64,000 bases of DNA. It comes from Streptantibioticus cattleyicolor NRRL 8057 = DSM 46488. GTDB lineage: Bacteria; Actinomycetota; Actinomycetes; Streptomycetales; Streptomycetaceae. The DNA lies in the NCBI RefSeq assembly GCF_000240165.1, contig NC_017586.1, forward strand, positions 3,658,001 to 3,722,000, in the 5' to 3' direction. The notes below the pieces were generated by a model. It was not told the DNA's origin. It worked only from the letters and a program-made list of their open reading frames with translations, and did not search any database. Made by a program: the position numbers and the translations under genes. Positions 1-64,000 of this stretch are shown here, piece after piece (position 1 is the first letter of the stretch; the number at the start of each line of letters is the position of its first letter).

Positions 1-2
1 CG

Positions 3-1079
3 GTGGGCACCTTGTGGAAGTCGGACGGCAACAAGCTGGTGGTGCAGGGCGGCGGCTTCACCGACAACCTCACCCAGTTCGACGACTTCCGGCACGGCGC
101 CCTGTTCGACCCGGGCGACCTGGCGCCGTTCGGCTTCAAGCTCGACGCCTTCCACGCCACGTACGCCCCCTCCGGCCCCAACCGGGGCACCCCGCGCACC
201 TTCCGCGCCGACGTGACCTACTCCGGCGCCGACGGCGTGCCGCACCGGACCTCGGTGCGCGTCAACGAGCCGCTGGAGATCGAGGGCAACAAGGTCTACG
301 TCACCGGCCACGGCTACGCCCCCGTGGTGACCGTCCGGGACGGGCGGGGCGACGTGGCCTACAAGGGCCCGGTGCCGTTCCTGACGATGGGCGACGGCGG
401 GATCACCTCGCAGGGCGTGATCAAGGTGCCGGACGCCTTCGGCAAGGACGGCCGCAAGGACCAGCTCGGCTTCTCCGGGCTCTTCACCCCGACCTTCGCG
501 CTGGACGCCAAGAACGGCCCGCACTCCTCGTTCCCGGCGCTCGACTTCCCCGTGCTGGTGCTCACCGCCTACCACGGCGACCTGGGGATGGACGCCGGGC
601 TGCCCCAGAACGTCTACCAGCTGGACACCGCCGGCAAGCGGCTCACCCAGTTCAAGCAGGCCAACGGCGAGCCGCTGCGGCAGTTCCTGCGGCCCGGGGA
701 CACCATGGCGCTGCCCGGCGGCGCCGGCTCGCTCACCTTCGACCGGATCGACCAGTGGGCCAACTTCGAGATCGTCCACCAGCCCGGCAACGGGCTCGCC
801 CTCGCCAGCGCGGTGTGCATGCTCGCCGGACTGGCCGGCTCGCTGTTCATCCAGCGCCGCCGGGTGTGGGTGCGGGCCCGCCAGGACGACGACGGGCGCA
901 CCGTCGTCGAACTCGCCGGCCTCGGCCGCAGCGAGTCCCCCAAGCTCGGCGAGGAACTGGCGGTACTGGTCGACCGGGTGCACGCCGCGGCGCCCACCGC
1001 CCCCGAACCGCCCCCGCCGCCGGCCGGACCGGAAGAACCCCTGCCCACGAAGGACCGCTCGGACAAGGAGCACGCGTGA
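3..1079 (+). CDS. resB: ResB-like cytochrome c biogenesis protein, 5'-truncated
   Basis: This is the C-terminal 358 residues of a ResB/Ccs1 protein, the membrane partner of CcsB in system II cytochrome c maturation, which delivers and attaches heme on the outer face of the membrane. The frame is open to the window edge, so the first GTG is probably internal. Most of the piece is the large extracytoplasmic domain. One hydrophobic segment near residues 265-285 is followed by a basic stretch (QRRRVWVR) and a Pro/Glu-rich cytoplasmic tail. The stop overlaps the GTG of ccsB (GTGA), so the two genes are translationally coupled. Family assignment rests on the domain pattern and on pairing with ccsB. 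Confidence 0.88.
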   Translation: MGTLWKSDGNKLVVQGGGFTDNLTQFDDFRHGALFDPGDLAPFGFKLDAFHATYAPSGPNRGTPRTFRADVTYSGADGVPHRTSVRVNEPLEIEGNKVYVTGHGYAPVVTVRDGRGDVAYKGPVPFLTMGDGGITSQGVIKVPDAFGKDGRKDQLGFSGLFTPTFALDAKNGPHSSFPALDFPVLVLTAYHGDLGMDAGLPQNVYQLDTAGKRLTQFKQANGEPLRQFLRPGDTMALPGGAGSLTFDRIDQWANFEIVHQPGNGLALASAVCMLAGLAGSLFIQRRRVWVRARQDDDGRTVVELAGLGRSESPKLGEELAVLVDRVHAAAPTAPEPPPPPAGPEEPLPTKDRSDKEHA

Positions 1080-2158
1080 CCATCGCTGCCGCGGTCAACG
1101 ACAACGTCGCCAGCATCAGCAACTACCTGCTCTACTCCGCGATGGCCGTCTACACGCTGGCCTTCCTCGCGCACATCGCGGAATGGACCTTCGGCAGCCG
1201 CAGCCGGGTCGGCCGCACCGCGGCGGCGCTGTCGGCCACGCCCGCCACCACCACCACCGCCCCGGCCGTACGGGTGGCCCGGCGCGGCGGCGGCACCGCG
1301 GTGCTGGAGCGCCCCAAGGTCGTCACCCGGGACGTCTCGGCCGACCGCGGGGTCGGCGACGGCGACGGGGCGGCCGGCAAGAGCGAGCGCGGTGAGCTGT
1401 ACGGCCGGATCGCCATCTCGCTGACCACCCTGGCCTGGCTGCTCCACCTCGGCGCGGTCACCGCCCGCGGCATCTCGGTGGGCCGGGCGCCCTGGGGCAA
1501 CCTGTACGAGTTCTCGGTCACCCTGGCGCTGGTGGCGATCACCCTGTACCTGGGGCTGCTGGCGCTGCGCAAGAACGTCCGCTGGGCCGGGCTCTTCCTG
1601 GTGACCACCGTGCTGCTGTCGCTGGGGCTGGCGGTCAACAACCTCTACGCCGCCGACGACCAGCTGGTGCCGGCGCTCCACTCCTACTGGCTGTGGATCC
1701 ACGTCAGCTGCGCCATCATCTGCGGCGGCGCCTTCCACGTGGGCGCCATCGCCACGGTGCTCTACCTGTTCCGGGACCGCTACGAGGCGGCGCTGGCCGA
1801 CGGGCGGGACGGCGGCAGGTTCGCCTCCATGCTGAGCCGGCTGCCGGCCGCGGCGACGCTGGACAAGTTCTCGTACCGGATCAACGCGGCGATCTTCCCG
1901 CTGTGGACGTTCACCATCATCGCCGGCTCCATCTGGGCCGAGTCGGCGTGGGGCCGCTACTGGGGCTGGGACCCCACCGAGACCTGGTCGTTCATCACCT
2001 GGGTGGCGTACGCCTGCTACCTGCACGCCCGGGCCACCGTGGGGTGGAAGGGGCGCAAGGCGGCCTACCTGGCGCTGATCGCCTTCGGGTGCTTCCTGTT
2101 CAACTACTACTGCGTCAACATCTTCATCGTCGGCAAGCACTCGTACGCGGGGCTGTGA
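1076..2158 (+). CDS. ccsB: Cytochrome c biogenesis protein CcsB
   Basis: CcsB/ResC-type heme handling protein, 360 residues, working with ResB to move heme across the membrane and attach it to apocytochrome c. The diagnostic tryptophan-rich motif WGWDPTETW lies at about residues 296-304, between membrane segments. Conserved histidines near H(S)YWLWIHV and at the C-terminal HSYAGL are candidate heme ligands. The family multi-helix pattern is present, with a linker of low hydrophobicity after the first helix (about residues 45-100). GTG at 1076 overlaps the resB stop. A longer in-frame opening upstream runs through resB in another frame and was rejected. Confidence 0.93.
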   Translation: MTIAAAVNDNVASISNYLLYSAMAVYTLAFLAHIAEWTFGSRSRVGRTAAALSATPATTTTAPAVRVARRGGGTAVLERPKVVTRDVSADRGVGDGDGAAGKSERGELYGRIAISLTTLAWLLHLGAVTARGISVGRAPWGNLYEFSVTLALVAITLYLGLLALRKNVRWAGLFLVTTVLLSLGLAVNNLYAADDQLVPALHSYWLWIHVSCAIICGGAFHVGAIATVLYLFRDRYEAALADGRDGGRFASMLSRLPAAATLDKFSYRINAAIFPLWTFTIIAGSIWAESAWGRYWGWDPTETWSFITWVAYACYLHARATVGWKGRKAAYLALIAFGCFLFNYYCVNIFIVGKHSYAGL

Positions 2159-2182
2159 CCGGCACGGGCGGTTGACGGCGCG

Positions 2183-2215
2183 GACGGGCCGGGGCGGACG
2201 GCGCCCCGGCCCGTC
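2183..2215. terminator. Bidirectional terminator between ccsB and phospholipase gene
   Basis: A perfect 14-bp GC-rich inverted repeat (5' arm GACGGGCCGGGGCG) with a 5-nt loop lies in the 68-bp gap between two convergent genes. There is no clear T tract, as is usual for hairpin terminators in high-GC actinomycetes. Confidence 0.7.
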
Positions 2216-2226
2216 GGCGTACCGGG

Positions 2227-3642
2227 TCAGCGGCGCCTGCGGCTGCCGGGCTCCTGGCGCGGCGGGGTCTGCCCGGCGCCGGGGAACGCCGGCTTGGGCA
2301 GGTGGTCGACGTCCCACTCGGCGGTGGTCAGCTCGCGGCCGGTGTCGTGCGGCAGCGCCGGCGGCTTCGCGGCGGGGGCGCCGAAGCCGAACGCCGAGGT
2401 GAGGTCGCCGAAGGTACGGCGGCGCCACTGGCTGATGTTGGGCTCGGCGACCCCGGTGACGCGTTCGAGGAACCGCAGCACCGAGGTGTGGTCGAAGCGC
2501 TCCCCGGCCACCCAGCCGCCCACCGTCCACGGCGAGACGATGATGCACGGCACCCGGAAGCCGGCGCCGATCGGCAGCCCGTCCACGTACTCGTCCGGGG
2601 TGCCCGGCGGCGCCACCGGCGGCGGGACGTGGTCGAACAGGCCGTCGTTCTCGTCGTAGTTGAGGATGAACGCGGTCTTCGCCCACAGCGCGGGGTTGGC
2701 CGCGATCGCCTCGATCTTGGCGGCCACGAAGTCGGCGCCGGCCGCGGGCAGGTGGTCGGGGTGCTCGGACTGGTGGCTGGTGGGGATGAGCCAGGAGACG
2801 GTGGGCAGCCGGCCGGCCCGGGCGTCCTCCTCGAAGGCGCCCTCGGGCTGGGCGGCCAGGCCCCGGTCGTGCAGCGGGTCGCCGGGGCCGGCGTCGGCGA
2901 AGGGCTGGAAGTTCTCCAGCATGTTGCACCCGTAGTTGTCCTCCTGCTGGTACACCCGCCAGCTCACCCCGGCGGCCTCCAGCCGTTCGGCGTAGGTGGT
3001 CCACCGGTAGGGCGAGGGGGCCGAGTTGCCGGTCACCGGGCCGCCGTGGGTGCCGTCCGGGTCGATGGTGCCGGTCATCCAGTACAGCCGGTTGGGCCAG
3101 GTGGGCCCGAGGACCGAGCAGAAGTAGTTGTCGCAGATGGTGAAGGTCTCGGCGAGGGCGAACTGGAAGGGGATGTCGTCGCGGGTGTGGTAGCCCATCA
3201 CGTAGGGGCCGGCCGCCCCGTCGGCCCTGCGGTGGGCCGGCAGCCAGCGGTCCATCCGCCCGCCGTTCCACGCCTCGTGCTGCACCTCCCAGGCGTGGCT
3301 GGTGGAGGGGATCGCCTGGGCGCTGGTGCTCTTGGTGTCGAGGTGGAACGGGAGCAGGTAGCCGTCCGGGTGTTCCTCGTCGGGCTGGTGGAAGACCGAG
3401 CGCCCGGTGGCGAGCGTGAGCGCCTGCGGGTCGGAGAAGCCGCGCACCCCGCTCAGCGTGCCGAAGTAATGGTCGAACGAACGGTTCTCCTGCATCAGCA
3501 GGACGACGTGTTCGACGTCGGCGAGCGAGCCGCGCCGGGGCGGTCCGGCGGCCACCGCCCGGCGCACGCTGGGCGGCAGCAGCGTCAGCGCGGCGGCGCT
3601 CGCCGCGGAGCCGAGGAGTCTGCGCCGGGTCAGGTCGGGCAT
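2227..3642 (-). CDS. Tat-exported phosphatidylcholine-type phospholipase C / acid phosphatase-like phosphoesterase
   Basis: A 471-residue secreted phosphoesterase of the bacterial phospholipase C/acid phosphatase superfamily, expected to hydrolyse phospholipid or phosphate-ester head groups outside the cell. The N-terminus MPDLTRRRLLG is a twin-arginine signal followed by a hydrophobic stretch and an AVAA cleavage region near residue 32. Family motifs are ENRSFDHYFG (about 52-61), NYDENDGLFDH (about 328-338, metal ligands) and FDHTS (about 383-387). ATG at 3642 was chosen because GAGAGGGGA lies just upstream and the Tat motif begins at once. An open frame extends 34 codons further but lacks a good ribosome site. 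Substrate specificity cannot be read from the sequence. Confidence 0.88.
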   Translation of the reverse strand: MPDLTRRRLLGSAASAAALTLLPPSVRRAVAAGPPRRGSLADVEHVVLLMQENRSFDHYFGTLSGVRGFSDPQALTLATGRSVFHQPDEEHPDGYLLPFHLDTKSTSAQAIPSTSHAWEVQHEAWNGGRMDRWLPAHRRADGAAGPYVMGYHTRDDIPFQFALAETFTICDNYFCSVLGPTWPNRLYWMTGTIDPDGTHGGPVTGNSAPSPYRWTTYAERLEAAGVSWRVYQQEDNYGCNMLENFQPFADAGPGDPLHDRGLAAQPEGAFEEDARAGRLPTVSWLIPTSHQSEHPDHLPAAGADFVAAKIEAIAANPALWAKTAFILNYDENDGLFDHVPPPVAPPGTPDEYVDGLPIGAGFRVPCIIVSPWTVGGWVAGERFDHTSVLRFLERVTGVAEPNISQWRRRTFGDLTSAFGFGAPAAKPPALPHDTGRELTTAEWDVDHLPKPAFPGAGQTPPRQEPGSRRRR

Positions 3643-3831
3643 GGGAAGTCCCCTCTCCCTGGATGTCCACGCATCGCGCTCGCCGCCGACTCTCCTGCCG
3701 TCCGCGGAGCGCGGGGAGGAGGTTTTGTCTGAACGATCCAACAATTGACCGTGTACGGCTAGTTTCGCCGTGTCCGGCGTGTCATCGGCACGCGACGGGT
3801 GAGCGCTTCGCGGGAGCGGGGTGAGGGGACG

Positions 3832-4245
3832 TCAGGAGGCGGCCGGCGGGGTGTCCTCCGGGCCGGTGCCGCGCTCCTTGCGGCGCAGTTCCTCCTCGCG
3901 GCGGCGCAGGTCGGCCTCCCAGTCCTTGAGCATCGCCTCGTCCCTGGCGCCCGCGGCCTTGAGCGAGCGGAGGAACTCGGGGTTGTCGTCCGGGGCGACC
4001 CAGTGCGCCGGCTCGGCCGGCCGGCCGCCGGCCGCGGGGCCGCCGCCCGGGAGCCGTCCGGACCGCGGGCGGCCCGCGGCGAGCCAGGCCACCGGGCCGA
4101 CCAATACCTCGCCGAAGAGCAGGATCACCAGCACCCACACCGCCTTGGGCAGGTTGCGCACCTGCTCCTCCGGGGTGTTGAGGCAGTCGATGAACGCGTA
4201 GATCCACAGCGCCAGCACCAGCAGGAAGGGCAGATACCTCAGCAT
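3832..4245 (-). CDS. PLD nuclease N-terminal-like small membrane protein
   Basis: A 137-residue protein with the phospholipase D nuclease N-terminal (PLDc_N) pattern: two hydrophobic helices, about residues 3-18 and 36-56, separated by the short motif DCLNTPEEQVRNLPKAVWV. A charged C-terminal half ends in a likely coiled coil (WEADLRRREEELRRKER). No nuclease domain follows, so this is the stand-alone form often seen next to menaquinone genes in Streptomyces. ATG at 4245 begins the first helix. The gene diverges from mqnL across 99 bp. Function unknown; the membrane segments are clear. Confidence 0.75.
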   Translation of the reverse strand: MLRYLPFLLVLALWIYAFIDCLNTPEEQVRNLPKAVWVLVILLFGEVLVGPVAWLAAGRPRSGRLPGGGPAAGGRPAEPAHWVAPDDNPEFLRSLKAAGARDEAMLKDWEADLRRREEELRRKERGTGPEDTPPAAS

Positions 4246-4344
4246 CGCGACGCGGTCCCCCAAGTCGGCGGCGGGCCAGCCAGGCCCCGTGACGCCACCA
4301 GGGTAGTGGCAGCCCCGAAGAGGCCATGACGGATACTGGAACGC

Positions 4345-5802
4345 ATGGCTTACGACGATCTCCGCTCGTTCCTGCGGGCGCTGGAACGGGACGGCGACCT
4401 CAAGCGGGTCAAGGCCGAGGTCGATCCGTACCTCGAAGTCGGCGAGATCGTCGACCGGGTCAACAAGGCCGGCGGCCCGGCGCTGCTCTTCGAGAACGTC
4501 CGCGGCTCGGCGATGCCGCTGGCCATGAACGTCTACGGCACCGACCGGCGGCTGCTGAAGGCGCTGGGGCTGCCCTCCTACGACGCCATCGGGGAGAAGA
4601 TCGCCGGGCTGCTCAAGCCGGAGCTGCCGCACGGCTTCACCGGGGTGCGGGAGGCCTTCGGCAAGCTGGCCGGGATGGCCCACGTACCGCCGCGGAAGGT
4701 CAAGGCGGAGCAGGCCCCGGTGCAGGAGGTCGTCCTCACCGGCGACGAGGTGGACCTGGAGGCGCTGCCGGCGCTCTTCACCTGGCCGCAGGACGGCGGC
4801 TCCTTCTTCAACCTCGGCCTCACCCACACCAAGGACCCGGTCACCGGGGCGCGCAACCTGGGGCTCTACCGGCTCCAGCGGCACGACAAGCGCACCATCG
4901 GCATGCACTGGCAGATCCACAAGGACAGCCGCAACCACTACCAGAGCGCGCAGCGCCGCGGCGAGCGGCTGCCGGTGGCGATCGCCTTCGGCTGCCCGCC
5001 GGCGGTCACCTACGCGTCCACCGCGCCGCTGCCCGGGGACATCGACGAGTACCTGTTCGCCGGCTTCCTGCAGGGCAAGCGGGTGGAGATGGTGGACTGC
5101 AGGACGGTGCCGCTCCAGGTTCCGGCCGCCGCCGAGGTGGTGTTGGAGGGGTGGCTGGAGCCGGGCCGGATGCTCCCGGAGGGGCCGTTCGGCGACCACA
5201 CCGGCTTCTACACCCCGCAGGAGCCGTTCCCGGCGCTGACCATCGACTGCGTCACCATGCGCCGCCGGCCGCTGCTCCAGTCCATCGTGGTGGGCCGGCC
5301 GCCGACCGAGGACGGGCCGCTGGGCCGGGCCACCGAGCGGTTCTTCCTGCCGCTGCTGAAGGTCATCATCCCGGACATCGTCGACTACCACCTGCCGGAG
5401 GCGGGCGGCTTCCACAACTGCGCGATCGTCTCGATCGACAAGAAGTACCCCAAGCACGCCCAGAAGGTGATGCACGCCATCTGGGGCGCCCACCTGATGT
5501 CGCTGACCAAGCTGATCGTCGTGGTCGACGCCGACTGTGACGTGCACAACTACCACGAGGTCGCCTGGCGGGCGTTCGGCAACACCGACTACGCCCGCGA
5601 CCTGACCGTCGTCGAGGGACCGGTCGACCACCTCGACCACGCCTCGTACCAGCAGTTCTGGGGCGGCAAGGCAGGCATCGACGCGACCCGCAAACTGCCC
5701 GAGGAGGGCTACACCCGGGGCGGCGGCTGGCCGGAGATGGTGGTCTCCGACCCGGCCACCGCCGACCGGGTGACACGTCGCTGGAAGGAGTACGGGCTGT
5801 GA
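4345..5802 (+). CDS. mqnL: Menaquinone (futalosine pathway) UbiD-type decarboxylase
   Basis: UbiD-family decarboxylase of 485 residues, predicted to remove the ring carboxylate from a prenylated dihydroxynaphthoate intermediate late in futalosine-type menaquinone synthesis, using prenylated FMN. The family signature EGPFGDHTGFY lies at about residues 279-289, and the protein is close to the usual UbiD length. The next two genes are a UbiA-type prenyltransferase and a UbiX-type prenyl-FMN synthase, the complete set for this step. The symbol follows usage for the Streptomyces mqnL/mqnP/mqnM trio. It opens the likely mqnL-mqnP-mqnM unit, with the next start 55 bp downstream. It could be annotated ubiD by others. 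Confidence 0.85.
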   Translation: MAYDDLRSFLRALERDGDLKRVKAEVDPYLEVGEIVDRVNKAGGPALLFENVRGSAMPLAMNVYGTDRRLLKALGLPSYDAIGEKIAGLLKPELPHGFTGVREAFGKLAGMAHVPPRKVKAEQAPVQEVVLTGDEVDLEALPALFTWPQDGGSFFNLGLTHTKDPVTGARNLGLYRLQRHDKRTIGMHWQIHKDSRNHYQSAQRRGERLPVAIAFGCPPAVTYASTAPLPGDIDEYLFAGFLQGKRVEMVDCRTVPLQVPAAAEVVLEGWLEPGRMLPEGPFGDHTGFYTPQEPFPALTIDCVTMRRRPLLQSIVVGRPPTEDGPLGRATERFFLPLLKVIIPDIVDYHLPEAGGFHNCAIVSIDKKYPKHAQKVMHAIWGAHLMSLTKLIVVVDADCDVHNYHEVAWRAFGNTDYARDLTVVEGPVDHLDHASYQQFWGGKAGIDATRKLPEEGYTRGGGWPEMVVSDPATADRVTRRWKEYGL

Positions 5803-5857
5803 GTGTGAGCGCTACCGACGGGGCCGGACCGGCCGTGACCCGGGGCGGGAGGGCCCG

Positions 5858-6781
5858 GTGAGCGCGGAATCGGCCGCCCCCGGACTGCTCGGCCCGGACC
5901 CCGCGCCGCCCGGCCGGATCCGCGCCTTCCTGCGGCTGGTGATGATCGAGCACTCGGTCTTCGCCCTGCCCTTCGCCTACACCGCCGCGCTCACCGCCAT
6001 GCAGCGCCAGACCTCCTCCGTCCACTGGTGGCAGCTGCTGCTGGTGACGGTGGCCATGGTGGGCCTGCGGACCTTCGCGATGGCCGCCAACCGCATCATC
6101 GACCGGGAGATCGACGCCCGTAACCCGCGCACGGCGGGGCGCGAGCTGGTCACCGGGGCCGTCTCGGTGCGCACCGCGTGGACCGGCGCGCTCGTCGCCG
6201 TGGTCTTCTTCCTCGGCGCCGCCGCGCTGCTCAACCCGTTGTGCCTGGCGCTGGCGCCGATCGCGGTGGTGCCGATGGTGGTCTACCCGTACGGCAAGCG
6301 GTTCACCGACTTCCCGCACGCCATCCTCGGGCTCGCCCAGGCGATGGGGCCGGTCGGGGCGTGGGTGGCGGTCACCGGTACGTGGTCGTGGCAGGCGGTG
6401 ATACTGGGCCTGGCGGTGGGCGTGTGGATCGGCGGCTTCGACCTGATCTACGCCTGCCAGGACGTGGCCGCCGACCGCTCGCACGGGGTGCGTTCGGTGC
6501 CGGCCCGCTTCGGGGTGGCCGGCGCGCTCTACGGCGCCCGGGTCAGCGCGGTGGTCACCACCGGGCTGCTGGTGTGGTTCGGGCTGGCCACCGGGGCCGG
6601 GCTGTTCTGGTGGATCGGCCTGGTGATCGTGGCCGCCGCCTTCTGTTACGAGCACTCCATCGTCACCCCGCGCGACCTGTCCCGGCTCAACCGGGCGTTC
6701 TTCACCGTCAACGGGGTCATCGGCATCGCCCTGTTCGTCTGCGCCCTGCTGGACCTGCTGGTCCGCGGGCTGGGGGTGTAG
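5858..6781 (+). CDS. mqnP: UbiA-type prenyltransferase of menaquinone synthesis
   Basis: Integral membrane UbiA-superfamily prenyltransferase, 307 residues, predicted to join the polyprenyl chain to 1,4-dihydroxy-6-naphthoate. The first aspartate-rich motif N78-RII-D82-REI-D86 and the second DLIYACQDVAADR (about 195-207) bind the Mg-diphosphate. Several hydrophobic helices separate them. GTG at 5858 is preceded by GGGAGGG at short spacing. It sits between the UbiD-like and UbiX-like genes, with a 4-bp gap to the latter. The side chain could come from the polyprenyl synthase encoded at 58002. Confidence 0.87.
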   Translation: MSAESAAPGLLGPDPAPPGRIRAFLRLVMIEHSVFALPFAYTAALTAMQRQTSSVHWWQLLLVTVAMVGLRTFAMAANRIIDREIDARNPRTAGRELVTGAVSVRTAWTGALVAVVFFLGAAALLNPLCLALAPIAVVPMVVYPYGKRFTDFPHAILGLAQAMGPVGAWVAVTGTWSWQAVILGLAVGVWIGGFDLIYACQDVAADRSHGVRSVPARFGVAGALYGARVSAVVTTGLLVWFGLATGAGLFWWIGLVIVAAAFCYEHSIVTPRDLSRLNRAFFTVNGVIGIALFVCALLDLLVRGLGV

Positions 6782-6785
6782 CGGC

Positions 6786-7481
6786 GTGACGGACGGCGGC
6801 CGGGTGCGCCGGCCCTGGGTGGTCGGGGTCTCCGGGGCCTCCGGCACCCCGTACGCGGCGTCGGTGCTGCGCGCCCTGCTCGACGCCGGCCACGACGTCG
6901 ACCTGGTGGTCAGCCGCGCGGCCCGGCTCACCGTGCTCGACGAGACCGGGCACGCCTTCCGCGACGCCCACTGGCGCGAGGACCTCACCCGGTGGCTCGC
7001 GCGCGGCGCGGACGGCACGCCGGACGCCTTCGACCCGGACGTCGGCCGGGTACGCCACTGGTCCCCCGGCGACCTGGCGGCCGGCCCCTCCTCCGGGTCG
7101 TACCCGGCGCGCGGGATGCTGATCGTGCCGGCCAGCACCGCGTGCGTGGCCGGGGTGGCCCTCGGGCTCTCCAAGGACCTGCTGCAACGGGCGGCGAGCG
7201 TCACCCTCAAGGAGCGCCGCCCGCTGGTGGTCGCGGTCCGCGAGACCCCGCTGAACGGGCCGACCCTGCGCCACCTGGTCGGGCTGGACGAGGCCGGCGC
7301 CGTGGTCTGCCCGGTCTCCCCGGCGTTCTACGGGGGCGCGGTGACCGCGCAGGACCTGGTGGACTTCGTGGCCGGCCGGGTGCTGGACGCGGTGGGGGTC
7401 AAGCACTCCCTCTACCGGCGGTGGGGCGGGGAACTGGGCGGCGGAGCCCGCAATGTCAACACCACGCCCCCGGTGCCTTAG
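6786..7481 (+). CDS. mqnM: UbiX-type flavin prenyltransferase for the MqnL decarboxylase
   Basis: UbiX/Pad1-family flavoprotein, 231 residues, expected to prenylate FMN to give the cofactor of the neighbouring UbiD-like enzyme. Visible family features are the FMN-binding start VVGVSGASGTPYA (about 12-24), the central IVPASTACVAGVALGLSKDLLQRAA block, and LVVAVRETPLN followed by the C-terminal PAFYGG region. It is somewhat longer than typical UbiX (about 190-200 residues) because of an insertion near residues 65-105. GTG at 6786 starts 4 bp after mqnP. The tail NVNTTPPVP is unremarkable. Confidence 0.87.
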   Translation: MTDGGRVRRPWVVGVSGASGTPYAASVLRALLDAGHDVDLVVSRAARLTVLDETGHAFRDAHWREDLTRWLARGADGTPDAFDPDVGRVRHWSPGDLAAGPSSGSYPARGMLIVPASTACVAGVALGLSKDLLQRAASVTLKERRPLVVAVRETPLNGPTLRHLVGLDEAGAVVCPVSPAFYGGAVTAQDLVDFVAGRVLDAVGVKHSLYRRWGGELGGGARNVNTTPPVP

Positions 7482-7531
7482 ATTCGTTCCGTAAGCGGCA
7501 GATCGCAGAAGGAATGGAAGGCTCCAGGCAC

Positions 7532-7987
7532 ATGGACGCGGTGGACAGGCAGCTCATCCAGGCTCTGCGGGAGAACGGCAGGGCGTCCTACGCGGAGCTG
7601 GGCCGGCTCGTCGGGCTCTCCGGGCCCAGCGTCACCGACCGGATCAACCGCCTGGAGCAGGCCGGGGTGATCACCGGCTACCGCGCCACCGTCAACCCGG
7701 CGGCGCTCGGCCTGGGCGCCACCGCCCTGGTCGGCATCCAGCTCAGCGACGCCGCCGACCACGAGGACGTGGCCCAGCGGATGCGCGACCTCGCCGAGAT
7801 CGAGGACTGCTGGTTCATCGCCGGCGACGACTCCTACATGCTCAAGGTGCGGGTACGCGACGTGGACGGCCTGGAGCACACCATCCGCCGGCTCTCCGGC
7901 ATCAGCGGCGTGGCCCGTACCCGTACCACCGTGGTGCTCTCCACCAAATGGGAGAACCGGGTCGGGGAGCTCCCGGAACAGGCATAG
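7532..7987 (+). CDS. Lrp/AsnC family transcriptional regulator
   Basis: A 151-residue Lrp/AsnC regulator: N-terminal winged helix-turn-helix (about residues 3-60, with LGRLVGLSGPSVTDRINRLE as the DNA-reading part) and C-terminal RAM ligand-binding domain. It sits alone on the plus strand between mqnM and mqnE, so control of menaquinone genes or of amino-acid metabolism are both possible. The start at 7532 has GGAAGG upstream. An in-frame ATG at 7514 (MEGSRH...) is possible but places the ribosome site directly against the codon. The effector is unknown. Confidence 0.88.
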   Translation: MDAVDRQLIQALRENGRASYAELGRLVGLSGPSVTDRINRLEQAGVITGYRATVNPAALGLGATALVGIQLSDAADHEDVAQRMRDLAEIEDCWFIAGDDSYMLKVRVRDVDGLEHTIRRLSGISGVARTRTTVVLSTKWENRVGELPEQA

Positions 7988-8050
7988 GGGGCGAGATCAC
8001 CCGCCGAACCGGGGAGTAGTCTCGATCCGTTCGACGATGAAGGAGGCGGC

Positions 8051-9214
8051 ATGGACGCTGGGCTCAAGCGGGAGCTGGAGGAGAAGGTCTACGCGGGGGA
8101 GCGGTTGTCCCGTGAGGACGGGATCGCTCTCTACGAGTCCGACGACCTGGCGTGGCTGGGTGGTCTCGCGCACCATGTCCGTACCCGGATGAACGGTGAC
8201 GTGGTCCACTTCAACGTCAACCGCCACCTGAACATGACGAATGTGTGCACGGCGTCGTGTGCGTACTGCTCGTTCCAGCGCAAGCCGGGGGAGAAGGACG
8301 CGTACACGATGCGGATCGAGGAGGCGGTGCGGCTGGCGAAGGCCATGGAGGCCGACAGCCTGACCGAGCTGCACATCGTCAACGGGCTGCATCCGACGCT
8401 GCCGTGGCGGTACTACCCGCGGTCGCTGCGGGCGTTGAAGGAGGCGTTGCCGCAGGTGGCGCTGAAGGCGTTCACGGCGACCGAGATCCATCACTTCGAG
8501 ACGATCTCGGGGCTGAGCGCGTCGGAGATCCTGGACGAGCTGATCGACGCGGGGCTGGAGTCGCTGACCGGCGGCGGGGCGGAGATCTTCGACTGGGAGG
8601 TGCGCCAGCACATCGTCGATCACCGCACGCACTGGGAGGACTGGTCGCGCATCCACCGGATGGCGCACGCCAAGGGCCTCAAGACCCCGGCGACGATGCT
8701 GTACGGGCACATCGAGGAGCCGCGCCACCGGGTGGACCACGTGCTGCGGCTGCGGGAGCTGCAGGACGAGACCGGGGGGTTCCAGGTCTTCATCCCGCTG
8801 CGTTACCAGCACGACTTCGTGGACATGAAGGACGGCAAGGTCCGCAACCGTCTCCAGGCGCGCACCACGATGGCCACCGGTGCGGAGGCGCTGAAGACGT
8901 TCGCCGTCTCGCGGCTGCTGTTCGACAACGTGCCGCACGTGAAGGTGTTCTGGGTGATGCACGGGCTGTCGACGGCGCAGCTGGCGCTCAACCACGGCGC
9001 CGACGACATGGACGGCTCGGTGGTCGAGTACAAGATCACCCACGACGCGGACAACTACGGCACGCCGAACAAGCTGACGCGTGAGGACCTGCTGGAGCTG
9101 ATCCGGGACGCCGGGTTCCGTCCGGTGGAACGCAACACGCGGTACGAGGTGATCCGGGAGTACCCGGGCCCGGACCCGGACCGCCGTGAGCAGCCGCAGG
9201 CCATGCGCGTCTGA
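8051..9214 (+). CDS. mqnE: Aminofutalosine synthase MqnE
   Basis: Radical SAM enzyme, 387 residues, adding the adenosyl radical to the MqnA product (3-[(1-carboxyvinyl)oxy]benzoate) to give aminofutalosine. The 4Fe-4S motif C66-TAS-C70-AY-C73 is intact, preceded by HFNVNRHLNMTNV, typical of MqnE/MqnC/CofH-like enzymes. Length is normal for the family. ATG at 8051 follows a strong AAGGAGG site. Codon use here is less extreme than in neighbouring genes (many GTG and GCG codons, some T-ending codons). mqnA (23757) and mqnC (32090), the steps before and after, are elsewhere in the window. Confidence 0.94.
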   Translation: MDAGLKRELEEKVYAGERLSREDGIALYESDDLAWLGGLAHHVRTRMNGDVVHFNVNRHLNMTNVCTASCAYCSFQRKPGEKDAYTMRIEEAVRLAKAMEADSLTELHIVNGLHPTLPWRYYPRSLRALKEALPQVALKAFTATEIHHFETISGLSASEILDELIDAGLESLTGGGAEIFDWEVRQHIVDHRTHWEDWSRIHRMAHAKGLKTPATMLYGHIEEPRHRVDHVLRLRELQDETGGFQVFIPLRYQHDFVDMKDGKVRNRLQARTTMATGAEALKTFAVSRLLFDNVPHVKVFWVMHGLSTAQLALNHGADDMDGSVVEYKITHDADNYGTPNKLTREDLLELIRDAGFRPVERNTRYEVIREYPGPDPDRREQPQAMRV

Positions 9215-9306
9215 CCCGGCACGGGCCGACCCCGGCACGGCGGGCCCCGGGGACCGTGCTTCACTGGTGTGGTACGCCGCAAACCGGAACGAAAGAGTGG
9301 AACGCC

Positions 9307-9615
9307 GTGAGCTGGAAGCCGAGTCCCATGCTCCGCTACACCGGGCTGCGCTTCGGCCTGTTCGTGGTCAGCTTCGTGGTGATCTGGGGCCTGGTGCGGC
9401 TGCGGGTCCTGCCGGCCGGGCTGGGCGACTCCAACTACCTGTGGGTGCTGCTGCTCGCGCTGGTCGTCTCCGGCCTGCTCAGCTTCGTGCTGCTGCGCGG
9501 CGCCCGGGAGAAGGCGTCGGTGCAGATCTCGCGGCGGGTGGACCAGGCCAAGCAGGCGTGGGACACCAAGGCGGGCGACGAGGACGCCGCCGACGACGCG
9601 GCCCGCTCGGCGTGA
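9307..9615 (+). CDS. DUF4229-type small membrane protein
   Basis: A 102-residue protein with two hydrophobic helices (about residues 12-32 and 42-62) and a charged tail (KASVQISRRVDQAKQAW...), matching the actinobacterial DUF4229 pattern. GTG at 9307 follows AAAGAGTGGAA. An in-frame ATG 51 bp upstream gives an unlikely hydrophilic leader and was rejected. It lies just after mqnE in the same direction and, from memory, is a common neighbour of mqnE in Streptomyces. A role in menaquinone metabolism is only inferred from position. Confidence 0.75.
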   Translation: MSWKPSPMLRYTGLRFGLFVVSFVVIWGLVRLRVLPAGLGDSNYLWVLLLALVVSGLLSFVLLRGAREKASVQISRRVDQAKQAWDTKAGDEDAADDAARSA

Positions 9616-9657
9616 CCTCCTCTCCGCACGTGTGACGCTCATCACTTGACATCGAGG

Positions 9658-9692
9658 CGCCCCGCCGGGAATGAGCAAGTCCCGGTGGGGCG
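9658..9692 (+). terminator. Hairpin terminator after the DUF4229 gene
   Basis: A 13-bp stem (5' arm CGCCCCGCCGGGA, one G-U pair) with a 9-nt loop lies 43 bp after the stop and separates this transcript from the symporter gene. Confidence 0.65.
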
Positions 9693-9712
9693 TTGGCGTA
9701 TCTCGTCAGCTT

Positions 9713-9737
9713 CAACCCAAAGAAAGCCTTTGGGTTG
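9713..9737. promoter_or_regulatory. 10-bp inverted repeat upstream of the symporter gene
   Basis: CAACCCAAAG and CTTTGGGTTG form perfect arms around a 5-nt spacer (AAAGC), ending 28 bp before the symporter ATG. Compared with the surrounding DNA it is A/T-rich and it sits where a promoter operator or leader hairpin would be. The binding protein is not known. It is too far from the previous gene, and follows a better hairpin, to be its terminator. Confidence 0.5.
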
Positions 9738-9765
9738 GTCAAAGCACGAGTGTTAGCGTGAATTC

Positions 9766-11091
9766 ATGTCCACTTCAGCCGTCCCTGCCCGCGACCGCCG
9801 TCGAATACCCAGCGTCCCGTTCTGGGTGCAGATCCTGCTGGGGCTCGTCTGTGGCGCCCTGCTCGGCTGGCTCGCGCACAGCCAGGACATCCACTGGCTC
9901 GGTGCCACGCTGGACAAGATCGGCCACCTCTTCGTGCAGCTGCTGAAGCTGGCGGTGGCGCCGCTGGTCTTCTTCGCGATCGTGGTCTCCATCACCAACC
10001 TGCGCAACGTCTCCAACGCGGCGCGGCTGGCCACCCGTACGCTGCTGTGGTTCATGGCCACCTCGCTGATCGCGGTGGTCATCGGACTCGCCCTCGGCCT
10101 GATCACCCACCCCGGCTCCGGCACCGGGCTGACCGCCGCCGACGGCGCCAAGCCGCAGCACACCGGCTCCTGGCTGGACTTCATCACCGGCATCCTGCCG
10201 ACCGACGTCATCACGCCGTTCACCCAGCTCAACGTCCTCCAGATCGTCTTCATGGCGGCCGTCGTCGGCATCGCCTCGCTCCAACTGGGCGACAAGGCCA
10301 AGCCGTTCCTGAGCCTGAGCAACTCCATCCTCGCGCTGCTCCAGAAGGCGCTGTGGTGGGTGATCCGGCTCGCCCCGCTCGGCTCGCTGGGCCTGATCGG
10401 CAACGCCATCAACACCTACGGCTGGAACCTGATCAAGCAGTATGCGACGTTCACGGTCGACATCTACGTCGGCTGCGCGCTCGTCCTCTTCGGCGTCTAC
10501 CCGCTGCTGCTGGCCACCGTCGCCAAGGTGAACCCGGTGCGCTTCTACCGCGGTGCCTGGCCCGCCGTCCAGCTCGCCTTCGTCTCGCGTTCCTCGGTGG
10601 GCACCATGCCGCTGACCCAGCGGGTCACCGAGCGGCTGGGCGTGCCCCGCGAGTACGCCTCGTTCGCGGTGCCGTTCGGAGCCACCACGAAGATGGACGG
10701 CTGCGCCTCGATCTACCCGGCGCTGGCCGCGATCTTCATCGCCGAGGTCTTCGGCGTCCACCTCCAGCTCCGCGACTACCTGCTGATCGTCTTCGTCTCG
10801 GTGATCGGCTCCGCCGCCACCGCCGGCCTCACCGGCGCCACCGTGATGCTGACGCTCACCCTGTCCACCCTGGGCCTGCCGCTGGCCGGCGTCGGTCTGC
10901 TGCTGGCGATCGACCCCATCCTCGACATGATGCGTACCGCCACCAACGTCGCCGGCCAGGCCGTCATCCCCGTCATGGTCGCCTCCCGCGAAGGCATCCT
11001 CGACCGCCAGGCGTTCGACCACGCCCACGCGTCCCCGCTGGACGAGGACGAGGAGACCCCCGCGAGGGAGCCGGTCGCCGCGGCGGCGTGA
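9766..11091 (+). CDS. Dicarboxylate/amino acid:cation symporter (DAACS family)
   Basis: A 441-residue secondary transporter of the glutamate/C4-dicarboxylate family (GltP/DctA type), importing acidic amino acids or dicarboxylates with protons or sodium. Family features are the serine-rich SRSSVGTMPLT hairpin segment (about 270-280), the PFGATTKMDG motif and the NVAGQAVIPVMV stretch near the C-terminus, within eight or so membrane helices. It is flanked by hairpins and so is probably a single-gene transcript. Substrate (glutamate versus succinate/fumarate/malate) cannot be decided from sequence. Confidence 0.87.
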   Translation: MSTSAVPARDRRRIPSVPFWVQILLGLVCGALLGWLAHSQDIHWLGATLDKIGHLFVQLLKLAVAPLVFFAIVVSITNLRNVSNAARLATRTLLWFMATSLIAVVIGLALGLITHPGSGTGLTAADGAKPQHTGSWLDFITGILPTDVITPFTQLNVLQIVFMAAVVGIASLQLGDKAKPFLSLSNSILALLQKALWWVIRLAPLGSLGLIGNAINTYGWNLIKQYATFTVDIYVGCALVLFGVYPLLLATVAKVNPVRFYRGAWPAVQLAFVSRSSVGTMPLTQRVTERLGVPREYASFAVPFGATTKMDGCASIYPALAAIFIAEVFGVHLQLRDYLLIVFVSVIGSAATAGLTGATVMLTLTLSTLGLPLAGVGLLLAIDPILDMMRTATNVAGQAVIPVMVASREGILDRQAFDHAHASPLDEDEETPAREPVAAAA

Positions 11092-11105
11092 CGCGTCGCG
11101 CCATG

Positions 11106-11141
11106 CGAAGGGGCCCGTCCCGTGAGTGACGGGCCCCTTCG
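11106..11141. terminator. Bidirectional terminator between symporter and NUDIX genes
   Basis: A 14-bp perfect stem (5' arm CGAAGGGGCCCGTC) with an 8-nt loop lies between the convergent stops at 11091 and 11154. The short T-containing end CCTTCGGTCTT follows on the plus strand. Confidence 0.78.
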
Positions 11142-11153
11142 GTCTTGCGCGGG

Positions 11154-11630
11154 TCAGCCCGCCGGGGGCTCGCCGTGTTCTAGGTACCGGGGACGGGCGT
11201 CCGCCCGGGCGGCCACGGCCTGCTTGACCCGACGGCCCAGCCGGGGGATCAGCAACTCGTCGACGTTTTCGACGGGGTGGAACTCGGCGGCCAGCACCTC
11301 GTCCGGCGCCAGCTCGATCGCGCCCACTTCCTCCGGCCGCAACCGGCCACCGTCGAAGACGTAGAGGATCTTGTCGCCCTCGGCGGGGTTCGGGGCCCAG
11401 TCCACGACGAGGAGGTCACCGATGGCGGGGGAGATGCCCAGCTCCTCCCGGACCTCCCGACGGCACGCCGCGAGAGGGGACTCACCGGCCTCGACGTAGC
11501 CGCCCGGGATCTCCCAGAGCGGCTTGTACGACGGGCGGACCAACAGCACGTGGCTGCGTACGTCGAAGAACAACACCCCGGCGGCGACGCGTGGGTGAGC
11601 CATCCGCTGCTCGTGGTCGTTGTCGGCCAT
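11154..11630 (-). CDS. NUDIX hydrolase
   Basis: A 158-residue NUDIX protein that would hydrolyse a nucleoside diphosphate linked to another moiety. The complete Nudix box is visible: G44, E50, then R58-E59-V60-x-E62-E63-x-G65-I66, on a normal alpha/beta NUDIX frame. The upstream WEIPGGYVEAGE block is canonical. The start at 11630 lacks a clear ribosome site but a TAGTGT hexamer lies 7 nt upstream on the coding strand, compatible with a leaderless message. Substrate is unknown. It diverges from the XRE regulator gene at 11746. Confidence 0.86.
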   Translation of the reverse strand: MADNDHEQRMAHPRVAAGVLFFDVRSHVLLVRPSYKPLWEIPGGYVEAGESPLAACRREVREELGISPAIGDLLVVDWAPNPAEGDKILYVFDGGRLRPEEVGAIELAPDEVLAAEFHPVENVDELLIPRLGRRVKQAVAARADARPRYLEHGEPPAG

Positions 11631-11714
11631 GGGGGAACACTACTGATCGGGTCGCGTGTCCGGGACAGCCGAAGTCCACTGATCGCAGGCCGCTGTCGGC
11701 CTTCGCATGTGAGA

Positions 11715-11736
11715 CTCGTCACGGCAGAGTGACGAG
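11715..11736. promoter_or_regulatory. Perfect palindrome directly upstream of the XRE regulator
   Basis: CTCGTCAC, six spacer bases, GTGACGAG: an 8-bp perfect dyad ending 9 bp before the regulator start. It is placed to act as an autoregulatory operator for the adjacent helix-turn-helix protein or for the divergent NUDIX gene. A further half-site (GTGACGA) follows at 11740-11746. Confidence 0.5.
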
Positions 11737-11745
11737 AGGGTGACG

Positions 11746-12954
11746 ATGCGTGGCATGACCGACCATCTCGCTTTCGGCAAGCGGGTGCGCTTCTACCGTG
11801 AGCGCCGAGGTCTGCACCAGTGGCAGCTCGGGGAACTGCTGAACCGGTCCGAGGACTGGGTGTACCGCGTCGAGGCCGGACGCATCCCGGTGAACAACGT
11901 GCGGATGCTCGCCGACCTGGCGGACGCACTCCGTGTTCGTCTCGAAGATCTCCAGGGAACACCGGCCCTGCTGGGGGACCGCGACGATCACAAGGGGAGT
12001 GTCCCGGCGATCCGTGCGGCGTTGATGAAATCCCGCGGACTGTCCGGGGCGCTTGTCGACGGAAGGGAGCCGCCGCAACCTGGACGCGTGGCGTTCGAGA
12101 TGGAGCGGGCTTGGGACCTCTACCAGTCTTCGCAGTACGCCCGGCTCGCTGCGGTCCTTCCCGGTCTCCTGGTCGACGCCCGGTCAGCGGCCCGCAAGCA
12201 CGTTGGGGCGCAACGGACCGAAGCGTTGCGGCTGTTCGCCTTGGCGCTGCACGTGGCAGCGGTCTTCCTGCGCAAGCTCGGTGAGACCAATCTAGCCTGG
12301 ACCGCCGTGGACCAGGGCGACATCGCCGCGAGCGAGACCGGGGACCCGGTGGTCGTTCTGGCGCTTCGTCGCGGTGTGGCTCATGTCCAGCTCGGCGCCG
12401 GGCTGGCGGAGGAAGCGGTGGGCGTCACGCTGGACGCGACGAATGACCTGGCGCCCGGCTGGTGGGAGTCCTCGCGGCCGGCCTTGTCGGTGTACGGCAC
12501 GCTTTTCCTCAACGGCGCCGTGGCTGCGGCGCGGATGCGGGACCGGGCGCTGACCGGTGAGATGCTCGACAGAGCACAGCGGGCGGCAGACCGGCTCGGC
12601 GCCGACGGCAACGAGATGTGGACCTCGTTCGGCCCCGCGAACGTCGGGATCCACCGCTTGGCGACAGCGCTGGAATTGGGGGACATCCAGGCGGCGGCAG
12701 ACATGGCTCCCCGGGTCCGGGCCGCTGGATTGCCCCTTGAGCGCCGGGCACGTCTGAGTCTCGATGTCGCTCGCGCTTACGGTGAGGCCGGGCACACGGA
12801 CGAAGCCGTGGACCACTTGAAGCGCGCGTTCAGGACGGCTCCGGAGCAGATCCGTGCCCACGAGTTCGCCCGCGACCTCGCCCGGCGCCTTCACCGGCGC
12901 ACCCGTCGGCGCGATGCCCAGGAACTGGCGGTACGACTCGGCGCCATCACTTGA
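11746..12954 (+). CDS. XRE helix-turn-helix regulator with TPR-like C-terminus
   Basis: A 402-residue regulator. An XRE/Cro-type helix-turn-helix occupies about residues 5-62 (GKRVRFYRERRGLHQWQLGE, then DWVYRVEAGR as the recognition part). The rest is alpha-helical with TPR-like repeats, the architecture of Streptomyces regulators that respond to peptides or unknown small signals. ATG at 11746 was chosen because AGAGGG lies 5 bp upstream. GTG 11740 and ATG 11755 are alternatives. It is followed by a hairpin and then an RsbW-like ATPase gene, a pairing also seen at 36.9-38.8 kb. Specific targets are unknown; the upstream palindrome suggests self-regulation. Confidence 0.82.
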   Translation: MRGMTDHLAFGKRVRFYRERRGLHQWQLGELLNRSEDWVYRVEAGRIPVNNVRMLADLADALRVRLEDLQGTPALLGDRDDHKGSVPAIRAALMKSRGLSGALVDGREPPQPGRVAFEMERAWDLYQSSQYARLAAVLPGLLVDARSAARKHVGAQRTEALRLFALALHVAAVFLRKLGETNLAWTAVDQGDIAASETGDPVVVLALRRGVAHVQLGAGLAEEAVGVTLDATNDLAPGWWESSRPALSVYGTLFLNGAVAAARMRDRALTGEMLDRAQRAADRLGADGNEMWTSFGPANVGIHRLATALELGDIQAAADMAPRVRAAGLPLERRARLSLDVARAYGEAGHTDEAVDHLKRAFRTAPEQIRAHEFARDLARRLHRRTRRRDAQELAVRLGAIT

Positions 12955-12975
12955 CGGGCTGCCTCGTTCCGTGGC

Positions 12976-13002
12976 CGGACCCGGAAATTTCTTCCGGGTC
13001 CG
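12976..13002. terminator. 11-bp hairpin between the XRE and RsbW-like genes
   Basis: CGGACCCGGAA, five-base loop ATTTC, then TTCCGGGTCCG. The stem is perfect and begins 22 bp after the regulator stop. It may terminate that gene or act as an attenuator or operator for the next one, whose start is 29 bp further on. Confidence 0.6.
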
Positions 13003-13030
13003 CCCTGGTTTCGGGCCCTACGGTCGGTCC

Positions 13031-13450
13031 ATGGCGGCAACCGATCACCACACGCCAACCGAGGCCACCTCGCGCTGGGCACGGCATGCGCGTTGCGTGG
13101 GCCACGCCCGTGCCGAACTGCGGACGGCTCTCACCCGATGGGGGCTGTCGGCTATCGAGGACCGGGCGCTTGTGGTGCTGTCCGAGTTGCTGACCAACGC
13201 TGTGCGCCACGCGCGTGTCTCCCCGGGGCGGGAGATCGAGACACGGTTCGTGCGCGTGGGCGACGGAGTGCGTATCGAGGTGCACGACGCGGACGACCGA
13301 TGGCCCGTGGCGCGGGAGATGGGGGCGGATGCGCCGGGGGGACGTGGGCTGCTGCTGGTCGCCGCGCTCGCCGACGTGTGGGATGTCGCGCCGCGCGAGG
13401 GTGTGGGGAAGGTGGTGTGGGCGGAGGTGAGGGTGCCTGGCGCGACGTGA
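13031..13450 (+). CDS. RsbW-like ATP-binding protein (GHKL fold)
   Basis: A 139-residue stand-alone GHKL ATPase domain like the anti-sigma kinases RsbW/SpoIIAB, abundant in Streptomyces. The N box SELLTNAVRHA (E52, N56) and the G box APGGRGLLLVAALAD are both present, while there is no receiver, histidine or membrane domain. ATG at 13031 begins the conserved fold. Longer in-frame openings upstream cross the hairpin and were rejected. It may phosphorylate an anti-anti-sigma partner or bind a regulator. No STAS or sigma gene is adjacent. Confidence 0.8.
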   Translation: MAATDHHTPTEATSRWARHARCVGHARAELRTALTRWGLSAIEDRALVVLSELLTNAVRHARVSPGREIETRFVRVGDGVRIEVHDADDRWPVAREMGADAPGGRGLLLVAALADVWDVAPREGVGKVVWAEVRVPGAT

Positions 13451-13462
13451 CGGGGCGGAACG

Positions 13463-14020
13463 TCATGGCGTCCGCTGCGCCGCCGCGGCGGCCATGGCTT
13501 TGAGCGCGCCCAGTTCCGAGGGGTAACGCGGAACGGTGACGGCGCAGATCATCTGGGCGACGAAGAAACCGGCGAAGGCGGGCATGACGGGGGCGGCGAT
13601 GATCAGGAGGGCGCGTCCGGTGACCGCCAGGCTCCGGCCGCGACGGGCTCGTTCACGCTTGATCCGCCACGCGTCTTCCGGGGTGGGCGGATCGGCGATC
13701 TCCTTCCGGTACTGCCGACGGGCCGCGATCCATCCCCACGGCAGCGTCACGCAGGTGGCGGCGATCTCCGCCCAGTCCCAGTACGGGCGGAGCCATGGCG
13801 GCAGAGCCGACCTGAACCCCTGGTAGAGGCTGAACGCGATGAAGCAGAAGAAGGCGGTGAAGAGCAGGATGAACAGGGCGATCGACGCGCGACGTAGCCA
13901 GTAGCGGACGCCGCGCCGGTACCAGGTGGTTCCGACGACGGGCAGGCGTGGAACCGGCGGGTCGGGAGTTGTTGGTGATGCCATGCCGGGCATGACTACC
14001 TTGCCTTGGATGGTCGTCAT
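13463..14020 (-). CDS. Three-helix membrane protein, paralogue of the preceding gene (putative immunity protein 2)
   Basis: A 185-residue protein of no family I recognise. Three hydrophobic segments lie at about residues 45-66, 84-101 and 136-160, with basic loops. It is clearly paralogous to the product of 14017-14598. Shared blocks are GTxWYxxG, LYxGFRSxLPP, RPxWDW, GWIxARRQYRK and PPTPxxAW. It is the last gene of the five-gene minus-strand operon and starts by ATGA overlap with its paralogue. Because it follows a WXG-type ESX effector-like protein, an immunity role is inferred, not shown. Confidence 0.7.
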   Translation of the reverse strand: MTTIQGKVVMPGMASPTTPDPPVPRLPVVGTTWYRRGVRYWLRRASIALFILLFTAFFCFIAFSLYQGFRSALPPWLRPYWDWAEIAATCVTLPWGWIAARRQYRKEIADPPTPEDAWRIKRERARRGRSLAVTGRALLIIAAPVMPAFAGFFVAQMICAVTVPRYPSELGALKAMAAAAAQRTP

Positions 14021-14598
14021 TGCCGGGGGCCTCGGCGGCGACCCCGGTGTTCGGACGGCGGAGTCGGCCGGTGGGTTCGTTGGTCAGGTTTCTCCTCCTC
14101 CGCCGCTTCGGCCATGGCTCGGCGCGCGCCGGCTTCCCAGGTGTATTCGGGGACCGTTGTCGTGGCGACCATGTAGCCGACGATCCAGGCGCCCAAGGCG
14201 GGTACGGCGGGTAGGGCGAGAATGACCAGGCCGCGTCCGCCGACGGCTTGGGCCGTGTGTCCTCCTACTCGCCTTCTGATCCAGGCTTGCTTGGGGGTCG
14301 GGGGGGCGAGCAACTGCTTCCGGTACTGACGACGGGCCACGATCCACCCGTGTACGAAGGCCACGAGGGAGAGGGCGCACTGGGACCAGTCCCACCAGGG
14401 CCGTACGGACGGTGGCAGCTCGGACCGGAAACCGCGGTACAGGTTCACCGTTCCGAAGCAGACGAACGCCACCCCGACCATGACGAGCGCGCCCATCCGG
14501 GCACGGTGGAACCAGTAGAGCGCCCCGTGCTCGTACCAAGAGGTACCGAAGTACGGAAGCGAAGGGATGGCTTCGTCAGAAGAGGCTTGTGATGCCAT
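14017..14598 (-). CDS. Three-helix membrane protein (putative immunity protein 1)
   Basis: A 193-residue membrane protein with helices at about residues 34-54, 72-89 and 122-146 and a charged C-terminal tail rich in Glu, Arg and Pro. It is a tandem paralogue of the next gene, with the same FRSELPPxxRPWWDW and IVARRQYRK blocks. It starts 23 bp inside the end of the WXG-type gene, so its translation is coupled to that of the presumed effector, the usual placement for an immunity gene. No database family comes to mind. Duplication of the membrane protein is the notable feature. Confidence 0.7.
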   Translation of the reverse strand: MASQASSDEAIPSLPYFGTSWYEHGALYWFHRARMGALVMVGVAFVCFGTVNLYRGFRSELPPSVRPWWDWSQCALSLVAFVHGWIVARRQYRKQLLAPPTPKQAWIRRRVGGHTAQAVGGRGLVILALPAVPALGAWIVGYMVATTTVPEYTWEAGARRAMAEAAEEEKPDQRTHRPTPPSEHRGRRRGPRQ

Positions 14599-15862
14599 GC
14601 CAGACCTCCTTACCGAGCCTCAGGTAGTCGTCCCCCGTCTGCGAGGCCACCTGGTCCACGCCGTGCAGAATGCCGCCGACCACGCCGTGGTCGTGGATGT
14701 CCTCGCTCCAGTTCTCGTGCAGGGAGTGGTCGATCAGGCCCGTCGCCCCGATGGCGACAAGTCCGCCGACCCCGGCCACCGCCAGGGCCGGAGGGTCCGC
14801 CGCGAACGCGGCAAGGATTCCGCCGGTGATCGCCGATCCGGCCGCCAGGCCGCCTACGTTGGCTCCTTCGTCCACGACCAGGGCGTGCGTCCATGACCAG
14901 CCCTTTTCGTGGTCCTGGCGGGCTTCGAGGATGCCGCAGGCGCCGGCGGCGGCGACGTCGACGACGGGGAGGTCCTTGAGGAAGTCGGGGACTTTGTACA
15001 GGCCCTCGCCGAGGCGCAGGGCCGAGGCGGCGTCCTTCACGGACGTGCTCAAAGCGGCGTCGAAGGGCAGAGTGGTGGTGTGGCGTTCGGCGAGCGCGAT
15101 CTCGCCCTTGAGGGATTCCACCTCGGCCACGGCGTCCCGGTACGCGGTCTTGGCGGCCCAGTCCTTGGGGAACGGACGGCCTTCTGCCTTGAGCGCCTTG
15201 CGTTCGGCGCGCAGCGCCTTCTTCGCGTCGGTTTCCGCCTTCTCCGCGTCGTCGAGCAGGGCGCGGGCGGCCGTGCCGTGCCGTCCGGCCTTGTCGGCCG
15301 CCGCCGAGTAGAGCCCGCGCAGGTAGTCGCCGAGGGTGATGCCGTCGCCGGCCGGGATGTCGGTGATGGCCGCGTACAGACGCCTCAGCCGGTCCGCCGC
15401 GTCCAGCCTCGCCCGCTGTGCGACCTGGAGCACCTCCTGCCGCACCGCGTCGTACTCCCGCAGTGCGGACACCTTGGCGTTGTCGGAGGCCGACGGGGGG
15501 TCGGAGACGGTGAAGGTGGCGGGGACGCCCTTGGCGGTCATGGGGATGCCGGCGCGGGCGGCGACGTCTTCGGCGTTCTTCAGGGCGGTCTCGGCGGCGG
15601 AGAGGTGGTCGGCGAGGGTGCCGAGGATCTCGCCGGCGGAGGCGACGAGGTCGGAGAAGGCGCCGGCGGTGAGGGCGTCCTGGCTCCAGGTGGCGCGGAA
15701 CCGGGTCGCCGCCTCGCCGTGCCAGCCGGTGTCCGAGGTGAGCGAATCAACGGTCTCGGTAAGGGGTTTGACGACCCCTTCGAGATGCGGCTTGGCGTTC
15801 TTCCAGGTCTCGCCCATCGTGCGCAGGCCGCCGATGTCGCCGCCGATCCAGCTGTCGTTCAC
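14576..15862 (-). CDS. WXG-type ESX effector-like protein with glycine-rich hydrophobic C-terminus
   Basis: A 428-residue protein with three parts. Residues 1-100 resemble a WXG100/LXG helical hairpin with W47-H-G49 at the turn. A long helical middle (about 125-300) has coiled-coil character (DAEKAETDAKKALRAERKAL). The last 100 residues hold glycine/alanine-rich hydrophobic stretches at about 335-378 (GGLAAGSAITGGIL; GVGGLVAIGATGL), recalling glycine-zipper pore-forming toxins of the LXG class. No catalytic toxin motif is seen. The start overlaps the stop of the small helical gene (ATGA), and the end overlaps the first membrane-protein gene. Secretion by an ESX system and a membrane-active role are inferences from this architecture. 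Confidence 0.65.
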   Translation of the reverse strand: MNDSWIGGDIGGLRTMGETWKNAKPHLEGVVKPLTETVDSLTSDTGWHGEAATRFRATWSQDALTAGAFSDLVASAGEILGTLADHLSAAETALKNAEDVAARAGIPMTAKGVPATFTVSDPPSASDNAKVSALREYDAVRQEVLQVAQRARLDAADRLRRLYAAITDIPAGDGITLGDYLRGLYSAAADKAGRHGTAARALLDDAEKAETDAKKALRAERKALKAEGRPFPKDWAAKTAYRDAVAEVESLKGEIALAERHTTTLPFDAALSTSVKDAASALRLGEGLYKVPDFLKDLPVVDVAAAGACGILEARQDHEKGWSWTHALVVDEGANVGGLAAGSAITGGILAAFAADPPALAVAGVGGLVAIGATGLIDHSLHENWSEDIHDHGVVGGILHGVDQVASQTGDDYLRLGKEVWHGITSLF

Positions 15863-16167
15863 CGGTGGCCGTCCCCGTGCATCAGGTCGTCGAAGAGTTG
15901 GTGGGTGTCGTCGTCCTGCCGCTGGTAGGCGTCGTGGGCGTGGTGCACCTGGTCGCCGTGGGATCGCAGGCGGTCGGCGAAGGCGGTGTGCAGGGCGCGG
16001 ATGAGGTCGGAAACCTCCCTGATGGCGTCGTTGAGCCCGGGGTCGCCGCCGTCGGCGAGGGCGGGGGAGACGTGGGGCGTCAGGCCGCGGTAGTCGTCGG
16101 CGGCGCGGTGGAAGGCGTCACCGGTGGCCTTGAGGTCGCCGAGTACGGCCTTGAGGTCGGCGGTCAC
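15859..16167 (-). CDS. Small helical ESX secretion partner with YxxxD signal
   Basis: A 102-residue, all-helical, acidic protein of WXG100/EspC-like size. The C-terminal helix carries Y81-QRQ-D85, matching the general type VII secretion signal YxxxD/E, while the turn lacks a WxG tripeptide. It is encoded immediately upstream of the WXG-type effector, with both ends overlapping neighbours (GTGA at its start, ATGA at its end). In LXG toxin loci, small helical proteins at this position form a targeting complex with the toxin, and the same role is inferred here. Confidence 0.65.
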   Translation of the reverse strand: MTADLKAVLGDLKATGDAFHRAADDYRGLTPHVSPALADGGDPGLNDAIREVSDLIRALHTAFADRLRSHGDQVHHAHDAYQRQDDDTHQLFDDLMHGDGHR

Positions 16168-16553
16168 GGCCGGCCCACCTCCTGGGCGTAGGCCCGCAGG
16201 TCCTCGGTGCGCCAGGTGCGTATCCCGGGGGCGACGGACGGATCGAGCCGGACCTTGGGCAGCCCGGCGTCGCGCACCGCCTCGGTGAACGGGCCTATGG
16301 AGCAGGCGACCCAGGGCTGGGCGGGGCCGAGGGCGTCGACCAGCTTGCGCAGGGTGGTGAAGGCCACCGGCACCGGTGTCGTCCCCGCGTGCTCCAGCAG
16401 TTCCACGGCTATGCGCGGCGCGCCGTCGGCGGGGTATCGCGGGTGGGCCGGTACGAAGACCGGGGTGTGGTAGGCGGGCACACCGTCGGCGGGGCCGGGT
16501 GCGGCGGCGGCGCCGGCCAGGCGGCCCACGATGTCCGGTTCGGGAGCGTCCAT
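16164..16553 (-). CDS. SAV_915/SseB-like protein, first gene of the ESX effector-like operon
   Basis: A 129-residue soluble protein resembling SAV_915/SseB N-terminal-like proteins: a VFVPAHPRYP start to the fold and a later block VPVAFTTLRKLVDALGPAQPW, followed by a basic WRTEDLRAYAQEVG end. ATG at 16553 follows a strong AGGGGGGA site. Longer in-frame openings run antisense through the TetR gene and were rejected. It leads the operon and overlaps the next gene by GTGA. A link of this family to type VII loci is known to me only as genome co-occurrence. Its biochemical role is unknown. Confidence 0.65.
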   Translation of the reverse strand: MDAPEPDIVGRLAGAAAAPGPADGVPAYHTPVFVPAHPRYPADGAPRIAVELLEHAGTTPVPVAFTTLRKLVDALGPAQPWVACSIGPFTEAVRDAGLPKVRLDPSVAPGIRTWRTEDLRAYAQEVGRP

Positions 16554-16703
16554 GCTTCGTCCCCCCTCGGTGAAGCGCTCCGGATGGCTGACACCGTACC
16601 GGCCGCCACTGACAACGGTGCCACCGGGAGCGGATCGTAGGGTTGCGTACCGAGGGGCCGTTTTCCGGATGGCCGGGCTGACGAGGCTTGCGGGGGTTTG
16701 CGG

Positions 16704-17348
16704 GTGGTGACCAGAGGCAAGAGGGTGCCGCGGCGGATCCGGGAGCAGCAGATGCTGGACGCGGCCGTGGTGACCTTCGCGCGGCGGGGGTACCGGGCCG
16801 CGTCCATGGACGAGATCGCGGAGCTGGCCGGGGTCTCCAAGCCGCTGGTGTACCTGTATCTGGAGTCCAAGGAAGCCCTGTTCAGCGCCTGCATCCGGCG
16901 GGAGGCGACCGCGTTGGGGGAGGCGGTACGGGCCGCGGTGGACCCGGCGGCGGCGCCGGACCGCCAACTGTGGTGCGGGCTGCGGGCGTTCTTCACGCAT
17001 GTCGCGGAGCATCCGGACGGCTGGGTGGTGCTGCACGAGCAGGCCCGCGCCCAGGGGGAGCCGTTCGCCGCCGAGTGGTCGGCGCTGCGCGACGGGATCA
17101 CCGAGTTCGTCACGGCCGCGATCGCGGCGGCGGCCCGGGAGGCGGGGTGCGGTCCGGAACTGGCCGGCGACGAGGTGGCCGGGGTGGCCCACGCGCTGGT
17201 GGGCGCCGCCGAGTCGCTGGCCGGGTGGGCCGGTTCGCGGCCGGGGCAGACGGGCCGGGAGACCGCGGCGACGCTGATGGACTTCGCCTGGTCCGGGCTG
17301 GACAACCTCATGCGGGGCCGTCGTTGGCAGCCGCCGCCGAACCCGTGA
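16704..17348 (+). CDS. TetR family regulator of the fatty-acyl module
   Basis: A 214-residue TetR repressor: helix-turn-helix at about residues 10-56 (IREQQMLDAAVVTFARRGYRAASMDEIAELAGVSKPLVYLYLESKEALF in outline) and an alpha-helical ligand domain. Start codons at 16698 (TTG), 16704 and 16707 (GTG) are all possible; 16704 best fits the GGGGG site. It converges with the MaoC-like gene, overlapping it by 41 bp. Paired palindromes between the FabG and thiolase genes are candidate operators. An acyl-CoA-type ligand is inferred from the neighbours. Confidence 0.85.
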   Translation: MVTRGKRVPRRIREQQMLDAAVVTFARRGYRAASMDEIAELAGVSKPLVYLYLESKEALFSACIRREATALGEAVRAAVDPAAAPDRQLWCGLRAFFTHVAEHPDGWVVLHEQARAQGEPFAAEWSALRDGITEFVTAAIAAAAREAGCGPELAGDEVAGVAHALVGAAESLAGWAGSRPGQTGRETAATLMDFAWSGLDNLMRGRRWQPPPNP

Positions 17349-18192
17349 GGTGAAGCCGCCCCGGCACCCCGCCGGGCCCGTTCGCCCGCACCTCGAACCG
17401 GCCGTTGTCAGTGGCGTATGTCACGGTGGATGGCAGCAGGACGGGTGCCGTGAAGCGCACCTGGACGCGGACGGGGCCCGGGTCGTCGCCGAGTTCGGCC
17501 ACGCACCGGGCGAGGGTCCACATCCCGTGGGCGATGGCGCGCGGGAAGCCGAAGGCACGGGCGGTGAGGGGGTGCAGATGGATGGGGTTGTAGTCGCCGG
17601 ACACCCTGGCGTGCCGGCGGCCGAGCGAGGCCGGCAGATGCCAGGTCGCGGCGGCGGGCAGCGGGGTCTCCTCGGGCTGCTCCTGTGGTGGCTGCGGCTG
17701 CTCGGTCCGGCGGTGGCGGGCCAGGTACGTGCTCTCGTCGCGCCACGCCGTCCGGCCGTCCTTGCGGGCCTCGGTGACCACGACGACCTCGGTGCCGCGC
17801 CGGTGCGGGCGCAACGCGGCGGCGTGGACGGTGAGTTGGAGCGGGTCGGCGGCGTGCAGCGGTTCGTACCGGACGATCTCGGTGGCGGTGTGGACGAGGC
17901 CGAGCAGCGGCAACGGGAAGTCCCGCCGGGCCATCAGACGGGCGGCGAGCGGGAAGCCGAGGACGTGCGGATAGGTCAGCGGCAGCGGATCGGCCCGCGC
18001 GAATCCGCACACCCGGGCATACGCCGACACCCGGGCCGCGTCCACGGTGAGCCGCGGCACGGTCACCCCGTCGCGCGCCGGCCCGTCCAGCACGGGGGTC
18101 TCCCGCGGTACGCGCTTGCCCAGTGACGCCAACGCTCCGCCGGCCAGCACCAACGGCAGTCGTGGCGCGGCGGACAGGGTACGGATGGCCAT
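17308..18192 (-). CDS. MaoC-like (R)-specific enoyl/3-hydroxyacyl dehydratase, HtdX-like
   Basis: A 294-residue double hot-dog MaoC family dehydratase, interconverting 3-hydroxyacyl and enoyl thioesters. The hydratase motif is clear: SGDYNPIHLHPLTARAFGF followed by IAHGMWT (catalytic D and H in the D-x4-H arrangement). ATG at 18192 has AAAGGA 8 bp upstream. An in-frame opening upstream is proline-rich and lacks domain similarity. Gene order with the long FabG and the divergent thiolase matches M. tuberculosis htdX-fabG4-fadA2. Confidence 0.85.
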   Translation of the reverse strand: MAIRTLSAAPRLPLVLAGGALASLGKRVPRETPVLDGPARDGVTVPRLTVDAARVSAYARVCGFARADPLPLTYPHVLGFPLAARLMARRDFPLPLLGLVHTATEIVRYEPLHAADPLQLTVHAAALRPHRRGTEVVVVTEARKDGRTAWRDESTYLARHRRTEQPQPPQEQPEETPLPAAATWHLPASLGRRHARVSGDYNPIHLHPLTARAFGFPRAIAHGMWTLARCVAELGDDPGPVRVQVRFTAPVLLPSTVTYATDNGRFEVRANGPGGVPGRLHLTGSAAAANDGPA

Positions 18193-18485
18193 GGTGCCGG
18201 TCCTTTCACGGGAGGGGAGGCTTGCGGCGCCCGCCGGTACGGGTCCGGGTGCCCGGTCCGGCCGGGGTGCGCCGGGGGTACGTGGTGGCCGGTGCGCGGA
18301 CGGTGGCGCCCGGTCGGGTCCGGGGCCGTCGGGGTCCGTGCCCGGCGGGTGCCCGGCTCCCCGCCGGCGGCCGGGGGTGCCGGAGCGCGTTCGGGGTGGC
18401 CGGCGGTCCGGGGCGCCGGGGGTCCGGGGCTGACGGCGGCTCACGGGGCTGACGACGCTTACGGCGCTGAGGGCGCTGACGGGGG
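18193..18485. other. 293-bp GC-rich gap between FabG and MaoC-like genes
   Basis: No convincing gene. The stretch contains repeated GGGTCCGG/CCGGGGGTGC-type words and, at its right end, near-tandem GCTGACG-GCGCTGAG-GCGCTGACG words just after the FabG stop. The long frames through it are low-complexity. It may hold the MaoC promoter or simply be a spacer within the operon. Confidence 0.4.
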
Positions 18486-19814
18486 TCACGCGCCCAGGAG
18501 GCTCTGGCCGCAGACGCGGACCGTCTGGCCGGTCACCGGGGCGGAGTCGGGGGCGGCGAGCCAGGCGACGGTTTCGGCGACGTCGGCCGGGAGGCCGCCC
18601 TGGGCGAGGGAGTTCATGCGGCGGCCGGCCTCGCGGACGAGCAGGGGGACGGCCGCGGTCATCCGGGTCTCGATGAAGCCGGGGGCGACGGCGTTGACGG
18701 TGATGCCCCGGGCGGCGGTGCGCGGGGCGAGGGCGCGGACGAAGCCGATGATCCCGGCCTTGGATGCGGCGTAGTTGGTCTGGCCGGTGTTGCCGGCGAT
18801 CCCGGCGATGGAGGCGGTGGCGACGATCCGGCCGCCGGAACGGAGGGTGCCGTTGTCGAGGAGGTGACCGGTGGTGCGCAGCACGCTGCCCAGGTTGACG
18901 TCGACGACCTCGGTGAAGCGGTCGGCGGGCATGTTGGCGAGTCTGCGGTCGCGGGTGATGCCGGCGTTGTGGACGAGGACGTCGAGGCCGTCGGGGAGGG
19001 CGGCGGCGATCGTGGCGCCGGCGTCCGGGGCGGTGATGTCGCAGGTCAGGGCGGTGCCGTCGAGTCGGTCGGCGACCTCGCGCAGGGCGGTGGCGGCGGC
19101 CGGGACGTCGAGGCAGAGGACGTGGGCGCCGTCCCGGGCGAGGGTTTCGGCGACGGCGGCGCCGATGCCGCGGGCGGCGCCGGTGACCAGCGCGGTGCGG
19201 CCGGCGAGCGGCCGGTCCGGGTCGTCCGGCGCGGACGCCGGGGCGGGGGCGCCGGGGCCGACGGTGATCACCTGGCCGCTGACGTAGGCCGACCTGGGGG
19301 ACAGCAGGAAGCGCAGCGTGGACCCGGCCGCCGCGGGCCCGGCCCCGTCGGCGAGGCGGACGAGCTGCACGGTGACGCCGCGTCCGATCTCCTTGCCGAG
19401 CGAGCGGACGAACCCCTCCAGCGCCTGCTGGGCGGCGGCCTGGCCGGGGTCGTCACCGGGCACCGTGCCGAGCACGACGATCCGGCCGCCGGTGGTGACC
19501 GAGCGGACCACCGGGTGGAGCGCGGTGTGCACCCCGGCCAGCGCGGCGGGGTCGGCCACCCCGGTGGCGTCCACCACCACGGCGGCGCACGCGGGGCCGG
19601 GGCCGTCCAGCACCGGCAGCCCGGTGGCCTCCACCACGGTGCGCAGCGCGGCGGTGTGCGGACCGGCCCCGGCGGTCCGCAGCAGCACCGGACCTTCCAG
19701 GGTGGGGCGCTCCGCCGACCACCGGCGCAGCGGGACGGGCCGGGGCAGACCGAGGCGGCGGGTGAGGAAGCGGCCGGGGGCGGTACCGGTGAGACGAAGG
19801 TAGCGATCGGCCAT
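18486..19814 (-). CDS. High-molecular-weight 3-oxoacyl-(ACP/CoA) reductase (FabG4-like)
   Basis: A 442-residue reductase in two parts. An N-terminal flavodoxin-like Rossmann domain without a dinucleotide motif (about 1-200) precedes a complete SDR domain (about 205-442) with TGAARGIG for NADP(H), HNAG, a catalytic serine region ASIAGIAG and YAASK. This two-domain form, longer than ordinary FabG (about 245 residues), matches mycobacterial FabG4, which uses acyl-CoA and NADH. The AAGGAG ribosome site lies partly inside a palindromic operator. Likely cotranscribed with the MaoC-like gene. Confidence 0.88.
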   Translation of the reverse strand: MADRYLRLTGTAPGRFLTRRLGLPRPVPLRRWSAERPTLEGPVLLRTAGAGPHTAALRTVVEATGLPVLDGPGPACAAVVVDATGVADPAALAGVHTALHPVVRSVTTGGRIVVLGTVPGDDPGQAAAQQALEGFVRSLGKEIGRGVTVQLVRLADGAGPAAAGSTLRFLLSPRSAYVSGQVITVGPGAPAPASAPDDPDRPLAGRTALVTGAARGIGAAVAETLARDGAHVLCLDVPAAATALREVADRLDGTALTCDITAPDAGATIAAALPDGLDVLVHNAGITRDRRLANMPADRFTEVVDVNLGSVLRTTGHLLDNGTLRSGGRIVATASIAGIAGNTGQTNYAASKAGIIGFVRALAPRTAARGITVNAVAPGFIETRMTAAVPLLVREAGRRMNSLAQGGLPADVAETVAWLAAPDSAPVTGQTVRVCGQSLLGA

Positions 19815-19824
19815 TGGCCTTCTC

Positions 19825-19854
19825 CTTACTCTGGAGTAAGTTTACCGCCGGTAA
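19825..19854. promoter_or_regulatory. Two adjacent palindromic operators (TetR type) in the divergent promoter
   Basis: Dyad 1 is CTTACTC-TG-GAGTAAG (19825-19840). Dyad 2 is TTACCG-C-CGGTAA (19842-19854). Both have TTAC/GTAA outer half-sites, and their centres are about 15.5 bp apart. They lie between the FabG start (19814) and the thiolase start (19903) and overlap the FabG leader and ribosome site. The TetR protein encoded at 16704 is the obvious candidate ligand, by inference. Confidence 0.72.
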
Positions 19855-19902
19855 GGCTACTGACGCCCCGGCCCCGGGCCAAGGAGACGACAGGAGAAGC
19901 CC

Positions 19903-21189
19903 ATGCTCACCGCTGGCCGTGTCGCGGTGCTCGGCGGCAACCGCGTCCCGTTCGCCCGTTCCGACGGCCCGTTCGCGACCGCGTCCAACCAGGAGTTGCT
20001 GGGGGCGGCGCTGGGCGGGCTGATCGAGCGGTACGGGCTGGCCGGCACCCGTCCCGGCGAGTTCGTGGCCGGCGCCGTCCTCAAGCACAGCCGGGACTTC
20101 AACCTCGCCAGGGAGACGGTGCTGGGCAGCGCGCTCGACCCGGCCACCCCGGCGTACGACGTGCAACAGGCGTGCGGCACCGGGCTGCAGAGCGTCGTCG
20201 CGGTCGCCAACAAGATCGCCCTGGGTCAGCTCGACTGGGGCATCGCCGGGGGTTCCGACACCGCCAGCGACGCGCCGCTCGGCGTCAACGACGAGTTGCG
20301 CCGGCTGCTGCTGGCCGCCCGCCGCGCCGCCTCCTGGCCGGCCCGGGCGCGGCTGCTGGCCCGGGTGCGCCCGCGCCACCTGGTGCCGGAGATCCCGCGC
20401 AACGCCGAACCGCGTACCGGGCTCTCCATGGGCGAGCACGCCGCGCTGACCGCCCGGCGCTGGGGCATCGGCCGCCGGGAGCAGGACGAACTGGCCGCCG
20501 CCAGCCACCGCAACCTCGCCGCCGCCTACGACCGCGGCTTCTTCGACACCCTCGTCACCCCCTACCGCGGTCTCGCCCGCGACCAGAACCTGCGGCCCGG
20601 CTCGACCCCGGAGAAGCTGGCCGCGCTGCGCCCGGTCTTCGGGCTGGACGCCCCCGACGCCACCATGACCGCGGGCAACTCCACCCCGCTGACCGACGGC
20701 GCCGCCGTCGTGCTCCTGGCCGGCGAGGAGTGGGCCGCCGCGCACGGCCTGGAACCGCTGGCGTACCTCACGTACACGCGGACGGCCGCGGTGGACTTCG
20801 CCGGCGGCGAGGAGGGGCTGCTGATGGCCCCGGCGTACGCGGTGCCCAGGATGCTGCGCCGGGCCGGGCTCACCCTGCGCGACTTCGATCTGTACGAGAT
20901 CCACGAGGCGTTCGCCTCCCAGGTGCTGGCGACCCTGGCGGCCTGGGAGGACCCGCGGTTCTGCGCCACCCGGCTGGGCCTGCCCGCGCCGCTGGGCACC
21001 GTGGACCGCTCCCGGCTCAACGTGGCCGGCTCCTCGCTGGCCACCGGCCACCCGTTCGCCGCGACCGGCGCGCGGATCGTCGCCACCCTGGCCACCCTGC
21101 TCGCCGAACGCGGAGGTCCCGGCCGCGGCCTGATCTCCATCTGCGCGGCGGGCGGCCAGGGCGTCACCGCGATCCTCGAACGCCCCTGA
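19903..21189 (+). CDS. Acetyl-CoA acyltransferase (thiolase), FadA2/FadI-like
   Basis: A 428-residue degradative-type thiolase that cleaves 3-ketoacyl-CoA with CoA, or condenses in reverse. The nucleophile is C91 in QQACGTGLQ. Other active-site blocks are EIHEAFA, GHPFAATGAR and the second cysteine in CAAGGQG. ATG at 19903 has AGGAG 7 bp upstream. It diverges from the FabG gene across the paired palindromes and is followed by the acyl-CoA ligase, so this arm activates and shortens fatty acids. An N-terminal VLGGNRVPFARSDG start is typical of the FadI branch. Confidence 0.9.
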   Translation: MLTAGRVAVLGGNRVPFARSDGPFATASNQELLGAALGGLIERYGLAGTRPGEFVAGAVLKHSRDFNLARETVLGSALDPATPAYDVQQACGTGLQSVVAVANKIALGQLDWGIAGGSDTASDAPLGVNDELRRLLLAARRAASWPARARLLARVRPRHLVPEIPRNAEPRTGLSMGEHAALTARRWGIGRREQDELAAASHRNLAAAYDRGFFDTLVTPYRGLARDQNLRPGSTPEKLAALRPVFGLDAPDATMTAGNSTPLTDGAAVVLLAGEEWAAAHGLEPLAYLTYTRTAAVDFAGGEEGLLMAPAYAVPRMLRRAGLTLRDFDLYEIHEAFASQVLATLAAWEDPRFCATRLGLPAPLGTVDRSRLNVAGSSLATGHPFAATGARIVATLATLLAERGGPGRGLISICAAGGQGVTAILERP

Positions 21190-21256
21190 CGTACCCCCAC
21201 GCCCCGACACACCACCGACCGGCACCGCACCACCGCCTACGACCCTGGAGCCGCCG

Positions 21257-23152
21257 ATGTCCCGCGTCGTGTCACCACCACCACAACCCACGTCCGTAGA
21301 ACCGGAGTTGACCTACGAGAACGGGCGGGTCGTCCAGGCCGCCGCGGCGCCCCTGGTGCCGGAGGCGTCCGGCAGCCTCGCCGACATACCGTTCGACAAC
21401 GCCCGTGAGGCCCCCGACGAGACCGTGCTGAGCCGCAAGGACACCGCGGGCCAGTGGCGGCCGGTGACCGCCGCCGCCTTCCGGGACGAGGTGCTGGCGC
21501 TGGCCAAGGGGCTGGTCACGGCCGGGATCCAGCCCGGCGACCGGCTCGCGATCATGTCCCGTACCCGCTACGAGTGGACCCTGCTGGACTTCGCCGCCTG
21601 GGCCGCCGGGGCGATCACGGTCCCGGTCTACCCGACCTCCTCGGCCGCCCAGACCGCGTGGATCCTGGCCGACTCCGGCGCCGTGGCCTGCGTGGTCGAG
21701 GGCGTGGAGCACACCCGGCTGGTCACCTCGGTGCGCGGACAGGTGCCCGGGCTGCGCGAGGTGTGGCAGCTCGACACCGGGGCGCTCGGGCAACTCGTCA
21801 CCGCCGGGCGGGCGGTGGACGACGAGGAGGTGACCCGGCGGCGGGCCGCGCTCACCCCGCGCACCATCGCCACCCTCGTCTACACCTCCGGCACCACCGG
21901 CGTGCCCAAGGGGTGCGTGCTCACCCACGGCAACTTCTTCGCCGAGGTGGACAACGCCGTCGAGCTGCTGCACCCGGTCTTCAGGTCGGTGAGCACCGAG
22001 CCGGCCTCCACGCTGCTGTTCCTGCCGCTGTCGCACGTCCTCGGCCGGATGGTCGCCATCGGCTGCCTGCGGGCCCGGGTGCGGCTGGGGCACGCGCCGA
22101 GCATCGCCACCGAGGACCTGCTGGCCGACCTCGCCGGCTTCCGGCCGACGTTCCTGGTGGCCATCCCGTACGTGCTGGAGAAGGTCTACAACACCGGCCG
22201 GGCCACCGCGGAGGCGATGGGCCGGGCCGCCTCCTTCGACCGGGCCGCGGCGGTCGCCCGGGCCTACGGCGAGGCGCTGCTGGCCCGGCGGGACGGCACC
22301 GGGCCCGGCCCCTCGCTCGCCCTGCGGGCCGGCCACGCGCTCTACGACCCGCTGGTCTACCGGCGCATCCGGGCCGCGCTCGGCGGCAAGGTGCGGTACG
22401 CCATCTGCGGCGGCTCGCCGCTCGGCCGCAGGCTGGCCGCCTTCTACGCCGGCGCCGGGGTGGAGGTCTTCGAGGGGTACGGGCTCACCGAGACCACGGC
22501 GGCGGCCACCGTCACCCCGCCGTTGCGCCCCCGCCTCGGCACGGTCGGCCGCCCGATGCCGGGCACCGCCGTGCGGATCGCCGAGGACGGCGAGGTGCTG
22601 CTCCGCGGCGGCCAGGTCTTCGGCGGCTACTGGGAGGGCGGCCGGGTGCGCCCGGCGTTCGACGGCGAGTGGTTCCCCAGCGGCGACCTCGGCGCGCTGG
22701 ACGACGGCGGCTACCTGACCATCACCGGGCGGAAGAAGGAGCTGATCATCACGGCCGGCGGCAAGAACGTGGCCCCGGCGCCGCTGGAGGACCGGCTGCG
22801 CGCCCACCCGCTGGTCGGCCAGTGCATGGTGGTCGGCGACAACCGCCCCTACGTCGCCGCCCTGCTCACCCTGGAGCCGGACGGGCTGGCGCACTGGCGG
22901 CGGATGCGCGGGAAGACCGAGGTCCCGCTCGCCCGGCTCGTCACCGACCCCGAACTCCTCGCCGAACTCCAGCACGCGGTGGACGACGCCAACTCCCTTG
23001 TCTCACGCGCCGAGTCGATCCGCCGCTTCGCCGTCCTGCCGGTCGACTTCACGGAGGAGCGCGGCCACCTGACCCCGTCGCTCAAACTGCGGCGGGCGGC
23101 GATCGCGGAGGACTTCGCACGGGAGATCGAGGCGCTGTACGCGCGGAGTTGA
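21257..23152 (+). CDS. Long-chain fatty acid-CoA ligase (FadD15-like)
   Basis: A 631-residue ANL-superfamily acyl-CoA synthetase of the FAA1/FadD15 type, forming acyl-adenylate then acyl-CoA. The AMP-binding P-loop YTSGTTGVPKGC, the FLPLSHVLGRM block, the EGYGLTETTAA adenine motif and the GRKKELIITAGGKNVAP hinge/lysine region are all intact. It lies 67 bp after the thiolase on the same strand and ends before a strong hairpin, so it is probably the last gene of the thiolase transcript. Chain-length preference is unknown. Confidence 0.9.
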   Translation: MSRVVSPPPQPTSVEPELTYENGRVVQAAAAPLVPEASGSLADIPFDNAREAPDETVLSRKDTAGQWRPVTAAAFRDEVLALAKGLVTAGIQPGDRLAIMSRTRYEWTLLDFAAWAAGAITVPVYPTSSAAQTAWILADSGAVACVVEGVEHTRLVTSVRGQVPGLREVWQLDTGALGQLVTAGRAVDDEEVTRRRAALTPRTIATLVYTSGTTGVPKGCVLTHGNFFAEVDNAVELLHPVFRSVSTEPASTLLFLPLSHVLGRMVAIGCLRARVRLGHAPSIATEDLLADLAGFRPTFLVAIPYVLEKVYNTGRATAEAMGRAASFDRAAAVARAYGEALLARRDGTGPGPSLALRAGHALYDPLVYRRIRAALGGKVRYAICGGSPLGRRLAAFYAGAGVEVFEGYGLTETTAAATVTPPLRPRLGTVGRPMPGTAVRIAEDGEVLLRGGQVFGGYWEGGRVRPAFDGEWFPSGDLGALDDGGYLTITGRKKELIITAGGKNVAPAPLEDRLRAHPLVGQCMVVGDNRPYVAALLTLEPDGLAHWRRMRGKTEVPLARLVTDPELLAELQHAVDDANSLVSRAESIRRFAVLPVDFTEERGHLTPSLKLRRAAIAEDFAREIEALYARS

Positions 23153-23201
23153 CGTACCGTCGGCGCGCCCGGGCCCCGCGTGCGGCCCGCCGGACGCAGG
23201 C

Positions 23202-23233
23202 AGGGGCCCCTGCGCATGACGCGCGGGGCCCCT
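23202..23233. terminator. Terminator between acyl-CoA ligase and cold-shock gene
   Basis: AGGGGCCCC-T-GCGC pairs with GCGC-GGGGCCCCT around an ATGAC loop, a 13-bp stem with one bulged T. It lies 49 bp after the ligase stop and 59 bp before the convergent cold-shock gene stop, so it may serve both. Confidence 0.7.
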
Positions 23234-23292
23234 TGGGTACTGCGAACTCGGTTACTACGGCGATCCAGGCGCCAGGCGCCCGGCCACATCCG

Positions 23293-23496
23293 TCAGACGG
23301 GGGTGACGTTCTCCGCCTGCGGGCCCTTCGGACCCTGGGTGACGTCGAAGTTCACCTGCTGGTTCTCCTCGAGGGAGCGGAAGCCGGCGGCGTTGATCGC
23401 GGAGTAGTGGACGAAGACGTCGGGGCCACCGCCGTCCTGGGCGATGAAGCCGAAGCCCTTTTCAGCGTTGAACCACTTCACGGTTCCGGTAGCCAT
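23293..23496 (-). CDS. Cold-shock domain protein (CspA family)
   Basis: A 67-residue single cold-shock domain that binds single-stranded RNA/DNA and acts as an RNA chaperone or antiterminator. RNP1 is KGFGFIAQ and RNP2 is DVFVHYSAI, both complete with the aromatic residues, and the [10 protein letters not shown] start is canonical. ATG at 23496 follows a strong AAGGAGGG site. The leader of at least 100 nt is unusually A/T-rich for this genome and holds two hairpins, which suggests post-transcriptional control. Confidence 0.95.
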
Positions 23497-23504
23497 AAAG
23501 CCCT

Positions 23505-23517
23505 CCTTGGGCCAAGG
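23505..23517 (-). promoter_or_regulatory. Small hairpin that would sequester the cold-shock ribosome site
   Basis: On the coding (minus) strand CCTTGG-C-CCAAGG forms a 6-bp dyad, and its 3' arm runs directly into the AAGGAGG Shine-Dalgarno sequence about 9 nt before the ATG. Melting or chaperone binding could expose the site. A 1-nt loop is too tight to form fully, so the inner pair would open. Confidence 0.4.
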
Positions 23518-23561
23518 GTCGCCCTGCTCCAGAACCTGCAAAGAAGTCTGAAAATTACAAA

Positions 23562-23590
23562 AGCCTGCGGCGTTACATGCTCCGCAGGCT
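23562..23590 (-). terminator. Terminator-like hairpin with U tract in the cold-shock leader (putative attenuator)
   Basis: On the minus strand AGCCTGCGG and CCGCAGGCT form a perfect 9-bp stem with an 11-nt loop, followed at once by TTTTGTAATTTT. This is a textbook intrinsic terminator, rare in such a GC-rich genome, and it lies 66 bp upstream of the cold-shock ATG inside the apparent leader. It may attenuate transcription unless it is melted, or it may end an antecedent transcript. Confidence 0.55.
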
Positions 23591-23747
23591 CTGTACTGCA
23601 AGGAAACCAAACTGCAACTTGCGATTGAGCGTAGCACGGGGAGGTGGGCAGCGGAAGGGATCTCAAGATCCGGTGTCGAGCCCCGTGCGAACGCCGCGCG
23701 GCGGCGCCCGGCGGCCCCGGGGAAAGATCCCCACGGGCCGGGTCTAG

Positions 23748-24647
<900 letters not shown>

Positions 24648-24660
24648 CCGTTCCGCCACC

Positions 24661-24697
24661 GTGCGCGCGGCGGGCCGTCCGGACCCGCCGCGCGCAC
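24661..24697. terminator. Bidirectional terminator between mqnA and the EccC-type gene
   Basis: A perfect 14-bp stem (GTGCGCGCGGCGGG with CCCGCCGCGCGCAC) and a 9-nt loop fill most of the 54-bp gap between the convergent stops. Confidence 0.78.
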
Positions 24698-24701
24698 CGC
24701 G

Positions 24702-27700
24702 TCACAGCGACGTCAGCGGCACCTGGACGGTCCGTACCTCACCGTCGCCCAGGTGGAGCAGGCCGCGGCCGGGGACGACCGGGTTGCCCACCGAGCCGCG
24801 CTGGAGGCGCACCCCGATCAGGTCGGCGTCCGACAGGTTCTGCGGGGAGAGCAGCAGACCACGGCGGGCCTTGCGGATCTCCACCTGCCAGCCGGAGAAG
24901 CCGCCGCAGATGTCCTCGGCGTCACCGGCGATCACGATGCCCACGTCCTTGCCGGTGGAGCGGCGCACCACCGAGGCGAGGACGTCACCGGCGTCGCACT
25001 GGCGCAGCAGCTCGGCGTCGTCCACCAGGATCACCGCCGGCCCCTGCACCCGGTCGAGCACCTCCTGCATCCCGGCGGCCGGGATGTCCTCGTCGGCGAA
25101 GTAGCCGATCACCCCGGGGGCGTGCTTGAGCTTGCGCAGCGGCGACTGGCGGCGCGGGGCGGCCAGGATCACCTGGGTGCCCATGGACAGCAGCGAGCGG
25201 GTCATGGTCAGCAGCGTGGTGCTGCGCCCGGAGCGCGGCGGGCCGGCGATCACGAACGCCGGGCTGCCGGCCGCCAGGTCCGGGCCGAGGGCGAGCAGCT
25301 GGTCGCCGCCGACCGCGGTCATCGCCCACAGCGGGCTGTGCGTCTCGGGGGCGGAGCCGTCGCGCAGGTCCCACGCCTCCTCGAAGCTGATCCGCTGCGG
25401 CAGCACGTCCACCCGGAACGGCAGGCGGGCCCGCGGCACGTCGGCCCAGCGCCCCTTGGCCCACTGGCCGATGGTGGCCAGCGCCGCCGACTGGGCCTGG
25501 CCGCTGCGGTCGTCGGTGAGCAGCGCCACGTGCGTCTCCACCGCGCCCTGCGCCCGGAAACCGCGGCCGGGCGGCATCCGGGCCGGCACCTTGCGCGGGT
25601 TGAGGCCGATCAGCGACAGGTCGGAGGCCTCGCTGAGCTGGAAGGTCATCTTGTTCTCGGTCAGCGTGGAGATCCGGCCGAGCAGCACCGTACGGTCACC
25701 GGAGATGATCAGGTGGATGCCGACCGAGGCGCCCTCGCGCATCAGCTGGAAGACCGTGTCGGTCAGCGCGCCGGAGTTCAGCTCGCCCAGCGAGGGCATG
25801 AACCCTTCCCAGCGGTCCAGGAAGAGCACGATGTGCGGCAGCCGGTCGGCCTCGGCCACGCCCCGGCGCTGCTCGTTGATGTCGGTGAAGCCGCGCTCGC
25901 CGAGGAGCGCCATGCGCCGCTGCGCCTCGGCCGAGAGGTTGCCGAGCAGCCGCACCGCGCGGTCGGTCTCGTTGGCCCGGACCACCGCGCCGCAGTGCGG
26001 CAGCGAACCCAGCGCCAGCAGCGCGCCGTTGCCACAGTCGAGCGCGTACATGTGCACATCGGCCGGGGAGTTGGCGCGGGCCAGCGAGCCGGCCATGGTG
26101 CGCAGCGTCTGCGACCGCCCGGTGCGCGGTGAGCCGGCCACCAGCATGTGGCCGAAGGTCGGCAGCTCGATCATGCTGGTGCGGCGGGCCTGCTGGGCCG
26201 GGAGGTCGTCGACCGCGTACGGCGCCGGGAGCAGCCCGTCCGGGGAGAGCCGGCGCGGCGGCTCCAGGTCGTCCACGGTCAGCGACTCGGGCAGCGCGGG
26301 CAGCCAGGGGCTGTGCTGGGCCGGAATGGCGAGCTGCTGGTTGGCCTCGATGACGGCGTCCACCAGCACCGCGAGGTCGGTCAGCAGGTCGTCGTCGTCC
26401 GTCTTGGGGCCGGCCGGGCGCTCCGGGGCGGGGCGGCCGAGCGCGTCCCACCCCACCGCGGCGGTGAACGGCGCCGGGGCCTTGGTGGCCACCTGTCCCG
26501 GACGGCGGCCACCGACCCGGCCGGACTGGAACGGCAGCAGCGAGGAGGCGCCCAGGCGCACGTAGGCGCGGCCCGGGGTGGACTTGGCGATGTGGCCGGC
26601 GTCGGGCGCGTCGATGACGTCGGTGGACTCCGAGGCGTCGGTGACGCGCAGCGCGATCCGCAGGTTGGTGTTGGCCCGGATCTCCGGCGAGACCACGCCG
26701 GACGGGCGCTGGGTGGCCAGGATCAGGTGGATGCCGAGCGAACGGCCCCGCTGGGCGATGTTGACCAGACCGGTGACGAAGTCGGGCAGCTCCCGCGCCA
26801 TGGAGGCGAACTCGTCGATGACGATCAGGAGCCGGGGCATCGGCGCGAGCGCGGGGTTGGTGCGCATCGCGATGATGTAGTCCTCCAGGTCCTTGGTGCC
26901 CGCGGCGGCCAGGATGTGCTCCCGGCGGCGCAGTTCGGCACCGAGCGACTCCAGGGCGCGTTCGACGAGGTGGGTGTCGAGGTCGGTGACCATGCCGACG
27001 GTGTGCGGCAGCTTGACGCAGTCCTTGAACGCCGAGCCGCCCTTGTAGTCGACGAGCACGAAGGTCATCGCGTCCGGCCGGTTGGCGACCGCCAGCGAGG
27101 CCACGATGGTCTGGAGCAGTTCCGACTTGCCGGAACCGGTGGTGCCCGCCACCAGGCCGTGCGGGCCGTCGCGGACCAGGTCGATGGCGAAGGCGCCGTC
27201 GAAGGAGGCGCCGACGACCGCGGTGGTGCTGCGTCCGCCCATGGACCAGCGGGCGGTGATCGCCTGCGCGGTGGGCGGCTCCAGGTCGATCACGTCCAGC
27301 AGGCGGCAGGCGTCCGGCAACGCCGCGCCCTCGTCGCCGCTGACGTCCCGGATGGGCGCGATGGCCCGGGCGACCTGCTCGCACCACCGCGGGGTGACGC
27401 AGTCCGGGCGGACCCCGGTGACCTGGTCCTGGCCGGCCACGGCGACGGTGAGCAGCCCGTGGTAGTCCTCCTCGACCAGCGCCCGGCACTCCTCGGGCAG
27501 CAGGCGGCGGTCGGCGTCGAGGCAGATCAGATGGATGCCGACGCGGGGGCCGTCACGCAGGATCTGGGTGAGGCCGGGCAGCGCGCGCAGCCGCCGGGAG
27601 CCGTCGAGGACGACGAGGACGGTGGGGCCGCCCCAGCGCTGGTTGTCGGCGACCCCGGCCTCGCGGGCGGCGTCCTGGCGGGCGGTGACCTGGGCGAGGA

Positions 27701-29108
27701 GTTCGCTGATGCGCCGGGCCACGCTGTCGGAGTCGGTGCCGATCAGGGAGATCGCCGACTGGCCCTCCCGGGCCCGGGCGTGCGGCAGCCAGCGCACCCA
27801 CTCCCAGCTCTCCCGGCCGCTGGGGTCGGTGAGCACGCAGATCTGGAGGTCGGCGGGGGAGTGCAGGACGGCGGCCTGGGCGAGCAGCCAGCGGCCTATC
27901 GCGCGCGGCAGTTCGCCGCGGCCGGCGATGCCGACCACCCCGTGCGCCGGCAGGGAGACGGCCACCGGGACGTCGGTCAGCATGCGCGGCGCGGTGCGCT
28001 TGTGCTCCTCCTGCGCGGGGTCGGAGACCTCGACCTCGGAGGGCAGGGTGCCGGTGCCCATCCGCAGCAGGCCGTAGTCGCCGTCGGCGCGGCGGCGTTC
28101 CCACAGCCGCTGGCCCGGGCCGGTCGCGGTGACCAGCACCTCGGCCGGGTCGGGGCAGGCGTCGCGGCGGGCGCCGGTCTCGGCGGCGACGGCCTTGCGG
28201 GCCTGCCGCTCGATGGAGTCCTTGTGCTTCTCGTAGTCCGCGAGCGTCTTGCGGAACGAGGTCTTGCCGTGCTTCCGGTCGTTGACGTAGTTGGCGATCA
28301 TGGTGATCGGGGACAGCAGCGCCATGAACAGGAAGCGCGGCTGATGCATCATCATCGCCATGGTGACCGAGCCGACCAGCGGCACCAGCGCCATCACCCA
28401 CGGCAGCGGCCGGGAGTCGGACTGCTTGGGCTTGGCCGGCAGGGTGAACTTGGTGGGCCGGGGCGGCGGGGTGATCCGCGGCGGCCGGTTGTAGTCGAGC
28501 CCGGTGCCGTCGTCGGACGGCTTGAGCGCGGCGTCCGGGAACGAGGGGTGCTGGAGCTCCAGCAGGCTCTGGCCGACCGCGATCACGCTGCGCCGCCGCC
28601 ACGGGGTGGGCCCGGTGAGCGGGGCGCCGTCCATGGTGACGGCGGCCTCCGCCCCGGGGTGGACGGTGACGCCGCCGCCGATGGCCACCTCGACCTCGAC
28701 GGCGGAGGCCGGCAGCGCCGGGTCGGCCAGCCGGATCCACGCCTCCGGACCGCTGCCGATCACGGCGACCCCGGGGCCGAGCCGGTGCACCGCGCCCGCG
28801 TCGGGGCCGCCGGCCACCCGCACCTCCACGGTGCCCTGGGCGTCCGGGGCCGGGGCGGCGGAGGGGGCGGCCAGCGAGACCAGCGCGCCGTCACGGACCG
28901 GTGAGGCGTCCAGGCTGACCGCGGGGTCGAGCCGGAAGCCGTTGATGTGCAAGGCGGGCGGGGCGCCGGTGGCCGGGTCGGCCGGGTGGCCGAGGTGACG
29001 GGCTATCTCCGCCGCGAGCGCGCCGACCGGCGCCGCCGGATCCGCGTGGACCAGCACGTCCGCTCGGTCGTCGCGGACCGGGTCGATGACGCTGAGCTGG
29101 AGTTCCAC
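24702..29108 (-). CDS. EccC-type FtsK/SpoIIIE ATPase with N-terminal FHA domain (type VII secretion-like)
   Basis: A 1468-residue membrane ATPase. In order: ubiquitin-like/YukD-like start (about 1-80), FHA-like domain (about 104-187), membrane segments (about 236-275) and three FtsK/SpoIIIE modules. Only the first has a full Walker A (GTTGSGKS, 655-662) and Walker B (LLIVIDEF, 760-767). The second (GSPRTGRS, 992-999) and third (GPPRSGRS, 1289-1296) have Arg in place of the catalytic Lys, so they probably bind substrate or nucleotide without hydrolysis. This matches EccC of ESX secretion. GTG at 29108 has AGGGGGA 7 bp upstream; a 219-codon upstream opening was rejected. It diverges from a WXG100-sized gene. 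Confidence 0.87.
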   Translation of the reverse strand: MELQLSVIDPVRDDRADVLVHADPAAPVGALAAEIARHLGHPADPATGAPPALHINGFRLDPAVSLDASPVRDGALVSLAAPSAAPAPDAQGTVEVRVAGGPDAGAVHRLGPGVAVIGSGPEAWIRLADPALPASAVEVEVAIGGGVTVHPGAEAAVTMDGAPLTGPTPWRRRSVIAVGQSLLELQHPSFPDAALKPSDDGTGLDYNRPPRITPPPRPTKFTLPAKPKQSDSRPLPWVMALVPLVGSVTMAMMMHQPRFLFMALLSPITMIANYVNDRKHGKTSFRKTLADYEKHKDSIERQARKAVAAETGARRDACPDPAEVLVTATGPGQRLWERRRADGDYGLLRMGTGTLPSEVEVSDPAQEEHKRTAPRMLTDVPVAVSLPAHGVVGIAGRGELPRAIGRWLLAQAAVLHSPADLQICVLTDPSGRESWEWVRWLPHARAREGQSAISLIGTDSDSVARRISELLAQVTARQDAAREAGVADNQRWGGPTVLVVLDGSRRLRALPGLTQILRDGPRVGIHLICLDADRRLLPEECRALVEEDYHGLLTVAVAGQDQVTGVRPDCVTPRWCEQVARAIAPIRDVSGDEGAALPDACRLLDVIDLEPPTAQAITARWSMGGRSTTAVVGASFDGAFAIDLVRDGPHGLVAGTTGSGKSELLQTIVASLAVANRPDAMTFVLVDYKGGSAFKDCVKLPHTVGMVTDLDTHLVERALESLGAELRRREHILAAAGTKDLEDYIIAMRTNPALAPMPRLLIVIDEFASMARELPDFVTGLVNIAQRGRSLGIHLILATQRPSGVVSPEIRANTNLRIALRVTDASESTDVIDAPDAGHIAKSTPGRAYVRLGASSLLPFQSGRVGGRRPGQVATKAPAPFTAAVGWDALGRPAPERPAGPKTDDDDLLTDLAVLVDAVIEANQQLAIPAQHSPWLPALPESLTVDDLEPPRRLSPDGLLPAPYAVDDLPAQQARRTSMIELPTFGHMLVAGSPRTGRSQTLRTMAGSLARANSPADVHMYALDCGNGALLALGSLPHCGAVVRANETDRAVRLLGNLSAEAQRRMALLGERGFTDINEQRRGVAEADRLPHIVLFLDRWEGFMPSLGELNSGALTDTVFQLMREGASVGIHLIISGDRTVLLGRISTLTENKMTFQLSEASDLSLIGLNPRKVPARMPPGRGFRAQGAVETHVALLTDDRSGQAQSAALATIGQWAKGRWADVPRARLPFRVDVLPQRISFEEAWDLRDGSAPETHSPLWAMTAVGGDQLLALGPDLAAGSPAFVIAGPPRSGRSTTLLTMTRSLLSMGTQVILAAPRRQSPLRKLKHAPGVIGYFADEDIPAAGMQEVLDRVQGPAVILVDDAELLRQCDAGDVLASVVRRSTGKDVGIVIAGDAEDICGGFSGWQVEIRKARRGLLLSPQNLSDADLIGVRLQRGSVGNPVVPGRGLLHLGDGEVRTVQVPLTSL

Positions 29109-29270
29109 TGGCCGTCCCCCTGGCGTGGCGGTGATGAGTCGTGCGGTGGCCACCATGATGCCCGACGGCCGCGGCTCAGGTCGCGGTGCGTCCGGCAGGG
29201 CTGGTGAGCAAAGCGTGAACATCGCGTCCGGAGCGTGGGCAATTGGCCGGTACTGGGCGGGAACGCAGGG

Positions 29271-29299
29271 TGCGACGGCTGTCGCGTCGCCCGTAAGCT
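29271..29299 (+). promoter_or_regulatory. Possible promoter for the WXG100-like gene
   Basis: TGCGAC, 17 bp, TAAGCT, ending about 90 bp before the ATG in the divergent gap between the EccC-type gene and the WXG100-like gene. It is a moderate match to a sigma-70 type promoter and is not proven. Confidence 0.25.
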
Positions 29300-29390
29300 G
29301 TGGCTTCGCGCGGGAGTTCGTACTGCTGCGTTTGGGAAACCAGGAGCCACGGGGGTAGGCCCTGAGGCGTGACTTGAGAGGTATGCCGGT

Positions 29391-29684
29391 ATGGGAGCGA
29401 ACGTAAACGTCACGTACCAGGACATGCGGGATGCTGCGAAGCACCTGGTGAACGGTCAGCACGAGATCGAGCACAAGCTCCAGGACATGAAGAAGTACAT
29501 CGACAACCTGGTGAGCAACGGCTACGTCACCGACCGCTCGTCGAAGCAGTTCGAGCAGTCCTACACCGAGTTCAACCACGGTGCGACGCAGACCATCCAG
29601 GGCCTGGAGGGCATGGCGAAGTTCCTGGAGAACGCCGCCCAGGCGTTCGCCGACGCGGACGACCAGCTCGCGCGGGGCATCTGA
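29391..29684 (+). CDS. WXG100-family-like small secreted protein
   Basis: A 97-residue, all-helical protein of ESAT-6/CFP-10 size. Two long helices (about 8-42 and 52-92) flank a turn where WxG is replaced by NGYVTDRSS, a variant found in some actinobacterial WXG100 relatives. Near the C-terminus F-ADA-D resembles the YxxxD/E secretion signal with Phe for Tyr. Encoded divergently from the EccC-type ATPase, it is its likely substrate. No partner gene of the same type is adjacent, so it may form a homodimer. Ends before a strong terminator. Confidence 0.78.
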   Translation: MGANVNVTYQDMRDAAKHLVNGQHEIEHKLQDMKKYIDNLVSNGYVTDRSSKQFEQSYTEFNHGATQTIQGLEGMAKFLENAAQAFADADDQLARGI

Positions 29685-29746
29685 TCCGGCGCCCGACGGT
29701 CCGGCGCCGCTGACGCGGGGTCTTCCGGACCGGGGCACGGACGAGG

Positions 29747-29778
29747 AGCGGGGCCGGGGGATCACCCCCGGCCCCGCT
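29747..29778. terminator. Bidirectional terminator between WXG100-like and kinase genes
   Basis: AGCGGGGCCGGGGG pairs perfectly with CCCCCGGCCCCGCT around a four-base ATCA loop and is followed by T-containing sequence (TCGTT). It lies between convergent stops at 29684 and 29805. Confidence 0.8.
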
Positions 29779-29804
29779 TCGTTCCGTCAGCCGTGTGGAC
29801 GTCG

Positions 29805-31703
29805 TCAGCCGTGCGGGCGGCAGATCGTCTTGGCCGGGGCGTAGCCGATCTGACCGTTGCTCAGCGCGATCACCGAGGCCACCGTGTAGCAGACGCCGGG
29901 CTTGACCGCCTCGGGGTTGGTGAAGACCACCTGGGTCTGCCCCTTGGGCGCCTGCGCCAGCCCCACCTGCTTCTCGCCGGCGGACGCCTGGACGAAGTAG
30001 GTGGTCACCGTGTCCGGGTTCTTCGGCGCCTTCCAGCTCACCCGCACCTTGCCGCCGCTCGCGTCCTCCGTCACCGCCTGCGGCATCAGCGCGGGCAGCT
30101 TGTCGGGGGCGACCTCCTGGGCGGAGGGGGCGACCCCGCCGGGCAGGTTGATGGAACCGCCGCCGGAGGAGGCGGACGCGGACGCCGAGGGGGCGGCGGA
30201 GGCGGAGGGGCCGGCCACCGTCTTCTTCTTGGCCTCGTCCTTGCGCAGCAGCAGCGTCATGGTGGTGGCCGCCCCGGCGAAGACCACGACCGCGGTGCCG
30301 GCCGCGATCAGCTTGCGCCGGTTGCGCCGCTTCTCGGCGGCCTGGGCCTCGGCGCCGAGCCGGGCCGCCTCGGCCTGCTCCTCGGGGGTGACGTCGTCGG
30401 CCGGGTCCCAGCCGGGGAGCATCGGTTCGGGGGCGGGCTCCGGCTCCAGCGCGGGCACCCGTCCGGCGAGCCCGGGCGGCAGCAGCATCCGCAGCACCCG
30501 GTGCACCTCGCTGAGCGGCGGGCGCCCCTCGGGGTTGACCGACATCATGCGGCGGATCAGGTCGAGCAGCGGCTCGGGGGCGTCCGGCCGGTTGGGACGC
30601 GGCAGTTCGCCGCGGAGCACCTCGTTGTAGAGCGCCGCCCACGAGGTGCTGCCCGCCTCGGCGTACGCGGGCAGGCCGTTGAGGAGCGCGTACAGCGTGG
30701 CGCCCAGGCTGTAGACGTCGGCGGCCGGACCCGGCTTCTCCCAGCCGAACAGCTCGCGCGAGGAGTACATCGGGTCGAAGATGGCGCCGATCTGCGGGGC
30801 CGAGCGCTGCACCACCCGGGCCACGCCGTGGTCGGCCAGGAGCGCGTCCCCGGCGTCGTCGAAGAGCACGTTGGCCGGGCGCACGTCCAGGTGGAGCACG
30901 CCGCGCCGGTGCGAGGAGGCCAGCGCCAGGGCGAGGCGCACCCCGATGACGAGCACCTCCTCCACCGGGAACGGGCCGGAGTTGACCAGCTTGGCCTGGG
31001 CGTTGCCGCCCCGGCAGAACTGCTGGATGAGGTACGGGCGGTGCTCCCCGGTGAACCCGGCGTCCTCCACCAGCACCGAGCACGGGTGGTTGGCGGCGGC
31101 GCCGGCCGACAGCAGTTCGGCGTGGGTGGCCAGCCGGGCGCCCTCCTCGGCCACGGTCAGGTGGAGCAGCTTGACGGCGACCTCCTGCCCGGTGGCCTCC
31201 TCGCGGCAGAGCAGCACGGTGCTGTGGCGTCCGGTGCCGGCCCGGCGCAGCAACTGGTAGCCGTGCGGGGTCTCCACGTGGTGCGGGGTGTCGGTGTCGG
31301 TGGGGATGGGGCTGAAGACCCCGCCCCCGGAGGAGGTCGCGGCGGGCGCGGGGGGCGCCGCCTCGGTACCGGCGCCCGGTACGCCGTACGCGGGGGTGCC
31401 GGAGTGGGCGGGGCCGGGGTAGCCGTAACCGCCTACCCCGTAGCCGGGGTCGCTGCCCGGGGCGGGGTAGCCGTAGCCGCCGCCCGCGAAGTTGCCGCCG
31501 GCGCCCAGGCTGCCGCCCCCGCCGGTGCCGACGCCCGCGCCGAGGCTGCCGCCCGGTCGGCCGAAGCCGCCGTTGCCGCCGTAGCTCGCGCCGCCCGGAC
31601 CGGCGTGGGGACCCGGACCGGCCGCCCCGCCGGGTCCGGTCCCGCCGCCCGCGCCCGCGGCGCCGCCCGCGTCGTTCCGGCCCCATCCCGGCGTCCGGTT
31701 CAC
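29805..31703 (-). CDS. Membrane Ser/Thr protein kinase-like protein with C-terminal fibronectin type III domain
   Basis: A 632-residue protein: glycine-rich low-complexity N-terminus with GYGYP repeats (1-125), kinase fold (about 148-410), one membrane helix (about 464-487), and an extracellular Ser/Ala linker plus fibronectin III-like domain (about 535-628, VSWKAPKNPDTVTTYFVQ). The ATP lysine is K178 (VAVK), but the catalytic loop reads HLDVRPAN (271-278; canonical HRDLKPxN) and the DFG triad reads DHG (291-293). It may be a weak kinase or pseudokinase that binds an effector. GTG at 31703. Neighbouring EccC and WXG genes suggest a shared ESX context, perhaps signalling through the FHA domain of EccC. 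Confidence 0.82.
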   Translation of the reverse strand: MNRTPGWGRNDAGGAAGAGGGTGPGGAAGPGPHAGPGGASYGGNGGFGRPGGSLGAGVGTGGGGSLGAGGNFAGGGYGYPAPGSDPGYGVGGYGYPGPAHSGTPAYGVPGAGTEAAPPAPAATSSGGGVFSPIPTDTDTPHHVETPHGYQLLRRAGTGRHSTVLLCREEATGQEVAVKLLHLTVAEEGARLATHAELLSAGAAANHPCSVLVEDAGFTGEHRPYLIQQFCRGGNAQAKLVNSGPFPVEEVLVIGVRLALALASSHRRGVLHLDVRPANVLFDDAGDALLADHGVARVVQRSAPQIGAIFDPMYSSRELFGWEKPGPAADVYSLGATLYALLNGLPAYAEAGSTSWAALYNEVLRGELPRPNRPDAPEPLLDLIRRMMSVNPEGRPPLSEVHRVLRMLLPPGLAGRVPALEPEPAPEPMLPGWDPADDVTPEEQAEAARLGAEAQAAEKRRNRRKLIAAGTAVVVFAGAATTMTLLLRKDEAKKKTVAGPSASAAPSASASASSGGGSINLPGGVAPSAQEVAPDKLPALMPQAVTEDASGGKVRVSWKAPKNPDTVTTYFVQASAGEKQVGLAQAPKGQTQVVFTNPEAVKPGVCYTVASVIALSNGQIGYAPAKTICRPHG

Positions 31704-32089
31704 TGACCCTCCCGTGCCTTGCGTTCTTCTCCCGTTGCCACGGTGTCGCCGGATCCACCCGCCGGTGGTTCCGGGAGGCCCGCCGCCGGTGGAACCGGGC
31801 GGCGCGGGGCCGTTCGCCGTGATGCCTCAACGTATCGCGCCCGCCTGGTGGTGTGGCGGGCCGTGCGGGGTCAACGACTTGTTCGGTACACGATCGGAAT
31901 CCGCCCCCGGCACGGCGGGAACCCAGGTCACCGGCGCCGGAACGCACGGCGGATTCCGGATGTGCCGATCTTTCGCGGATCCTGTACGGGATTCGCGTCG
32001 GCGCTCGCCGGGACGGCGGACGAAAGCGGTACGAGGGGCTGGCGTACGCTGGGCTGGTCCGACGCGAACCCCTCCGGAAGGGACCCCCG
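31704..32089. other. 386-bp divergent region between the kinase and mqnC genes
   Basis: No credible gene. It should carry the kinase promoter (minus strand) and the mqnC promoter. A TACGCT hexamer at about 32045-32050 with the GGAAGGGA ribosome site of mqnC downstream is the only feature of note, and no good -35 box was found. Open frames here lack coding character. Confidence 0.35.
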
Positions 32090-33289
32090 GTGCCCGACAA
32101 CGCCGTGCTGCGATCCGTCCTCGACCGCGCTGCCGGCGGGGGGCGGATCTCCCCGGAAGAAGCGCTCGACCTGTACCGTTCCGCGCCGTTGCACGCGCTG
32201 GGCGCGGCGGCGGACGCGGCCCGCCGGCGGCGTTACGCCGGCGTGGAGCACATCGCCACGTACATCATCGAGCGGAACATCAACTACACCAACGTGTGTG
32301 TGACGGCGTGCCGGTTCTGCGCGTTCTACGCGGCGCCGAAGGACACCGACAAGGGGTGGACGCGGGATCTGGACGACATCCTGCGGCGGTGTGCCGAGAC
32401 GGTGGAGCTGGGCGGCACGCAGATCATGTTCCAGGGCGGTCACCACCCCGACTACGGGGTGGAGTACTACGAGGAGCACTTCGCGGCGATCAAGGCGGCC
32501 TTCCCGCAGTTGGTCATCCATTCGCTGGGCGCTTCCGAGGTGGAGCACATGGCGCGGATCTCCAAGGTGGGCGTCGAGGAGGCGATCACGCGGCTGAAGG
32601 CGGCCGGGCTGGACTCGTTCGCGGGGGCGGGGGCGGAGCTGCTGCCGGAGCGTCCGCGCAAGGCGATCGCGCCGCTGAAGGAGTCCGGCGAGCGGTGGCT
32701 GGAGATCATGGAGACCGCGCACCGGCTGGGTCTGGAATCCACCTCCACGATGCTGATGGGCACCGGGGAGACCAACGCGGAGCGGATCGAGCACCTGCGG
32801 ATGATCCGTGAGGTGCAGGACCGCACCGGGGGGTTCCGGGCCTTCATCCCGTACACCTACCAGCCGGAGAACAACCACCTGCGGGGGCGGACGCAGGCGA
32901 CGGTCTTCGAGTACCTGCGGATGATCGCGGTGGCGCGGCTCTTCCTGGACAACGTCGCGCACATCCAGGGGTCGTGGCTGACGGTGGGCAAGGAGGCCGG
33001 CCAGCTGTCGCTGCACTACGGGGCGGACGACCTGGGGTCGGTGATGCTGGAGGAGAACGTGGTCTCCTCGGCCGGCGCGCGCCACCGGTCCAACCGGATG
33101 GAGCTGCTGCACCTGATCCGTACCGCCGGCCGCGTCCCGGCGCAGCGCTCGACCACCTACGAGCACCTGGTCGTCCACGACGACCCGGCCAACGACCCGG
33201 TCGACGACCACGTGGTCTCCCACCTGTCCTCCACCGCCATCGACGCGGGGATGGCGCACCCCGAACTCAAGCTCATCGACGCCCAGTAG
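32090..33289 (+). CDS. mqnC: Cyclic dehypoxanthinyl futalosine synthase MqnC
   Basis: Radical SAM enzyme, 399 residues, cyclising dehypoxanthine futalosine to the spiro intermediate of menaquinone synthesis. The cluster motif is C70-VTA-C74-RF-C77, preceded by IIERNINYTNV, diagnostic for this branch. FQGGHHPDYG and FIPYTYQPENNHL are further MqnC-type blocks. GTG at 32090 has GGAAGGGA 8 bp upstream. The next gene starts 8 bp after the stop, and its AGGA ribosome site overlaps the mqnC stop codon, so they form one unit. Paralogous to MqnE at 8051. Confidence 0.94.
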   Translation: MPDNAVLRSVLDRAAGGGRISPEEALDLYRSAPLHALGAAADAARRRRYAGVEHIATYIIERNINYTNVCVTACRFCAFYAAPKDTDKGWTRDLDDILRRCAETVELGGTQIMFQGGHHPDYGVEYYEEHFAAIKAAFPQLVIHSLGASEVEHMARISKVGVEEAITRLKAAGLDSFAGAGAELLPERPRKAIAPLKESGERWLEIMETAHRLGLESTSTMLMGTGETNAERIEHLRMIREVQDRTGGFRAFIPYTYQPENNHLRGRTQATVFEYLRMIAVARLFLDNVAHIQGSWLTVGKEAGQLSLHYGADDLGSVMLEENVVSSAGARHRSNRMELLHLIRTAGRVPAQRSTTYEHLVVHDDPANDPVDDHVVSHLSSTAIDAGMAHPELKLIDAQ

Positions 33290-33297
33290 GACGCCGG

Positions 33298-33912
33298 TTG
33301 CTGACGATCCACGCGGCGCCGCTGGTGGTGCCGCTCGGCGGCCGGGAGCCGTTGGCCGACGGCGCGGTGGCGGTGGACGGCGACCGGATCACCGCCGTCG
33401 GCCCGTTCGGCGAGGTCGCGGCCAAGTGGCCGGCGGCCCGGGTGCGCCGCTGGCCCGGCGCGCTCACCCCGGGACTGGTCAACCGGTACGGGCCCGAGCT
33501 GCTGGAGGGCGCCTACCACCCGGATCCGCGCGAGGCCGGGGAGTTGGGCACCGAGCCGCTCACCGGCGCCGCTTTTGCCGCCCTCGACTTGACCGACGCG
33601 CGGTGGGGGGCGAGCGCCCGGCGCGGGCTGCAACGGATGCTGCGGCACGGCGCGACCGCGGTGGCCGGACCCTTCGCCCGGGCCACCGTCCGGCTGGCGG
33701 TGGCGCGTTCGGGGCTGACGGTGGTGGCCCGCGGCGAGGAGCCGGAGGGGCGGCCGGCGCTGGACCCGCTGGACCCGGCGGCGCTGGAGCAGGCCGCGGC
33801 CGGGGTGCTGGCGCCCGGCGCCCGGGCCGATCTGGCCGCCTTCGCCGAGGTGGTGCCCGGCGCCTGCGTGGCCACCGTGCTCGGCGGGCGGCTGGCGTTC
33901 CGGCGCGTCTGA
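33298..33912 (+). CDS. Degenerate imidazolonepropionase/amidohydrolase-like protein
   Basis: A 204-residue protein whose start (LLTIHAAPLVVP... ITAVGP) and end (GARADLAAF ... GGRLAFRRV) match the composite beta domain of amidohydrolases. The catalytic barrel is nearly absent: where a metal-binding HxH should follow PGLVN the sequence reads RYG, and the usual distal His/Asp ligands are missing. TTG at 33298 follows AGGA within the mqnC stop. Its fixed position after mqnC suggests a non-catalytic role in the pathway or a remnant of a deaminase. It is too short to be a whole enzyme of this family (about 400 residues). Confidence 0.7.
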   Translation: MLTIHAAPLVVPLGGREPLADGAVAVDGDRITAVGPFGEVAAKWPAARVRRWPGALTPGLVNRYGPELLEGAYHPDPREAGELGTEPLTGAAFAALDLTDARWGASARRGLQRMLRHGATAVAGPFARATVRLAVARSGLTVVARGEEPEGRPALDPLDPAALEQAAAGVLAPGARADLAAFAEVVPGACVATVLGGRLAFRRV

Positions 33913-33966
33913 CCGACGGCGTCCCCCCGGAGCAGGGCGTTGCCCGGGTAGTGACATATTGGATCC

Positions 33967-34665
33967 GTGACCCGAGCCTCCCTGGACAAGCAGCCGTCGG
34001 ACGTCGCCGCCATGTTCGACGACGTGGCCGCCAAGTACGACCTCACCAACGACGTGCTCTCGCTGGGCCAGGCGAGGCTGTGGCGCAAGGCGGTCGCCAA
34101 GGCGGTGCAGGCGCGTCCGGGCGAGCGGGTGCTCGACCTGGCGGCCGGCACCGGCACCTCGTCGCTGCCGTTCCTGGACGCCGGGGCGGCCGTCGTGCCG
34201 TGCGACTTCTCCGTCGGGATGCTGCGCGAGGGCAAGCGGCGCCACCCCGGTCTGCCGCTCACCGCGGGCGACGCCACCCGGCTGCCGTTCCGGGACGGCG
34301 TGTTCGACGCGGTCACCATCTCCTTCGGGCTGCGCAACGTCCAGGACACCGAGGCGGCGCTGGCCGAGATGCTGCGGGTGACCAGGCCCGGCGGCCGGGT
34401 GGTCGTCTGCGAGTTCAGCCGCCCGACCTGGCGCCCGTTCCGTACCGTCTACACCGAGTACCTGATGCGCGCCCTGCCGCCGGTGGCCACCGCGGTCAGC
34501 AGCAACCCGGACGCCTACGTCTACCTCGCCGAGTCCATCCGCGCCTGGCCGGACCAGCCGGGGCTGGCCGCCCTGATGGCCCGGGTCGGCTGGGAGAAGG
34601 TTGCCTGGCGCAATCTGACCGGTGGCGTGGTGGCGCTGCACCGCGCCGTCCGGCCGCGGGGCTGA
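33967..34665 (+). CDS. menG: Demethylmenaquinone methyltransferase (UbiE/MenG)
   Basis: A 232-residue SAM-dependent C-methyltransferase finishing menaquinone from demethylmenaquinone. The start [25 protein letters not shown] and the SAM motif [10 protein letters not shown] are canonical, followed by the GDATRLPF and ISFGLRNV signature blocks of UbiE. GTG at 33967 is the natural start. The gene lies 54 bp after the amidohydrolase-like gene and before the isoprenoid reductase gene, the order found with late menaquinone genes. ubiE is an equivalent name. Confidence 0.92.
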
Positions 34666-34756
34666 CCGCGGGCCCGCGGGCACCGGGCAGCCGAGACAGT
34701 CACTCAGCGGCCGGCCGTGGGGCCGGCCGACCGCCGATGAAGGGAAGAACCCGACC

Positions 34757-36046
34757 GTGAGCGAGACCACCGCAGCGTCGGAGCGCAGCGCTGACGTGAT
34801 CGTGGTCGGGGCCGGTCCGGCCGGCTCGACCACCGCCTACTACCTGGCCAAGGCCGGACTCGACGTCCTGCTGCTGGAGAAGACCGCGTTCCCGCGCGAG
34901 AAGGTGTGCGGCGACGGCCTCACCCCGCGGGCGACCAAGCAGCTGGTGCAGATGGGCATCGACGTCTCCGAGGAGGCCGGCTGGCTGCGCAACAAGGGCC
35001 TGCGGATCATCGCCGGCGGGATGCGGCTCCAGCTCGACTGGCCGGAGCTGGCCTCGTTCCCCGACTACGGGCTGGTGCGCAAGCGCGACGACTTCGACGA
35101 GCAGCTGGCCCGGCAGGCGCAGAAGGCCGGCGCCCGGCTGTACGAGCGGTGCAACGTCTCGGCGCCGCTGACCGACCCGCGCACCGGGCGGATCACCGGG
35201 GTGGAGGCCAAGCTGGGCGAGGAGAAGACCCCGGTCACCTTCCACGCCCCGCTGGTGGTCGCGGCGGACGGCAACTCCACCCGGCTGTCGCTGGCGATGG
35301 GGCTCCACCGGCGCGAGGACCGGCCGATGGGCGTCGCGGTGCGCACCTACTTCACCTCCCCGCGCCACGACGACGACTACCTGGAGTCGTGGCTGGAGCT
35401 GTGGGACCGGCGCGGCGGGCAGGAGAAGCTGCTGCCCGGTTACGGCTGGGTCTTCGGCATGGGCGACGGCACCTCCAACGTGGGCCTGGGCGTGCTCAAC
35501 TCCTCGCCGGCCTTCAAGGAGCTGGACTGGCGCGAGGTGCTCAAGGCGTGGTGCGCCTCGATGCCGGAGGAGTGGGGTTACACCCCGGAGAACATGACCT
35601 GCCCGATCCGTGGCGCCGCGCTGCCGATGGCCTTCAACCGCCAGCCGCACTACACCCGCGGCCTGCTGCTGGTGGGCGACGCCGGCGGCCTCGTCAACCC
35701 CTTCAACGGCGAGGGCATCGCCTACGCGATGGAATCCGGCCAGATCGCCGCCGACGTCATCGTGCAGGCCCACTCCCGGGCCACCGAGGCCGGCCGTGAG
35801 CTGGCGCTCCAGCGCTACCCGCGGGTGCTCAAGGACACCTACGGCGGCTACTACACGCTGGGCCGCGCCTTCGTGCAGCTCATCAGCAACCCGAAGATCA
35901 TGAAGCTGGCCGCCCACCGCGGTCTGACCCACCCGGTGCTGATGCGTTTCACCCTCAAGCTGCTGGCCAACCTGACCGACCCGACCGGCGGCGACGCGAT
36001 GGACCGCATCATCAACGGCCTGAGCAAGGTGGCCCCGAGGGCCTGA
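34757..36046 (+). CDS. Geranylgeranyl reductase family flavoprotein (MenJ-like menaquinone side-chain reductase)
   Basis: A 429-residue FAD oxidoreductase. VVGAGPAGSTT (about 16-26) binds FAD; CGDGLTPR (from C51) and LLLVGDAGGLVNPFNGEGI are conserved blocks of the family. MenJ of mycobacteria saturates one isoprene unit of menaquinone, and Streptomyces menaquinones are partly hydrogenated, so this is the likely role. Its position directly after menG supports it. GTG at 34757 has GAAGGGAAG upstream. Electron donor and number of bonds reduced are not inferable. Confidence 0.85.
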   Translation: MSETTAASERSADVIVVGAGPAGSTTAYYLAKAGLDVLLLEKTAFPREKVCGDGLTPRATKQLVQMGIDVSEEAGWLRNKGLRIIAGGMRLQLDWPELASFPDYGLVRKRDDFDEQLARQAQKAGARLYERCNVSAPLTDPRTGRITGVEAKLGEEKTPVTFHAPLVVAADGNSTRLSLAMGLHRREDRPMGVAVRTYFTSPRHDDDYLESWLELWDRRGGQEKLLPGYGWVFGMGDGTSNVGLGVLNSSPAFKELDWREVLKAWCASMPEEWGYTPENMTCPIRGAALPMAFNRQPHYTRGLLLVGDAGGLVNPFNGEGIAYAMESGQIAADVIVQAHSRATEAGRELALQRYPRVLKDTYGGYYTLGRAFVQLISNPKIMKLAAHRGLTHPVLMRFTLKLLANLTDPTGGDAMDRIINGLSKVAPRA

Positions 36047-36065
36047 CCCCGCCCCGCCCGCACCC

Positions 36066-36105
36066 ACGCGGCGTGCTCCGCCCCGGTGGCCGGATCACGC
36101 CGCGT
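36066..36105 (+). terminator. Hairpin after the menJ-like gene
   Basis: ACGCGGCGTG and CACGCCGCGT form a perfect 10-bp stem with a 20-nt loop, beginning 20 bp after the stop. It probably ends the mqnC-menG-menJ-like transcript. Confidence 0.5.
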
Positions 36106-36264
36106 ACGGGTGTGCGGTACGGGTACGCGTACCGGCGGATGTCCCGGAGTCGGCCGGGTTCTGCCACAGCACCGTAACGGGGGATGACAAGCGCATGGTC
36201 ATGGCGCACGGTCGATGGAAGGGGACAGTGAGCGACCGTAGCGACCGTACGGAGGAGAGGCATC

Positions 36265-36915
36265 ATGCGTACCCGTAACGCCCGGCGTTCTGTGGCGGCT
36301 GCCGCGATGGTGGCCGCGGGGCTGGCGCTCACCGCGTGCTCCACGGGGACCACGGCGTCCTCGGGGGCGTCGGTGCCCGGGTCGTCCGGCTCCTCGGCCC
36401 CCGGGTCCTCGTCCGCCCCGGCGTCCTCCGGCACCTCCGGATCCTCCGCCGCGTCCTCCGGCGTCCACGCGCAGACCGAGGGGCGCAGCGGGGCCATCGG
36501 GCCGTGTGCGACGAGCCGGCTACGGGTGGCCCAGCGGGACGCGAGCGTGGGCGCCGGCCAGTACTACTCCAAGCTGGTCTTCACCAACGTCTCCGGCACC
36601 ACCTGCACCCTGACCGGCTTCCCGGGGGTCTCCTACGTCAAGGGCGGCGGCGTCCAGTCCGGCAACCCGGCCCAGCGCACCGGTGGCGACGTCCGCACCG
36701 TCACCCTGCCCCCGCACGGCACCGCGGTGGCCACGCTGCACGACGCCAACGGTGTCGGCGGCTACGACCCGAAGGAGTGCCAGCTCTCGGCGGCCGAGGG
36801 CCTGCGGATCTACCCGCCGAACCAGAAGGCCGCGCTCTTCCTGCCGTGGAAGACCCAGCACTGCGCGGGCCCGGGCGTCCACTCGCTGAGCATCACCTCG
36901 GTCCAGCAGGGCTGA
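36265..36915 (+). CDS. DUF4232 lipoprotein
   Basis: A 216-residue secreted lipoprotein: basic N-terminus, hydrophobic core and lipobox LTAC with C25 as the lipidated residue. A Ser/Ala/Gly/Pro linker (about 26-70) precedes a DUF4232 beta domain with conserved YYSKLVFTNVSGTTCTLTGFPGVSYV and paired cysteines. Strong GGAGGAGAGG site before ATG. Just upstream is an 8-9 bp direct repeat (GCGACCGTA twice). Converges with the RsbW-like gene with only 5 bp between stops. Function of the domain is unknown. Confidence 0.86.
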   Translation: MRTRNARRSVAAAAMVAAGLALTACSTGTTASSGASVPGSSGSSAPGSSSAPASSGTSGSSAASSGVHAQTEGRSGAIGPCATSRLRVAQRDASVGAGQYYSKLVFTNVSGTTCTLTGFPGVSYVKGGGVQSGNPAQRTGGDVRTVTLPPHGTAVATLHDANGVGGYDPKECQLSAAEGLRIYPPNQKAALFLPWKTQHCAGPGVHSLSITSVQQG

Positions 36916-36920
36916 CCCCG

Positions 36921-37319
36921 TCACCCGGCGGCGTACTCGAACCACACCGTCTTCCCGCGTCCCGCTCCGTACCGGCACACCCCCCACTCCGTGGCGCACC
37001 CGTGGATCAACGCGAGCCCGCGCCCCGATTCGGCCTCCGGCCCGGGCGTGCGGGCTTGCGGCATCCCCCGCGCCTCGTCGTGCACCAGCACCCGCAGCCT
37101 GCGGTCCACCCACTCGCCGAACAACGTGATCGGCGTCCCGCACCCGCTCGCCCGGCACGCGTTGACCGCGTTTGTCACCGCCTCCGAGGTCAGCAACGCG
37201 GCGGTGTCCGCCAACTCCTCCCGCCGCGCGGTGGTCAGCATCGTCGTCACGGCGTGCCGTGCCGCCCGCACCCAGGCCGGGTCGGGCGGGAAGACCAGGG
37301 AGAACTCCGTTGCGGGCAT
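36921..37319 (-). CDS. RsbW-like ATP-binding protein, partner of the XRE-DUF397 cassette
   Basis: A 132-residue GHKL ATPase domain with N box TSEAVTNAVNA (E46, N50) and G box ESGRGLALIHGCATEWG. ATG at 37319 has GGAGG 9 bp upstream. It diverges from the XRE regulator at 37484, across 164 bp. This set (XRE plus DUF397 with a divergent RsbW-like protein) recurs many times in Streptomyces genomes, including abaA/whiJ-type clusters that affect development and antibiotic production. Confidence 0.82.
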   Translation of the reverse strand: MPATEFSLVFPPDPAWVRAARHAVTTMLTTARREELADTAALLTSEAVTNAVNACRASGCGTPITLFGEWVDRRLRVLVHDEARGMPQARTPGPEAESGRGLALIHGCATEWGVCRYGAGRGKTVWFEYAAG

Positions 37320-37483
37320 GGGGGATCGCCTCCGGCGCGGGATGTGGTGACGCTCGGTCAGGTGGAGATGACGGACGCACGCGGCGATAGCACTTGCAAC
37401 CTCACCGGCAGGCTTGCTCCCAACGAGTGGACCGCGGCCCCGTCCGCCCGGCAGACTGCGCCTGATCCAAGGAGGCGTATGCC

Positions 37484-38371
37484 ATGGGGCTGAGGGCCAA
37501 CCCGACGCAACGGCAACGACGTTTGGGCGCCGAGCTGCGCAGGCTCCGCGAGACCAGCGGCATGTCCGCCACGGACGCGGGCGCCCTCGCCGGGCTCGGT
37601 CGCGCACACATGAGCCACATCGAGATGGGCCGCACCGCGATCCCGGAAGAGAAACTGCGCCTGCTGGCTCACGCCTACGGTTGCAAAAGTCCTGAGCTTG
37701 TTGACGCCCTGGTGGAGATGGCCCAGTCCACCGGGAAGGGCTGGTGGACGGAGTTCCGCGACACGTTGGCGCCCACGACGCTCGATTTCGCGGAGCTGGA
37801 AGCCTCGGCCGAGGTGATCAAGACGTTCACCCTGATCTACGTCCCTGGGTTGTTGCAAACCGAGGAGTACATGCGGGCGCTGTTCGAGATCGGGGTTCCC
37901 GAGGCGGACCGGCATTACATCGAGCGCGGTGTGGAGTTCCGCCTACGGCGTGGGCGGCTCTTGCTTGAGGAGGAGCCGCCGCAGTATTACGCGGTGGTTC
38001 ACGAGGCCGCTCTCCACATGACCGGCGTGGGTCGGGACGTGCTCGTCCGACAGATCGAGCACCTGCTGGAGCTGGCCCAGCTGCCGCACGTGAACATCCA
38101 GATCATCCCGTTTCGGGAACGCCTTGCCCTGGCGTCGGAGTCGCAGTTCAGCATCTACGAACCGGCGGTTCCTCAACTCGGTACGATCCACTTGGAGAGT
38201 CCCGCCGCGACGCTGTTCCTCACAGAGCCACATCAACTCACCCGGTACAACGAGGACTTCGACAATCTGCGACAGAGTGCATTGCCACCGCTCGACCCGA
38301 AGACCGATATCGGTGCGTACTCAAGGCGTGATTCCCTGGGGTTCGTCCAGCACATGCTCTACACACTGTGA
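37484..38371 (+). CDS. XRE regulator with DUF5753 domain (WhiJ/Scr1-like)
   Basis: A 295-residue regulator: XRE helix-turn-helix at about residues 10-65 (LRETSGMSATDAGALAGLGRAHMSHIEMGR) and a DUF5753 ligand domain with the family blocks TFTLIYVPGLLQTEEY, RLRRGRLLLEEEPP and HVNIQIIPFRE. Followed 10 bp later by a DUF397 gene, the classic pair. XRE-DUF397 pairs such as Scr1/Scr2 in S. coelicolor raise antibiotic production, and some resemble toxin-antitoxin units. Ribosome site AAGGAGG lies at normal distance from ATG 37484. Confidence 0.9.
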   Translation: MGLRANPTQRQRRLGAELRRLRETSGMSATDAGALAGLGRAHMSHIEMGRTAIPEEKLRLLAHAYGCKSPELVDALVEMAQSTGKGWWTEFRDTLAPTTLDFAELEASAEVIKTFTLIYVPGLLQTEEYMRALFEIGVPEADRHYIERGVEFRLRRGRLLLEEEPPQYYAVVHEAALHMTGVGRDVLVRQIEHLLELAQLPHVNIQIIPFRERLALASESQFSIYEPAVPQLGTIHLESPAATLFLTEPHQLTRYNEDFDNLRQSALPPLDPKTDIGAYSRRDSLGFVQHMLYTL

Positions 38372-38381
38372 AAGGCCGCAC

Positions 38382-38573
38382 GTGTCCGAACTGACCTGGC
38401 AGAAGTCGTCCTTCAGTAATGGCCAAGGTACTCCTGACTGCGTAGAGCTGGCCGCGGGCCGATCCGGTACCGTCCACCTCCGTGAGAGCGACGACCCCAC
38501 GACCGTGCTCACCGCGGACGCGGCCGGGCTCGCTGCCTTGCTCAAGGAGATCAAATCCGGCACGTTCGGATGA
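38382..38573 (+). CDS. DUF397 protein, copy 1
   Basis: A 63-residue DUF397 protein with the signature start LTWQKSSFS, the central CVELA and the C-terminal VHLRESDDP. GTG at 38382 begins 10 bp after the XRE stop, so the pair is coupled. A longer in-frame opening belongs to shadow sequence. It is nearly identical over its length to the next gene. Confidence 0.85.
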   Translation: MSELTWQKSSFSNGQGTPDCVELAAGRSGTVHLRESDDPTTVLTADAAGLAALLKEIKSGTFG

Positions 38574-38605
38574 TTCCGCCCGAACGGAACTTTCGGAGGA
38601 TCGTC

Positions 38606-38803
38606 ATGACGCTGACCTGGCAGAAGTCGAGCTTCAGCGGAGGCAGCGGCTCGGGGGAATGCGTAGAGCTGGCCGCAGGCCGATCCGGCACCGTTCACCT
38701 CCGCGAGAGCGACAACCCCACGACTGTCCTCACCGCCGACGCGGCCGGGCTCGCTGCCTTGCTCAAGGAGATCAAGTCCGGGGGGTTCGACCGGGCGGGC
38801 TGA
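38606..38803 (+). CDS. DUF397 protein, copy 2 (recent tandem duplicate)
   Basis: A 65-residue DUF397 protein. ATG at 38606 with GGAGGATCGTC upstream is better than the earlier ATG at 38570. From CVELAAGRSG onward it differs from copy 1 by one residue (N for D) until the last few residues, and DNA identity is also very high, so the duplication looks recent or maintained by gene conversion. The N-terminal ten residues after the motif differ (SGGSGSGE versus SNGQGTPD), where partner specificity could lie. Confidence 0.85.
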   Translation: MTLTWQKSSFSGGSGSGECVELAAGRSGTVHLRESDNPTTVLTADAAGLAALLKEIKSGGFDRAG

Positions 38804-38828
38804 ACCGACCCCCGCCCGTACCGGATGC

Positions 38829-38864
38829 GAACGGCCGCCATCCCTGCCGGGACGGCGGCCGTTC
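38829..38864. terminator. Terminator between DUF397 copy 2 and the NlpC/P60 gene
   Basis: GAACGGCCGCC with GGCGGCCGTTC (11 bp), extended after one mismatch by TCCC/GGGA around a TGCC loop. It separates convergent genes. Confidence 0.75.
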
Positions 38865-38877
38865 ACGCGTGGGGGGC

Positions 38878-39701
38878 TCAGGCGACGCGGACCGCGCCGG
38901 TGGGCTGGGAGTAGGACAGCGGGCGCTCGACGACGCCGCTGCTCGGGTTCTGGGCGCCGATGAAGTTGCCGCCGCCGACGTAGACGGCGACGTGGTAGGC
39001 GCTGCCGGCGCCGCCCCAGTAGAGGATGTCGCCGGGCTGGAGGGCGTCGAGGGAGACCTGGGTGCCCGCGGTGGACTGGTCCTCGGAGACCCGCGGGAGG
39101 TCCACGCCGATGGTCCGGAAGGCGGCCTGGACGAGGCCGGAGCAGTCGTAGGCGGTGGGGCCGGTGGCGCCCATCACGTAGGCCTTGCCGAGCTGGGCCT
39201 GGAGGAAGCTGATGACGCTCGCGACGCTGCCGCCGGCGGAGGGGCGGGGGCGTCGGTGGAGGCGAGCCCCAGCGAGGTGCGCTCGGCGGAGCGGGAGGCG
39301 GCCTGGGACTCGGCGCGGGCGGCGGCCTGCTTGGCCTCGGCGGCCTTGGCGGCGGCGGCCCGGGCGGCCTCGTCGCTCGCCTTGCGCTGCTCGGCGGTGC
39401 GCTCCGCCTCGGTGGCGGCCTGGTCGTGCTCGGCCTGGAGCTGGTACGTGACGACGGCCTGAGCGGTGGCGTCGGCGGCACGGAGCTCGGACAGGTCGAG
39501 GGTCTGGGTGACCTCGTTGGTGCCGTTGTCACGGGCACCGGCGGCCTGGGCCGGGGAGGCGGCACCGGTCAGGGCGACGGCGCCGATCACGCCGCCGGCG
39601 ACACCGGCTCGTCTCACCCAGCTCGGCGGCATATGTCGGGCATGCCGCCGGGTGCGTATCGCGGTACTCGCCTCGGCGGTCGGGGTCTGCGTTGGGGACA
39701 T
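38878..39701 (-). pseudogene. NlpC/P60 cell-wall hydrolase with an apparent single-base frameshift
   Basis: A secreted peptidoglycan endopeptidase split in two frames. The first part (39701 to about 39240) has a signal peptide (VAGGVIGAVALTGAASPAQA) and an Ala/Glu-rich coiled coil. The second (about 39240 to 38878) has the NlpC/P60 domain with YDCSGLVQA (nucleophile Cys) and YHVAVYVGG (His). Between them a C run at about 39239-39251 appears one base short. Restoring it gives ...STDAPAPSAGGSVASVISFLQ in one frame. As written, part one stops at 39174 in an overlap with GTG/ATG starts of part two (39177/39174). A sequencing error, true mutation or programmed frameshift are all possible. Confidence 0.75.
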
Positions 39702-39869
39702 GGCAGATATGGCTATCAGCAAATCTTGGTTGCGTACAAAAAACGTAAGATGCGCCACAGTTGGCGGGGACCCGTCGCCATCGCCCTTTTCCGATCTTGT
39801 TCCGCACGGCGGTACGCGGATTTTCCCGGGGCGCGACGAGGTGAAGCGGAGGCGTTGACTCCGCCCGCT

Positions 39870-39885
39870 CGTGAGCGCGTTCACG
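39870..39885. promoter_or_regulatory. Weak Rex-like palindrome upstream of the NlpC/P60 gene
   Basis: CGTGAGCGCGTTCACG matches 13 of 16 positions of the Streptomyces Rex operator TGTGAACGCGTTCACA, but the outer T/A pair is missing. It lies about 170 bp upstream of the NlpC start and 480 bp upstream of nuoA. It may simply be a chance GC palindrome. Confidence 0.3.
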
Positions 39886-40221
39886 TGGCGTTCGCCCAAG
39901 GTCAGTCGCACGGTGGCGACTTCACCCGGTCAGGTGGCGGCAGTTGTACGAGCCGCCGTACGCCCGATGCGCTATATCACGTGTGCCTACCTCTTGCCAA
40001 GTTTGCGTGGCCTGCGATGAGTTGATAATGAGACAGCCGTGGCGACCGGCCCGGATGTGAACGGAAATGACGTCTGGTGATCATCCGAGTGCTTCGAGTA
40101 TGAAGATCTCCGCTCATCCGACTGCATGATCCTTCGTCAGGTGGCAAAGATCACAAAGGCGTTGGCGTCGCCCGTGTCGCAGATCACAGACCGGGGGGCA
40201 TAGGATGCAGGCGGTTCGGGC

Positions 40222-40239
40222 TTGTGAACTGCCTCACAT
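40222..40239. promoter_or_regulatory. Putative Rex (NADH/NAD+) operator upstream of nuoA
   Basis: TTGTGAACTGCCTCACAT has perfect TGTGA and TCACA half-sites in the spacing of the Rex consensus TTGTGAANNNNTTCACAA, matching 12 of the 14 specified bases. It is 125 bp upstream of nuoA and just downstream of a possible -10 box (TAGGAT, 40201-40206). Rex is known to control respiratory genes, nuo included, in S. coelicolor. Confidence 0.6.
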
Positions 40240-40364
40240 GGGTGCGATCTTCGTGTCGCATCTGGGGCGTCATCGGTCCCTACCGGTCCGTCATGGGACG
40301 GAAACGCCCATGTCGGTAAACGTCCGTCACGTCAGTCAACGCCGACTGGAAGGAGCGGAGGACG

Positions 40365-40724
40365 GTGAACGCGTACGCGCCCATCCTCGTGCTCGGCGGC
40401 CTCGCCGCGGGGTTCGCGATCTTCTCCGTGATCATGGCGTCGCTCACCGGCCCGAAGCGCTACAACCGGGCCAAGCTCGACGCGTACGAATGCGGCATCG
40501 AGCCGACCCCGCAGCCGGCCGGCGGCGGGCGTTTCCCGATCAAGTACTACCTGACGGCGATGCTCTTCATCGTCTTCGACATCGAGATCGTCTTCCTCTA
40601 TCCGTGGGCGGTCAGCTTCGACTCCCTCGGCCTCTTCGGTCTCGTCGAAATGCTGCTGTTCGTCCTCACCGCTTTCGTCGCCTATGCCTACGTCTGGCGC
40701 CGCGGCGGCCTGGAGTGGGATTGA
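40365..40724 (+). CDS. nuoA: NADH-quinone oxidoreductase subunit A
   Basis: A 119-residue membrane subunit at the junction of the peripheral and membrane arms of complex I. Three hydrophobic helices with the conserved loop KLDAYECGIEPTPQPAGGGRFPIKYYLTAMLF between the first and second, and FDIEIVFLYPWAV in the second. GTG at 40365 follows AAGGAGCGGAGG. First gene of the 14-gene nuo operon. Confidence 0.96.
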   Translation: MNAYAPILVLGGLAAGFAIFSVIMASLTGPKRYNRAKLDAYECGIEPTPQPAGGGRFPIKYYLTAMLFIVFDIEIVFLYPWAVSFDSLGLFGLVEMLLFVLTAFVAYAYVWRRGGLEWD

Positions 40725-40778
40725 TTGAGCGCGCGACAATAGATACGAACCCGGGCATTTGAGACAGGGGCAATCGCT

Positions 40779-41333
40779 ATGGGTATCGAGGAGAAGCTGC
40801 CGAGCGGCTTTCTGCTCACCACCGTCGAGCAGGCCGCGGGGTGGGTGCGCAAGGCGTCGGTCTTCCCGGCGACCTTCGGCCTCGCGTGCTGCGCGATCGA
40901 GATGATGACCGCAGGCGCCGGCCGGTACGACATGGCCCGCTTCGGCATGGAGGTCTTCCGCGGCTCGCCGCGCCAGGCCGACCTGATGATCGTCGCGGGG
41001 CGGGTCAGCCAGAAGATGGCGCCGGTGCTGCGCCAGGTCTACGACCAGATGCCCAACCCCAAGTGGGTGATCTCCATGGGCGTCTGCGCCTCCAGCGGTG
41101 GCATGTTCAACAACTACGCGATCGTCCAGGGCGTCGACCACATCGTGCCGGTCGACATCTACCTGCCCGGCTGCCCGCCCCGCCCCGAGATGCTGCTCGA
41201 CGCCATCCTCAAGCTGCACGACAAGATCCAGCACGAGAAGCTCGGCGTCCACCGCGAGCGGGCGGCCCGCGAGGCGGAGGAGGCGGCCCTCAAGGCGCTC
41301 CCGACGATCGAGATGAAGGGGCTGCTGCGATGA
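40779..41333 (+). CDS. nuoB: NADH-quinone oxidoreductase subunit B (N2 cluster)
   Basis: A 184-residue subunit carrying the terminal 4Fe-4S cluster N2 that reduces menaquinone. Ligands are the tandem C37-C38 in [12 protein letters not shown]103 and C132 in LPGCPPRPE, all present. The C-terminal extension of about 25 charged residues is usual for actinobacteria. Its stop overlaps the nuoC start (ATGA). Confidence 0.97.
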
Positions 41334-42070
41334 CCGACCCCCGGAACAACGGCGTCAACCCCGACAAGGACGTCAACGCCGGCAACCTGCCCGGCCAGCG
41401 CGGCGACCAGGGCGAGGTCATCGGGGTGCGGCGCGGCATGTTCGGCGCCGGCGGCGGCGGGGACACCTCCGGCTACGGCGGCCTGGTGCGCACCGTACGG
41501 CTGCCCGGGGCGGCGAGCCGGCCCTACGGCGGCTGGTTCGACGAGGTCGCCGACGAACTCGAAGGCGCCCTCGACGAGCAGGGCCTGGTGCCGGAGAACG
41601 CGATCGAGAAGACCGTGGTCGACCGCGGCGAGATCACCTTCCACATCGCCCGCGAACACCTGCCCAGGGTGGCCCGCACCCTCCGCGACGACCCGGCGCT
41701 CCGCTTCGAACTGTGCACCGGGGTCAGCGGCGTTCACTACCCCGGCGACAAGGGGCGTGAGCTGCACGCCGTCTACCACCTGCGCTCCATCACCCACAAC
41801 CGGCTGATCCGGCTGGAGGTCTCCTGCCCGGACGGCGACCCCCACGTGCCCTCCATCGTCGAGGTCTACCCGACCAACGACTGGCACGAGCGGGAGACGT
41901 ACGACTTCTTCGGCATCGTCTTCGACGGCCACCCGGCGCTGACCCGGATCATGATGCCCGACGACTGGCAGGGCCATCCGCAGCGCAAGGACTACCCGCT
42001 CGGCGGCATCCCCGTCGAGTACAAGGGCGCCCAGATCCCGGCTCCCGACCAGCGGAGGTCGTACTCGTAA
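41330..42070 (+). CDS. nuoC: NADH-quinone oxidoreductase subunit C
   Basis: A 246-residue 30-kDa-type subunit, not fused to NuoD. The N-terminal 60 residues are Gly/Asn-rich and poorly conserved. The core ends in the family motif [17 protein letters not shown] and [21 protein letters not shown]. The start overlaps the nuoB stop and the stop overlaps the nuoD start (TAATG). Confidence 0.95.
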
Positions 42071-43404
42071 TGGCCACTCCACACGCACCCGCCCCGGCCG
42101 AGGAACGGCAGACCACCGAGGGCCGCGTCTTCACCGTCACCGGCGGTGACTGGGACGAACTCGCCGAAACCGTCGGCAAGGCCGACGACGAGCGCATCGT
42201 CGTCAACATGGGGCCCCAGCACCCGTCCACCCACGGCGTGCTCCGGCTGATCCTGGAGATCGACGGCGAGACGGTCACCGAGGCCCGCTGCGGCATCGGC
42301 TACCTGCACACCGGCATCGAGAAGAACATGGAGTACCGGACGTGGACGCAGGGCACCACGTTCGTCACCCGCATGGACTACCTCACGCCGCTGTTCAACG
42401 AGACCGCCTACTGCCTGGCGGTGGAGAAACTCCTCGGCATCGAGGACGCCGTCCCGGAACGGGCCCGGATCATCCGGGTGATGATGATGGAGCTCAACCG
42501 GATCTCCTCGCACCTGGTGGCCATCGCCACCGGCGGCATGGAACTGGGCGCCACCACCATCATGATCTACGGCTTCCGGGACCGTGAGCTGATCCTGGAC
42601 GCCTTCGAGCTGATCACCGGGCTGCGGATGAACCACGCCTACGTCCGCCCCGGCGGCCTCGCCCAGGACCTGCCGCCCGGCGCGGTGGACGCGGTGCGCG
42701 AGGTGGTCAAGAAGTTCCGCAAGAACCTCCCCGAGTACGACAAGCTCGCCACCGGCAACCCGGTCTTCAAGGGCCGGATGCGGGACGTCGGCTACCTCGA
42801 CCTGGCCGGCTGCATGGCGCTGGGCGCCACCGGCCCCATCCTGCGCGCCGCCGGCCTCCCGCACGACCTGCGCAAGGCCCAGCCCTACTGCGGTTACGAC
42901 AGCTACGACTTCGAGGTCCCGACCGCCGACAGCTGCGACTCCTACGGCCGCTTCCTGGTCCGGATCGAGGAGATGCGGCAGAGCCTGCGCATCGTCGAGC
43001 AGTGCCTGGACCGGCTCCAGCCCGGCCCGGTCATGGTGGCCGACAAGAAGATCGCCTGGCCCGCCCAGCTCGCCCTCGGCCCGGACGGCCTGGGCAACTC
43101 GCTGGACCACATCAAGAAGATCATGGGCACCTCCATGGAAGCCCTGATCCACCACTTCAAGCTGGTCACCGAGGGCTTCCGGGTGCCCCCGGGCCAGGCG
43201 TACGTGGCGGTGGAATCCGCCAAGGGCGAGCTGGGCGCGCACGTCGTCAGCGACGGCGGCACCCGTCCGCACCGGGTGCACTTCCGCGACCCGTCCTTCA
43301 CCAACCTCCAGACCATGGCGGCGATGTGCGAAGGCGGCATGGTCGCCGACGTCATCGTCGCGGTGGCCTCCATCGACCCCGTGATGGGAGGCGTCGACCG
43401 GTGA
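42070..43404 (+). CDS. nuoD: NADH-quinone oxidoreductase subunit D
   Basis: A 444-residue 49-kDa-type subunit lining the quinone pocket with NuoB. Family blocks are [29 protein letters not shown] (quinone-site histidines) and the C-terminal [17 protein letters not shown] ending. Overlaps its neighbours at both ends. Confidence 0.97.
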
Positions 43405-44138
43405 CAGACATCAGTTTGGGCATGCCGCGGATGCCCGCTCCCGACTACCCGGCCGACGTTCGCGAACGCCTGGAGGCAGACGCGCGGGAGGTGATCGCGC
43501 GCTACCCGGACCCGCGTTCCGCGCTGCTGCCGCTGCTCCACCTCGTCCAGGCCGAGGAGGGCCACGTCACCCGCACCGGCGTCCGGTTCTGCGCCGAACT
43601 GCTCGGGCTGACCACCGCCGAGGTCACCGCGGTCGCCACCTTCTACACCATGTACCGCCGCGAACCCGGCGGCGAGTACCACGTCGGGGTGTGCACCAAC
43701 ACGCTGTGCGCGGTGCTCGGCGGGGACGCCGTCTTCGCCGCGCTGGAGGAACACCTCGGCGTCGGCAACCACGGCACCACCGAGGACGGCAAGGTCACCC
43801 TGGAACGCATCGAGTGCAACGCGGCCTGCGACTACGCCCCGGTGCTGATGGTCAACTGGGAGTTCTTCGACAACCAGACGCCCGCCTCGGCCCGGCGGCT
43901 CGTGGACGACCTGCGGGCCGGACGCGAGGTCACCCCGACCCGCGGCGCCCCGCTGTGCACCTTCAAGGAGACCGCCCGGATCCTGGCCGGCTTCCCCGAC
44001 GAGCGCCCCGGCGCGGTGGCGTCCGGCGGCAGCGCCGGCCCCGCCTCGCTCGCCGGACTGCGGCTGGCCAAGGGCGAGGAGACGGCCGCCCGCGGCGGGT
44101 CCGTCGTCCCGCCGCGTGATGCCGAGGAGGGGGAGTGA
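43401..44138 (+). CDS. nuoE: NADH-quinone oxidoreductase subunit E (N1a cluster)
   Basis: A 245-residue subunit of the NADH dehydrogenase module with a 2Fe-2S cluster bound by C98, C103, C139 and C143 (VCTNTLC and CNAACD). It is longer than the E. coli protein (166 residues) by a Gly/Ala-rich tail after about residue 205. GTG 43401 overlaps the nuoD stop. Its end carries AGGAGG for nuoF. Confidence 0.95.
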
Positions 44139-45517
44139 TGAGCGTGGCGACCGAAGACGGCGGCACCACCCGGCCCGGCTCCGGAACCGAGACCACCCCG
44201 GAGAAGCTGCTCACCCCGGTGCTGTCGGCGTTCTGGGACGACCCGGAGAGCTGGACCCTGGAGTCCTACCGCCGGCACGACGGGTACGAGGGCCTGCGCA
44301 AGGCGCTCGCCATGCCGCCGGACGACGTGATCGCCCTGGTCAAGGAGGCCGGACTGCGCGGCCGTGGCGGCGCGGGCTTCCCCACCGGGATGAAATGGCA
44401 GTTCATCCCGCAAGGCGACGGCAAGCCGCACTACCTGGTGGTCAACGCCGACGAGTCCGAGCCGGGCACCTGCAAGGACATCCCGCTGCTGCACGCCAAC
44501 CCGCACGCGCTCATCGAGGGCATCGTGATCGCCTGCCACGCGATCCGCTCCCACCACGCCTTCGTCTACCTGCGCGGCGAGGTCGTCCCCGTACTGCGCA
44601 GGCTCCACCACGCGGTGGCCGAGGCGTACGCGGCCGGCTACCTCGGCGCCAACATCCAGGGCAGCGGGTTCGACCTGGAGGTCACCGTGCACGCCGGCGC
44701 GGGCGCATACATCTGCGGCGAGGAGACCGCGCTGCTCGACTCGCTGGAGGGCCGTCGTGGCCAGCCCAGGCTGCGTCCTCCCTTCCCCGCCGTCGCGGGT
44801 CTGTACGCCTGCCCCACCGTGGTGAACAACGTCGAGTCGATCGCCTCGGTTCCCGCCATCGTGCACCGCGGCAAGGACTGGTTCCGTTCGATGGGCAGCG
44901 AGAAGTCGCCCGGGTTCACGCTCTACTCGCTCTCCGGCCACGTCGCCCGCCCCGGCCAGTACGAGGCGCCGCTCGGCGTCACGCTGCGCCAACTCCTCGA
45001 CATCAGCGGCGGGATGCGCCCCGGCCACCGGCTGAAGTTCTGGACCCCGGGCGGCTCCTCCACCCCGCTGCTCACCGATGAACACCTCGACGTGCCGCTG
45101 GACTACGAGGGCGTGGGCGCCGCCGGATCCATGCTGGGCACCAAGGCGTTGCAGTGCTTCGACGAGACCACCTGCGTGGTCCGCGCGGTCACCCGCTGGA
45201 CGGAGTTCTACGCCCACGAGTCCTGCGGCAAGTGCACCCCGTGCCGGGAGGGCACGTATTGGCTGGTGCAACTGCTGCGGGACATCGAAGCGGGCAAGGG
45301 GAACCCGGCCGACCTCGACAAGCTCGCCGACATCGCCGACAACATCAACGGCAAGTCGTTCTGCGCGCTCGGCGACGGCGCCGCCAGCCCCATCTTCTCC
45401 TCCCTGAAGTACTTCCGCGCCGAGTACGAGGAGCACCTCGACGGCCGGGGCTGCCCGTTCGACCCGGCCCGGTCCACCGCCTGGGCCGACTCCGCTCACC
45501 TGGAGGTGAACGCGTGA
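44138..45517 (+). CDS. nuoF: NADH-quinone oxidoreductase subunit F (FMN, N3)
   Basis: A 459-residue NADH-oxidising subunit. [13 protein letters not shown] (about 74-86) binds [19 protein letters not shown] follows, and [12 protein letters not shown] (C363, C366, C369) with a later Cys at about 409 holds the N3 cluster. ATG 44138 is 7 bp from AGGAGG and overlaps the nuoE stop; a GTG three bases earlier is less well placed. Confidence 0.96.
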
Positions 45518-48021
45518 CCGTGACGACTGGCGTGGCCGCCGGTGGCGGACCGGCCGCGGTGCCGCCGGAGCAGCTGGTCACCGTCACCATCGACGGCATC
45601 CAGCTCTCCGTACCCAAGGGCACCCTGGTGATCCGGGCCGCCGAACTGGTCGGGGTGGAGATCCCGCGGTTCTGCGACCACCCGCTGCTCGACCCGGTGG
45701 GCGCCTGCCGGCAGTGCATCGTGGAGGTGGAGGGCCAGCGCAAGCCGATGGCCTCGTGCACCATCACCTGCACCGACGGCATGGTGGTCCGCACCCAGCT
45801 CACCTCCCCGGTGGCCGAGAAGGCGCAGCGCGGGGTGATGGAGCTGCTGCTGATCAACCACCCGCTGGACTGCCCGGTGTGCGACAAGGGCGGCGAATGC
45901 CCGTTGCAGAACCAGGCGATGTCCGCCGGCCAGGCCGACACCCGCTTCGAGGGACGCAAACGCACCTACGCCAAGCCGGTCCCGATCTCCCCGCAGATCC
46001 TGCTGGACCGCGAGCGGTGCGTGCTGTGCGCCCGGTGCACCCGCTTCTCCCAGCAGGTCGCCGGCGACCCCATGATCGAGCTGCTGGAACGCGGCGCGCT
46101 GGAGCAGGTGGGGATCGGCGAGGGCGACCCGTTCGAGTCCTACTTCTCCGGCAACACCATCCAGATCTGCCCGGTGGGCGCGCTGACCTCGGTGGCGTAC
46201 CGGTTCCGCTCCCGTCCGTTCGACCTGGTCTCCACCCCCGGCGCGTGCGAACACTGCGCCAGCGGCTGCGCGATCCGCACCGACCACCGGCGCGGCAAGG
46301 TGATGCGTCGGCTGGCCGCCGACGACCCCGAGGTCAACGAGGAGTGGAGCTGCGACAAGGGGCGCTTCGCCTTCCGCTACGCCCAGCGCCCGGACCGCAT
46401 CACGCACCCGCTGGTACGCGACGCGGACACCGGTGAGCTGCGGCCGGCGAGCTGGCCGGAGGCGCTGGACGTGGCGGCCCGGGGGCTGGCCGCGGCGCGC
46501 GGCCGGGCCGGGGTGCTCCCCGGCGGCCGGCTCACCGTCGAGGACGCCTACGCGTACGCCAAGTTCGCCCGGGTGGTGCTCGACACCAACGACGTCGACT
46601 TCCGGGCCCGGACGCACAGCGCCGAGGAGGCCGACTTCCTCGCCGCCCACGTCGCCGGCCGCGGCCACGACCTGGACGGCACCGGGGTGACCTACCGGGC
46701 GCTGGAGAAGGCCCCCGCCGTGCTGCTGGCCGGGCTGGAGGCCGAGGAGGAGTCGCCCATCGTCTTCCTGCGGCTGCGCAAGGCCCACCGCAAGCACGGC
46801 CTGCGGCTGTACGCGCTCGCCACCCACGTCACCCCGGGGCTGGCCAAGGCGGGCGGCACGCTGCTGCCGGCCGCCCCCGGCACCGAGGCCGAGTGGCTGG
46901 ACGCGCTCGCCGCCGGGGTGGGCCTGGACGAGGTGGGCGGCGAGGCCGCCGAGGCGCTGCGCCAGGACGGCGCGGTGCTGCTGGTCGGCGAACGCCTGGC
47001 CGCCGTGGCCGGCGGGCTGACCGCGGCGGTGCGGTGCGCCCGGGCCACCGGCGCCCGGGTGGCGTGGATCCCGCGCCGGGCCGGGGAGCGCGGAGCGGTG
47101 GAGGCCGGGGCGCTGCCGGATCTGCTGCCCGGCGGCCGTCCGGTGACCGACCCGCGGGCCCGCGCCGAGACGGCCGGGGTGTGGCGGGTCGGCGGGCTGC
47201 CGGAGCGGGCCGGCCGGGACACCGGGGCGATCGTCGACGCGGCGGCCCGGGGCGAGCTGGCCGCGCTGCTGGTCGGCGGGGTCGAGGTGGCCGACCTGCC
47301 GGATCCGGCGCGGGCCCGGGAGGCGCTCGACCAGGTCGGCTTCCTGGTCAGCCTGGAGCTGCGCCCCAGCGAGGTCACCGAACGCGCCGACGTGGTGCTG
47401 CCGGTGGCGGCGACCGCGGAGAAGGCCGGCACCTATCTGGACTGGGAGGGGCGGGCCCGTTCCTTCGAAGCCGCCCTCAAGCCCGACCAGATGGCGGTGC
47501 GTCACCTTCTCGGCGACGCCCGGGTGCTCCACCTGATCGCCGACGCGATGGCGGACGCCGGGCCCGGGCTGGGGCTGCCGGACGTCCGCTCCGTCCGGGC
47601 CGAGCTGGACCGGCTCGCCCCCTGGCAGGGCGCCCGCCCCGAGGTCCCGGCGCGCCCGCACCGGCCGCTGCCCCGGCCGGACCGTGGCGAGGCGGTCCTC
47701 GCCGGCCACCGGCTCCTGCTGGACCAGGGGCGCCTCCAGGACGGCGACGAGGCGCTGGCCGCCACCCGCCACCCGGCGGTGGCCCGGCTCTCGGCGGCCA
47801 CCGCGGAGGCCGCCGGGGTCAAGGACGGCGACCCGCTGGCCGTCACCGGCCCGGCCGGCACCGTGACGCTGCCGCTGGCGGTCACCGAGATGCCCGACCG
47901 GGTGGTGTGGCTGCCGTTGAACTCGGTGGGCGGCGGGGTCCACGGCGACCTCGGCGCGGTACCGGGCGAACTGGTCCGGATCGGTGCCGCCGGCGCCGAC
48001 GGCACGGAGGTGGAACGGTGA
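45514..48021 (+). CDS. nuoG: NADH-quinone oxidoreductase subunit G
   Basis: An 835-residue iron-sulfur subunit. N1b ligands begin at [16 protein letters not shown]5 is [15 protein letters not shown]4 is CVLCARC with a later CPVG, and the extra N7 cluster CEHCASGC (with a Cys at EEWSC) is present, as in E. coli and Thermus. The C-terminal molybdopterin-oxidoreductase-like region is divergent and Ala/Gly-rich. GTG 45514 overlaps the nuoF stop and has GGAGGTGA upstream. Confidence 0.95.
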
Positions 48022-49415
48022 TCGACGCAGCGACCGTGCCCCTGGGCGCGGCGACCGTGCGCCTGGCGGCGGAGAACCTCTCGTACTTCGGCCGCGATCC
48101 GTGGTGGCTGGTGGTCCTCAAGGCCGTTTTCTGCTTCGCGTTCGCGATGGTGACCGTGCTCTTCTCCATCGTCTGGGAGCGCAAGGTCGTCGCCTGGATG
48201 CAACTGCGCATCGGCCCCAACCGGCACGGCCCCTGGGGGATGCTCCAGTCGCTGGCGGACGGCGTGAAGCTGATGCTCAAGGAGGACGTCGTCGTCCGCG
48301 GCGCCGACAAGGTGGTCTACATCCTGGCGCCGGTGGTCGCCGCGATCCCGGCCTTCATGGCGTTCGCGGTGATCCCGTTCGGCCCGGCCGACAACGAGAT
48401 CTCGGTCTTCGGGGTGCGCACCCCGATGCAGCTGACCGACCTGCCGGTCGGCATCCTGTACGTGCTGGCCACCGCGTCCATCGGGATCTACGGCATCGTG
48501 CTGGCCGGCTGGTCGTCCGGCTCGACCTACCCGCTGCTGGGCGGGTTGCGCTCCACGGCCCAGATGATCTCGTACGAGCTGGCCATGGGCGTGTCGTTCG
48601 CCGCGGTCTTCCTCTACTCGCACTCGATGTCGACCTCGCAGATCGTCGCCGCCCAGCACGACCGCTGGTTCATCGCGCTGCTGCCGGTGTCGTTCCTGAT
48701 CTACATCGTGGCGATGGTCGGCGAGACCAACCGGGCGCCGTTCGACCTGCCGGAGGCCGAGGGCGAGCTGGTCGGCGGCTTCAACACCGAGTACTCGTCG
48801 ATCAAGTTCGCGATGTTCATGCTCGCCGAGTACGTCAACATGGTGACCGTCTCCGCGGTGGCGACCACGCTCTTCCTGGGCGGCTGGCGGGCGCCGTGGC
48901 CGATCTCCGGGTTCTGGGCGGGGGCCAACCACGGCTGGTGGCCGCTGCTGTGGTTCACCATCAAGATCCAGCTGCTGCTCTTCGTCTTCATCTGGCTGCG
49001 CGGCACGCTGCCCCGGATGCGCTACGACCAGTTCATGAAGCTGGGCTGGAAGGTGCTGATCCCGGTCTCGCTGGCCTGGCTGATGCTGGTGGCCGCGGTA
49101 CGGGCGCTGCGCGACGAGAACTACGACTTCCAGCGCATCGTGCTCTACGTGGGCGGCGCGGTCCTCGCCGTGCTGCTGCTCTCCCTGGTGGCCGACGTCT
49201 TCCGGGACCGGGGACGGCGGCGGGCCCCGGCGGGCGGCGCGGCGGGGACGGCCGGCGAGCCGTTCGACCCGATGGCCGGCGGCTTCCCGGTGCCGCCGCT
49301 GCCCGGCCAGACGCTGCCCCCGGTGCCCCGGCGACGGCCGCGCGGCGCGGGCCAGTTGATTGTCAGTGGCGGCCCCGATACTGACAGTGACGGTAAGGAG
49401 GCCGGTGATGCCTGA
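48018..49415 (+). CDS. nuoH: NADH-quinone oxidoreductase subunit H
   Basis: A 465-residue membrane subunit joining quinone pocket and proton channels. Motifs [33 protein letters not shown] and the acidic loop [24 protein letters not shown] are intact, with about eight helices. A hydrophilic Pro/Gly-rich tail of about 70 residues, absent from E. coli NuoH, is typical of actinobacteria. GTG 48018 overlaps nuoG; its end overlaps nuoI by 8 bp. Confidence 0.95.
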
Positions 49416-50079
49416 CAACACCTCGCGGGACGGGGCCGAGCAGCCCCGCTCCGGCTGGGAGAACCCGGTGGCCGGCTTCGGCGTGACCTTCAAGGCCATG
49501 TTCAAGAAGCGGCTCACCGAGCAGTACCCGGAGTACAAGAAGCCCACGGCGCCCCGCTTCCACGGCCGCCACCAGCTCAACCGCCACCCCGACGGGCTGG
49601 AGAAGTGCGTCGGCTGCGAGTTGTGCGCCTGGGCCTGCCCGGCCGACGCCATCTACGTCGAGGGCGCCGACAACACCGACGAGGAGCGCTACTCGCCGGG
49701 CGAGCGCTACGGCCGCGTCTACCAGATCAACTACGCCCGCTGCATCCTGTGCGGCCTGTGCATCGAGGCGTGCCCCACCCGCGCGCTCACCATGACCAAC
49801 GAGTACGAACTGGCCGACCGCACCCGCGAGTCGCTCATCTACACCAAGGAAGAACTCCTCGCCGGCCTCACCGAGGGCATGGTCGACACCCCGCACGCCA
49901 TCTACCCCGGCGCCGACGAGCAGGACTACTACCTCGGCCGGATCACCGGCGCCGCCCCCGGCACCGAGCGCCAGCCGGTCCTGTCCAAGGGGGAGAAGCC
50001 GGCCGAGGAGGTCACCGCCGAGGAGACGGCGGCGGCCGGCCCGGAGGCCACGGCGCACCCGAGGGGGGCGGTCCGATGA
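49408..50079 (+). CDS. nuoI: NADH-quinone oxidoreductase subunit I (N6a/N6b)
   Basis: A 223-residue ferredoxin-like subunit with two 4Fe-4S motifs: [12 protein letters not shown] (C67, C70, C73, C77) and [12 protein letters not shown] (C112, C115, C118, C122). ATG 49408 has TAAGGAGG upstream; a longer in-frame opening into nuoH was rejected. A Glu/Ala-rich tail follows about residue 185. The last codons overlap the nuoJ start. Confidence 0.96.
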
Positions 50080-50933
50080 CGACATCCACCGGCGAGGCGG
50101 TCCAGTTCTGGCTGCTCGGCGTGGTCGCGGTGCTCGGCGCGCTGGGCACCGTGACGATGCGGAAGGCGGTGCACAGCGCGCTCTGCCTGGCCGGCACGAT
50201 GATCGTGCTGGCCGTCTTCTACCTCGCCCAGGGCGCCTACTTCCTGGGCATCGTGCAGGTGGTGGTCTACACCGGCGCGATCATGATGCTCTTCCTCTTC
50301 GTGGTCATGCTGGTCGGCATCACCGCCGCCGACTCCCTGAAGGAGACGATCAAGGGCCAGCGGTGGGCCGCCGCGCTGTGCGGGCTGGGCTTCGGCATCC
50401 TGCTGATCGCCGGCCTCGGCAACGCCGGGGTGCGCCAGTTCAAGGGGCTCGGCCAGGCCAACGCGGGCGGCAACGTGGAGGGGCTGGCCAAGCTGGTCTT
50501 CACCACCTACGTCTGGGCCTTCGAGATCACCGGCGCCCTGCTGATCACCGCGGCGGTCGGCGCCATGGTCCTCACCCACCGGGAGCGCACCGAGCACGCG
50601 GCCACCCAGCGCGAACTCTCCGAGCGCAGGGTCCGCGAGGGCGCCCCCGTCACCCCGCTGCCCGCCCCCGGCGTCTACGCCCGGCACAACGCGGTGGACA
50701 TCCCCGGCCTGCTGCCCGACGGCACCCCCTCCGAGCTGTCCGTCAACCCCACGCTGCGCGCCCGCGGCCAGATCCGCGACGTCAGCCGCGAACCACTCGC
50801 CGGAATCGCCGAGTTGGAGCAGCGCTCGGAGGACGACCTGGAGCGCGAGGCGGAGTCGGTGACGGAACCGGAGGCGAGCGAACGGGCCGCGCGCGAGCGG
50901 GCCCGCGACCACGAGAACGGGGCGGCCAAGTGA
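50076..50933 (+). CDS. nuoJ: NADH-quinone oxidoreductase subunit J
   Basis: A 285-residue membrane subunit. Five hydrophobic helices in the first 175 residues include the conserved [21 protein letters not shown] stretch. The remainder is a long charged cytoplasmic tail typical of actinobacterial NuoJ (E. coli 184 residues). ATG 50076 overlaps nuoI; the stop overlaps nuoK. Confidence 0.95.
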
Positions 50934-51229
50934 ACCCAGCCAACTACCTGTACCTGTCGGCCCTGCTGTTCACCATCGGCGCCGCCGGGGTGCTGATCCG
51001 GCGCAACGCCATCATCGTCTTCATGTGCGTCGAGCTGATGCTCAACGCCTGCAACCTGGCCTTCGTCACCTTCTCCCGGCTGCACGGCAACCTCGACGGG
51101 CAGGTCTTCGCCTTCTTCACCATGGTCGTCGCGGCGGCGGAGGTGGTCGTCGGCCTCGCGATCATCGTGACGTTCTTCCGGTCCCGCCACTCGGCCTCGG
51201 TCGACGACGCCAGCCTGATGAAGCTGTGA
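50930..51229 (+). CDS. nuoK: NADH-quinone oxidoreductase subunit K
   Basis: A 99-residue, three-helix membrane subunit. The conserved buried glutamates of the proton path lie in [16 protein letters not shown] and [18 protein letters not shown] 50930 overlaps the nuoJ stop. Length equals the family norm. Confidence 0.96.
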
Positions 51230-51245
51230 GATAGGGGCAGTTGAC

Positions 51246-53186
51246 GTGGATCACCTCATCGGAGCCCTGGTCGGGGCTCCACTTCTCGGCGCCGCCCTCC
51301 TGCTCGTCGGCGGGCGGCGGCTGGACCGGACGGGCCATCTGATCGGCTCGGCGCTGGCGGCCGTCTCGTTCGTGATCGGCGTGGTGCTCTTCGCCGGGAT
51401 GCTGGGCCGCTCCGGCTCCGCGCGGACGATGACCTCGCACCTGTTCAGCTGGGTGCCGGTGGGCGGCTTCCGGGCCGACGTGGCCTTCCAGCTCGACCAG
51501 TTGTCGATGACGTTCGTGCTGCTGATCACCGGTGTGGGCACGCTGATCCACATCTACTCGATCGGCTACATGGCCCACGACGACAACCGCCGCCGGTTCT
51601 TCGGCTACCTCAACCTCTTCCTCGCGGCGATGCTGCTGCTCGTCCTCGCCGACAACTACCTGCTGCTGTACGTCGGCTGGGAGGGCGTGGGCCTCGCCTC
51701 CTACCTGCTGATCGGGTTCTGGCAGCACAAGCCGTCGGCGGCGACCGCGGCCAAGAAGGCGTTCATCGTCAACCGGGTCGGTGACGTGGGGCTGTCGATC
51801 GCGGTGATGCTGCTCTTCGCCTGGTTCGGCACCTTCTCCTTCGGCCCGGTGTTCGCGCACACCGGCTCGGCGTCCGAGGGCAAGCTCACCGCGATCGGGC
51901 TGATGCTGCTGCTCGCGGCGTGCGGCAAGTCGGCGCAGGTGCCGTTGCAGTCCTGGCTGGGGGACGCGATGGAGGGCCCGACCCCGGTCTCCGCGCTGAT
52001 CCACGCGGCCACCATGGTGACCGCCGGGGTCTACCTGATCACGCGGTCGGCCGCGGTCTTCGACGGCGCCCCCACCGCCCAGCTCGCGGTCACCGTGGTG
52101 GGCGCGGTCACCCTGATCTTCGGTGCCGTGGTCGGGTGCGCCAAGGACGACATCAAGAAGGCGCTGGCCGGCTCCACGATGTCGCAGATCGGGTACATGA
52201 TCCTGGCCGCCGGCCTCGGCCCGGTCGGCTACGTCTTCGCCATCATGCACCTGGTCACCCACGGCTTCTTCAAGGCGGGGCTCTTCCTCGGCGCCGGTTC
52301 CGTGATGCACGGGATGAACGACGAGGTGGACATGCGCAAGTTCGGCGCGCTGCGCAGGTACATGCCGGTCACCTACGTCACCTTCGGCCTGGGCTACCTG
52401 GCCATCATCGGCTTCCCCGGCCTCTCCGGCTTCTGGTCCAAGGACAAGATCATCGAGGCGGCGTTCGCCAAGGGCGGCACCGAGGGGTGGATCCTGGGCG
52501 CGGTCGCGCTGCTGGGCGCCGGGATCACCGCGTTCTACATGACCCGGGTCATGCTGATGACGTTCTTCGGTGAGAAGCGCTGGCAGCCGGCGCCCGACCC
52601 GGACCGCGCGGCCAGTGTCGAGCCCGGCGTCGAGGCCCACCCCGGTGAGCTGCCGCATCCGCACGAGTCGCCCAAGGTGATGACGGTCCCGATGATCGTG
52701 CTGGCCCTCGGGTCGGTCTTCGCGGGCGGGCTGTTCAGCATCAACTCGGCGTTCCTCAACTGGCTGCGGCCGGTCACCGGCCACGCCGAGGGGCACCCGC
52801 CGGTCGCCTCCTGGGTGGTCACGGTGGCCACCTTGGTGGTGCTGGCGATCGGCGTGGGGCTGGCCTGGCAGGCGTACGGGCGGCGGCCGGTGCCCGCGGT
52901 GGCGCCGCGCGGCTCGCTGCTCACCCGCGCCGCCCGCCGCGACCTGCTCCAGGACGACTTCAACCACGTCGTCCTCGTCCGCGGCGGTGAACACCTCACC
53001 CGCAGCCTGGTCTACCTCGACCACTCGGTGGTGGACGGGGTGGTCAACGGGGCGGCGGCCGGCGTCGGCGGGCTCTCCGGCCGGCTGCGCCGGGTGCAGA
53101 ACGGCTTTGCCCGCTCCTACGCGGTCTCGATGCTCGGCGGTACGGCGCTGGTCGTTGCCGCGACCTTGCTGATGAGGGCGGTCTGA
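51246..53186 (+). CDS. nuoL: NADH-quinone oxidoreductase subunit L (antiporter-like)
   Basis: A 646-residue proton-pumping subunit, first of the three Mrp-like channels, with the lateral helix region at its C-terminus. Typical blocks are [20 protein letters not shown] (key Glu), [29 protein letters not shown] and [25 protein letters not shown] 51246 follows AGATAGGGG; a TTG five bases earlier is out of frame. Confidence 0.96.
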
Positions 53187-53191
53187 TAGCG

Positions 53192-54826
53192 ATGTCGTTT
53201 CCTCTGCTGACAGTGACGGCCGCGGTGCCCGCGGTCGGCGCGGTGGCCACCGCCGCCGTCCCGGCCGCCCGGCGCACCGCCGCCAAATGGGTGGCGCTGG
53301 CCTTCGCGCTGGTGACGCTGGCGTTGGCCGCGGTGGACACCGCCCGGTTCACCCCCGGCGGCCCGCGCTACCAGCTCACCGAGTCGCACGCGTGGATCCC
53401 GTCGTTCGGGGTCCGCTACGAGCTGGGTGTGGACGGCATCGCGGTGATGCTGACGCTGCTGACCGCGGTGCTCGTCCCGGTGGTGATGGCGGCCGGCTGG
53501 CACGACGCGGATCGTCCCTCCTCGCCCGCCTTCGGCGAGGAGGGTCCCTATCGGGGCCGGTACCACTGGAGGCCGGTGCAGGGCTTCTTCGCGCTGATCC
53601 TGCTGGTCGAGGCGATGGTGGTGATCTCCTTCGAGTCCACCGACGTCTTCCTGTTCTACCTGTTCTTCGAAGCCATGCTGATCCCGATGTACTTCCTCAT
53701 CGGCGGCTTCGGCGACCGGGCGGGCAGTCGCGGGGCGGAGGAGCAGGCGGCCCAGCGGTCCTACGCGGCGGTGAAGTTCCTGCTGTACAACCTGGCCGGC
53801 GGGCTGGTGATGCTGGCTGCGGTGATCGGGCTGTACGCGGTCACCGCCCACCAGCTGGGCAGCGGCACCTTCTCGCTCACCGAGATCCTGCGGGCCCGCG
53901 CCGAGGGGCGGCTCCAGTTCTCCACCACCGCGGAGCGCTGGATCTTCCTGGGGTTCTTCTTCGCCTTCGCGGTCAAGGCGCCGCTGTGGCCGCTGCACAC
54001 CTGGCTGCCCAACGCGATGGGGGAGTCCACCGCCCCGGTGGCGGTGCTGATCACCGCCGTGGTGGACAAGGTGGGCACCTTCGCGATGCTCCGCTACTGC
54101 CTCCAGCTCTTCCCCGGCGCCAGCACCTGGGCCACCCCGGTCGTCCTGGCGCTGGCGGCCGTCGGCATCCTGTACGGGGCGCTGCTGGCGGTGGGCCAGC
54201 GGGACATCAAACGGCTGGTCGCCTTCGCCTCCATCTCCCACTTCGGCTTCATCATCCTGGGCATCTTCGCGATGACCTCGCAGGGCCAGAGCGGCGCCGC
54301 GCTCTACATGGTCAACCACGGCATCTCCACGGCGGCCTGGCTGCTGGTGGCCGGGTTCCTGATCAGCCGGCGCGGCTCCCGGCTCATCGCCGACTACGGC
54401 GGGGTGCAGAAGGTGGCGCCGGTGCTGGCGGGCACCTTCCTGGTGGGCGGGCTGGCCACCCTCTCGCTGCCGGGACTCGCCCCGTTCGTCAGCGAGTTCC
54501 TGGTGCTGGTGGGCACCTTCACCCGGTACCCGGCGCTGGGCGTGGTGGCCACCGTGGGCATCGTCTTCGCCGCGCTCTACGTCCTCGTACTCCACCAGCG
54601 CACCATGACCGGGCCGGTCAAGGAGGAGGTGGCCGCGATCAAGGACCTGGGGGTGCGTGAGCTGGTGGTGGTGGCGCCGCTGATCGCGCTGCTGCTCTTC
54701 CTCGGGGTCTTCCCCAAGCCGGTCACCGACGTGATCAACCCGGCGGTGCGGGACACCCTCTCGGACGTCCACCGCACCGACCCGGCGCCGCAGATCAACG
54801 CCGTAGCGAAGGAGGCCGCCAAGTGA
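53192..54826 (+). CDS. nuoM: NADH-quinone oxidoreductase subunit M (antiporter-like)
   Basis: A 544-residue proton channel subunit. LFYLFFEAMLIPMYFLIG (key Glu), KAPLWPLHTWLPNAMGESTAPVAVLI and FASISHFGFIILGIF are intact. It starts 5 bp after nuoL and its stop overlaps the nuoN start. About 14 hydrophobic helices, as expected. Confidence 0.96.
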   Translation: MSFPLLTVTAAVPAVGAVATAAVPAARRTAAKWVALAFALVTLALAAVDTARFTPGGPRYQLTESHAWIPSFGVRYELGVDGIAVMLTLLTAVLVPVVMAAGWHDADRPSSPAFGEEGPYRGRYHWRPVQGFFALILLVEAMVVISFESTDVFLFYLFFEAMLIPMYFLIGGFGDRAGSRGAEEQAAQRSYAAVKFLLYNLAGGLVMLAAVIGLYAVTAHQLGSGTFSLTEILRARAEGRLQFSTTAERWIFLGFFFAFAVKAPLWPLHTWLPNAMGESTAPVAVLITAVVDKVGTFAMLRYCLQLFPGASTWATPVVLALAAVGILYGALLAVGQRDIKRLVAFASISHFGFIILGIFAMTSQGQSGAALYMVNHGISTAAWLLVAGFLISRRGSRLIADYGGVQKVAPVLAGTFLVGGLATLSLPGLAPFVSEFLVLVGTFTRYPALGVVATVGIVFAALYVLVLHQRTMTGPVKEEVAAIKDLGVRELVVVAPLIALLLFLGVFPKPVTDVINPAVRDTLSDVHRTDPAPQINAVAKEAAK

Positions 54827-56487
54827 CAGCGGCGATGACACCGGCGCTCGTCCACAGCCTGTGGACGAGCGCGGCGGCCCCGGCCGCGACCGAGAAGCTG
54901 CCGACCCCGAGGATCGAGTACGCCCAGCTCGCCCCGGTGCTGATCGTCTTCGCCGCGGCGGTGATCGGGGTGCTGGTGGAGGCGTTCGTGCCGCGCCGGG
55001 CCCGTCCGCTCGCCCAACTCGCGGTCACCGTCGTCGGGTTGGCGGCGGCCTTCGCCGGGGTGGTCGCCCTGGCCGCCGACGGGTACGCGGGCGGCAAGGC
55101 GCACGTGGCGGCGATGGGCGCGATCGCGGTGGACGGCCCGGCGCTCTTCCTCCAGGGCACCATCCTGCTGGTGGCGCTGGTGGCCGCGTTCACCTTCGCC
55201 GAGCGCCGGCTCGACCCGGCCGCGCACGGCGTCGCGGTGGACTCCTTCGCCGCCCAGGGCTCCGCCGTCCCCGGCAGCGAGCAGGAGAAGCGGGCGGTAC
55301 GCGCCGGCTTCACCACCACCGAGGTCTTCCCGCTGCTGCTCTTCGCGGTCGGCGGCATGCTGGTCTTCCCGGCCGCCGACGACCTGCTGACCCTCTTCGT
55401 GGCGCTGGAGGTCTTCTCCCTCCCGCTGTACCTGCTGTGCGCGCTGGCCCGCCGCCGGCGGCTGATGTCCCAGGAGGCGGCGGTCAAGTACTTCCTGCTG
55501 GGCGCGTTCTCCTCGGCGATCCTGCTCTTCGGCATCGCGCTGCTGTACGGCTACGCGGGCACGGTGAGCTTCGGCGGCATCGCGGACGTGGTCTCCGGCA
55601 CCGCCCGGCTCACCCCGGCGCTGGCCAACACCACGGCCAACGACGCGCTGCTGCTGATCGGCGGCGCGATGGTCGTGGTCGGGCTGCTGTTCAAGGTGGG
55701 CGCGGTCCCCTTCCACATGTGGACGCCGGACGTCTACCAGGGGGCGCCGACCCCGGTCACCGGGTTCATGGCGGCGGCCACCAAGGTGGCGGCCTTCGGC
55801 GCGCTGCTGCGGCTGCTGTACGTGGTGCTGCCCGGGCTGCGCTGGGACTGGCGGCCGGTGATGTGGGGGGTGGCGATCGTCACCATGCTGGTCGGCGCGG
55901 TGGTGGCGGTCACCCAGACGGACGTCAAGCGGCTGCTGGCGTACTCCTCGATCGCGCACGCCGGGTTCATCCTCGCCGGTGTCATCGCGGTCTCGCCGGA
56001 CGGCGTCTCCTCGGTGATGTTCTACCTGGGGGCCTACTCGTTCGTGACGCTGGGCGCGTTCGCCGTGGTGACGCTGGTGCGGGACGCGGCCGGTGAGGCG
56101 ACCCACCTGTCCCGCTGGGCGGGTCTGGGGCGGCGTTCCCCGCTGGTGGCGGCGGTCTTCGCGGTCTTCCTGCTGGCCTTCGCGGGGATCCCGCTGACCG
56201 CCGGGTTCTCGGGGAAGTTCGCGGTGTTCAAGGCGGCGGCGCAGGGTGGCGCGGTGCCGCTGGTGGTGGTCGGCGTGGTGGCCTCGGCGATCGCCGCGTT
56301 CTTCTACATCCGGGTGATCGTGCTGATGTTCTTCAGCGAGCCCAGGCCCGGCGGCCCGTCGGTGGCCGTGCCCAGTCCGCTGACCTCCACGGCGATCGCG
56401 CTGGGGGTGGCGATGACGCTGGTGCTCGGGGTGGCGCCGCAGTACTTCCTGGACCTGGCGGGCAAGGCGTCGGTGTTCGTCCGCTGA
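54823..56487 (+). CDS. nuoN: NADH-quinone oxidoreductase subunit N (antiporter-like)
   Basis: A 554-residue proton channel subunit ending the operon. LFVALEVFSLPLYLLCAL, KVGAVPFHMWTPDVYQGAPTPVTGFM and LLAYSSIAHAGFILAGV are characteristic. GTG 54823 overlaps the nuoM stop. A hydrophilic insertion near residue 140-165 is common in actinobacterial NuoN. Confidence 0.96.
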   Translation: MTAAMTPALVHSLWTSAAAPAATEKLPTPRIEYAQLAPVLIVFAAAVIGVLVEAFVPRRARPLAQLAVTVVGLAAAFAGVVALAADGYAGGKAHVAAMGAIAVDGPALFLQGTILLVALVAAFTFAERRLDPAAHGVAVDSFAAQGSAVPGSEQEKRAVRAGFTTTEVFPLLLFAVGGMLVFPAADDLLTLFVALEVFSLPLYLLCALARRRRLMSQEAAVKYFLLGAFSSAILLFGIALLYGYAGTVSFGGIADVVSGTARLTPALANTTANDALLLIGGAMVVVGLLFKVGAVPFHMWTPDVYQGAPTPVTGFMAAATKVAAFGALLRLLYVVLPGLRWDWRPVMWGVAIVTMLVGAVVAVTQTDVKRLLAYSSIAHAGFILAGVIAVSPDGVSSVMFYLGAYSFVTLGAFAVVTLVRDAAGEATHLSRWAGLGRRSPLVAAVFAVFLLAFAGIPLTAGFSGKFAVFKAAAQGGAVPLVVVGVVASAIAAFFYIRVIVLMFFSEPRPGGPSVAVPSPLTSTAIALGVAMTLVLGVAPQYFLDLAGKASVFVR

Positions 56488-56555
56488 CCGGGGGGGGCGT
56501 CGTCCGGCCGCGTCCGTCCTTTGATCACCAAAGAGTGGGTCATGTCGGAAAAGCC

Positions 56556-56585
56556 TTGCCCCGGGCGGGTGTTCGTCAGTAGCTT
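56556..56585 (+). promoter_or_regulatory. Possible promoter for the flavin monooxygenase-like gene
   Basis: TTGCCC, 18 bp, TAGCTT lies 35 bp upstream of the ATG in the gap after nuoN and is a fair sigma-70-type match. Confidence 0.4.
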
Positions 56586-56619
56586 TCGGTGCGGGTAGGA
56601 CCGCGAGGAGTCAGTCCCC

Positions 56620-57876
56620 ATGAACCCAGTCGTGGTGATCGGCGCCGGGCCGTACGGCCTGTCGGCCGCCGCGCATCTGAAGGGTCGCCGGATGCCGGTG
56701 CGGATCTTCGGTACGCCGTTGTCCCGCTGGTGCACGGCGATGCCGCGCGGGATGACGCTGGCCTCGGCCCCGGCCGCGTCGACGATATCGGCACCCGTGT
56801 GGGGGCACCGGCTGTCGGACTTCCTCGCCGCGTCGGGAGAGCCGCCGCTGGACGGCCCGCGCGACACCGTCCCGTTGGAGACGTACGAGCGGTACGGGCG
56901 GTGGTTCGCGCGGCGGCTGGTGCCCGAGGTCGAGCGGGCCCGGGTGGTCGCCGTGGACCGGCGGGACGGCGAGTTCCGGTTGCGGCTGGACACCGGGGAG
57001 GAGCTGACCGCCCCGGCGGTCGTGGTGGCCGCCGGGCTGGCCGGCGCCGCGTACGTCCCCGGGGCGCTGCGCGTCCTCGCCGCGGGCGGCCCGTCCGCCA
57101 CGGCACCGGTGTCGCACAGCTCGCACCACCGGGACCCGGCGGCGCTGGCCGGCCGCGAGGTGGCCGTGGTGGGCGCGGGCCAGTCGGCGCTGGAGTACGC
57201 GGTGCTGCTGAGCGAGGCGGGGGCCACCGTGCGGCTGCTGCCGCGGCGGGCGGCCCGGGTGCGGTTCGAGCCGCCGCCGGACGCCGCGGGGGTTCCGGGG
57301 TCACCGCTGGGCCCGGCCTGGTCGCGGTACGCGGTCAGCCGGCTGCCGGGCCCCGCGGGCGTCCGCCGGCTGCCGGAACGGGCGCGGCTGCTGCTGGAGC
57401 GCACCGTGCCCGGCCCGTGCGGGGCGTGGTGGCTGCGGGACCGTTTCCGCGGCCGGGTGCCGGTCACCGAGGGGCGGGTCACCGGCGCCGCCCTCGACCC
57501 CGGTTCGGGGCGGGTGGTGCTGGCCACCGTCGCCCCGGACGGACGGCCCGGACGGGTCGCCGCCGACCATGTGATCGCGGCCACCGGGTACCGGATCGAC
57601 GTGGACGCCTGGTCGTTCCTGAGCCCCGGGCTGCGGGCCGCGATCGCCCGTACCGGTGGCTCGCCGCGGTTGGACGCCGGGTTCGGCTCCTCGGTGCCGG
57701 GGCTCTTCTTCACCGGACCGCCCGCGGCGGCCACGTTCGGGCCGTTGCTGCGGCATCTGGCCGGCACCGGATACGCCTCGCCCCGGCTGGCGGAAGCGGT
57801 GGTCGCGTCGCGCCGGCCGGTTCACCTGACGGGGGAGCCGGGGGTCACCCGGGCGACACCGGGGCGACACCTGTGA
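56620..57876 (+). CDS. FAD/NADPH monooxygenase-like flavoprotein
   Basis: A 418-residue two-dinucleotide-fold flavoprotein. FAD is bound by VVIGAGPYGLSAAAHL (about 5-20) and NADPH by VAVVGAGQSALEYAVLLSEAG (mid-protein). ATGYR near residue 325 closes the fold, as in flavin-containing and ornithine N-hydroxylase-like monooxygenases. The substrate is not inferable. It follows nuoN by 132 bp with its own possible promoter, so it is probably not part of nuo. Confidence 0.78.
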   Translation: MNPVVVIGAGPYGLSAAAHLKGRRMPVRIFGTPLSRWCTAMPRGMTLASAPAASTISAPVWGHRLSDFLAASGEPPLDGPRDTVPLETYERYGRWFARRLVPEVERARVVAVDRRDGEFRLRLDTGEELTAPAVVVAAGLAGAAYVPGALRVLAAGGPSATAPVSHSSHHRDPAALAGREVAVVGAGQSALEYAVLLSEAGATVRLLPRRAARVRFEPPPDAAGVPGSPLGPAWSRYAVSRLPGPAGVRRLPERARLLLERTVPGPCGAWWLRDRFRGRVPVTEGRVTGAALDPGSGRVVLATVAPDGRPGRVAADHVIAATGYRIDVDAWSFLSPGLRAAIARTGGSPRLDAGFGSSVPGLFFTGPPAAATFGPLLRHLAGTGYASPRLAEAVVASRRPVHLTGEPGVTRATPGRHL

Positions 57877-58001
57877 TTCGCGGGCGAACACGGATGCCCC
57901 CGTAGTGATCCATAGGGGACCGGATACGCTGCAACTATTGGCACAGAGCCTTGCCGGGGGCTCGGGGCCACGTGACCCAATCAGCGACAGGAGTTCCCCT
58001 C

Positions 58002-59021
58002 GTGACCGTCGTCGGGCCCTTCGGGCTGAGCGTGCGCGACCAGGACCTCGATACCGACATCCGTGCGGGCCTGGCGGACGTCGAGGAGGGCCTGCTGGAG
58101 GCCACCAAGTGCGACGTTCCGTTCATCAACGGGGCGGCTCAGCACTTGGTACGGGCGGGTGGCAAGCGGTTCCGGCCGCTGCTGGTGCTGCTGGCGGCGC
58201 AGTTCGGCGACCCGCACGCCCCCGGGGTGGTCCCGTCGGCCGTGGTGGTGGAGCTGACCCACCTGGCCACGCTGTACCACGACGACGTGATGGACGAGGC
58301 CACCGTGCGCCGCGGGGTGCCCAGCGCCAACGCCCGCTGGAGCAACTCGGTGGCGGTGCTCACCGGTGACTTCCTGTTCGCCCGCGCCTCGCACACCCTG
58401 GCCGACCTGGGTCCGGAGGCGGTACGCATCCAGGCCGAGGCGTTCGAGCGGCTGGTCACCGGTCAGATCCTGGAGACCGCCGGGCCCCGGGAGGGCCAGG
58501 ACCCGATCGAGCACTACCTGGAGGTGCTCGCCGGCAAGACCGGTTCGCTGATCGCGGTGGCCGGGCGGTTCGGCGCGATGATGTCGGGCGCCCACGAGAC
58601 GGTGGTGCACACCCTCACCCAGTACGGGGAGCGGATCGGCGTGGCGTTCCAGCTCGCCGACGACCTGCTGGACATCGCCAGCGACAGCCACGAGTCCGGC
58701 AAGACCCCCGGCACCGATCTGCGCGAGGGCATCGCCACGCTGCCCGTGCTCCACCTGCGGTCCCGGGTGGCCAAGGCGGGCGCGGCGGCCGACCCGGCCG
58801 ACCGCCACCTGGTCGAGCTGCTCGACAGCGACCTGTCCGACGACGAACGGCACGCCGAGGCGCTGCGGCTGCTGCGCGCCCACCCGGCGATGGAGCAGGC
58901 CCGCCGGGACACCCTGCGGTACGCGGACGCGGCGCGCGCCTCGCTCGCGCCGCTGCCGGAGTGCGCCGCCAAGCAGGCGCTGGCGGCGCTGTGCGACGCG
59001 GTGGTGCACCGCGCGGGGTGA
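58002..59021 (+). CDS. Long-chain polyprenyl diphosphate synthase
   Basis: A 339-residue trans-prenyl transferase, likely making the menaquinone side chain. The first aspartate-rich motif DDVMDEA and second DDLLDIASD are present, with GGKRFRPLL and GKTGSLIAVAGRFGA in the usual order. The residues before the first motif (ATLYH) are small to medium at the chain-length positions, consistent with long products. GTG 58002 has ACAGGAG upstream; an in-frame opening 51 bp earlier was rejected. Product length is unknown; heptaprenyl to nonaprenyl fits menaquinones of Streptomyces. Confidence 0.87.
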   Translation: MTVVGPFGLSVRDQDLDTDIRAGLADVEEGLLEATKCDVPFINGAAQHLVRAGGKRFRPLLVLLAAQFGDPHAPGVVPSAVVVELTHLATLYHDDVMDEATVRRGVPSANARWSNSVAVLTGDFLFARASHTLADLGPEAVRIQAEAFERLVTGQILETAGPREGQDPIEHYLEVLAGKTGSLIAVAGRFGAMMSGAHETVVHTLTQYGERIGVAFQLADDLLDIASDSHESGKTPGTDLREGIATLPVLHLRSRVAKAGAAADPADRHLVELLDSDLSDDERHAEALRLLRAHPAMEQARRDTLRYADAARASLAPLPECAAKQALAALCDAVVHRAG

Positions 59022-59304
59022 TCCGCCCCCGGGCCGGCCTCCGGCCCGCCGCCCGGACCACCTCCCGACCGGCCCCGACGCGGGATCACCGCGGCCGGCC
59101 CCGTTCCGGTGACCCTGAGAACCCTCGCCCACCGTCATACCGGCGGAGTACCCGGGGTTGATCCCATGGGTTGATGTGATGCGGTGCCACGTTTGGTGTG
59201 ATGAACACACGATCCATAGGGGCTCGGGCCACAATGGGCCCGAGGTGGACGTGTGCGAGCGGTCCCACGCGCCGTCGGACCGCCGCCAACGACGGAGGTA
59301 GGCA

Positions 59305-60618
59305 ATGGCACCGATCCAACCGCCGCAGCCCGGTGAGGACTTCGGGGGGAACGCGGACTTCGCGGAGGACGCCGGGCTCGGCCGCCGCCGCAAGCTGGTG
59401 CGCTACGGCGTACCGGTCGCGGTGGCGGGGGTGGCGGCGGCCACCATCGGCCTGGGCACCGCGCTGGCCACCACCGGCGGGGGCCCCGCGCTGCCGCATG
59501 TGACGGCCGAACAGCTGCTGGCCAAGGTGGCCGGCTCCGACGTGCAGACCGTCTCCGGCTCGGTGAAGATCAGCACCGACTTCGGCCTGCCGGCCGGGAT
59601 CGACGGGCTCGCCGGCAACCTCGGCGGCGCCACCGGCGGCAGCCCCTTCGGCTCCGGTGCCGTCCAGGGCCACGGCGCCAAGGGCGGCGACGGGTCGGCC
59701 GCCGACCCCACGACGCGGCTGACCGGGCTGCTCACCGGCGACCACACGCTGCGGGTGGCCGCCGACGGCCCGGACCGCCAGCGGCTGTCCATCGTCGAGG
59801 GCACCTCCGAGTACACCCTCGTCCACAACGGCACCCAGGTGTGGGGGTACGACAGCGCCGGCAACGCGGTCTTCCACGCCACCGAGCCGGCCGGGGCCCG
59901 GGAACGGCACGCCAAGGGCGCCCCCGACGACCGGCTGCCGGCCACCCCGCAGGAGGCCGCCCGGCAGATCCTCAAGGCGGTCGGCCCGACCACCTCCGTC
60001 TCGGTGGGCGACACCGCCGAGGTCGCCGGGCGCAGCGCCTACCAGCTGGTGATCCGGCCCAAGCAGGCCGACACCACGGTGGACTCGGTGCGGATCGCGG
60101 TGGACGCGCACAACGGCGCCCCGCTGCGGTTCACCCTCACCCCCAAGGGCAGCGCCAAGGCCGCCGTCGACATCGGCTACACCAAGGTGGACTTCGGCAA
60201 GCCGGCCGCGAGCACCTTCGAGTTCACCGTGCCCAAGGGCGCCAAGGTGACCGAGGGCGGCGCGGCGCACGAGGGCGGCAAGGCGCCGGGGGACAAGCTG
60301 CCGCACGGCGCGTTCCGCCCGGGCCACGGCCACCGCGACGGGTCCGGCCTCAACACGCTCGGCACCGGCTGGGACACCGTGGTCAAGCTCGACGGTGCCC
60401 CCGGCGCCCTGCCCCACGGCGGCGGCGCCCCCGGCAAGGCGGGCGGCGGCCTCGACCTGCTGGGCAGCCTCGGCCACCGGGTCACCGGCGCCTTCGGCTC
60501 CGGCACCGTGATCAACACCCGGCTGGTCAACGTCCTCATCACCGACAAGGGCGCGGTCTACGCCGGCGCGGTGACCCAGGACGCCCTGGTCAAGGCGGCC
60601 GGCTCGGCCGCGAAGTAG
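59305..60618 (+). CDS. LolA/DUF2092-like membrane-anchored protein
   Basis: A 437-residue protein with an N-terminal basic stretch (GRRRKLVRYG) and one membrane helix (about 33-56), then an extracytoplasmic domain with LolA-like beta repeats (LRVAADGPDRQRLSIVEGTSEYTLVHNGTQVWGYD). Gly/His-rich loops lie near residues 105-130 and 325-385. It is 14 bp upstream of an ABC transporter ATPase and permease, suggesting it receives a lipid or lipoprotein-like substrate. Gram-positive LolA-like proteins of this type have no firmly known function that I can name. Confidence 0.75.
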   Translation: MAPIQPPQPGEDFGGNADFAEDAGLGRRRKLVRYGVPVAVAGVAAATIGLGTALATTGGGPALPHVTAEQLLAKVAGSDVQTVSGSVKISTDFGLPAGIDGLAGNLGGATGGSPFGSGAVQGHGAKGGDGSAADPTTRLTGLLTGDHTLRVAADGPDRQRLSIVEGTSEYTLVHNGTQVWGYDSAGNAVFHATEPAGARERHAKGAPDDRLPATPQEAARQILKAVGPTTSVSVGDTAEVAGRSAYQLVIRPKQADTTVDSVRIAVDAHNGAPLRFTLTPKGSAKAAVDIGYTKVDFGKPAASTFEFTVPKGAKVTEGGAAHEGGKAPGDKLPHGAFRPGHGHRDGSGLNTLGTGWDTVVKLDGAPGALPHGGGAPGKAGGGLDLLGSLGHRVTGAFGSGTVINTRLVNVLITDKGAVYAGAVTQDALVKAAGSAAK

Positions 60619-60632
60619 GAGGGGTCCGGCAG

Positions 60633-61583
60633 ATGGACGGGGCGCCCGGCGCGGTGATCGCCACGCGCGGTCTGACCAAGCGCTTCCGCGGCGGGCGCCT
60701 CGCTGTCGACGGACTGGACCTGACCGTTCCGCGCGGCAGCGTCTTCGGCTTCCTCGGGCCCAACGGCTCGGGGAAGACCACCACCATCCGGATGCTGCTC
60801 GGCCTGGTCGGGGCCGACGCGGGGGCCGTCCGGCTGCTGGGCGAGCCGATGCCGCACGCCGCCCGCCGGGTGCTGCCCAAGGTGGGCGCCCTGATCGAGG
60901 GGCCCGCGCTCTACCCGCATCTGACCGGCCGGGAGAACCTGCTGCGGTACGACAGCGCCGACCCCACCGCGGACCCGGCCACCCGGCGGGACCGGGTCTC
61001 CGCCGCGCTGGACCGGGTCGGGCTGACCGCGGCGGCCGGCCGCCGGGCCCGCGCCTACTCGCTGGGCATGAAGCAGCGCCTCGGCCTCGCCGCCGCCCTG
61101 CTGCGCCCCCGCGAACTGCTGGTGCTCGACGAGCCCACCAACGGCCTCGACCCGCAGGGGATGCGGGAGATCCGTTCCCTGGTACGGGAGTTGGCGGCCG
61201 ACGGCACCACCGTCTTCCTCTCCTCCCACCTGCTGGACGAGATCGAGCAGCTGTGCAGCCACGTGGCCGTGATGTCCCGGGGCCGGCTGATGGTGCAGGG
61301 CACCGTGGCGGAGCTGTCGGCCGGCGCCCGCGACCGGCTCACGGTGACCACACCGGACGAGGCCGAGGCGGTGGCGGTGCTGGGGGAGCACGCGGTCACC
61401 GGGGTGACCGCCGAGAACGGCCGGGTCACCGGCGAACTCCCGCCCGACCCACCGGACTTGGCGGCGATCAACGCCGCCCTGGTCGCCGCCGGGGTGCGGG
61501 TACGCGGCTTCGGGGCCGAACGCGCCTCGCTGGAGGAGGCGTTCGTGGCGCTCACCGGGGAGGGGTTCGATGTCGCGGGGTGA
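60633..61583 (+). CDS. ABC transporter ATP-binding protein
   Basis: A 316-residue ATPase of the DrrA/CcmA type. Walker A GPNGSGKTTT, signature LGMKQRLGLAAALL (LSGGQ variant), Walker B LLVLDEPTNGLDP and H-loop SSHLL are present. ATG 60633 follows AGGAGGGG. Its stop lies 14 bp inside the permease gene, so the two are coupled. Substrate unknown; often bacitracin- or lipid-type export. Confidence 0.9.
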   Translation: MDGAPGAVIATRGLTKRFRGGRLAVDGLDLTVPRGSVFGFLGPNGSGKTTTIRMLLGLVGADAGAVRLLGEPMPHAARRVLPKVGALIEGPALYPHLTGRENLLRYDSADPTADPATRRDRVSAALDRVGLTAAAGRRARAYSLGMKQRLGLAAALLRPRELLVLDEPTNGLDPQGMREIRSLVRELAADGTTVFLSSHLLDEIEQLCSHVAVMSRGRLMVQGTVAELSAGARDRLTVTTPDEAEAVAVLGEHAVTGVTAENGRVTGELPPDPPDLAAINAALVAAGVRVRGFGAERASLEEAFVALTGEGFDVAG

Positions 61584-62421
61584 GACGGCGGTCCGGCCGG
61601 GCCCGCTGTGGTCGCTGGGGCTGCTCCGCAGCGAACTGGGGGCCGTGCTGCGCCGCCGCCGCACCCTGGTGCTGCTCGCCGTGCTGGCGGCGGTGCCGGT
61701 GCTGGTCGGGGTGGCCGTCAAGGCGCAGACCCACGGCGGCCACGGCGGCGGCCCGGCGTTCATCGCCGAGGTGACCGGCAACGGGCTCTTCCTGGTGTTC
61801 ACCTCGCTCGCGGTGACGCTGCCGTTCTTCCTGCCGATGGCGGTCGGGGTGGTGGCCGGGGACGCGGTGGCCGGCGAGGCGAGCGCGGGGACCTTGCGCT
61901 ACCTGCTGGTGGCCCCGGCCGGGCGCACCCGGCTGCTGGTGGTGAAGTTCGTCTCGGTGCTGGTCTTCTGCGCGGTGGCCACCGCCGTGGTGGCCCTCTT
62001 CGCGCTGCTGGCCGGGGCCGTGCTCTTCCCGCTCGGCGACGTCACGCTGATCTCGGGCACCACCGTGCCGTTCACCGACGGGCTGCTGCGGGCCGCGCTG
62101 ATCGCCGCCGTGGTGGCGCTCTCGCTGACCGGGGTCGCCGCCCTCGGGCTCTTCGTCTCCACCGTCACCGACAGCGGCATCGCGGCCATGGCCACCACGG
62201 TCGGGGTGGTGATCACCGCGCAGATCATGGACGGCGTTCCGCAACTGCACGCCGTCCAGCCGTACCTCTTCCCGCACTACTGGTTCAGCTTCGCCGATCT
62301 GCTGCGCTCGCCGGTGCCGTGGGACGGGCTCCGGCGCGACCTGGGGTCGCAGGCGCTGTACGTGGCGGTGTTCGGGTCGGCGGCGTGGGCGCGGCTGACC
62401 ACGCGGGACGTGACCGCCTGA
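61570..62421 (+). CDS. ABC-2 type permease
   Basis: A 283-residue permease with about six hydrophobic helices and the ABC-2 type EASAGTLRYLLVAPAGRTRLLVVKF block. ATG 61570 is inside the end of the ATPase gene. With the LolA-like protein and ATPase it makes a three-gene unit. It converges with the transporter gene at 62429, leaving 7 bp between stops. Confidence 0.87.
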   Translation: MSRGETAVRPGPLWSLGLLRSELGAVLRRRRTLVLLAVLAAVPVLVGVAVKAQTHGGHGGGPAFIAEVTGNGLFLVFTSLAVTLPFFLPMAVGVVAGDAVAGEASAGTLRYLLVAPAGRTRLLVVKFVSVLVFCAVATAVVALFALLAGAVLFPLGDVTLISGTTVPFTDGLLRAALIAAVVALSLTGVAALGLFVSTVTDSGIAAMATTVGVVITAQIMDGVPQLHAVQPYLFPHYWFSFADLLRSPVPWDGLRRDLGSQALYVAVFGSAAWARLTTRDVTA

Positions 62422-62428
62422 CGGTGCG

Positions 62429-64000
62429 TCAGTCCGGTTCGGGGGTGCGCCCGGCGGCCAGCGCCTCGACGGCCCGTTCGACGTCGAACGGCAGGATGGT
62501 CACCGCCACGTCGGGCAGCTCCTCGACCGCCTTGGCGATCTGGTCGCCGGTGCCCCGGTGCAGGATCCGGCCGAGCACCGGGGCGTAGGTGCGCCGGGGC
62601 ACCAGCAGGGTGAGCGCGGTCTGGCCGTCCTCGGTGGTCCGGGCGGCGAGGTCGACCACGGCCCGGCGCAGCCTGCGGTCGGGGCATTCGACCACCTCCA
62701 GCGGAACCGTGGTGCCCGCGGTCTCCTCCCAGCTCTCCATCAGCGGCCGGGCGTGGCCCTCGTCCACCATGAAGTGCACGGCGCGCAGCTCGTCCGGGCG
62801 GAGCCGGTGGGCGTACCGCAGCGCCTTGACGGTGGCCAGGTCGAGGCTGTCGACCAGGACGTAGACGATGTGCCGGCGCCAGGACGGCCGGTCGGCGCCG
62901 GGCACCGGCATCGCCTCCAGCGCCGCCGACTCCGAGCGGTACTGGCGGTTGATGCGGATCAGCGCCCACACCCCCAGCGGGAAGACGATCACCACCAGCC
63001 AGGCGCCCTCGGTGAACTTGGTGACCGCGAAGATCAGCACCACCAGCGCCGAGGCGATGGTCGCGGCCACGTTGACCGCCAGCTTCCACGGCCGCCCCGG
63101 CTCCTGGCGCCGCAGGTGGTAGGCGGTCAGCCCGGAGGCGGCCATGGTGAACCCGGTGAAGACCCCGATGGCGTAGAGCGCCACCAGCCGGTCGACGTTG
63201 CCCTCGGTGACCACCAGCAGCGCCAGCGCGAGCGCGGTCAGCACCACGATGCCGTTGGAGAACGCCAGCCGGTGCCCGCGCCGGGTCAGCTGGCGCGGCA
63301 GGAAGCTGTCCTCGGCGACGAAGCTGGCCAGGAACGGGAAGCCGCTGAACGGGGTGTTGGCACCGGTGTAGAGGATCAGCGCGGTGGCGAGCTGGACGTA
63401 GACCAGACCGGCGGTGCCCACCCAGCCGTCGCCGAAGAGCAGATGGGCCTCCTGCGCGATGACCGTGGGGTTGCCGCCGGCGTACGGCAGCGCGTGGGTG
63501 AAGTGGGCCAGCGCGGAGACGGCGAGCACCATCACGGCCAGCGCGCAGCTCATCGCCACCAGCGTGCGGCGGGCGTTGACCCCCTGCGGTTCGCGGAACG
63601 CCGAGACGCTGTTGGAGATCGCCTCCAGGCCGGTCAGCGAGGAGCCGCCGTTGGCGAAGGCGCGCAGCACGATGAAGACGCCGGCGCCGTAGAAGACGCC
63701 CCCGCCCGGGGTGCCGGAGGTGAGGGCGCCGGGGGCCCGCAGGTCGGCGTGGGGCAGGTGGCCGTGGAGCACGAAGCGCACCGCGCCGACGATCAGCATC
63801 AGCGCGACCGCGGCCATGAACAGGTAGGCCGGCATCGCGAAGGTCCGTCCCGCCTCCCGGATGCCGCGCAGGTTGCCGTACATCAGCACCAGCACCACGG
63901 CCACGCCCAGCGGGGTCTTGTAGTGGGCGAGCCCGGTGAAGCCGCCGCCGGCCAGGTGGGCCAGGGAGATCAGGGCGTCGGTGCCGGCCGCGGTCTGCAC
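62429..64000 (-). CDS. KimA-like APC-superfamily potassium transporter with UspA-like C-terminus, 5'-truncated
   Basis: The C-terminal 523 residues of an APC-fold transporter. The blocks SLTGLEAISNSVSAF, ANTPFSGFPFLASFVAEDSFLPRQLTRRGHRL (in outline) and LYAIGVFTGFTM match KimA/KUP-type potassium importers better than amino-acid permeases. A UspA-like cytoplasmic domain (about 375-515) begins RRHIVYVLVDSLDLATVKAL; in KimA this domain binds cyclic di-AMP. The N-terminus lies beyond the window edge. Many annotation sources would call it an amino-acid permease. Confidence 0.8.
   Translation of the reverse strand: MQTAAGTDALISLAHLAGGGFTGLAHYKTPLGVAVVLVLMYGNLRGIREAGRTFAMPAYLFMAAVALMLIVGAVRFVLHGHLPHADLRAPGALTSGTPGGGVFYGAGVFIVLRAFANGGSSLTGLEAISNSVSAFREPQGVNARRTLVAMSCALAVMVLAVSALAHFTHALPYAGGNPTVIAQEAHLLFGDGWVGTAGLVYVQLATALILYTGANTPFSGFPFLASFVAEDSFLPRQLTRRGHRLAFSNGIVVLTALALALLVVTEGNVDRLVALYAIGVFTGFTMAASGLTAYHLRRQEPGRPWKLAVNVAATIASALVVLIFAVTKFTEGAWLVVIVFPLGVWALIRINRQYRSESAALEAMPVPGADRPSWRRHIVYVLVDSLDLATVKALRYAHRLRPDELRAVHFMVDEGHARPLMESWEETAGTTVPLEVVECPDRRLRRAVVDLAARTTEDGQTALTLLVPRRTYAPVLGRILHRGTGDQIAKAVEELPDVAVTILPFDVERAVEALAAGRTPEPD

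Follow-up and report, generated by a model that had tools for sequence, protein, structure and literature searches.

Cold-shock proteins (Csps) are abundant RNA chaperones, and their control in high-GC actinobacteria is little known. In Escherichia coli, CspA acts on its own mRNA, according to the available text of PMC9947658. In Corynebacterium glutamicum, cspA is listed as a thermometer of the RF01766 family at 60 bits in the accessible part of PMC3890552, and the same thermometer is named in an excerpt of PMC4046766. For Bacillus subtilis, the portions of PMC8307031 available to us report that a mutation in the cspC leader approximately doubled reporter output, and that CspB/CspD favour termination at man and lia, where their loss raised read-through; at pyr the effect is opposite, loss of CspB/CspD having lowered read-through. 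Csp action may thus have either sign, and reports that PMC8307031 cites for E. coli and for B. subtilis disagree on whether Csps promote or block termination.

In Streptomyces coelicolor, csp transcripts, SCO4505 included, fall on heat shock and their ribosome loading rises (PMC6009599, available text), and SCO4505 is placed in a group modelled under HrdB-RbpA (PMC6344877, available text). For S. clavuligerus, 150 premature units have been described, 96 of them novel, and the accessible text of PMC8269248 names no csp gene among them. Public Term-seq data exist for S. coelicolor, S. avermitilis, S. clavuligerus, S. griseus and S. lividans. Nor is a csp leader named in the available portions of PMC8079986, PMC8269248, PMC8780764, PMC12207403, PMC3765725, PMC11678152, PMC4895711 or PMC2965389. 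Our literature search, which covered titles and the beginnings of abstracts, found nothing describing a leader of the kind reported here, though a prior listing is possible.

We analysed a window, the whole stretch of 64,000 nucleotides, that holds a csp gene with an ATG at 23496-23494 (Table 1). Its product is the best of nine PF00313 matches in the genome, which consists of two contigs of 6.28 and 1.81 Mb, and the nearest NCBIfam model is the CspE antiterminator at 112.2 bits, under the cut-off of 120. The divergent neighbour at 23757-24647, on the plus strand, matches the PF02621 menaquinone-biosynthesis protein at 251 bits and has no NCBIfam match at E ≤ 0.001; we take it to be mqnA. Of 79 long loci from relatives, 71 contain a motif of this menaquinone gene, so the csp neighbourhood is stable. 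We presume that the window csp is the ortholog of S. coelicolor SCO4505, the adjoining menaquinone gene being the one support for this here. On the 3′ side of csp, at 23203-23232 of the minus strand, lies a stem, GGGGCCCC-GCGC...GCGC-A-GGGGCCCC, with no U-run; it is a candidate I-shaped 3′ terminator, unlike the U-tailed hairpin in the leader.

The leader begins behind an extended −10 element, which recurs by eye at the same place in relatives and several paralogs as GTGCTA[CG]nnT or a near form. In S. lividans, the TAnnnT of promoters lies mostly 5-7 nt before the start (PMC8079986, available text), and the spacer from the −10 element to A23620 is 7 nt. Together with the conserved 5′ element, this promoter motif places the likely transcription start at about 23620, upstream of the hairpin H1. 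In H1, AGCCTGCGG (23590-23582) pairs with CCGCAGGCT (23570-23562), which gives 11 pairs when two outer pairs (G-U, A-U) are included. A sequence-only reading of this locus had described a perfect 9-bp stem with a U tail in the csp leader, and both are read directly on the minus strand, with seven T within the 10 nt past the 9-bp stem. It had also called such a terminator-like site very unusual, and the window indeed contains no second one this strong. When stems of at least nine Watson-Crick pairs with loops of 3-12 nt and at least six T in the next 10 were counted on both strands, H1 was the sole site in the 64 kb, and 10 dinucleotide shuffles gave none. Relaxing the count to at least five T added two further places on the plus strand, 11136/11137 and 29777, with 0.1 per shuffle. 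A generic terminator scan of the window did not report the H1 site, and the scan's loop limit of 8 is the probable reason. The 156-nt leader region does not fold more stably than its shuffles (z = −0.84, 36 of 200 equally good), and the case for structure is thus comparative, not energetic.

Table 1. Features of the csp leader region, in window positions.
Feature	Positions	Strand	Description
Extended −10, TGC-TACGCT	23628..23636	-	Read directly; recurs in relatives by eye
5′ element, AAGTTGCAGTTTGGTTTCCTTGCAGTAC	23593..23620	-	At the predicted mRNA 5′ end
P1 5′ strand, GUUGC	23614..23618	-	From helix scan of alignment A2; candidate long-range helix
TTGCAG, second copy	23596..23601	-	Candidate antiterminator; first copy at 23617-23612
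Hairpin H1	23562..23590	-	Perfect 9-bp stem, 11-nt loop AGCATGTAACG
U-rich tail	23551..23561	-	TTTGTAATTTT, directly after H1
CTTTGCAGGTTCT	23531..23543	-	Can pair over 13 bp with 23592-23580, as an alternative to H1
P1 3′ strand, GCGAC	23518..23522	-	9 nt upstream of the Shine-Dalgarno
Small dyad, CCTTG/CAAGG	23505..23517	-	5 bp (23517-23513/23509-23505), overlaps the Shine-Dalgarno
Shine-Dalgarno, AAGGAGG	23502..23508	-	Read directly
csp gene	23293..23496	-	67 aa, PF00313 at 109 bits

Comparison within the family was made on alignment A1, which holds 60 of the 61 unique family segments, the window included; L027, which has an expanded loop, was omitted, and rows L024 and L170 were trimmed by hand. 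Across these 60 distinct leaders 99.7% of the H1 cells are paired, and both sides have changed in 3 of 11 pairs, amounting to 23 cells against 0.7 in shuffles. None of 500 shuffles reached the observed number of paired cells, of both-side changed cells, or the covariation score. The sequence-only reading would have been refuted by a stem not conserved in relatives, and here the H1 stem is kept with compensatory changes. The stem has at least 9 pairs in 145 of 146 distinct family leaders and 5 in the other. A covariance model, R1, matches all 104 same-family genomes of a separate search, the window's genome included, at E ≤ 8.4e-14, and matches weakly in 2 of 15 genomes from other families of the order. 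A named-contig scan gave at least 120 matches and, together with earlier loci, 180 matches listed. Of those listed, 162 have csp downstream and 2 are cut Streptomyces-type loci; the other 16 lack csp, lie in unrelated bacteria where these are named, and are read as chance.

Leaders of the same plan occur beyond the family. In other families, an extended −10 is followed by GGTTGCAG...GTTCC, a hairpin such as AACGCCCGC...GCGGGCGTT, and TTTTT. Alignment A3 collects 35 leaders across the class that were picked by eye for a visible element and hairpin. From one set of 30 loci, 28 with a recognisable csp start, 13 were taken; left out were a near-duplicate, L274, then L287, whose element was missed by the pattern, and 13 without a clear element. 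From another set of 40, 20 were taken; no element was visible in 9 (L231, L232, L234, L236-L238, L243, L244 and L251), and the rest were duplicates, variants or unchosen. In A3, 89.2% of stem cells are paired, with 50 both-side changes against 16.4 ± 4.7 in shuffles and a covariation of 0.462 against 0.212; cells paired, changed cells and covariation were each reached in 0 of 500 shuffles. Both-side changes fall in 6 of 9 pairs, a count equalled by 40 of the 500. Sliding the stem partner lowers pairing to 35-50%, and the tail has on average 6.3 U in 10. The stem sequences themselves vary widely (AGCCTGCGG, GTGCGCCTG, ACGCCCGCG, and CCCACACC in L261). Since stems diverge while the hairpin and U-run persist, a terminator fits better than a sequence-specific protein site.

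A model built from A3, R2, was run on 60 class genomes. All 37 of its matches at E ≤ 0.00131 lie upstream of csp, as judged from coordinates or by reading the loci, and they are spread over 27 of the 60 genomes, representing 15 of 33 families; 17 of them are members of A3 and 20 are not, some of the latter being close A3 relatives. The window leader itself matches R2 weakly (27.9 bits, E = 0.0047). Like the window, the weaker matches G357:C1 and G332:C45 precede csp; L327, L328 and L329 do not. The remaining 33 genomes have no R2 match at E ≤ 0.00131, though all 60 have csp, so the element is common and not universal; with selected leaders and element-less loci, 'class-wide' here means many, not all. 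A search of 149 phylum genomes, less sensitive for having fewer candidates in each, gave R2 matches at E ≤ 0.01 in nine; in the three of these that lie outside the class, no csp is found at the match.

Csp paralogs of the same genome show that the parts are separable. By eye, four of the nine csp genes have the plan or part of it. L004 and L006 share the element, hairpin and U tail with different stems, and L002, L003, L007 and L009 show no element (L008 was left out). L005, also a paralog of this genome, and L264 are read as having the 5′ element and a 3′ domain with the hairpin absent, which makes them natural hairpin-deletion variants, useful as controls. The window leader is read as keeping the hairpin with its 3′ part shortened.

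Three features together point to a transcription attenuator: stems are replaced while hairpin and U-run persist, the hairpin is promoter-proximal, and the parts are lost in a modular way. The attenuator-type hairpin that the sequence-only reading proposed is well supported by conservation and covariation in the family and class alignments. We consider it reasonably probable that the segment is the csp mRNA 5′ leader with a csp-specific transcription attenuator, and the leader is probably an RNA switch without a name as yet, shared across Streptomyces-like families and controlling the Csp level. RNA polymerase would start at about 23620, transcribe the near-invariant 5′ element and meet, some 60 nt into the transcript, an intrinsic-terminator-like hairpin with its U-rich tail. 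A fraction of transcripts would end there as an RNA of about 65-70 nt, and the remainder would read through into csp. On this model termination would occur at H1, be partial and be set at a regulated level; the most economical guess for the regulator is feedback by the Csp protein, with an uncertain sign. The sequence-only reading had thought autoregulation through Csp antitermination plausible; the preference for termination reported for B. subtilis Csps speaks against that step. In read-through RNA the 5′ end may pair with GCRAC by the ribosome-binding region, which would couple leader and translation.

Each of the two TTGCAG copies in the 5′ element can form a 6-bp helix, including two G-U pairs, with CTGCGG at 23587-23582 in the 5′ arm of H1, and in family leaders this could happen before the terminator is complete. 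This pairing is possible in 99-100% of A1 cells, but without variation, and it is absent from the class-wide alignment. The 13-bp alternative to H1, when forced, has −19.7 against −20.8 kcal/mol for the minimum free energy fold and forms after the hairpin is transcribed; it is not general, scoring above H1 in 11 of 121 distinct leaders. No alternative helix covaries with H1, and in A3 only H1 covaries. With no covarying alternative a switching antiterminator was set aside, though within the family the invariant TTGCAG/CTGCGG pairing may provide one.

The region beside the ribosome site offers another reading, in which an RNA thermometer or a translational switch operates at the Shine-Dalgarno and the hairpin is scaffolding; it may coexist with attenuation. 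CCTT faces the AAGG of the Shine-Dalgarno in 124 of 127 short-type family leaders, and in S. coelicolor the translation efficiency of six csp mRNAs, that of SCO4505 among them, rises on heat shock while the transcripts fall (PMC6009599, available text). The pairing shows no covariation in family leaders, and the dyad is missing from the 19 long-type leaders, which, like the paralogs, are read as having a different arrangement beside the Shine-Dalgarno. The S. coelicolor data bear on the window through the presumed orthology to SCO4505, which the menaquinone neighbour supports here. The sequence-only reading had spoken of a hidden ribosome site: its 5-bp dyad running into the Shine-Dalgarno is present, but 'hidden' overstates the case, since the Shine-Dalgarno is predicted to be unpaired at 0.63, 0.65, 0.66 and 0.66 at 10, 28, 37 and 42 °C (RNAfold, leader with about 30 nt of coding sequence). 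This accessibility is flat, and RNAfold predicts no temperature switch over 10-42 °C. A thermometer or translational switch is doubtful on this evidence.

The same 3′ part contributes a candidate long-range helix, P1, by which the 5′ end would come to lie close to the Shine-Dalgarno, a point in favour of translational control. In the helix scan 98% of GUUGC/GCGAC cells are paired, and 2 show changes on both sides. Among the 127 short-type leaders the 3′ site reads GCAAC in 105 and GCGAC in 21, and both can pair with GUUGC. In permutation tests of own-leader matching on 34 leaders, 19, 1 and 5 of 2000 permutations reached the observed score, the third test using 33 non-redundant leaders and the p values ignoring relatedness. 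Two of 36 leaders were dropped (L293, L294), several elements were misplaced in the first run, and in the rerun the second GTTG repeat was chosen in several leaders and one start position was shifted by 12. On this weak evidence P1 is a likely link between the mRNA 5′ end and a site near the Shine-Dalgarno. As the helix forms after the terminator is passed, it can act on read-through RNA alone. A longer 3′ domain before the Shine-Dalgarno, shortened in the window, is present in 19 of 146 family leaders and in paralog-type leaders. Its hairpin covaries in 21 paralog-type leaders, with 15 both-side changes against 5.5 when the neighbouring helix is counted; that GGGG/CCCC helix shows no covariation, all changes lying in the hairpin.

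Attenuator, 5′ element and 3′ domain could be combined in a class-wide actinobacterial csp riboregulator with modular parts, in which the mRNA 5′ end acts in two successive steps, an idea we put forward tentatively as possible and on present evidence unlikely. While free, the 5′ end would set read-through, either by binding a factor that may be Csp or by pairing with the 5′ arm of the hairpin. Past read-through, it would tune translation by pairing with GCRRC next to the ribosome site. Some csp genes would then carry the attenuator with a reduced 3′ part, and others the element and 3′ domain only.

The 3′ arm of H1 ends in CTCT, which interrupts the adjacent U-run, in 56 of 121 distinct family leaders, and termination in those may be weak. 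Such broken runs, with the position of H1 near the predicted mRNA 5′ end and its conservation, would suit a 5′ mRNA stabiliser or processing site in place of a terminator, and a 5′ hairpin stabilising the gyrase mRNA of Mycobacterium smegmatis is a precedent, going by the title of that report. A stabiliser, however, needs no U tail. In the 10 bases that follow the arm's final non-T, 5-7 are T in 139 of 146 distinct family leaders, and the A3 mean is 6.3; two tail forms, TGTAGTTTTCAG and CGTCGTTTTCAG, predominate in the family. Usual Streptomyces terminator tails have 3-4 T (PMC12207403, available text), so the tail is U-rich for the genus, albeit with a run that is often broken. A stabilising or processing role in place of termination accordingly appears rather unlikely.

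The 5′ element is conserved beyond much of the hairpin, as counted in invariant columns. Its pattern, with the hairpin excluded, occurs in 288 of the 297 family genomes, from 15 of 17 genera, at about one per genome, and the reversed control is absent from the matches listed. Of the nine genomes without the pattern, two have the leader by R1; the remaining seven come from two genera, and the six of them that were read have csp leaders of a different type. The paralog form GTTGCAGTTGTGGTTCCC, allowing up to two mismatches, occurs at 24 places in eight genomes, 23 of them upstream of csp; the last, L360, has no csp nearby and resembles coding sequence by eye. The reversed control gave nine matches in the same eight genomes, so single two-mismatch matches may be chance. 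With 23 of 24 matches preceding csp, a general cold-shock regulon box is unsupported. That the element and hairpin form a trans-acting small RNA, with the conserved element as seed and termination freeing its 65-70 nt, is quite improbable given the tie to csp (23 of 24 pattern matches and 37 of 37 strong model matches), when a free small RNA might occur elsewhere, and given that P1 may explain part of the element's conservation.

Three further readings were rejected. In the window leader, which is open in this frame, an ORF from 23637 continues into csp; an in-frame stop lies between the 5′ element and the ATG in 87 of 146 distinct family leaders and 59 are open, so there is no conserved N-terminal extension. 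Resemblance of GCAGTACAGA to the E. coli 'cold box' does not extend to relatives, which have GCAGTACTTGA and similar instead. In the H1 loop (23581-23571), CAUGURA sets an AUG directly before UGA or UAA in 143 of 146 distinct family leaders, and in L027 the loop is enlarged by tandem CATGTRACC copies. As a functional AUG-stop (GGAGCAUGURA) it was discarded: none of the 35 A3 rows has the motif, the Shine-Dalgarno-like GGAG is 1 nt away, and we regard it as a curiosity.

No Rfam 15 family reached threshold in the window or in six csp loci. The cspA thermoregulator, RF01766, had no match at E ≤ 10 in window positions 23450-23760, and in five of six other csp loci its matches, of 21-31 bits against a cut-off of 78, span coding sequence. 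With nothing above threshold and the weak cspA matches covering coding sequence, an Rfam family was rejected as the explanation. RF01766 matches of 24-31 bits on the actinobacterial csp loci L029, L006, L025 and L037 also span the coding region, and older actinobacterial thermometer annotations may rest on such matches.

With its tie to csp in 15 of the 33 class families sampled, the leader element would be a new regulatory RNA family. The leader would be a natural system in which to ask whether termination is promoted or blocked by Csps, and it may serve as a tunable expression part. Among described systems, it resembles the E. coli cspA leader (RF01766) in being a structured 5′ csp leader and differs from that thermoregulator in having no RF01766 match; the published E. 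coli cspA thermosensor is not known to have an attenuator hairpin. With the cold-shock boxes in the 5′ UTRs of B. subtilis cspB and cspC it shares short conserved boxes in a csp leader, although the available text of PMC8307031 does not describe those boxes as a terminator hairpin. Like the intrinsic terminators and premature units of Streptomyces, it has a stable GC hairpin and a U-rich tail located after the promoter and ahead of the start codon.
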